Of a DNA stretch of 33,416 nt, positions 1 through 33,416 are shown in pieces. How positions within the stretch are numbered: the first letter of the stretch is position 1; each line of letters opens with the position of its first letter. The notes beneath the pieces were generated by a model that worked only from the letters and a program-made list of their open reading frames with translations, made no database searches and was not told the DNA's origin. The translations under genes were made by a program, and so were the position numbers. The DNA is from Gammaproteobacteria bacterium. GTDB lineage: Bacteria; Pseudomonadota; Gammaproteobacteria; SURF-13. Location: positions 1 to 33,416 of the forward strand of contig JAURVQ010000054.1 of the NCBI GenBank assembly GCA_030655395.1, written 5' to 3'.

Positions 1-98
1 CAGAAGCCGCCCGTGCAGTCACCGACGCACAGATTGGTCAGGTGATGCTGGATATACTCGACTGTTCCTCCATCCGAGGAGGCTGGTGCTGCACTCAC
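1..98 (-). CDS. atpB: ATP synthase F0 subunit a, N-terminal fragment (runs off window)
   Basis: Minus-strand GTG at 98 reads MSAAPASSDGGTVEYIQHHLTNLCVGDCTGGF, an AtpB-like N-terminus (EYIQHHLTNL); GTGA overlap with the atpI stop. Confidence 0.75.
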   Translation of the reverse strand, partial: MSAAPASSDGGTVEYIQHHLTNLCVGDCTGGF

Positions 99-505
99 GG
101 CTGTGATCCCCTGTGTCCTGAACCTGTATTACGCATTCCTGTTAAATAACCCAACTGCGTGAGGGCAAACCCGGTGATGGTAGCGAGCGCATGGAGCTTG
201 AACACACCCAGCCCGACGCCCAACAACACCAGCACCAGCACAAAACGCTGCGCGAGGCCCGCAAACAACATCAGCATGCCCCGGCCACTGCTCTGCCACG
301 CCGCCTCACCCGCGCGCGCAACGCGCCGGCTCAACAACCACGCCAGCGCCACGGCCACCAACCCGCCATACCCGGCTGAGAGCCCCGCCCATGCCCCGGC
401 GAGCGCAAAAAAACCCAGCGCGCTCAGCGCCAGAATGATCGCCTGCGTGACGATCACGGCGCGCGCGCCGCCGGATACCGCCTGCGTGAGTGCGTTTCTG
501 CTCAC
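95..505 (-). CDS. atpI: ATP synthase subunit I
   Basis: 136 aa, four hydrophobic segments, directly upstream of atpB. Confidence 0.75.
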   Translation of the reverse strand: MSRNALTQAVSGGARAVIVTQAIILALSALGFFALAGAWAGLSAGYGGLVAVALAWLLSRRVARAGEAAWQSSGRGMLMLFAGLAQRFVLVLVLLGVGLGVFKLHALATITGFALTQLGYLTGMRNTGSGHRGSQP

Positions 506-702
506 TCTGGCCTGGTCAACAGCCTGTAAACCCTAAGGATGCCGCCCACAAACCCCAGGCAGCCCAAGATGAACATGAAGAGTGGGAGGGTGCCTAACCA
601 CACATCGAGGCCATATCCAAACAGCAACCCGACCAGCACCGTGGAGGTCAACATCGTACCCGCCCCCATCAGCGCCAGGCCGGTTCCCTTGGCCTTGCTC
701 AT
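502..702 (-). CDS. AtpZ/AtpI-family small membrane protein
   Basis: 66 aa, two TM segments, overlaps atpI start; position and composition fit AtpZ-like proteins. Confidence 0.6.
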   Translation of the reverse strand: MSKAKGTGLALMGAGTMLTSTVLVGLLFGYGLDVWLGTLPLFMFILGCLGFVGGILRVYRLLTRPE

Positions 703-861
703 AGGGCGCGAAGTATAAAGGTGATGCAGTACGACGTCAACGATACCGCCGCCCCGAAGTGCTCCATCCGCCTCAGGCCGCCCTCTGCGAGGGTGCCGGC
801 GCGTTATATGCTAGACTGGATGTATAACTATCGGTACCACCTGATAGGGGGGGCTTGGACG

Positions 862-1428
862 ATGCGCATACTCTCATTAACCGCCCTTGCGGCGCTTTTC
901 ATCACGCTGCTCAGCACCCCGCTTGCCGCCGCGACCAATGACAAGGGCAACTACGACAAAGACTCCATCATTAAGGAGGCGAGCAGCTTTTTCGGCGAGA
1001 GTACCGAAGGGCTGGCCAAGGTGATCGAAAAGGCCTTCAATGACCATGGCCGTCCGAACGGCTACATCAAGGGCGAAGAGTTGAGCGGCGCGCTGGTGGT
1101 GGGGCTGCGCTATGGCGACGGCGCCATCACGCTCAAAAGCGGCGGCACGCGCAAGGTACACTGGACCGGCCCCTCCATCGGCTTCGACGCCGGCGCCAAT
1201 GCCTCCAAGGTGTTCGTCCTCGTGTACCACCTGCCCGCCGCCAGCGCCATCTATCAGCGTTTCCCCGCCGTCGAGGGCAGCTTCTATTACGTCGCCGGCG
1301 CGGGCATCAACTATCAGCAGAAGGATAAAATCATACTCGCGCCCATCCGCTTGGGCGTCGGCCTGCGCGGCGGCGTGAACATCGGCTATCTGAGCTACAG
1401 CAAGGAAAAGACCTGGATGCCGTTTTGA
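862..1428 (+). CDS. DUF1134 (EipA-like) secreted/periplasmic protein
   Basis: Signal peptide MRILSLTALAALFITLLSTPLAAA; body (GLRYGDGAITLKSGGTRKVHWTGPSIGFDAGANASKVFVLVYHL) fits DUF1134; start moved to 862 from the longest ORF. Confidence 0.8.
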   Translation: MRILSLTALAALFITLLSTPLAAATNDKGNYDKDSIIKEASSFFGESTEGLAKVIEKAFNDHGRPNGYIKGEELSGALVVGLRYGDGAITLKSGGTRKVHWTGPSIGFDAGANASKVFVLVYHLPAASAIYQRFPAVEGSFYYVAGAGINYQQKDKIILAPIRLGVGLRGGVNIGYLSYSKEKTWMPF

Positions 1429-1486
1429 ACTGAGATTACGTCGGCTGCAGATATATTAAAGCGCACCCGGTGAAACAGCGCGTCTT

Positions 1487-1780
1487 TCACAAACGATTGC
1501 GCCAATATCCTGGCCGCCTATGCAAGTGCATCACTGCGACAACAATGATTCCTTCAGCCTCAATCCGGTAAAGAACCCCATAAGGAAATCGTCTTACCAG
1601 ACAGCGCCTGATTTGGCCTCGAATTACGGTACCAAGATTGGGGTGCAGGGCCATTGCTTCGATGGCCCATTTAATTTCCGCAAGAAAATCCACGCCAAGA
1701 CCAGGGGCCCGAGATTCATAGTACTGCGCAGCGGCAAACATCTCCTCCTCGGCGGGCGGGAGGAAGAAGGGGGCTTTCAT
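1487..1780 (-). CDS. RelE/ParE-family toxin
   Basis: 97 aa, AAQYYESRAPGLGVDFLAEIKWAIEAMALHP...RRCLVRRFPYGVLYRIE, typical ParE/RelE pattern. Confidence 0.85.
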   Translation of the reverse strand: MKAPFFLPPAEEEMFAAAQYYESRAPGLGVDFLAEIKWAIEAMALHPNLGTVIRGQIRRCLVRRFPYGVLYRIEAEGIIVVAVMHLHRRPGYWRNRL

Positions 1781-2007
1781 TTAAGCCTTGAGGCGGCTTC
1801 CTGGAAGGTCTGTGTCGCAGGTTTTAGAGTCAACTTCCCTGCGCGGTACGCCTGATAACGCTGTTCAGCTTCTTGGAGCCAAAGCTCTTCAACATCTTCC
1901 GGCTGCCCGGTATCAAGACTGGCGATAATGTGCTCCGCCAAAAGCGCCCGATCTTCGGTGGGAAGCTCCAGTACCTCGCGTTCTAGTTCATTCATCTTGC
2001 GTGACAT
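1777..2007 (-). CDS. Addiction-module antitoxin component
   Basis: MSRKMNELEREVLELPTEDRALLAEHIIASLD...; overlaps toxin start by 4 nt; start moved to 2007. Confidence 0.75.
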   Translation of the reverse strand: MSRKMNELEREVLELPTEDRALLAEHIIASLDTGQPEDVEELWLQEAEQRYQAYRAGKLTLKPATQTFQEAASRLK

Positions 2008-2092
2008 GAGCAGCGTCCTTAATGCGTAACCTAATCCTGGTTGATAAACTAGACCCAACGCAAAGCACCTGTCAATCTGAAATTACGCTGGC

Positions 2093-2764
2093 CTAAAAGG
2101 CGATGTCGCCAAAGCTCCGCACCTTCAGGTGTTCCGCTGCCATCTCGCCGCCATCTCTTAATACCCACACCGTCTGCATGCCCGCTGCGCGCGCGGCATC
2201 AAGCTCTTCCTTGATGTCGGAGAGAAACAGAATATCGCACGGCGCAAGTCCGATGCCCTGCGCGATTTTGCGGTAAGACTCCGCCTCTCTTTTCGCCCCC
2301 ACCGTGGTATCGAAGTAACCTGAAAACAGCGGCGTGAGATCGCCGTACTCCGAATAGGCGAATAAAAGTTTTTGCGCCTGCACCGAGCCGGAGGAGAAGA
2401 CATACAATTTTATTCCCTGCGCATGCCACTCCTTGAGTTTGCGCACCGCATCTTCGTACACATGGCCTTTGAAATCGCCTTGCTTGAAGCCCGCCTCCCA
2501 GATCATGCCTTGCAGCGCCTTGAGCGGCGTGACTTTTTTATCTTCGTCTATCCATTGAATAAGTTGGGCGATGATTTTTTCATCATCGGCACGCCCGCCC
2601 ACCCTCTGACTCACCTCATCCAGCAGTTTGCGCACCGCCGCATCGTTCGCATGCGTACGCACGAACTCCGCCATGCGCGCACGCGAGTAGGGGAACAATA
2701 CGTCTTTCACAAATGACAGCGAGGACGTCGTGCCCTCGATGTCGGTCACAATAGCTTTAATCAT
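2093..2764 (-). CDS. mtnC: Acireductone synthase (enolase-phosphatase E1)
   Basis: MIKAIVTDIEGTTSSLSFVKDVLFPYSR, YVFSSGSVQAQKLLF, FLSDIKEELDAA: MtnC motifs. Confidence 0.92.
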   Translation of the reverse strand: MIKAIVTDIEGTTSSLSFVKDVLFPYSRARMAEFVRTHANDAAVRKLLDEVSQRVGGRADDEKIIAQLIQWIDEDKKVTPLKALQGMIWEAGFKQGDFKGHVYEDAVRKLKEWHAQGIKLYVFSSGSVQAQKLLFAYSEYGDLTPLFSGYFDTTVGAKREAESYRKIAQGIGLAPCDILFLSDIKEELDAARAAGMQTVWVLRDGGEMAAEHLKVRSFGDIAF

Positions 2765-2785
2765 GTTGTCACTCGTGGTTCGTCT

Positions 2786-2989
2786 TCAGGCCGGCTGCGC
2801 ATCGCGCATCCACGCAAGATACGCGGCTGCACCTTCTGTATTTTCGGCGGGCGACCACGGCGCGAAATCCTCTTCCGGCGTCGGGATATAAGCGCCCTCT
2901 TTCACCTCCAGCGCCAGCGACAGAGGGTTAAACGACGATAACCTAATTAGCTCGTAGGATGGGTGAAACCCATCGGCCTTCTCTCGCAT
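2786..2989 (-). CDS. Short hypothetical ORF, possible gene remnant; N-terminus lies in a repeat
   Basis: 67 aa; the N-terminal GFHPSYE is translated from the inverted repeat at 2954-3023. Confidence 0.3.
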   Translation of the reverse strand: MREKADGFHPSYELIRLSSFNPLSLALEVKEGAYIPTPEEDFAPWSPAENTEGAAAYLAWMRDAQPA

Positions 2990-3023
2990 GTGTCCGGTGA
3001 ATGATGGGTTTCACCCATCCTAC
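2954..3023. repeat. REP-like inverted repeat (GTAGGATGGGTGAAACCCATC ... GATGGGTTTCACCCATCCTAC)
   Basis: Perfect 21-bp arms at 2954-2974 and 3003-3023; each arm is itself a hairpin (GATGGGT GAA ACCCATC). Confidence 0.9.
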
Positions 3024-3093
3024 TGCGCTGTTGCTGTCGCGCGAGTACAAAGCCGAATTCGTTCATGCCTGTGGGCACACCTGCACCGGCGGG

Positions 3094-3948
3094 CTATTTG
3101 ATGTGCTTCAGGATGCCTTCCAGTTCGTCGAGGCTGTTGTAGTGGATGACGAGGCGGCCTTTGCCGCTGTCGCCGTGCTCCACGCGCACGGGCGCGCCGA
3201 GTTTTTCGGCGAGGTCATTTTCGAAGCGGCGGATGTCGGGATCGGTATGCGGTTTTTTCCTGGCCTGCGTGGACTCGGACTGCAGGCGCCGCACCAGTTG
3301 CTCGGTCGCGCGCGCCGAAAGTCCGTTGGCTGCGACGCGTTGCGCGGCCTCACTCTGCGCCTTGCCGGTGAGCCCGAGCAGTGCGCGGGCGTGGCCCATG
3401 CCCAGCTCGTTTTTTTCCAGCAGTTTGCGCACATCTTCGTTCAGCGTGAGCAGGCGCAGCAAATTGGTCACCGCTGCGCGCGAACGTCCGACGGCCTCGG
3501 CGGCACGTTCGTGCGTCATGTCGAATTCGCTGATGAGGCGCTGCAGGGCGTTGGCCTCTTCCAGCGGATTCAGATCTTCGCGCTGGATGTTTTCGATCAG
3601 CGCCATGGCAATGGCGGCCTGATCGGCCACCTTGCGCACCACCGCCGGGATGTCGGACAGACCCGCTATCTGCGCGGCACGCCAGCGGCGTTCGCCGGCG
3701 ATGATCTCGTACTGTCCGCCCGCAATCGGACGCACCACGATGGGCTGCACCACGCCCTGCGCGCGGATGGAGTTGGCGAGGTCTTCCAGCGTTTCCGGGC
3801 GCATGTCCATGCGCGGCTGATATTTGCCGCGCCGGATCATATCGAGCGGCAGCATGCGCAGGTCGCCCTCGTTGGCCTGGCTGTTGGAGAGCGCGCCGCC
3901 GAGCAGCGCATCGAGGCCGCGCCCCAAGCCGCGTTTTTTAATTGCCAC
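3094..3948 (-). CDS. parB: Chromosome partitioning protein ParB
   Basis: MAIKKRGLGRGLDALLG, YQPRMDM, GERRWRAAQIAGL, ALIENIQREDLNPLEEA. Confidence 0.97.
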   Translation of the reverse strand: MAIKKRGLGRGLDALLGGALSNSQANEGDLRMLPLDMIRRGKYQPRMDMRPETLEDLANSIRAQGVVQPIVVRPIAGGQYEIIAGERRWRAAQIAGLSDIPAVVRKVADQAAIAMALIENIQREDLNPLEEANALQRLISEFDMTHERAAEAVGRSRAAVTNLLRLLTLNEDVRKLLEKNELGMGHARALLGLTGKAQSEAAQRVAANGLSARATEQLVRRLQSESTQARKKPHTDPDIRRFENDLAEKLGAPVRVEHGDSGKGRLVIHYNSLDELEGILKHIK

Positions 3949-4753
3949 TGGCTACCTTCTCCCTGTTCGCTGCGCCCGCGTGCGCCTGCTTGTCTTTTTT
4001 CAGCATCTCGCCGGCGAGCGCGAGGTATGCGAGCGCGCCGCGCGAGGATTTGTCATATATCAGCGCCGGCATGCCGTGGCTGGGCGCCTCGGCGAGACGC
4101 ACGTTGCGCGGAATCACGGTGCGGTAAACCTTGTCGTCGAAATGTTGCGTGAGCTGTGCGGAGACCTCGTTGGAGAGATTGTTGCGCGGATCGAACAGCG
4201 TGCGCAATAGCCCTTCAATGGCGAGCGCGGGGTTGTGCGTCTGGCGCACGCGCTCGATGGTATCGATCAGGGCGGACAGCCCCTCCAGCGCGTAGTACTC
4301 GCACTGCATGGGAATCATCACCGATTGCGCGGCGACCAGCGCATTCACCGTGAGCATGTTGAGCGACGGCGGGCAGTCGATGAGGATGTAATCGTACTGC
4401 GCGCTGACCTGCGCGAGCGCGAGCCGCAGACGGTGTTCGCGCTGCACCTTGCCGATCAGCTCCACTTCGGCGGCGGTGAGATTGGCGTTGCTCGGCAGCA
4501 CGAAAAAGTTTTTCATCAGCGTGGGCAGGATGGCCTCGGCGGGCTGCGCGTCACCGATCAGCACGTCGTAGCTGGAGTGGCTGATGGCGTTTTTATCGAT
4601 GCCGCTGCCCATGGTGGCGTTGCCCTGCGGGTCGAGGTCCACCAGCAACACGCGCCGGTTGCAGGCCGCGAGCGAGGCCGCGAGATTGATGGCGGTGGTG
4701 GTCTTGCCGACGCCGCCTTTCTGGTTAGCAAGTGCGATGATGCGCGCCATCAC
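3938..4753 (-). CDS. parA: Chromosome partitioning ATPase ParA
   Basis: ARIIALANQKGGVGKTTTAINLAASLA deviant Walker A; overlaps parB. Confidence 0.97.
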   Translation of the reverse strand: MMARIIALANQKGGVGKTTTAINLAASLAACNRRVLLVDLDPQGNATMGSGIDKNAISHSSYDVLIGDAQPAEAILPTLMKNFFVLPSNANLTAAEVELIGKVQREHRLRLALAQVSAQYDYILIDCPPSLNMLTVNALVAAQSVMIPMQCEYYALEGLSALIDTIERVRQTHNPALAIEGLLRTLFDPRNNLSNEVSAQLTQHFDDKVYRTVIPRNVRLAEAPSHGMPALIYDKSSRGALAYLALAGEMLKKDKQAHAGAANREKVASGN

Positions 4754-5400
4754 ACCGGCTCCTGCGGCGCGGCATGGCGCAGGCGCACCAAGTGGCGCTG
4801 CTCGTTCAGACCGGGGACGGTCAGGGCATGCACCTCGATAATCTCAAAACTCGCCGGCACCTGCGCCAGCTCGTCCTCCGGAAACACGCCCTTCATGATA
4901 AGAAACTCACCTTCCGGCGCACACAGCGGCGCGGCGTCTTCTAGTATTTGTGCAATGGTGGCATAGGCACGGGCGATCAGTGTATCGAATTTCCGCACCG
5001 GGAGGTACTTCTCCACCCGCGCATGCACCGCCTCGACGTTGCCGAGCTTGAGCTCCACCGCCGCCTGGGTAACGAAGCGCGTTTTTTTCGCGTTGCTGTC
5101 CAGCAACACAAAGGAAAGGCCGGGCCGCGCAACGGCCAGCGGGATGCCGGGCAGCCCCGCGCCGGTGCCGATGTCGAGCACGCGCGGGCCTTTCACATAA
5201 GGCAGGATGGCAAGGCTATCGAGCAGATGGCGCGTGACCATGTCGTGCGGGTCACGCACGGCGGTCAGATTGTAAACCCGGTTCCACTTTTCGATGAGCC
5301 GGAGAAAATCGATCAGGCCTTGCTCCGCAGCACCGGGAAGCGCCACACCGAGCTGCACGAGGCCGGCGTGGAGCGTGTCCTTCAGCGGCTCATTATACAT
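4750..5400 (-). CDS. rsmG: 16S rRNA (guanine-527-N7)-methyltransferase
   Basis: KWNRVYNLTAVRDPHDMVTRHLLDSL, VLDIGTGAGLPGIPLA. Confidence 0.96.
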   Translation of the reverse strand: MYNEPLKDTLHAGLVQLGVALPGAAEQGLIDFLRLIEKWNRVYNLTAVRDPHDMVTRHLLDSLAILPYVKGPRVLDIGTGAGLPGIPLAVARPGLSFVLLDSNAKKTRFVTQAAVELKLGNVEAVHARVEKYLPVRKFDTLIARAYATIAQILEDAAPLCAPEGEFLIMKGVFPEDELAQVPASFEIIEVHALTVPGLNEQRHLVRLRHAAPQEPV

Positions 5401-5594
5401 AGCGCCCTAAATCTACTGCGCGTCTTTGATGCGGGTGCGTGCGGTGCTCGGAATCCTCATGTACTCTTAATGTACACTCCGGTTCCTGCGCTCCGCCACC
5501 CCCGCCTGCGACGCACATGGATGTGCTAGTGTCGCGGGAGGCAGGATGCCGGGAGCGACCAAGCCGCTCGCTACGATTTATGGCGCTATGTATA
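5394..5594. repeat. MITE-like terminal-inverted-repeat element, copy 1 (with about 50-bp internal insertion)
   Basis: TATACATAGCGCC...GGCGCTATGTATA ends; interior matches the reverse complement of 22919-23067. Confidence 0.88.
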
Positions 5595-7469
5595 TTGCGC
5601 ACGCCGTTTTTTCACATGCACCCACAACAGCGAGATGGCGGCGGGGGTAACGCCGGAGATGCGGCCCGCCTGGCCGAGCGTGGCGGGCTTGTGCGCATTG
5701 AGCTTGAGCTGCACTTCTTTTGAGAGACCGCGCACGCTGCTGTAATCGAGGTCCAGCGGCAGCGTGGTTTCTTCACTCCTGCGGCTGCGCTCGATCTCGT
5801 CACTCTGGCGCGCGATGTAGCCGTGGTATTTGGCCTGTATCTCGACCTGCTCCGCAACCTTTTCATCCGCCACCGTTTCACCTGCGCCGGAGAGCGTCAT
5901 CAACGAGCGATAGGTCACGTCCGGACGGCGCAACAAATCCGCCAGCGTCGCCTCACGCGCCAGCGGCTGGCCCAGCACGCGCGCGGCATCCTCTTGCGGC
6001 AACTTCTCCGGGCGCATCCAGGTGGCGCTCAGGCGCTGCTGTTCTTTTTCAACCGCCGCGCGCTTGGTTTCAAGCACGCGCCAGCGCGCATCATCCACCG
6101 CGCCGAGTTCGCGGCCCTTGGGCGTGAGACGCAAATCCGCATTGTCTTCGCGCAACATCAACCGATACTCCGCGCGGCTGGTGAACATGCGATACGGCTC
6201 GGTCGTGCCGCGCGTGATCAAATCATCAATCAGCACGCCGACATACGCCTCGTCGCGGCGCGGACACCACGGCGCTTTACCCTGCACGCGCAACGCGGCG
6301 TTGATGCCCGCGATAATGCCTTGCGCCGCCGCCTCTTCGTAACCGGTGGTGCCGTTGATCTGGCCCGCGAAAAACAAGTTGTCAATAATTTTTGTTTCGA
6401 GCGAAGGCTGCAAATCGCGCGGATCGAAATAGTCGTACTCAATCGCGTAGCCGGGGCGCGTGAGGTGCGCGTTTTCAAAGCCCTTGATGGAGCGCACCAG
6501 CTCGATCTGCACATCGAATGGGAGACTGGTCGAGATGCCGTTAGGATAAACCTCGTGCGTGGTCAAGCCTTCCGGCTCGACGAAAATCTGGTGCGAAGTC
6601 TTGTCGGCAAAGCGCACGATCTTGTCTTCGATGGACGGACAATAGCGCGGCCCCACACCTTCGATCACGCCGGTGTACATCGGCGAGCGGTCGAGGCCGC
6701 CGCGGATGATGTCGTGCGTGCGCTCGTTGGTATGCGTGATGTGGCACGGCACCTGGCGCGGATGATCTTCGACGCGCCCCATAAATGAAAACACCGGCAG
6801 CGGTTCGTCGCCCGGCTGCGGCGCGAGCTTTGAATAATCTATCGTGCGCCCGTCGATGCGCGGCGGCGTGCCGGTTTTCAGCCGACCCACACGAAACGGC
6901 AAGTCACGCATGCGGCTCGCCAGCGCGTTCGCGGGCGGATCACCCGCGCGGCCGCCCTGATAATTGGACAGCCCGACATGAATCCGCCCGGCGAGAAAAG
7001 TGCCCACCGTCATCACCACGCACTGCGCACTGAAGCGCAAACCCATCTGCGTGACGACACCCATCACGCGCTCACCTTCGATAATTAAATCGTCCACCGC
7101 CTGCTGAAAAATCGAAAGATTAGTTTGTGTTTCCAGCGCATGGCGCACCGCCTGCCGGTACAGCACACGATCCGCCTGCGCGCGCGTGGCGCGCACCGCC
7201 GGGCCCTTGCTCGCATTCAAAATGCGAAACTGTATGCCGGCCTGATCCGCCGCACGCGCCATCAGGCCGCCGAGCGCATCGACCTCTTTCACCAGATGCC
7301 CCTTGCCGATGCCGCCGATGGAAGGATTGCAACTCATCTGGCCCAGCGTCTCGATGCTTTGCGTGAGCAGCAGCGTGCGCGCGCCCATGCGCGCAGACGC
7401 AAGCGCCGCCTCGGTGCCCGCATGCCCGCCGCCGACTACGATCACATCAAAATTTTCTTGATAAAACAT
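5586..7469 (-). CDS. mnmG: tRNA uridine 5-carboxymethylaminomethyl modification enzyme MnmG (GidA)
   Basis: [51 protein letters not shown]; start moved to 7469. Confidence 0.97.
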
Positions 7470-7683
7470 TAGGAAACCATGGCCTTGCTTTGTTTTTCTG
7501 CCCAACCGCCTGAAGTAATATTTTCAACAAAACACCGTGGCGCACTGCACTCTGGCGGATCAGCCTTGACTCGTGGCGCGAGGGGGTATACGTTTGCGAA
7601 ACGCGCGCTTGGAATTAAATATAAGACTTTGTCTTTTAAAATAAATTTAAAAGTGTGGCGCCCACTAATGTCGCAAAATAATA

Positions 7684-7703
7684 CCCCATTTAGGGGGTCT
7701 ACT
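7684..7703 (+). promoter_or_regulatory. Operator-like palindrome CCCCATTTAGGGGGTCTACT (related copy at 23361)
   Basis: Shares CCCyATTTAGGGkGTCTACT and an upstream ACTAATG with the region upstream of the YkvA gene. Confidence 0.45.
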
Positions 7704-7763
7704 TCCAGTTCATCGTAAGTGGCACGCATGAAACAGGAAGGTACTGCCCAATTGCGAGGCAGC

Positions 7764-7800
7764 GTTCGCGCTGGCGCATAACGCGAGCGTTAGTGCGAAC
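7764..7800. repeat. Hairpin GTTCGCGCT...AGTGCGAAC with nested AACGC-GA-GCGTT stem
   Basis: 9-bp outer stem (one G-T wobble) plus 5-bp inner stem; could be a decayed recombination site. Confidence 0.4.
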
Positions 7801-7911
7801 GAGCCGAATCTACGTTTCGGGCAGATAAGTTTACGTGAACTGATTTTTCAGGGGCTATGGTGACATGAAGATGCCAATTTTCATTACCAAGGCTGAATCT
7901 CTCACTCTCAC

Positions 7912-8006
7912 GCCGAACAATTCGTTCGAGCGAGCGCTCGCGGGAACCATCATTACATATCCCCGGCCTTCCTTGCCGCAAGCACCGCGCAATCCATCCG
8001 TTAGGC
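7912..8006 (+). repeat. attC-like integron recombination site 1
   Basis: GCCGAAC ... GTTAGGC boxes with partly complementary inner arms (GAGCGAGCGCTCGCGG / CCGCAAGCACCGCGC). Confidence 0.65.
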
Positions 8007-8024
8007 TATCCGTGGGATAGACAA

Positions 8025-8459
8025 GTGGCTAGAACCAACACGCTTGTGATTCGCGATCTTGCATCTCTAGATCTGTGGAGGCAGCAGTTGCGTAACATTA
8101 CGTGGTCGCGGAACCTTCCCGCCGCACAGTTTCAACTCCAGGAGTTCTCATACGAACAAAACCAACGTTTCTCGGCACTCGCCAGCAGTTTTCAGAAGGC
8201 GTGTGGTTGTGCGAGTAGCGGTTTCTTCATGAGTGTCACCGTCGTCGCGGTCATTGTTTCTTATTTCGTATCCGGAAATCATCTTTCCAACATCAATCTT
8301 CTGCATGTCCTGTCTCTTGTGGGTATCACCGTCCTTGCTGCACTTTCCGGCAAGCTCTTGGGCTTGTTCTGGGCACGGTGGCGATTGTTAAGACTTGCCA
8401 CGAGCGTACACAACATGATCGTCAGGGCTACACAACGAGCAGTTACTGAATCAATCTAA
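8025..8459 (+). CDS. Hypothetical two-TM membrane protein, cassette 1 gene 1
   Basis: GTG start 18 nt after attC; hydrophobic segments FFMSVTVVAVIVSYFV and NLLHVLSLVGITVLAALSGKLLGLF. Confidence 0.7.
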   Translation: MARTNTLVIRDLASLDLWRQQLRNITWSRNLPAAQFQLQEFSYEQNQRFSALASSFQKACGCASSGFFMSVTVVAVIVSYFVSGNHLSNINLLHVLSLVGITVLAALSGKLLGLFWARWRLLRLATSVHNMIVRATQRAVTESI

Positions 8460-8473
8460 GAGGAGGCTGAAAC

Positions 8474-9535
8474 ATGGGACGCGTCTGCAGAGAAGTCCAG
8501 GATCAGGTCGTAGGCAATTGCAACAATATTCAGTGTACTAGCTTCACCAATTGCAACAGCATTCAGTGCACTAGCTTCACCGGTTGCGCCTGGTGGAACG
8601 TCCCGTGCCACGTAGCTCGGGGCGTGTGCGTCGCGGCCGCAGTTATCGCACGCGCAGCCTGCTGGGTTGCTCGGGCCGCCTGCGACACGGCCGCAGCTCT
8701 CGCACGGGCAGCCTGCTGGGTTGCTCGGGCCGCCTGCGTCGTAGCCGCCGAGGTGGCTCGGACCGCTTGCATCGTGGCCGCAGCTCTCGCGCGCGCAGCC
8801 TGTGAGGTCGTGAACTTCGTGCTTGACGTGATCGGGTTCATCGTCGAAGTGATCCTCAGTATTCCGATCATCGGCGGCATCATCCGGACGATTCTGAACT
8901 GGGTAACTGAGATCATCTGGCGAATTGTTGGTATCTTCGACTTTCTAGCGTCGCTTGCCGGCATCCGCCCGCGCAAGAAGATGTATTTCGGCGTGATTGT
9001 CCCTCCGATTACCCCAATCGCTTCGGATGCCGATATCCAACGTCAAGTTGATGCGACCGTGGCGTTTTATGATCAGACGTGCAACATAAACATGATCTTC
9101 ACGGGCATCTGCCATACGGATGTCTCACCACCAGCTGCCGGACTTACCGTTGGATGCGACGCGGGTGGGTTCTTCAACGACTGGTTGCTCACAGGGTCCT
9201 ATTTCGAATTTGCGTCCGCGACATGCAAGTTCACGGATAGTTTTAGGCGGATCATCGGGTTGGGTGCCGAAATCATCGTGTTCATCGTTCAGAATGTAAC
9301 TCCAGCAAACACCAACGGCTGCAGTTTTGGATCGACTCACAACTGGGTCGTCATTGAGGCACTACCCACCGATCAGGCGTTCGTGGCAGCTCATGAGATA
9401 GGGCATGCATGCTGGTTGCTTCATGATGGCGACCCTGCCAACCTGATGAATTCGACCACACCGACGGCTAATCCTACACTCACGAACTTGCAGATTGCGG
9501 TTGTTCGTTGGAGCAAGCATTGTGTCTATATCTAA
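8474..9535 (+). CDS. Cys/Ala-repeat protein with hydrophobic segment and C-terminal metzincin-like zinc metalloprotease domain, cassette 1 gene 2
   Basis: SD AGGAGG upstream; NCNNIQCTSFT x2; ARAACWVARAAC repeats; FVLDVIGFIVEVILSIPIIGGIIRTIL; HEIGHACWLLHD followed by LMNSTTP. Confidence 0.8.
   Translation: MGRVCREVQDQVVGNCNNIQCTSFTNCNSIQCTSFTGCAWWNVPCHVARGVCVAAAVIARAACWVARAACDTAAALARAACWVARAACVVAAEVARTACIVAAALARAACEVVNFVLDVIGFIVEVILSIPIIGGIIRTILNWVTEIIWRIVGIFDFLASLAGIRPRKKMYFGVIVPPITPIASDADIQRQVDATVAFYDQTCNINMIFTGICHTDVSPPAAGLTVGCDAGGFFNDWLLTGSYFEFASATCKFTDSFRRIIGLGAEIIVFIVQNVTPANTNGCSFGSTHNWVVIEALPTDQAFVAAHEIGHACWLLHDGDPANLMNSTTPTANPTLTNLQIAVVRWSKHCVYI
8516..8581 (+). repeat. 33-bp coding tandem repeat, 2 copies (NCNNIQCTSFT)
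   Basis: aattgcaacaatattcagtgtactagcttcacc / aattgcaacagcattcagtgcactagcttcacc. Confidence 0.95.
8648..8755 (+). repeat. 54-bp coding tandem repeat, 2 copies plus a degenerate third (18 aa, ARAACWVARAAC...)
   Basis: 8648-8701 and 8702-8755 are nearly identical over the first ~37 bp; a degenerate unit follows to about 8806. Confidence 0.9.
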
Positions 9536-9556
9536 CGTGACAAGGAGATGAGTGAT

Positions 9557-9700
9557 ATGAAATCCGAAACGAACGACGCCGGTGATCGGCCCCAACCTAG
9601 CTGCAACGTCAACTCAACGTTTAACTTCACGGTGGGCGGGTTTGCAATTGCTGCCGCACTGCTGATCGGCTATCTAGCATATGTGTATTGGTGGAAGTGA
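9557..9700 (+). CDS. 47-aa single-TM small protein, cassette 1 gene 3
   Basis: AAGGAG SD; MKSETNDAGDRPQPSCNVNSTFNFTVGGFAIAAALLIGYLAYVYWWK; absent from ORF track (below size cutoff). Confidence 0.65.
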   Translation: MKSETNDAGDRPQPSCNVNSTFNFTVGGFAIAAALLIGYLAYVYWWK

Positions 9701-9707
9701 TGCGATA

Positions 9708-9732
9708 GGCGCGCGGCTGTCTTCCGCGCGCC
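9708..9732. terminator. GC-rich hairpin, possible terminator of the three-gene cassette
   Basis: Perfect 9-bp stem GGCGCGCGG-CTGTCTT-CCGCGCGCC, 7 nt after the 47-aa ORF stop; no strong T-tract. Confidence 0.5.
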
Positions 9733-9803
9733 CCTCTTGAAAGGAACGGATCAGTTCTCACTTTCAAAGAAGAAATGGGCTTGGCTCGATTAACAGCAGC
9801 GAT

Positions 9804-9872
9804 GCCTAACAATACCATCGAGCGGACGTGCCCCGGCAAGCCGAGTCCCGCCGCTCATGTCAAACGTTAGGC
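9804..9872 (+). repeat. attC site 2
   Basis: GCCTAAC...GTTAGGC perfect complementary boxes; inner CGAGCGG / CCGCTC. Confidence 0.88.
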
Positions 9873-9896
9873 CTGATCAAACAGCTTCCGGTGACA

Positions 9897-10604
9897 ATGG
9901 TTCTGAACCATCGATTTTGGGCAGATCAATTCAAAGGTGCTTTCGTCCCGGAAGTGCGGGCGCTGGTCGAAACGCTTGAAACCAGACTCCTACCGACCTT
10001 TGCAAACCTCAAATCCGAGGCGGACGCCAAGGAGAAAGAGGAACGGGAACGGTTGGGTTCCTTGCCCGGTGATGGTAGTGAAGACATGGCTGACTTAGCT
10101 GAAAGGGCCTTCGAGATCGGACTCGCGCACTACCAAACGATGATGAGCATTCGCCAGGGACTGCTTAACATGTTTGCGGTCGCCTTGTTTCATCTTTATG
10201 AGCAGCATGTGATGTTGTTTCATCGGCGAGAGGTGTTAGAGCCTAGGGAGGAGAACGACTCAAAGTTTCTTAAGCATTCCGTTTTCCGCGAGCGGCTGAG
10301 AAATCTCGGCATTGATGCAACCTCTTTTGCGTCCTGGCCGGTGCTTCAAGAACTTGGATTGGTGGCAAATACAGTCAAGCACGCGGAAGGCGACTCATCG
10401 GCCAAGCTTCATGCGCAACGCCCGGCCCTTTTTGAGCCGCCCGAACTCGCAGGATTCGGTTTCGCAGGTTTAAAGTCCGTCGCACGAGTCTTTACTCCAT
10501 TAACGGGCGATGACATTTATGTATCGCTGGAAGATTTGAAGCGCTATGCCGATGCGGCCGGGCAGTTCTGGGAAGAGCTATCAGATGCACTGGCTCAGGC
10601 CTAA
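9897..10604 (+). CDS. Hypothetical cassette protein
   Basis: Lies between two attC sites; MVLNHRFWADQFKGAFVPEVRALVETLETRL...; stop codon TAA falls in the R'' box of the next attC. Confidence 0.75.
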   Translation: MVLNHRFWADQFKGAFVPEVRALVETLETRLLPTFANLKSEADAKEKEERERLGSLPGDGSEDMADLAERAFEIGLAHYQTMMSIRQGLLNMFAVALFHLYEQHVMLFHRREVLEPREENDSKFLKHSVFRERLRNLGIDATSFASWPVLQELGLVANTVKHAEGDSSAKLHAQRPALFEPPELAGFGFAGLKSVARVFTPLTGDDIYVSLEDLKRYADAAGQFWEELSDALAQA

Positions 10605-10655
10605 CTTTAGTTCGAGCGGACGCGCTGAAGCGCGCCGCTCAATAAGACGTTGGGC
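10599..10655 (+). repeat. attC site 3
   Basis: GCCTAAC...TTCGAGCGGACGCGCTGAAGCGCGCCGCTC...GTTGGGC. Confidence 0.9.
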
Positions 10656-10700
10656 GGCAATCGAGCTGCACAACACTGTCACCCAAAAGGAGCATGATCT

Positions 10701-11180
10701 ATGTGTAGCCAAGCTCTCATTGGCCACTCACTACAGATGGCGTTGTTGTTCGTATTGGGCCTCGTCAGCTCGTTTGCTCTCGCACAACCGCCTGCTGAGG
10801 AGCCGGCACTGACGTGGACTCCCCGTGATGCGCAGCTTAAGTGGGGTCCCTGCCCGCCGTTCTTGCCCAAAGGATGCGCGATTGCCGTTCTACACGGCGA
10901 CCCTGCGAAAGACAATGTCGACGTGTTCTTCAAAGTGCCCGCCAAGTCGGCCATCCCGCTGCATTGGCACACTTCGGCGGAGCGCATGGTGCTGGTCGCA
11001 GGCGAGCTTCATGTCACCTATGACGGTCAGAAGAAGGCGGTACTCAAGCCAGGGACTTATGCGTACGGTCCCGCCAAACGACCGCACAAGGGCTTCTGTG
11101 CAAGCGCCGTCCCATGTGTCCTTTTCATTGCCTTTGAATCGCCGTTGGACGCAGTGCCGATCGAAGGCCCATCGAAATAG
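10701..11180 (+). CDS. Cupin-domain protein with signal peptide
   Basis: Signal MALLFVLGLVSSFALA; cupin motif IPLHWHTSAERMVLVAGELHVTYDG. Confidence 0.8.
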   Translation: MCSQALIGHSLQMALLFVLGLVSSFALAQPPAEEPALTWTPRDAQLKWGPCPPFLPKGCAIAVLHGDPAKDNVDVFFKVPAKSAIPLHWHTSAERMVLVAGELHVTYDGQKKAVLKPGTYAYGPAKRPHKGFCASAVPCVLFIAFESPLDAVPIEGPSK

Positions 11181-11190
11181 AACCATTGCC

Positions 11191-11284
11191 GCCCAATTTG
11201 AACGTTCAAGCGAACACTCGCGGGTGATTTCCTCTCTTCCCCGGCATCCCTTACCGCGAGCGTCGCTTAACTCCAACCTTCGGC
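11191..11284 (+). repeat. attC-like site 4 (degenerate terminal boxes)
   Basis: Inner arms TTCAAGCGAACACTCGCGG / CCGCGAGCGTCGCTTAA strongly complementary; outer boxes GCCCAAT and CTTCGGC diverged. Confidence 0.75.
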
Positions 11285-11323
11285 GTCACGGGACACTGAT
11301 TCCGACATCCCGCGGGAGGTACG

Positions 11324-12352
11324 ATGGCATTGACTGATGAGTACGATAAAACGGCAAGCGACATTCGGCGGCCCGGGTCTGAGCAGGTCGGCGTGCTGGA
11401 TGTCAGAGAGCTGATTCGGCACGCCACGCTCGCGTCCTCCAGTCACAACACCCAGCCCTGGAAATTCCGCATCCAGCAAGACTCGATCACCATCCTGCCC
11501 GACTTCTCACGACGTTGCCCGGCGGTCGATCCAGATGACAGTCACCTCTTCAAGAGCCTGGGCTGCGCAGCCGAGAATCTCGTTCATGCTGCTGCAGCAC
11601 AAGGTTTCTCGGCTGATGTGCGATTCGATCCCGGAGAAGACGGCGTTATCGTTCTTCTGAACCGTGACGCCTCGGCCCGCGCGACGAATCTTTATCAGGC
11701 AATAACCAAACGCCAATGTGTAAAGACTGCCTATGACGGCACCCCACTTGTGGCGCCGGAGCTTGAGATGTTGGAGAAAGCGGGTGAGAGGCAGAATGTC
11801 CGCACAATCATGTTGTTGTCGGAGGCGCAGAAGGACGCGGTTATTGACTACGTCACTCGGGGGGATTTCGCCCAACTAACTGATCGAGCTTTTCGAGACG
11901 AACTTGTTTCTTGGATTCGCTTCAATCCTGGTGAAGCAATACGCACGGGCGACGGCCTGTCCGGGCGCACCAGTGGCCAACCGGCATTGCCGACCTGGTT
12001 GGCGAAGTGGATCATCGGGCTGGTACTCACGCCGAAAGGGCAAGCCGAGACCGATGCCAAGAACATCAGAAGTTCCGCCGGCGTGGCGGTCTTCGTGTCA
12101 AACCACAACGATAAGGCTGCGTGGGTCGAAGCTGGACGCGCATATGAGCACTTTGCCCTGCAAGCGGCCTCATTTAATGTCCGCACTGCCTTCATTAACC
12201 AGCCGATCGAGGTGCGCCCGTTGCGCCCGCAGTTCGAATCATGGCTGGGGCTCGATGGAGAACACGTGCAGCTCATGGTACGTTTCGGCCACGGCCCTAT
12301 GGCGCCCTTCAGCCTACGTCGCCCAATTGACGACGTGATTATTGTGAACTAG
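11324..12352 (+). CDS. Acg-type FMN-binding nitroreductase-family protein
   Basis: ELIRHATLASSSHNTQPWKFRI (nitroreductase N-terminal motif); Acg-like length. Confidence 0.8.
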   Translation: MALTDEYDKTASDIRRPGSEQVGVLDVRELIRHATLASSSHNTQPWKFRIQQDSITILPDFSRRCPAVDPDDSHLFKSLGCAAENLVHAAAAQGFSADVRFDPGEDGVIVLLNRDASARATNLYQAITKRQCVKTAYDGTPLVAPELEMLEKAGERQNVRTIMLLSEAQKDAVIDYVTRGDFAQLTDRAFRDELVSWIRFNPGEAIRTGDGLSGRTSGQPALPTWLAKWIIGLVLTPKGQAETDAKNIRSSAGVAVFVSNHNDKAAWVEAGRAYEHFALQAASFNVRTAFINQPIEVRPLRPQFESWLGLDGEHVQLMVRFGHGPMAPFSLRRPIDDVIIVN

Positions 12353-12388
12353 TCAGCAGGGCTACCAGACGACGCCTATGCGAGTGAC

Positions 12389-12452
12389 GCCGAACCCTGC
12401 ATTCGAGCGGGACGCGCCAAAAGCGGCGCGCCCCTCAATTTGAATGTTGGGC
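12389..12452 (+). repeat. attC site 5
   Basis: GCCGAAC...TTCGAGCGGGACGCGCCAAAAGCGGCGCGCCCCTCAA...GTTGGGC. Confidence 0.88.
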
Positions 12453-12473
12453 GCTACCCATTGGGAGACATGT

Positions 12474-12725
12474 ATGCTGCAACTTCGTCCATCCTGTGAG
12501 TGCTGCGACAAGGCACTTCCCCCCGACTCCACTGAGGCACGCATATGTTCGTTCGAGTGCACTTTCTGTGCGTCGTGTGCGGAGGCCGTGCTCCACGGCA
12601 AATGCCCCAACTGTGGCGGCGAGCTTGTTGCACGGCCAAGGCGCCCAGCCAGCAAGCTTGCGGCATACCCTGCATCAACCGAGCGCGCTTACAAACCAGC
12701 AGGTTGTGCAAAGGGAGTAGTATAG
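12474..12725 (+). CDS. DUF1272-family Cys-rich protein
   Basis: MLQLRPSCECCDKALPPDSTEARICSFECTFCASCAEAVLHGKCPNCGGELVARPRRP. Confidence 0.9.
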   Translation: MLQLRPSCECCDKALPPDSTEARICSFECTFCASCAEAVLHGKCPNCGGELVARPRRPASKLAAYPASTERAYKPAGCAKGVV

Positions 12726-12738
12726 TGACTGCGACCGC

Positions 12739-12798
12739 GCCCAACCCATCATTCAGGCGGGGCGCGCTTCAGGGCGCTCTTTAATTCAGATGTTGGGC
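12739..12798 (+). repeat. attC site 6
   Basis: GCCCAAC...GGGGCGCGCTTCAGGGCGCTCTTTAATTCAGAT...GTTGGGC. Confidence 0.9.
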
Positions 12799-12821
12799 TT
12801 CAGTAGAAAGGAGAACGGCAA

Positions 12822-13217
12822 ATGGTAAAACGCACAATCTGGGCTGTTGCAGCAGTGTTTATTGCGTGGTCGATTCTGGATTTCATCCTGCACGGATTGC
12901 TTCTTCGCTCCACCTATGAGGCCACAGCCAGCCTGTGGCGCCCGATGGACGAGATGAACATGCCTCTGATGTATTTCGTCACGCTGGTATTCACTGCATG
13001 TTTCGTGCTTATCTATGGACTTCTGGTCGGGCAGAAATCACTGGCGTCGGGCATTCGCTTCGGAGCGCTCTTCGGTCTGGCCACCGGCATCTCCATGGGT
13101 TTCGGCTCCTACAGCTATATGCCCATTCCTCTGACACTCGCATGGAGCTGGTTCTTGGGAAGCTGGATCGAAGCAATTACAGCGGGAGCAATTGTCGGCG
13201 CGATAATGAAATCTTGA
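12822..13217 (+). CDS. Hypothetical four-TM membrane protein
   Basis: 131 aa hydrophobic; SD AAAGGAG; immediately downstream of attC. Confidence 0.75.
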   Translation: MVKRTIWAVAAVFIAWSILDFILHGLLLRSTYEATASLWRPMDEMNMPLMYFVTLVFTACFVLIYGLLVGQKSLASGIRFGALFGLATGISMGFGSYSYMPIPLTLAWSWFLGSWIEAITAGAIVGAIMKS

Positions 13218-13263
13218 GGCTCAATGGACCGAAAGCCCAACAAGGGCATGATCGAGAAGAAAG

Positions 13264-13662
13264 ATGGAACCTCGCATTAGCCTCATTACACTTGGCGTTG
13301 CAGACCTGGAGCGGGCCACTCGCTTCTACGAAGAGTGTCTTCGTCTGCCTCGGCTCAAGACCCCGCCATCGGTGACTTTCTTCGAGCTCGGAAAGACATG
13401 GCTTGCTCTTTGGTCGCGTGAAAGTCTGGCCGCCGACGCTGGCCTCTCTTCCGAGGGGTCTGGGTTTGCGGGGTTTTCTCTTTCCCATAATGTGCGCTCT
13501 CCGGCCGAGGTCGATGCTTTGCTGGCGCACGTCGCCGCATTTGGCGCCAAAGTCGTGAAACCTGCGCGCTCAACCGACTGGGGCGGTTACGCCGGCTACT
13601 TCACCGACCTCGATGGGTTTCTCTGGGAGGTTGCCCATAACCCGGATTTCCCCCATGTGTAG
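13264..13662 (+). CDS. VOC/glyoxalase-family protein
   Basis: MEPRISLITLGVADLERATRFYEECLRLP...GYAGYFTDLDGFLWEVAHNPDF. Confidence 0.93.
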   Translation: MEPRISLITLGVADLERATRFYEECLRLPRLKTPPSVTFFELGKTWLALWSRESLAADAGLSSEGSGFAGFSLSHNVRSPAEVDALLAHVAAFGAKVVKPARSTDWGGYAGYFTDLDGFLWEVAHNPDFPHV

Positions 13663-13668
13663 CATCAC

Positions 13669-13735
13669 GTCCAACAAGGCGCTCCAGCCGGCGTTGGCGC
13701 TATCGCACCGCCGCGGCTGAGCTTGATCGTTCGGC
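13669..13735 (+). repeat. attC site 7
   Basis: GTCCAAC...GTTCGGC boxes, directly downstream of VOC stop. Confidence 0.75.
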
Positions 13736-13790
13736 GGCAGTGGGCCGCAAGATTTACAATCCGCCAAGTTATGGCAAAAGGAGAAGTAAA

Positions 13791-13937
13791 ATGCTCGAGA
13801 CCATTGCAGTCGTCTTGGTTGTCCTCTGGCTTCTGGGTTTTGTCACCTCGTACACCATGGGCGGGCTCATTCATGTCCTCTTGGTCATCGCGGTCGTGGT
13901 GGTTTTGATTCGGGTCATTCAAGGTCGGCGCCTGTAA
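13791..13937 (+). CDS. lmo0937-like small membrane protein
   Basis: MLETIAVVLVVLWLLGFVTSYTMGGLIHVLLVIAVVVVLIRVIQGRRL; SD AAAAGGAG. Confidence 0.8.
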   Translation: MLETIAVVLVVLWLLGFVTSYTMGGLIHVLLVIAVVVVLIRVIQGRRL

Positions 13938-14056
13938 CGACCCCGGAATGGTTCTATGCAGCGGGGCACTGGGCAGCGCGGTCCCGGTTTTACTAGTCAC
14001 TCCCTGGCGCGCTGTCCGTGGTGGGGATCCAAGAGTTTTTAATAGGAGGAGACGAA

Positions 14057-14278
14057 ATGAACGCAGTCAAGCTTGCGGCAATCGTGCTGATCGTGGCCGG
14101 CGTCCTGGGGTTGGTGTATGGCAGTTTCAGCTACACCAAGGAGACCCATGAGGCCACGCTGGGACCGATCGAGTTGTCGGTAAAGGAGAAGCAGACGGTC
14201 AACGTCCCGGTTTGGGCTGGCGTGGGAGCGATAGCGATTGGCGGCGTGCTCCTGCTTTTTGGAAGCAAGAAGAGCTAG
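14057..14278 (+). CDS. Small two-TM membrane protein (DUF3185-like)
   Basis: MNAVKLAAIVLIVAGVLGLVYGSFSYTKETHEATLGPIELSVKEKQTVNVPVWAGVGAIAIGGVLLLFGSKKS; SD AGGAGG. Confidence 0.75.
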   Translation: MNAVKLAAIVLIVAGVLGLVYGSFSYTKETHEATLGPIELSVKEKQTVNVPVWAGVGAIAIGGVLLLFGSKKS

Positions 14279-14320
14279 CCGCTGCACGAGTAACAACTGG
14301 TCTTAGGCGGCTCTGGTTTT

Positions 14321-14350
14321 GGGCTTACCCATTGCCGTAAGGGTAGGCCC
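14321..14350. terminator. Hairpin GGGCTTACCC-N10-GGGTAGGCCC, possible terminator
   Basis: 9/10-bp stem downstream of 14057-14278. Confidence 0.4.
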
Positions 14351-14430
14351 GGCATCATCAAAGTTTGTCCCAATACTCATGTGGGGCGACGAACGCGGCC
14401 GTTGAAAAGCGTCGAAACGGAGGCGCCGGA

Positions 14431-14967
14431 ATGACGAAGAAATCCTTTCCCTTGTCCAAGGTCTATCGCCTGCTCGAGCCGGGGCCGGTCGTGATGGTCA
14501 CCACCGCCCGCAAGGGCCGGGCGAACATCATGACCATGTCGTGGCACACCATGATGGATTTTGAGCCGCCGCTCGTGGGTTGCGTGATCAGCAACCGGAA
14601 CTACACGTTCGACATCCTGAAGGCGACCAGGGAATGCGTGATCAACATCCCGACGGTGGGCTTGGCGAAAAAAGCAGTGGGCTGCGGCAATACCTCTGGA
14701 CGCAGGGTCGACAAGTTCAAGAAGTTTGGTCTCACGCCCGTGGCTGCCTCGCGCGTTAAGGCGCCACTTATCGACGAGTGCTATGCCAATCTTGAATGCA
14801 AGGTCGTCGACGGAAAGATGGTGGCCAAATACAACCTCTTTGTTCTGGAGGTGCTCAAGGCGTGGATTGACCCCCTGGAGAAACATCCGCGGACGATTCA
14901 TCATCGCGGGAGAGGCACGTTCATGGTGGCCGGTGAGACGATCCAGTTGCCTTCCAGAATGAAATAG
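14431..14967 (+). CDS. Flavin reductase family protein
   Basis: GPVVMVTTARKGRANIMTMSWHTMMDFEPPLVGCVIS...TFDILKATRECVINIP. Confidence 0.9.
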   Translation: MTKKSFPLSKVYRLLEPGPVVMVTTARKGRANIMTMSWHTMMDFEPPLVGCVISNRNYTFDILKATRECVINIPTVGLAKKAVGCGNTSGRRVDKFKKFGLTPVAASRVKAPLIDECYANLECKVVDGKMVAKYNLFVLEVLKAWIDPLEKHPRTIHHRGRGTFMVAGETIQLPSRMK

Positions 14968-15087
14968 CTTCCCTCGCCAGGCAATGAATGCTCGCCCCCT
15001 CCTGACTGGACGCGCAGCACATTCGACTACTATGATGTTTGTACGGATCTCGACAGTCTTCGTGAGACAGTACCGGAGGGAAGAAAT

Positions 15088-15168
15088 ATGATGAAGAACG
15101 GGGGCGTGAACATCATAGTGGCAGGTCTCGTCGGTGGATTTATTGGTAACGGCGTGTCCGGCCGGTGA
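15088..15168 (+). CDS. 26-aa glycine-rich mini-protein
   Basis: GGAGGG SD; MMKNGGVNIIVAGLVGGFIGNGVSGR; below ORF-track cutoff. Confidence 0.4.
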   Translation: MMKNGGVNIIVAGLVGGFIGNGVSGR

Positions 15169-15192
15169 GCTGGCCCGACCAACGATATAGAC

Positions 15193-15213
15193 TTCCTATC
15201 ATCAGGATAGGAA
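15193..15213. promoter_or_regulatory. Operator-like palindrome upstream of catalase
   Basis: TTCCTATC-ATCAG-GATAGGAA perfect 8-bp inverted repeat. Confidence 0.5.
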
Positions 15214-15287
15214 CAATCAATTTTTGCTATTCGGTTTAGTCGGCTATTGTGACACCTCGTTTTCAATGCACGAATGGAGATAGAAAC

Positions 15288-16760
15288 ATGAGCCAGAAGC
15301 CCAAATGTCCCTTGACCAGCGCCAATGGGGCACCGGTCGCGGATGACCAGAACAGCATTACCGCCGGTGAGCGCGGTCCGCTGACCTTCGATAATTGGCG
15401 CGCCTTTGAAAAGCTCGCGCACTTTAATCGCGAACGTATTCCGGAGCGGGTGGTGCATGCGCGTGGTACGGGCGCCTACGGCACGTTCACGCTGACGAAA
15501 GACATGTCGGAATACACCATCGCCAGGTTTCTTCAGGGCAAGGGTAAAAAGACCGAGATGTTTGCGCGCTTCTCCACTGTCGGTGGTGGGCAGGATTCCA
15601 GCGACTATGCGCGCGACCCCAGAGGCTTTGCTCTCAAGTTCTACACCGAAGAAGGCAACTTCGACATAGTGGGCAACAATACGCCGGTGTTTTTTCTCAG
15701 GGACGGGATCAAGTTCCCGGATTTCATTCATTCTCAGAAGAAGCATCCGGCAACGAACCTGCCGAATCCGGCCGCAGCCTATGAATTCTGGGCGCACAGC
15801 CCGCAGTCGCTGCATCAGATCACGATTCTGATGTCGGATCGCGGCATCCCGGCCTCGCTCCGCCACATGCACGGGTTCGGCTCGCATACCTTCAGTTTCT
15901 GGAACAAGCAGGGCAAGCGCTTCTGGATGAAGTGGCACTTCAAAACCAATCAGGGGATCAAGAACCTCACCAACGCAGAGGCAGTCAAGATGCCGGCGTT
16001 CGGTGCGCACCAAGATATGGTCGAGTCCATCGAGCGGGGCGACTACCCGAGCTGGGCAGTCAAGGTGCAGATCATGACCGAGGATCAGGCCAGAAGCCAT
16101 GCGACCAACCCGTTTGACCTCACCAAGATATGGCCGCATGCGGATTTTCCCTTGATCGAGATCGGCCAGCTGGAACTCAACCGGAATGTGACCAACTATT
16201 TTGCCGAGACCGAGCAGGCGGCGTTCAGCCCCGGTAATTTTGTGCCGGGCATCAGCGCTTCGCCGGATAAAATGTTACAGGCGCGGCTGCTCGCGTATCC
16301 GGATGCGCATCGCTACCGGGTGGGCGTGAACGTGAATCAGTTGCCGGTCAATTCGCCGCGCTGCCCGTTTCACCACTATCAGCGCGACGGCGCCATGGCC
16401 GGGATGCCTCCGGCGTTCGGCTCGGACAACAACCAGGGCGGCGGCGTGAATTTTTACCCTAACGACCGCGCCACCGAGGGCGCACCCGCACCGATGCCGG
16501 AGATTGCGGAACCTCCTATGCCGATTCTCGGCGAGGCATGGGTCAAGACCTACGATACACAGGGGGAAGACAACTTCACTCAGGCGGGAAACCTGTATCG
16601 GTTAATGTCCGATGACCAGAAAAATCAGTTGGCGAATAATATCGCCGGCGGCCTGATTCATGCGACGAAAAGTGTTCAGCAGAGAATGCTGGCGCAATTC
16701 GGCGCGGCAGACCCGGATTACGCGGCGCGCGTCCAGAAAGCCATGGCCGCAACTGCGTAG
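15288..16760 (+). CDS. Monofunctional heme catalase
   Basis: RGPLTFDNWRAFEKLAHFNRERIPERVVHARGTGAYG, RFSTVGGGQDSSDYARDPRGFALKFYTEEGNFDIVGNNTPVFF; start moved to MSQKPK. Confidence 0.97.
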   Translation: MSQKPKCPLTSANGAPVADDQNSITAGERGPLTFDNWRAFEKLAHFNRERIPERVVHARGTGAYGTFTLTKDMSEYTIARFLQGKGKKTEMFARFSTVGGGQDSSDYARDPRGFALKFYTEEGNFDIVGNNTPVFFLRDGIKFPDFIHSQKKHPATNLPNPAAAYEFWAHSPQSLHQITILMSDRGIPASLRHMHGFGSHTFSFWNKQGKRFWMKWHFKTNQGIKNLTNAEAVKMPAFGAHQDMVESIERGDYPSWAVKVQIMTEDQARSHATNPFDLTKIWPHADFPLIEIGQLELNRNVTNYFAETEQAAFSPGNFVPGISASPDKMLQARLLAYPDAHRYRVGVNVNQLPVNSPRCPFHHYQRDGAMAGMPPAFGSDNNQGGGVNFYPNDRATEGAPAPMPEIAEPPMPILGEAWVKTYDTQGEDNFTQAGNLYRLMSDDQKNQLANNIAGGLIHATKSVQQRMLAQFGAADPDYAARVQKAMAATA

Positions 16761-16798
16761 CACGGCGCCGAAGAAATACAGTTGGGGCTGAGGAAACG

Positions 16799-16857
16799 GC
16801 CTAACCAGGTTGAGAGGGGCGCAGCGGTAGTGGCGCCCCTCACTTTTATCGTTAAGC
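16799..16857 (+). repeat. attC site 8 (last of array)
   Basis: GCCTAAC...TGAGAGGGGCGC...GCGCCCCTCA...GTTAAGC. Confidence 0.75.
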
Positions 16858-16978
16858 GTCAGGCACAATTGGCTCTCGCGATCACATGCGTTTCGTTGTC
16901 TTGGGCATGGTAAGCTGATTCACTCCACTCGAACCCATCAAGCCGGTTGCTTGATCTGACCTCTCGAATTAAAGCTGC

Positions 16979-17329
16979 TTGCCTACTACGAAAATCACAT
17001 GGTTCCGCCGGGCCGGCACGGCGTTGGCTGATTTTTTTCTCCTGACGCGGCGCGGGTTTAATCGGCTCTGCATGGTGCAGAACCGGGAGCGGATAAGGCT
17101 GGTGGCGGAAATGGCCCAGACGCGGGGGTTGCTGCCGCTGCTCATGAAGCAGCGCAACGGCTATCGCTGGACCGCGGCGGACCGCCTGGAAATAAGGGCG
17201 CAGTTACGCAGGCTGCTGGCGTTAAGCCCATACCTTATTGTATTTCTGTTGCCCGGCGGCCTGCTGATGCTGCCGGTGCTCGCCTGGTGGCTGGATCGCC
17301 GCAGACAGAGGCGGATCACGAACGTGTAA
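16979..17329 (+). CDS. LETM1-like domain protein (tentative)
   Basis: 116 aa with RLVAEMAQTRGLLPLLMKQRNGYRWTAADRLEIRAQLRRLLALSPYLIVFLLPGGLLMLPVLAWWL. Confidence 0.6.
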   Translation: MPTTKITWFRRAGTALADFFLLTRRGFNRLCMVQNRERIRLVAEMAQTRGLLPLLMKQRNGYRWTAADRLEIRAQLRRLLALSPYLIVFLLPGGLLMLPVLAWWLDRRRQRRITNV

Positions 17330-17385
17330 TGGTCGTTTGAGCTTATACTGCAACAGCTTGCCGGCGCATCCGGCATCGGAGTTTT

Positions 17386-17982
17386 ATGGAAGACCGGATT
17401 CGCCAGTTGCTGAACCAGATCACCGCCCTCGAAGGAGACCTGCAGACAGCACTCCACGAGCACGAGGCCAGCGCGCTCTATCAGCTCAAAGGCAAGCGCG
17501 TCGAGTTCGAGCGCAGCGTCAAGGAGGCACATCGCCGTCTCAAGGTGGGATTCTTTCGCTGGCTTGTTGCCGTTCGCCCGCAGAATTTTCTCACCGCGCC
17601 CGTCATCTACGGCATGATTATCCCGCTGGTTCTTCTCGATTTCTGCGCCACGCTGTTCCAGGCGATTTGTTTTCCGGTTTACAGAATTGCCAAGGCCCGG
17701 CGCTCCGATTACATCGTGTTCGATCGACAGCATTTGGAATACCTCAATGCCATCGAAAAGCTCCACTGTGCTTATTGCGCGTATGCCAACGGGCTCATTG
17801 CCTACATCTGCGAGATCATCGCGCGCACCGAGCAGTATTTCTGCCCGATCAAGCATGCGCGCAAAATGCTCGGTGCCCACTCACGCTATGCGCGCTTCCT
17901 GGCCTACGGGGAGGCCGCGGACTTTCATAAAAAGCTCGAAGAGTTCCGCGCCGCACTCGCGCAGGAAAGGGAGCGCGGATAA
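17386..17982 (+). CDS. Conserved hypothetical protein with one hydrophobic segment
   Basis: MEDRIRQLLNQITALEGDLQTALHEHEASALYQLKGKRVEFE...; 198 aa. Confidence 0.65.
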   Translation: MEDRIRQLLNQITALEGDLQTALHEHEASALYQLKGKRVEFERSVKEAHRRLKVGFFRWLVAVRPQNFLTAPVIYGMIIPLVLLDFCATLFQAICFPVYRIAKARRSDYIVFDRQHLEYLNAIEKLHCAYCAYANGLIAYICEIIARTEQYFCPIKHARKMLGAHSRYARFLAYGEAADFHKKLEEFRAALAQERERG

Positions 17983-18028
17983 TCTGCGGCGGCGCGGCTA
18001 GCCCCCAGCGGCTACCACAGGAGGGATC

Positions 18029-19027
18029 ATGGCAAGACGTCTTGTAGTGTTATACGACGGCACCTGGAACCGCAAGGGCGACCGTACCAATGTGTCGCGC
18101 ATGAAGCAGGGCCTAGTCTCCACCGGCAAGGATGATCCGGAGCAGCCCTGTTTTTATGATGCGGGCGTGGGCACGCACTGGTATGACAGGCTCACCGGCG
18201 GCGCATTCGGTCGCGGCCTTTCCATTAACATCCGGCAGGGTTATCAATGGTTGTCGAGCAAGCACGTTGCGGGCGACGAGATATTTGTGATGGGCTTCAG
18301 CCGCGGGGCCTACACGGCAAGAAGCCTGGTGGGCCTGATCAGAAAATGCGGACTCTTGACTGCGCCCACGGAGGCGCTCGTCCATCAGGCCTATACCATT
18401 TACCGCGACAAGCGATTACATCCCGACAGCGCCGAGGCTACGGCCTTTCGCGCCAGTTTTTCACGTGAGACGCGCGTGCGATTTATCGGGGTGTGGGACA
18501 CCGTCGGCGCGCTTGGCATTCCGCTGTCGCATGTGCCCTTCAGCCGGGATTATTATCGCTGGCACGACACCGAGTTGAGCAAAATCGTTGACTATGCCTA
18601 TCATGCCATTGCGACGGATGAGCACCGCGAGGACTACAAGGCCACGGTCTGGACCAAAATCAAACCGGAAAACATCGACGTGGAGCAACGCTGGTTTGTC
18701 GGCGCGCACGCCAATGTCGGCGGCGGTTATGACCGCGATGTGCTGCCCAACATTCCCTTGCAATGGTTGCAGGACAAGGCGGCGGCGTGCGGCCTGAAGT
18801 TTTCCTCCGCTGCCGCCGTGGGCGCGGAAGATCACCTGGCCCCGGTCAGAAATTCTTATGGAGACTTCATGTTCGGCATGTACCAAATGCTTAAACAGGA
18901 ATATCAGCGCCCGTTTGGCTCGGGCGTGCATGAAACCGTCGATGAATCGGTTTGGCGCCGCTGGCAGGCGCTCCCCGCCTATCGTCCCGCGTCATTGCGT
19001 AATCATCCAGACAAACCGGGCGCGTGA
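18029..19027 (+). CDS. DUF2235 alpha/beta-hydrolase-like protein
   Basis: RLVVLYDGTWNRKGDRTNVSRM; GFSRGAYTARSLVGLI nucleophile elbow; FIGVWDTVGALG; SD GGAGG. Confidence 0.92.
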   Translation: MARRLVVLYDGTWNRKGDRTNVSRMKQGLVSTGKDDPEQPCFYDAGVGTHWYDRLTGGAFGRGLSINIRQGYQWLSSKHVAGDEIFVMGFSRGAYTARSLVGLIRKCGLLTAPTEALVHQAYTIYRDKRLHPDSAEATAFRASFSRETRVRFIGVWDTVGALGIPLSHVPFSRDYYRWHDTELSKIVDYAYHAIATDEHREDYKATVWTKIKPENIDVEQRWFVGAHANVGGGYDRDVLPNIPLQWLQDKAAACGLKFSSAAAVGAEDHLAPVRNSYGDFMFGMYQMLKQEYQRPFGSGVHETVDESVWRRWQALPAYRPASLRNHPDKPGA

Positions 19028-19033
19028 GCACAG

Positions 19034-19948
19034 ATGAAGGCATTACTCGATAATGTAGTGGCGCAAGCCGATCAGGTCATCCTCGGCAAGGAGCGCACCC
19101 TGCGGCTCGCGCTGGCCTGCCTCATCGCGCGCGGGCACTTGTTGATCGAAGACCTGCCGGGGCTCGGCAAGACTCTGCTCGCGCACGTGCTTGCCGCCAC
19201 GCTCGGGCTTAAATTCAATCGCATCCAGTTCACCAGTGATTTGCTGCCGGCGGATATTCTGGGCGTGTCGGTGTACGAGCGCGCGAACGGTGCGTTCAAA
19301 TTTCACCCCGGCCCGATCTTCGCGCAGGTGATTCTGGCCGACGAGGTGAACCGCGCCACGCCGAAGACGCAGAGCGCGCTGCTGGAGGCGATGGAGGAAC
19401 ATCAGGTGACGCTCGAAGGCGAGACGCGCGTGCTGCCGGAGCCGTTCTTCGTCATCGCCACGCAAAATCCGACCCGCCTCATCGGCACCTTCCCGCTGCC
19501 GGAGTCGCAGCTCGACCGCTTCATGATGCGCATCGAGATGGGCTACCCCGACGCGCACGCCGAGCGCGCGCTGCTCAAAGGCCGCGACCGGCGCGAACTC
19601 ATCGCCGCACTCACGCCGAGTCTGACCTCCGCGCAGTTGCTGGAGATTCAGCAGGCCGTGCAAGGTGTGCATGTGTCCGATGCGCTGCTCGATTACGTGC
19701 AGGCGCTGCTCGAATTTTCGCGCGCCGCGCCGGACTACCAAAACGGGCTTTCCCCGCGCGCCGGGCTTGCGCTGGTGCATTGCGCGCAGGCCTGGGCACT
19801 GATGGAAGGCCGCAGCGCAGTGCTGCCGGAAGACGTGCAGACGGTGTTGCCGGGCGTGGTCGGTCATCGCCTGCAATGGGTGTCCGAACAGGCCGGTCGT
19901 GCGGCCTCGTCCGCCGCGCACCTGCTGCGCGCGGTCGCCATCCCTTAA
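19034..19948 (+). CDS. MoxR-family AAA+ ATPase
   Basis: GHLLIEDLPGLGKTLLAHVLA; RIQFTSDLLPADILGVSVYE; ADEVNRATPKTQSALLEAMEEHQVT. Confidence 0.95.
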   Translation: MKALLDNVVAQADQVILGKERTLRLALACLIARGHLLIEDLPGLGKTLLAHVLAATLGLKFNRIQFTSDLLPADILGVSVYERANGAFKFHPGPIFAQVILADEVNRATPKTQSALLEAMEEHQVTLEGETRVLPEPFFVIATQNPTRLIGTFPLPESQLDRFMMRIEMGYPDAHAERALLKGRDRRELIAALTPSLTSAQLLEIQQAVQGVHVSDALLDYVQALLEFSRAAPDYQNGLSPRAGLALVHCAQAWALMEGRSAVLPEDVQTVLPGVVGHRLQWVSEQAGRAASSAAHLLRAVAIP

Positions 19949-19958
19949 TTACAGGCCC

Positions 19959-20909
19959 ATGAGCGCTGCTGCGCTAAAACTCAAAGACCGCTTTCGTCTC
20001 GCACGTTTTCTGCAGGGCGAGGGGCCGCAGGCCGGGCCGATCACGCTCGACCGGCGACGCGTGTTTATTTTGCCGAGTCGCTTCGGCCTGCTGTTTGTGC
20101 TGGTGTTGCTGGTGCTGTGGCTGGGCGCGATCAACTACAACAACGGCCTCGCCTATGTGCTCACGTTTCTGCTCGGCGCGCTCAGCATGGTGTCCATCCT
20201 GCACACCTACCGCAATCTTGCCGGACTGACCTTCAGCGCGGGCCGCGCACTGCCGGTGTTCGCCGGTGAACAGGCGCGGTTCGTGATCCGTATCGACAAT
20301 CCCGGCGACGTGCGCCATACCGTCGCGGTATGCGTCGCGCCACAGCCGCCGGTGCTCACGGATGTCGAGCAACACACCCACGTAACGCTCGCGTTGCCGG
20401 CACCGAAACGTGGCTATCTGAACCTGGGGCGCTTTACCGTCTCCACCGTGTTTCCGCTCGGGCTGTTTCGCGCCTGGTCACATCTCGATCTCGATCTGCG
20501 CTGCCTGGTGTATCCGCATCCCGCCGCAACGCGTGCCTTGCCGCCCACTTCGCACAGCGCATTGGGTGACTACGGCGCCGGGCGCGGCGCGGACGATTAC
20601 AGCGGGCTGCGCGCCTATCAGCCGGGCGATTCTTTGCGTCACGTACACTGGAAGTCGGCGGCGCGCAGCGATGTGATGCTGGTGAAACAATTCGACGGCG
20701 GCGGCGCGCAGGAGTTGTGGCTCGACTGGCACGCACTGCCGCACGTGGATGTCGAAACGCGCCTCGGCATCCTATGCCGCTGGGTGCTCGATGCGCATGC
20801 CGCAGGCTGCCGTTACGGCCTGCGCCTGCCCGCGCGCGAAATTTCTCCGGCGCACGATGAGCGGCACCGGCATGAATGTCTGCGAGCGCTGGCGTTGTTT
20901 GGAACATGA
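19959..20909 (+). CDS. DUF58 domain protein
   Basis: Downstream of MoxR; GLRAYQPGDSLRHVHWKSAARSDVMLVKQFD. Confidence 0.93.
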   Translation: MSAAALKLKDRFRLARFLQGEGPQAGPITLDRRRVFILPSRFGLLFVLVLLVLWLGAINYNNGLAYVLTFLLGALSMVSILHTYRNLAGLTFSAGRALPVFAGEQARFVIRIDNPGDVRHTVAVCVAPQPPVLTDVEQHTHVTLALPAPKRGYLNLGRFTVSTVFPLGLFRAWSHLDLDLRCLVYPHPAATRALPPTSHSALGDYGAGRGADDYSGLRAYQPGDSLRHVHWKSAARSDVMLVKQFDGGGAQELWLDWHALPHVDVETRLGILCRWVLDAHAAGCRYGLRLPAREISPAHDERHRHECLRALALFGT

Positions 20910-22876
20910 GCGCACTGCCTGACAGCTCGCCGCCGCGCGCGGAGACCCTGCTCTGGCTGCTCGGCACGCTCGCACTGGCGGCGGCGCCGCACGTCGAGCG
21001 CGTGCCGCTTTGGATCAGTGTATTCTGCCTGGCGATGGGCCTGTGGCGCGGAGTGGCAGTGGGGCGTGGCTCTCTGCTGCCGGGCCGGGTGGTGCGCCTG
21101 GCGCTGGCGCTCGCGGGCATAGCCGGCGTCTTCACCACCTTCGGCACCGTGTTCGGGCGCGACGCCGGTATCGCATTACTGCTGGTGCTGTTGAGTCTGA
21201 AGCTGCTGGAGGTGCGCACCCGGCGCGACATCACGGTGGTGATTTTTCTTGCCTGCTTTTTGATTGTCGGACAGTTTCTTTATTCACAAACGATTTTCAC
21301 CGGCCTTTATCTCGCGCTCGCGCTGCTGGCCGCCACCACCACGCTCGTCGATCTCAACAAAAGCGGCACACCGTGGCAGCCGTGGAGCAATCTGCGCCTC
21401 GCGGCGGTGATGCTGGCGCAGGCGCTGCCGATCATGCTGGTGCTGTTTGTGCTGTTTCCGCGCATCTCCGGCCCGATCTGGGGCCTGCCGCGCGACGCCT
21501 TGGGCGCATCGACCGGTCTCGATGACGAGATGGCGCCGGGGCACATCAGCCGTCTCGGGCTATCACGTGCGGTGGCCTTCCGGGTGGAATTCAAGGGTAC
21601 GCCGCCCGCGCCCGCCGAGCGCTATTGGCGCGGGCCGGTATTTACGCTCACCGACGGCAGCCGCTGGACGGCGGGCGCCTCCGCACCACTGACCTCTGCG
21701 CTGCAAGTAGAAACCACCGGCGCGCCGGTGGACTACACCGTGACGCTGGAGCCGCACAATCACACCTGGCTGTTTGCGCTTGAGATCCCCGTCACCGTGC
21801 CCGACATCGGCCGCATCACGCCGGAATTTTTGCTGCTGGCCAAAGAGCCGCTCAAAACTCGCGTGCGCTATGACGTCACCTCGTATCCGCACTATCGCAT
21901 TCCCGCGATCAGCCCGCTCGAACAGCGCCGCGCGTTGCAATTGCCGACGGAGTTGAATCCGCGCCTGCGCACGCTGGCCGAGTCGTGGCGCGCAGCGGAC
22001 AACGATGACCAGCGCGTCGTCGATACTGCACTGCGCTATTTCCGCGAACAGCCGTTTTTTTACACGCTGAATCCGCCGCTGCTCAGTGGCAAGCGCGATC
22101 AAATGGATGAATTTCTGTTCAACACCCGGCGCGGATTTTGCGAACACTATGCCTCCGCCTTCACGCTGCTGATGCGCGCCGCCGGAATTCCTGCGCGCGT
22201 GATCACCGGCTATCAGGGCGGCGAGATCAACCCGCTCGGCAATTATCTGATTGTGCGCCAGTCCGATGCGCACGCGTGGGCGGAGGTGTGGCTCGGCGAG
22301 CGCGGCTGGGTGCGCGTCGATCCCACCGCCGCCGTCTCGCCCGCGCGCGTCGAGCTGGGCGTGCCCGCACCCGAGGCACAGGCCGCCGCAGTCGTGCCGC
22401 TGTTCGAGTTGCAGCAACTCGTGGCCCTGCAGCAGATGGGTTTTGTCTGGGACTCCGTCAACAACACCTGGAACCTGTGGGTGCTGGGTTACGGCCCGAA
22501 GCGGCAACAGCAACTGTTCAACGAGTGGGGTCTGAACGCGCTCGGCTGGGGCGGGGCAGCAGCGGCGCTGCTTGCGGGTCTGGGTGTGCCGTTTCTGCTC
22601 TACGCCGCGTACATGCTGTGGCGGCGCACGGGGGGCGCGGATCCCGTGCTGGCAGCGTACCTGATCTTCTGCCGCAAATTTGCGCGCCGCGGCATCACGC
22701 GTGCGCCGCATGAAGGCCCGCGCGATTTCGCCGCACGCGTGGCGCTCCTCCAGCCCGCACTGGCCGCCGACAGCGCGAAGATCACGGGCCTTTACTGCGC
22801 GCTGCGCTACAGCGCGCAGCCCCCGGCGCACGCCCTGCGCCAACTGCGGCTAGCCGTGCGCGCCTTTCGCGCGTGA
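20906..22876 (+). CDS. TgpA-like transglutaminase (DUF3488/transglutaminase-like)
   Basis: Multi-TM N-terminus; RRGFCEHYASAFTLLMRAAGIPARVITGYQGGEIN...DAHAWAEVWLGERGWVRVDPTAAV. Confidence 0.94.
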   Translation: MSALPDSSPPRAETLLWLLGTLALAAAPHVERVPLWISVFCLAMGLWRGVAVGRGSLLPGRVVRLALALAGIAGVFTTFGTVFGRDAGIALLLVLLSLKLLEVRTRRDITVVIFLACFLIVGQFLYSQTIFTGLYLALALLAATTTLVDLNKSGTPWQPWSNLRLAAVMLAQALPIMLVLFVLFPRISGPIWGLPRDALGASTGLDDEMAPGHISRLGLSRAVAFRVEFKGTPPAPAERYWRGPVFTLTDGSRWTAGASAPLTSALQVETTGAPVDYTVTLEPHNHTWLFALEIPVTVPDIGRITPEFLLLAKEPLKTRVRYDVTSYPHYRIPAISPLEQRRALQLPTELNPRLRTLAESWRAADNDDQRVVDTALRYFREQPFFYTLNPPLLSGKRDQMDEFLFNTRRGFCEHYASAFTLLMRAAGIPARVITGYQGGEINPLGNYLIVRQSDAHAWAEVWLGERGWVRVDPTAAVSPARVELGVPAPEAQAAAVVPLFELQQLVALQQMGFVWDSVNNTWNLWVLGYGPKRQQQLFNEWGLNALGWGGAAAALLAGLGVPFLLYAAYMLWRRTGGADPVLAAYLIFCRKFARRGITRAPHEGPRDFAARVALLQPALAADSAKITGLYCALRYSAQPPAHALRQLRLAVRAFRA

Positions 22877-22918
22877 TCTTGCCCCCGCACTAATTTACCT
22901 ATAGTCTATAAGGGTATT

Positions 22919-23067
22919 TATACATAGCGACATAAATCGTAGCGAGCGGCTTTCAGGCGGGGGCGGTGGAGCGCAGGAACCGGAGTGTACATACCAGTAC
23001 ATGAGGATGCCGAGCACCGCACGCACCCGCATCAAAGACGCGCAGTAGATTTAGGGCGCTATGTATA
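22919..23067. repeat. MITE-like TIR element, copy 2 (inverted relative to copy 1)
   Basis: TATACATAGCGAC...GGGCGCTATGTATA ends; interior is the reverse complement of 5394-5594 apart from the insertion. Confidence 0.88.
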
Positions 23068-23154
23068 GCCGGCGATACACTGCCACGGAGCAGCACCGCA
23101 GGGAAGCACAGATACGCCCAACCCGCCTTTAGAGCACACACAGGAGGTTGTATC

Positions 23155-23226
23155 ATGAGCGACGATGACTTGGTGCCCACCCTGCTGCTTGTCTTTACCT
23201 TCGTGTTCTTCGCTGTCTTCATGTAA
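23155..23226 (+). CDS. 23-aa single-TM mini-protein
   Basis: Strong SD (CAGGAGG) then MSDDDLVPTLLLVFTFVFFAVFM; followed by hairpin 23237-23267. Confidence 0.55.
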   Translation: MSDDDLVPTLLLVFTFVFFAVFM

Positions 23227-23236
23227 CCCGCAACAA

Positions 23237-23267
23237 TGCCCGGCAAGTCAGCGCCACTTGCCGGGCA
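23237..23267. terminator. Terminator-like hairpin after mini-ORF
   Basis: Perfect 12-bp stem TGCCCGGCAAGT-CAGCGCC-ACTTGCCGGGCA. Confidence 0.7.
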
Positions 23268-23360
23268 CGTTGTGTCTCTCCACGCACCCTCGCCTCACCA
23301 GACACGGAATTTTTCTGCTAGCTTCAAATTAAAAAGGCTACATTACGTCACAGACTAATG

Positions 23361-23380
23361 CCCTATTTAGGGTGTCTACT
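23361..23380 (+). promoter_or_regulatory. Operator-like palindrome CCCTATTTAGGGTGTCTACT upstream of YkvA gene
   Basis: Same motif as 7684-7703; lies 25 nt upstream of the 23405 start. Confidence 0.5.
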
Positions 23381-23404
23381 AGTTGGGCGACGATGTAAAA
23401 CGAT

Positions 23405-23803
23405 ATGGCATTTCTCGCAGAACTGAAACAGCGTGTGCGTCATCTCAAGGCAGAGACCTTTGCTCTTTACCTTGCTGCGCGTGACCCGAGAACACCGTGG
23501 TATGCAAAGCTTCTCGTTGCTGGCATCGTCGCTTATGCCTTCAGCCCCATTGATCTGATCCCGGACTTTGTGCCGGTTCTGGGCTATCTGGATGATCTCA
23601 TCCTGATACCAATAGGCATTGCCTTGGCTATAAAGTTGGTTCCTCATCAAGTTTTGGCGGAGTGCCGAGCACGGGCACAGGAAACAATACGGAATGGGAA
23701 ACCCGTGAGCCGGGCTGCAGGTGCGGTCATTATCGTAATCTGGCTGGTGTTGGCAGCGCTTTGCATCGTGTGGGCCTATGAGGCATTCATGGTGCAACTG
23801 TGA
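23405..23803 (+). CDS. YkvA-family (DUF1232) membrane protein
   Basis: [46 protein letters not shown]. Confidence 0.93.
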
Positions 23804-23846
23804 GCACGCCCAACCATTCGCTGCGCTTCCTCAAGGGTTGACTCGG

Positions 23847-23864
23847 GTATAACCAGCGTTATAC
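23847..23864. promoter_or_regulatory. Operator-like inverted repeat of the MazEF-type module
   Basis: GTATAAC-CAGC-GTTATAC, ending 7 nt upstream of the antitoxin ATG. Confidence 0.65.
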
Positions 23865-23871
23865 TTACCGC

Positions 23872-24114
23872 ATGAAAACAGCCATCTCCATTCCAGACCG
23901 CGTCTTTCGCTCCGCTGAGCAACTCGCCGCACGCATGGGGGTTTCTCGAAGTGAGCTTTATTCCAAGGCGCTTGCAGCGCTTGTCGAGAAGCACCGGGAC
24001 GACTTGATAACGTCCCGGCTTAACGAAATCTACGGCCCTGGCCGGGAAAACTCATCGCTCGATCCTGAGGTCGCCCTGCTTCAGCATCGCACGCTCGGAC
24101 GGGGCCAGCGGTAG
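23872..24114 (+). CDS. MazE/RHH-type antitoxin
   Basis: MKTAISIPDRVFRSAEQLAARMGVSRSELYSKALAALVEKH, ribbon-helix-helix pattern. Confidence 0.85.
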   Translation: MKTAISIPDRVFRSAEQLAARMGVSRSELYSKALAALVEKHRDDLITSRLNEIYGPGRENSSLDPEVALLQHRTLGRGQR

Positions 24115-24452
24115 TGCGGCGCGGCGAGATTTGGTGGGCCTCTCTTCCTGAGCCCACTGGGTCTGGCCCAGGCCTTCGACGACCGTTGCTGATCGTTTCG
24201 GCAAACGGCTTCAACGACAGCCGCATTAGCACCGTTGTAGCGGTGGTCATTACATCGAACTTGCGCTTGGCCGATGCTCCGGGAAATGTCCGCATTCCCG
24301 CGAAGGGAACAGGGCTTGCGAAGGCGTCCGCCGTAAACGTCTCCCAAATCATCACGGTGGACAAGGCATTCCTTACAGGGCGGGCCGGACGGCTCAGCCC
24401 TCGGCTGCTTGCCGACGTTGATGAAGGGCTGCGCCTCGTCTTGTCGATCTAG
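24114..24452 (+). CDS. MazF/PemK-family toxin
   Basis: MRRGEIWWASLPEPTGSGPGLRRPLLIVSANGFNDSRISTVVAVVITSNLRL; GTG start overlaps antitoxin stop. Confidence 0.92.
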   Translation: MRRGEIWWASLPEPTGSGPGLRRPLLIVSANGFNDSRISTVVAVVITSNLRLADAPGNVRIPAKGTGLAKASAVNVSQIITVDKAFLTGRAGRLSPRLLADVDEGLRLVLSI

Positions 24453-24485
24453 GCAGGGCCTGGCCGTGAGGTAGCGTACTGCTAA

Positions 24486-24839
24486 ATGTCTAAAATCGCG
24501 TTACCCGCTTCCGACATCCAACTGCTTGCGCAGTGCGACGTGCAGACCTTCCGTGCCAGCGGCAAGGGCGGGCAGCATGTGAATAAAACCGACAGTGCGG
24601 TGCGCCTCATCCATCGGCCCAGCGGCGTGGCGGTGAGCACGCAGCAGGAACGCAGCCAGCACCTGAACAAGCGCCTCTGCATTCAAAAGCTGCGCGCCAA
24701 GGTGGCGCGGCTGAATTATCAGCCGCCCAAGCGTGTCAAGACGCGCGTGCCGCGCAGGGTGCGGGAAAAAATCCTGGTGACAAAAACAAGGCAGGGGCAC
24801 AAGAAACGGCTGCGTGCCAAGCCCGGCCCGGACGACTGA
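24486..24839 (+). CDS. Peptide chain release factor-like (ArfB-like) protein
   Basis: RF-1 domain motif [25 protein letters not shown]; Lys/Arg-rich C-terminus. Confidence 0.85.
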
Positions 24840-24842
24840 TCG

Positions 24843-26225
24843 CTACTTGCCGATGCAAAAGCTGGAGAAGATTTTCCCCAGCAAATCTTCGGTGGTAAAC
24901 GCGCCGGTGATTTCTGCGAGCGCGTTTTGCGCCTGACGTAATTCTTCAGCGAGCAATTCCCCGGCGCGGTGTTGTTGCTGGGTGTGTCCGCTTTCGAGCG
25001 CGATGCGCGCCTTCGTCAGCGCCTCCAGATGGCGGCGGCGGGCGCTGAAGGTGCCTTCACCCGCGTCTTGGTAGCCTGCGCTGGCTTTGAGGTGAGTGCG
25101 CAGCAGCTCCATCCCCGCGCCGGTTTTAGCGGAGAGCCGTACGCGACTGTATCCTTCGATCTTATCTACCGTGGGCGCACGTTGGCTGAGGTCGCACTTG
25201 TTGTACACCAGTGTGAGCATAATGCCGGTGGGCAGTTGCGCGATGATGGCGCGCTCTGCGTCGCCGAATCCGGTGACGTCATCCACCACCAGCAGCGCAT
25301 GATCGGCGTCCATGAGTTCGGCGCGTGCGCGGCGCATGCCTTCTTGTTCGATGGCGTCGCCGCTGTCGCGCAGGCCTGCGGTGTCGATGATGTGCAGCGG
25401 CAGGCCGTCGAGCTGGATGGTTTCGCGCAGCACGTCGCGCGTGGTGCCGGGAATATCCGTGACAATGGCGGCCTCGCGCCCGGCGAGGCGGTTGAGCAGG
25501 CTCGACTTGCCGACGTTGGGACGCCCGGCAATTACTACGCGCAGGCCTTCGCGTAACAAGCTGCCTTGACGAGCGCTTTGCAACACCGCGTCGAGTTCAT
25601 TTCGCAACGACTGCATGCGCGTGGTGATGCGCGCATCGGACAAAAAATCCACTTCGTCTTCGGAAAAATCTATCGCGGCCTCGACGAACGCGCGCAGCTC
25701 GATCAACTGCTCGATAAGAGAATGGATGCGCGCCGAGAATTCGCCCGCCAGCGAGCGTTGCGCAGCGCGTGCGGCGTGCTCGGTTTGGCTTTCAATGAGG
25801 TCGGCGATGGCCTCGGCCTGTGCAAGATCCATCTTGCCGTTCAGAAAGGCGCGCTCGGAAAATTCGCCGGGGCGGGCAAGTCGCGCGCCCAGCGCGACGG
25901 CGCAGCGCAGCAGCAAGTCCAGCACCACAGGGGAGCCGTGCGCGTGCAGCTCTAATACATCTTCGCCGGTGAATGAGTGTGGCGCGGGGAAATAAAGTGC
26001 AAGGCCCTGGTCGAGGGCCTTACCGTGTTCGTCGCGGAACGAGGTGTAGTGTGCGGTGCGCGGTGCGGGAAGTTTGTCGCACATGTGACGCGCCATGTGC
26101 GGCACTAGCGGCCCGGAGATCCGCACCACGCCAATGCCGCCACGCCCGGGCGGCGTGGCGATGGCGGCGATGGTGTCTGTAAAACCAGGGACTGGGGGTG
26201 AGGAGCTAGGGGCTAGTAAAGACAT
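24843..26225 (-). CDS. mnmE: tRNA modification GTPase MnmE (TrmE)
   Basis: [54 protein letters not shown]-terminal FCIGK. Confidence 0.97.
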
Positions 26226-26283
26226 GTTTCTAATCTCGTCGCCGACAATTAACCCTTGCCCCCAGTCCCTAGCCCCTAGTCCT
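26185..26283. repeat. Inverted AGGGACTGGGGG / CTAGGGGCTAG repeat blocks between yidC and mnmE
   Basis: 26185-26217 ccagggactgggggtgaggagctaggggctagt vs 26253-26283 cccttgcccccagtccctagcccctagtcct. Confidence 0.8.
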
Positions 26284-27928
26284 TGATAATTTTACGCGTG
26301 ATGTGCCACTGTTGCAGAATCGAGAGCGCGTTGTTCACCACCCAGTACAGCACCAGTCCGGACGGGAAGAAGGCGAAGAAGAAGGTGAAGATGACCGGCA
26401 GTGCCATCATCACCTTGGCCTGCAGCGGATCCGGCGGCGCCGGGCTGAGCTTCTGCTGGATGAACATGGTGATGCCCATGAGCAGCGGCAGCACGTAATA
26501 CGGGTCTTTGCCGGAGAGGTCGGTGAGCCAGAATATAAAATCCGCCTGCCTGAGCTCGACGCTTTCGAGCAGCACCCAGTAAAGCGCGATGAACACCGGG
26601 ATCTGCACCAGCACCGGCAGACAGCCGCCGAGCGGGTTGATCTTTTCGGTCTTGTACAGTTCCATCATGGCCTGGCTCATGCGCTGGCGGTCGTCGCCCA
26701 GACGCTCGCGGATGCTCATGATGCGCGGTTGCAACTTGCGCATGTTGGCCATTGAGCGGTAGCTCGCCGCCGACAAATGATAAAACACGAGCTTGATGAG
26801 GAGCGTGAGCAGTACGATGGACCAGCCCCAGTTTTTCACCACGCCGTGGATGTATTCCAGCAGCCAGAACAGCGGCTGCGCCAGCACGGTGAGCATGCCG
26901 TAATCCACCGTGAGATCAAGGTTGGGCGCGACCTCCTTCAGATGATCCTGTATCTTCGGTCCGACGTAGAGTGTGAGCCCGAGCGTGGCGCTTTCGCCCG
27001 GCTTGATGCCGCGCTCTGCGCTTACCAGGCCGAGAATGTAGCGTGGTGTGTCCACGCCTTCCTTAAGCGTCGTGGTGTAGTAGTGGCTGGTTTCGTCGCG
27101 CGGCGGTATCCACGCACTGACAAAATAATGCTGCAACATGGCGGCCCAACCGCCCACGATGTCGCGGCTCAGGTTTTGTTCCGCCATCTGGCCGAAGTCG
27201 ATTTTTTCGTATTTGTTTTCCGGACTCGAAATTACGCCGCCGGTGTAGGTGTAAATAAAGTGCGACTGGCTGCTGGTGTCTTCCACGCGCTGAAACTGTC
27301 CGTACACGCGACCTTGCAGTTCTTGCTGGGTGGTGTTGTGCACCTGGTGCTCGATTTTCACCTCGTAACTGCCGCGGCTGAAAGTGTAAACCTTGTCGAC
27401 CGGCACACCCTCCGGACTCACCCAGCGCAAGCGCACCTTGATCTCGTTCGCCCCCGATTCCAGGCGGTACTCCGCCTGCTCGGCCTTGAACTGGGCGTGG
27501 TGATCGGGGCCGTTGGCGCCCGCGAGCAGGCCCGTCTGTGCCACAAACAACTTGGAAGCGGCTTCCGTCATCAGCCGGAACGGCTCGGGTTTCCCCGCGA
27601 CCGCAGGGTAGGCCAGCAGATCCAGGCGGCGCAGGTCGCCGCCCACGGTGTCAATCTCGACATCCAGCACATCGGTCACCACGTGCACACGCTGGGCGGT
27701 CGCCAGCGCGGCGGGCGTGGCGGGGGCTGCCGTTGTTGTCGCGGCGGGCGCGGGTTGTTGGGCCGTGGCGCCGGACGGCACATCGGCGGCGCTGTTCGGC
27801 GTCAGCGTTGTTGCCGCCGTTTGGGCGGGCGCGGCGGGGGCATAATCCTGCTGCCACGCCTCCCAGATCAGGAACAGCACGAACCCCAGCGCCAGCAGCA
27901 GAATCAGGCGGAGATTGTCCCGGTTCAT
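26276..27928 (-). CDS. yidC: Membrane protein insertase YidC
   Basis: [81 protein letters not shown]. Confidence 0.97.
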
Positions 27929-28176
27929 ATCATGCCGTCCTTGTGCTCGGGCACAGAGTCATGGCGCTCCGGCACCGGGTCATAGCCGCCGGCATGCCAC
28001 GGATGACAGCGGGCGAGGCGGCGCAGCGTCATCCATACGCCGCTGGGCGCGCCGTAGCGCGAGATCGCCGTCTCGGCGTAGCATGAGCAGCTGGGATGAA
28101 AACGGCAGTGATTGCCCAGCCACGGGCTGAAAAGATAGCGATAGCCGTGGAGCAGGATGATCAGGAGTTTTTGCAT
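27925..28176 (-). CDS. yidD: Membrane protein insertion efficiency factor
   Basis: YRYLFSPWLGNHCRFHPSCSCYAETAISRYG. Confidence 0.95.
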   Translation of the reverse strand: MQKLLIILLHGYRYLFSPWLGNHCRFHPSCSCYAETAISRYGAPSGVWMTLRRLARCHPWHAGGYDPVPERHDSVPEHKDGMI

Positions 28177-28526
28177 CGGATGAAACTGGACCAGGCTTTA
28201 TCAAGGGCGGCGTGTAACTCGTGTTTGGTCTTCCGGTCGGCGCCGCTGCGGGCGATAACGATAAAATCCAGCGCCTCGAGCCGTTCACGCCGCTGACGGA
28301 ATGTCTCGCGCACGATACGCTTTATGCGATTGCGCGCCACCGCATGTCGAACCGTCTTGCTTGAAACAGCGAGACCGAGGCGTGCCATACCGGCGTCGTT
28401 AGGCTGCGCGAGGAGGGTGAAAAGTTTGTCGCCCGATTTTTTTTGCGGCTGATCAAAAACCCGCTGGTATTGCGCCGCAGAAACAAGCCTGTGTTTCCTG
28501 GTGTGACGGCAGGACGCCGGTGCCAA
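28161..28526 (-). CDS. rnpA: Ribonuclease P protein component
   Basis: LGLAVSSKTVRHAVARNRIKRIVRETFRQRRE. Confidence 0.95.
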   Translation of the reverse strand: MAPASCRHTRKHRLVSAAQYQRVFDQPQKKSGDKLFTLLAQPNDAGMARLGLAVSSKTVRHAVARNRIKRIVRETFRQRRERLEALDFIVIARSGADRKTKHELHAALDKAWSSFIRCKNS

Positions 28527-28535
28527 TGCCGCGCG

Positions 28536-28670
28536 TCAGGCGCTTAAGCGGGCCCGGCTCTTGGCGCGACGCGCATTCAGTATCTGCCGCCCGCTTTTTG
28601 TAGCCATGCGTGCGCGGAAGCCGTGCGTGCGTGCGCGCTTTAATTTGCTGGGCTGGTAGGTTCTTTTCAT
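28536..28670 (-). CDS. rpmH: 50S ribosomal protein L34
   Basis: Manual translation [44 protein letters not shown] (44 aa, below ORF-track cutoff). Confidence 0.97.
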
Positions 28671-28860
28671 AACGGGCTCCGCCGACGCCTCTCAAAGGAG
28701 GCTCCAAAATCAGTAAGATGCGAATTATGCCGAGTCTCGACATGGGCTGTCAATGAAAGTTTAGTCTTGCGACGCCGACATCGGGCTATGCGAACACCGC
28801 GTTACAGGTATACACTTCAGGGCTCGAACAAAGATACAACTGACAGCAGGATTGTGACCG

Positions 28861-30195
28861 GTGGGACTCTGGGAGACGTGCCTCGGACACCTCGAAACGG
28901 GGCTGTCCGCGCAAGAATTCAATAATTGGATACGCCCTCTGCAGGCGGTTGAGGACAGCGCTGGCATGCGCCTGCTCGCCCCCAACCGCTTCGTGCTCGA
29001 CTGGGTACACGACCGCTATCTCGCACGCATCATTGAGATTGTCGGCCACATCAAAAACGGACATTCGCCGCAAGTAACGATTGAGGTCGGTGGCCGACAA
29101 GCGCACCCTGTAGCAGCCGCGCCCTCTGCGCTACGCCCGAGCACGCGCAAGGCGGACAACACCGACGCGGCTTATCAGAACACCCTCAATCCCGACTACA
29201 CCTTCAGCAATTTCGTTGCCGGGAAATCAAACCAGCTTGCACACGCCGCCGCCTGCCAGGTCGCGGCACGCCCCGGCAGCGCCTATAACCCGCTGTTTAT
29301 CTATGGCGGCGTTGGCCTCGGCAAGACCCACCTGTTACACGGCATTGGCAACCAGATCCGGCAAAACAATCCTGCGGCGCGCGTAGTCTATCTCCACTCC
29401 GAACGCTTTGTGGCCGACATGGTCCGGGCGCTCCAGCACAACACCATTGCCGACTTCAAGCGCTTTTACCGCTCTGTGGACGCCTTGCTGATCGATGACA
29501 TTCAGTTCTTCGCCGGCAAGGAGCGCTCACAGGAGGAGTTTTTCCATACCTTCAACGCCCTGCTTGAAGGCCAGCGCCAGGTGGTGCTCACCTGTGACCG
29601 CTATCCCAAGGAAGTGCGCGGTCTGGAAGAGCGCCTGGTGTCGCGCGTGGGCTGGGGTCTGTCCGTCATCGTTGAGCCGGCCGAGCTTGAAACACGCGTC
29701 GCCATTTTGATGAGCAAGGCCGCCGCGGTACAGGTGCACTTGCCGCACGAGGTGGCTTTCTTTATCGCCAAACGCTTTCGTTCCAATATCCGCGAGCTGG
29801 AAGGCGCCCTGCGTCGCGTGCTGGCCAACGCTAACTTTACCGGCCTTCCTATCACGCTTGATTTTGCCAAAGACGCGCTGCGCGATCTGCTTGCTATTCA
29901 GGATAAACAGGTCACTATTGAAAATATCCAGAAGACAGTGGCCGAATACTACAAAATCCGCGTGGCCGATCTGCTTTCGCCCCTGCGCACGCGTGCCTTG
30001 GCGCGCCCGCGCCAGATGGCCATGGCCCTTTCCAAGGAGCTCACCAACCACAGCCTGCCCGAGATTGGCCGGGCCTTTGGGGGGCGCGACCATACTACCG
30101 TTCTACATGCCTCGCGCAAGGTTGCGGCACTGAGAGAGGCGGACACCCGGTTTGGAGAGGACCACTCGATACTGGTGAGGACGCTCACAACCTGA
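28861..30195 (+). CDS. dnaA: Chromosomal replication initiator DnaA
   Basis: GTG start; [63 protein letters not shown]. Confidence 0.97.
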
Positions 30196-30382
30196 GGATA
30201 TCCTGTGGATACTTTTCTGGTCTTTTCTGCGGCTGTTTTCCACTTCCGCATAAGAAAGTTATCCACAGCCTTGCTCAAGTACTAATATGTATGTAAGATA
30301 CTGTTTGTAATATATTTATTATGTTTATTCAAGTACTCGTGACACTAATTACAATCATTAATAATAAGTAAGGTAAATCTTA
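30196..30382. other. oriC: Candidate replication origin (oriC) between dnaA and dnaN
   Basis: DnaA boxes TTATCCACA (30259-30267) and TGTGGATAC (30204-30212), a weaker TTTTCCACT, followed by an AT-rich stretch to 30382. Confidence 0.8.
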
Positions 30383-31489
30383 ATGAAACTTAGTATCCAG
30401 CGCGAAACACTATTAAAACCATTACAGCTCGTGACCGGGGTGGTCGAACGTAAACATACCCTGCCTATCCTGGCCAACATCCTCCTCCATGTGGAAAAGG
30501 GGCAGGTAACCTTCGTGGGTACCGATCTGGAGATCGAGGCTAAGGTAACTATCGATCAAAAGGGGGGGCAGGATGGAAAAACAACCCTGCCGGCGCGCAA
30601 GCTGCTGGATATTGTCCGCACACTGCCGGAACAGGTAATGATTGAGCTGGTGGAGGACAAGGGAAAGGCAACGCTGCGAGCAGGCAAAAGCCGCTACACA
30701 TTGGCAACGCTACCGGCGGAAGAGTTTCCCTTGGTGGGTGCAGCACAGACAACAGGAGAGCTGCAGCTGCCGCAAAAGGAGTTGAAGGAGCTCATTGAGC
30801 GCACACAGTTCGCCATGGCGCAGCAGGATGTACGCTACTACCTCAACGGCCTGCTGCTGGAGATCGCAGACGGCAAGCTGAATGCCGTGGCAACAGACGG
30901 GCATCGCCTGGCCATGTGCAGCGTAGACCTGCCAAAGAATAAGGCCGCAGAAGAATCGCGGCAAGTCATCGTTCCACGCAAGGCAGTGCAGGAGCTGGCG
31001 CGGCTGCTCGAGGACAGTGACCAGCCGGTGGTGGTAATGCTGAGCGCCAACCACATCCAGTTTGTCACCGACGGGGTAAGCCTGACCAGCAAGCAGATCG
31101 ACGGGCGCTTTCCGGATTATCAGCGTGTACTGCCCAAGGGCGGCGACAAGGTGGTGCTTGCAGAGCGCGAAGGCCTGCGGCAGAGCCTGGTGCGCATATC
31201 GGTGATTTCAAGCGAGAAGTTTCGCAGCGTCGCGCTGCAACTGAAGCCGGGGCAACTCAATCTCCATACGCACAACCCGGAGCAGGAAGAGGCAGATGAA
31301 GAGGTCGCGGTAGAGTACACCGGCGCAGAGCTGCAAATCGGCTTCAATGTCACCTACCTGCAGGATGCCATCAGCGCCACGAAGGGGCAGCGCGTGCAGA
31401 TCACCTTCAGCGACGCCAACAGCAGCTGCCTGGTGCAGGCCGAGGGCGATGAGCGCAGCCGGTACGTCGTCATGCCGATGCGCCTATAG
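30383..31489 (+). CDS. dnaN: DNA polymerase III subunit beta
   Basis: MKLSIQRETLLKPLQLVTGVVERKHTLPILANILL...YVVMPMRL. Confidence 0.97.
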   Translation: MKLSIQRETLLKPLQLVTGVVERKHTLPILANILLHVEKGQVTFVGTDLEIEAKVTIDQKGGQDGKTTLPARKLLDIVRTLPEQVMIELVEDKGKATLRAGKSRYTLATLPAEEFPLVGAAQTTGELQLPQKELKELIERTQFAMAQQDVRYYLNGLLLEIADGKLNAVATDGHRLAMCSVDLPKNKAAEESRQVIVPRKAVQELARLLEDSDQPVVVMLSANHIQFVTDGVSLTSKQIDGRFPDYQRVLPKGGDKVVLAEREGLRQSLVRISVISSEKFRSVALQLKPGQLNLHTHNPEQEEADEEVAVEYTGAELQIGFNVTYLQDAISATKGQRVQITFSDANSSCLVQAEGDERSRYVVMPMRL

Positions 31490-31630
31490 GGCACCTCTAA
31501 AAATGTGTCTTTTGCTCCAATACTGCGTTACAGCTTGTCTCCGCTGCTCACATACTGGCGTGTATGCTGTGCTGCTCGCCTGCGCTGCGCCTTGTCTTGA
31601 AGCAAAATCCATCATTTTTAGAGGCGCCCT
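31488..31630. repeat. Palindromic repeat element between dnaN and gyrB
   Basis: Ends AGGGCACCTCTAAAAATG / CATTTTTAGAGGCGCCCT (17/18 complementary); centre CATACTGGCGTGTATG. Confidence 0.85.
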
Positions 31631-31637
31631 GAAGCCG

Positions 31638-31653
31638 CGTTCCACGTGGAACA
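31638..31653. promoter_or_regulatory. parS: parS-like ParB-binding site
   Basis: CGTTCCACGTGGAACA; 14-bp perfect palindrome GTTCCACGTGGAAC matching recalled pseudomonad-type parS. Confidence 0.85.
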
Positions 31654-31678
31654 CGACGCGATAAAAAGCCTGCTATAA

Positions 31679-33416
<1,738 letters not shown>

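What the first reader, a model, noticed from the sequence alone, without database searches (positions are those of the whole stretch)
8006..9804. Three-gene cassette with a Cys-repeat metzincin-like protein: candidate undescribed system
Integron cassettes usually carry one gene. Here a single attC-to-attC unit holds a two-TM protein (8025-8459), a Cys/Ala-repeat plus hydrophobic-segment plus metzincin-like protein (8474-9535) and a 47-aa TM protein (9557-9700), each of the last two with its own SD, then a hairpin (9708-9732). The arrangement suggests a co-inherited module: a membrane-active protease with one or two membrane partners (immunity, export or anchoring). I recognise no named system with this architecture.
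Basis: partly seen in the sequence, partly recalled or inferred. Interest (0 to 1): 0.85.

Follow-up and report, generated by a model that had tools for sequence, protein, structure and literature searches.

The report
Swappable membrane hydrolase with dedicated partner
A mobile integron cassette carries a zinc protease fused to an unusual cysteine/tryptophan-rich membrane segment, together with a two-span membrane protein that stands beside it in all 16 loci compared, in bacteria of several phyla; the same membrane segment and partner also occur with a different enzyme (a phospholipase-type phosphoesterase), so this looks like an undescribed modular system whose job is still unknown.

Summary
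The three genes are real, intact, each with its own ribosome-binding site, and under purifying selection. They are not a chance collection. In all 16 loci found with the protease (window, 12 GTDB loci, a Bacillus cereus plasmid, two longer Bacteroidota forms), the two-TM gene A lies directly beside it. The small one-TM gene C follows in 11 of 16. So A+B is the core and C an accessory. B is a metzincin-type zinc protease (best profile match MMP-8/M10, sub-threshold) behind a hydrophobic Cys/Trp-rich N-domain; in the window's clade the N-domain front has become Cys/Ala repeats. The decisive addition is that an A homologue in a Luteimonas MAG sits beside the same type of N-domain fused to a PF04185 phosphoesterase. 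The enzyme is swappable; N-domain and A are the constant parts. A, C and the N-domain match no Pfam, NCBIfam, PHROGs or PADLOC family. DNA homology to a KSB1 MAG (84%) spans exactly the cassette cargo, so it moved as a unit. Best reading: a membrane-tethered hydrolase effector held or controlled by a dedicated membrane partner, probably for biological conflict. The role is inferred; both fold predictions were too weak to use.

The parts
8000..8006 (+). 5' recombination core GTTAGGC at the cassette edge (candidate upstream attC 7912-8006 not convincing by folding)
8025..8459 (+). gene A: 144-aa membrane protein; ~55-aa soluble N-terminal part, invariant CGC motif before TM1, TM hairpin, conserved GK...AR basic segment after TM2 (both ends predicted cytoplasmic); adjacent to B in 16/16 loci
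8460..8466 (+). Shine-Dalgarno GAGGAGG of gene B
8474..9535 (+). gene B: 353-aa protein, Cys-rich hydrophobic N-domain plus metzincin-like zinc protease
8474..8962 (+). B N-domain (residues 1-163); residues ~15-113 are Cys repeats: 11-aa CNxIxCTSFTN units and 18-aa Cys/Ala/Arg units, expanded only in the window/L002/L003 clade
8966..9532 (+). B metzincin-like domain (residues 165-353), seven invariant Cys in the 13 close homologues
9392..9424 (+). zinc site HEIGHACWLLH (HExxHxxWxxH; the usual Gly is Trp)
9446..9448 (+). Met-turn methionine (NLMN), invariant in the family
9542..9547 (+). Shine-Dalgarno AAGGAG of gene C
9557..9700 (+). gene C: 47-aa tail-anchored protein, Cys16 just before one TM; accessory
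9708..9732 (+). G+C-rich hairpin after C, no T-run
9804..9872 (+). 3' attC of the cassette

Best explanation
The cassette is one member of an undescribed modular system. It has a constant two-TM membrane protein (A) and a constant Cys/Trp-rich hydrophobic N-domain fused to an interchangeable hydrolase (metzincin here, a long metzincin variant in some Bacteroidota, a PF04185 phosphoesterase in Luteimonas), with an optional small Cys-TM protein (C). Shown: genes, linkage, purifying selection, domain shuffling, transfer as a unit. Inferred: the N-domain puts the enzyme on or into the membrane; A binds the N-domain through its TM hairpin and CGC region and holds, places or restrains it; C modifies that complex. 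The hydrolase then attacks proteins (or lipids, in the phosphoesterase form) at the membrane. The rare, patchy, mobile distribution suggests a role in conflict with other cells or with mobile elements.
For: A lies beside B in 16/16 loci found by searching with B alone. A-family genes are rare: 3 of 251 and 4 of 199 genomes in two orders. A and B distances correlate (Mantel r 0.61, 0 of 10000 permutations as high). Ka/Ks window versus L002: A 0.40, B 0.24, C 0.19. A second A gene in G106 stands 10 nt before a 704-aa protein with the N-domain and PF04185 (E 9e-69). The N-domain homology L051-L019 scores 55 bits against at most 8.9 in 1000 shuffles, and L019 to the main family 22.7 against 9.2. 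The closest relatives of that phosphoesterase start at the domain, without N-domain or leader, so the N-domain is an added module. L040 and L041 share the N-domain (E 4e-35 to L004) and A but have a different long C-terminal part ending in a canonical HExxHxxGxxH plus Met. The N-domain to enzyme junction is basic in all (+2 to +8) and the segment after TM2 of A is basic in all. 84% DNA homology to a KSB1 MAG covers only the cargo.
Against: No function was tested. Both AlphaFold models are poor (pLDDT 61 and 42), so neither the metzincin fold nor an A-N-domain contact is shown. The swap to phosphoesterase rests on one locus. Neighbouring genes give no clear role: restriction-modification genes near 2 of 13 loci examined, no secretion apparatus. 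The phylum labels of L002-L010 rest on MAG bins; only Parapedobacter, Flavobacterium and the B. cereus plasmid are isolates.
Confidence: 0.45

Rival explanations
1. A cell-surface hydrolase anchoring system: A (with C) inserts the N-domain into the producer's own membrane so that ordinary digestive or processing enzymes (protease, phospholipase) are displayed on the cell surface, comparable in purpose to sortase, exosortase or rhombosortase systems.
For: The enzymes are of classes usually exported; the metzincin domain has seven invariant Cys, and C203/C213 are lost together in the B. cereus protein, as a disulfide pair would be. A is the same family whatever the enzyme.
Against: No signal peptide on B; the junction just before the enzyme is strongly basic, which by the positive-inside rule puts the enzyme on the cytoplasmic side. 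The nearest phosphoesterases have no leader. Only one B per genome, unlike sorting systems with many clients.
Confidence: 0.22
2. A toxin-immunity or abortive-infection (anti-phage) module: B damages the membrane of its own or a neighbouring cell when released or triggered; A is the antidote or sensor.
For: Rare, patchy, mobile, carried in an integron array; A evolves faster than B at the protein level in the L004/L006, L011/L012 and window/L003 pairs; restriction-modification genes near L004 and L040.
Against: A is constant across different enzymes, so it cannot be enzyme-specific immunity. No PADLOC model matches A or C, and B only trivially (capP E 0.03, HExxH region). No delivery domain or secretion genes nearby. 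A also occurs without any B nearby (L049, L050).
Confidence: 0.22
3. A peptide-processing operon: the metzincin cuts the small proteins (A at the CGC region or C near its Cys) to release a signal or active peptide, as zincin peptidase plus small-protein pairs do.
For: Tight linkage of a metallopeptidase with small proteins bearing an invariant Cys next to a TM; a zincin plus FxSxx-COOH peptide pair is a published precedent (PMC7159879).
Against: The partner A is kept when the enzyme is a phosphoesterase, which cannot process it; C is missing from five of the 16 loci.
Confidence: 0.07

Closest known systems
Matrixins / M10 metzincins (PF00413, MMP-8)
   Same: HExxHxxxxxH zinc site with correct spacing and Met-turn; colinear helix A and following strand in the profile alignment
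   Different: sub-threshold in Pfam (20.4 bits against 24); the zinc-motif Gly is Trp or Leu in the short forms; no propeptide or secretion signal; Cys/Trp-rich membrane N-domain instead
PF04185 phosphoesterases (phospholipase C / acid phosphatase)
   Same: C-terminal enzyme of the L051 protein (E 9e-69)
   Different: its closest plasmid relatives have no N-domain, and no A-like gene was noted beside them
Polymorphic toxin systems (CDI, Rhs and similar)
   Same: logic of a constant N-terminal part with interchangeable enzymes, mobile and patchy
   Different: no homology to known delivery domains, no secretion genes, partner is constant and not specific to the enzyme
Zincin peptidase / FxSxx-COOH peptide pairs (PMC7159879)
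   Same: metallopeptidase gene with small divergent neighbour gene
   Different: B is predicted to be membrane-anchored, partner A is a two-TM protein kept with another enzyme
Integron gene cassettes in arrays without integrase (CALIN)
   Same: 3' attC, array of further cassettes, no promoter-like site ahead of the cargo
   Different: three genes in one cassette; homologous loci elsewhere are not in integrons (no attC found in L002-L013)

Membership tests
Metzincin metallopeptidases | HExxHxxGxxH/D zinc motif | tested here: inconclusive
   window HEIGHACWLLH: right ligands and spacing, Gly replaced by Trp; canonical form present in L040/L041 (HEIGHYYGLNH, HELGHYFGLCH)
Metzincin metallopeptidases | Met-turn after the zinc motif | tested here: met
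   M325 invariant in 13 of 13 aligned proteins and aligned in B. cereus
Metzincin metallopeptidases | metzincin fold | tested here: inconclusive
   models too weak; only a strand-helix-strand start and a colinear profile match to MMP-8, E 0.003
Pfam Peptidase_M10 | score above gathering cut-off | tested here: not met
   20.4 against 24 bits
Polymorphic toxin systems | constant N-terminal region with different C-terminal enzymes | tested here: met
   N-domain with short metzincin, long metzincin and phosphoesterase
Polymorphic toxin systems | immunity protein specific to the C-terminal toxin | tested here: not met
   A is one family whichever enzyme follows
Polymorphic toxin systems | recognisable secretion or delivery domain or apparatus | tested here: not met
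   no Pfam/NCBIfam domain in the N-domain, none among the neighbour families shown
Polymorphic toxin systems | toxicity relieved by the partner | not testable with these tools
   needs expression
Known anti-phage defence systems (PADLOC) | match of A, B or C to a PADLOC model | tested here: not met
   only capP at E 0.03 over the HExxH region
Integron cassette | attC at the 3' end | tested here: met
   9804-9872, z -4.9
Integron cassette | attC or attI at the 5' edge | tested here: inconclusive
   core GTTAGGC 8000-8006 present, folding of 7912-8006 not significant
Complete integron | integrase gene intI | tested here: not met
   only XerC/D-like recombinases below cut-off in the assembly

The most novel reading that the evidence does not exclude
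A new class of membrane effector system, spread across many bacterial phyla: a two-TM adaptor (A) acts as a universal dock or switch for a Cys/Trp-rich N-domain that can carry different hydrolases (protease, phospholipase-type enzyme and probably others), used in conflict between cells or against phages and traded as compact units, here inside an integron cassette.
Probability: 0.35. Interest if true: 0.87.

Novelty: new variant of a known kind. Interest (0 to 1): 0.7.

Why it matters
It exposes three protein families without an entry in the databases searched (A, C and the N-domain) that travel together across phyla and carry interchangeable hydrolases. If the A/N-domain pair is a general docking or switching device for membrane-acting enzymes, it gives a handle for finding more effectors by genome search and adds a function to the large unexplained cargo of integrons.

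Tried and rejected
AlphaFold of full-length B (pLDDT 61) and of the metzincin domain (pLDDT 42) were too weak for fold searches, which were therefore not run. Viral-contig searches failed every time (the search machine gave no answer). No plasmid DNA match to the cassette and no phage match to B. The idea that A is enzyme-specific immunity was dropped after the phosphoesterase locus. The idea that all three genes are obligate was dropped (C absent from L010, L013, L019, L040, L041). C-like similarity in L050 is only suggestive (9.0 bits, best of 500 shuffles 6.7). C of L007-L009 and L012 does not beat shuffles (L011 is marginal), so those are positional counterparts only. No attC sites at L002-L013. 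No literature describing the module. A search of 120 Actinomycetota genomes with the L051 N-domain found nothing, without a positive control.

Full report
Observation. The window is one contig of a 1.72-Mb, 98%-complete draft genome. Genes mnmG, rsmG, parA/parB, mnmE, yidC and dnaA are recognisable around it by my reading of the ORF list, that is, the replication-origin region. Between mnmG and mnmE lies an array with attC sites at 9804-9872, 10599-10655, 12389-12452, 12739-12798 and possibly 16799-16857. No integron integrase was found: two tyrosine recombinases match far below the cut-off, one of which reads as XerD while the other has XerC/D size. The 3' attC is solid; the 5' edge has only the core GTTAGGC at 8000-8006.

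Relatives of B. A genome scan with B gave 12 loci, L002-L013, from a KSB1 MAG, Gammaproteobacteria, Lysobacterales, Luteimonas, Prolixibacteraceae, Odoribacter, Niastella, Parapedobacter (two isolates), a Flavobacterium isolate, Pyrinomonadaceae and Thermoleophilia. A B. cereus plasmid adds one and profile searches two longer Bacteroidota forms. B is rare: the window's own gene is the only hit among 99 relatives, and phylum samples gave about 1% of genomes or less.

Linkage. In every one of the 16 loci (window included) a two-TM protein with an invariant CGC motif lies next to B: upstream in the window, L002-L009 and B. cereus, downstream in L010-L013, L040 and L041, overlapping or within about 160 bases. 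An all-against-all comparison of neighbours found no other recurrent family except between L004 and L006, which are near-identical over the whole stretch. A and B distances correlate (Mantel r 0.61, 0 of 10000 permutations). A small one-TM protein with a Cys before the TM starts about 8-25 nt after B in 11 loci (window, L002-L009, L011, L012), but sequence homology of C is shown only for the window and L002-L006.

Transfer and selection. The window and the KSB1 MAG share 84% DNA identity over 8013-9715 and nothing outside, so the unit moved as a whole. Ka/Ks for this pair is 0.40 (A), 0.24 (B) and 0.19 (C). The B tree mixes phyla, with the caveats that support is moderate and that several records are MAGs.

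B in detail. The C-terminal 190 residues carry HEIGHACWLLH and NLMN. Pfam M10 is the best family for most members but below its cut-off everywhere. A family profile hits MMP-8 first, with helix A and the next strand colinear. The Gly of the metzincin motif is Trp or Leu in the short forms but present in the long forms L040/L041. Two AlphaFold runs failed to give a usable model, so membership of the metzincins is likely but not proven. The N-domain in most members is an amphipathic E/W/C-rich stretch (EWIEEQIEQPIEEWENRQERRCREQDCNWWCLCCNKWFCW) followed by a long hydrophobic region. In the window, L002 and L003 its front half is replaced by 11-aa and 18-aa Cys repeats whose number differs between them. 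An 18-residue period equals five helical turns and would put Cys and Arg on one face of a long helix (inference).

Modularity. Searching with the A family in Xanthomonadales relatives found a second A gene in the Luteimonas MAG that also holds L009. It ends 10 nt before a 704-aa protein whose first ~170 residues are a Trp/Cys-rich N-domain and whose remainder is a PF04185 phosphoesterase. The N-domain similarity to the B. cereus metzincin protein is 55 bits against at most 8.9 in 1000 composition-preserving shuffles, and the B. cereus N-domain in turn matches the main family (22.7 against 9.2). Plasmid relatives of the phosphoesterase begin at the domain itself with neither N-domain nor leader. 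L040 and L041 have the same N-domain and A but a different long C-terminal part with its own zinc motif. So the N-domain and A are the constant elements, and the enzyme is interchangeable. A also occurs without an N-domain protein beside it in L049 and L050.

Mechanism. What is shown is composition, linkage, selection, transfer and domain exchange. What is inferred: the hydrophobic N-domain places the hydrolase at the membrane; A, whose TM hairpin has a basic segment after TM2 (both ends predicted cytoplasmic), is the dedicated partner of the N-domain because it is kept when the enzyme changes; the basic junction before the enzyme (+2 to +8 in the members measured) points to a cytoplasmic-side enzyme. 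Whether the result is an effector against other cells, a suicide or anti-phage device, or a surface-display system cannot be decided from sequence. Patchiness, mobility and the membrane-attacking enzyme classes make conflict my first choice; the neighbourhoods are not informative enough to press it (restriction-modification genes near L004 and L040, no secretion machinery seen among the families listed).

Comparison with the known. A, C and the N-domain have no match in Pfam, NCBIfam, PHROGs or PADLOC, and text searches found no description. The logic resembles polymorphic toxins (constant front, exchangeable enzyme), but two defining features were tested and not met (enzyme-specific immunity, delivery domain), so it is not filed there. 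I rate it a new variant of a known kind (modular effector with partner) and leave the stronger reading, a new class, at 0.35.

Noticed in passing
L051:5867-8450: A gene directly before a Cys/Trp-rich N-domain fused to a PF04185 phosphoesterase in a Luteimonas MAG; the key clue that the enzyme is exchangeable.
   Followed up: yes
L049:5757-6185 and L050:5937-6338: A homologues with no N-domain protein beside them, in similar chromosomal surroundings (PP2C phosphatase, FHA protein, HMG-CoA synthase); L050 is followed by a 62-aa one-TM ORF that may resemble C.
   Followed up: partly
L008:3893-4330: A 145-aa Cys/Trp-rich ORF directly before A in the Thermoleophilia MAG, possibly another membrane component.
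   Followed up: no
L004:3555-4478 and 6230-8089 (also L006): The module is flanked by a papain-like C1 peptidase and a 619-aa Cys-containing transthyretin-like protein in two near-identical Bacteroidota MAG contigs.
   Followed up: partly
L011:2620-4815: A phospholipase C-type protein (apparently the PF04185/PF05506 hit) lies divergently next to B in Parapedobacter pyrenivorans; curious given the PF04185 enzyme of L051.
   Followed up: no
window 10656-12452: The next-but-one cassette also holds two genes (cupin and nitroreductase), so multi-gene cassettes are not unique to this unit.
   Followed up: partly
window 9828-10604: 258-aa cassette ORF with no Pfam family; its GTG start lies inside the attC, so the true start is probably downstream of the attC.
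   Followed up: no
window 18029-19027: Tle1-like (PF09994) phospholipase-domain protein followed by genes that look like MoxR, DUF58 and transglutaminase.
   Followed up: no
L019:1873-2844: B. cereus plasmid form: the third zinc His is shifted by one (HEVGHACGLLLH), and three otherwise invariant Cys of the enzyme domain (203, 213 and 350 in window numbering) are absent.
   Followed up: partly
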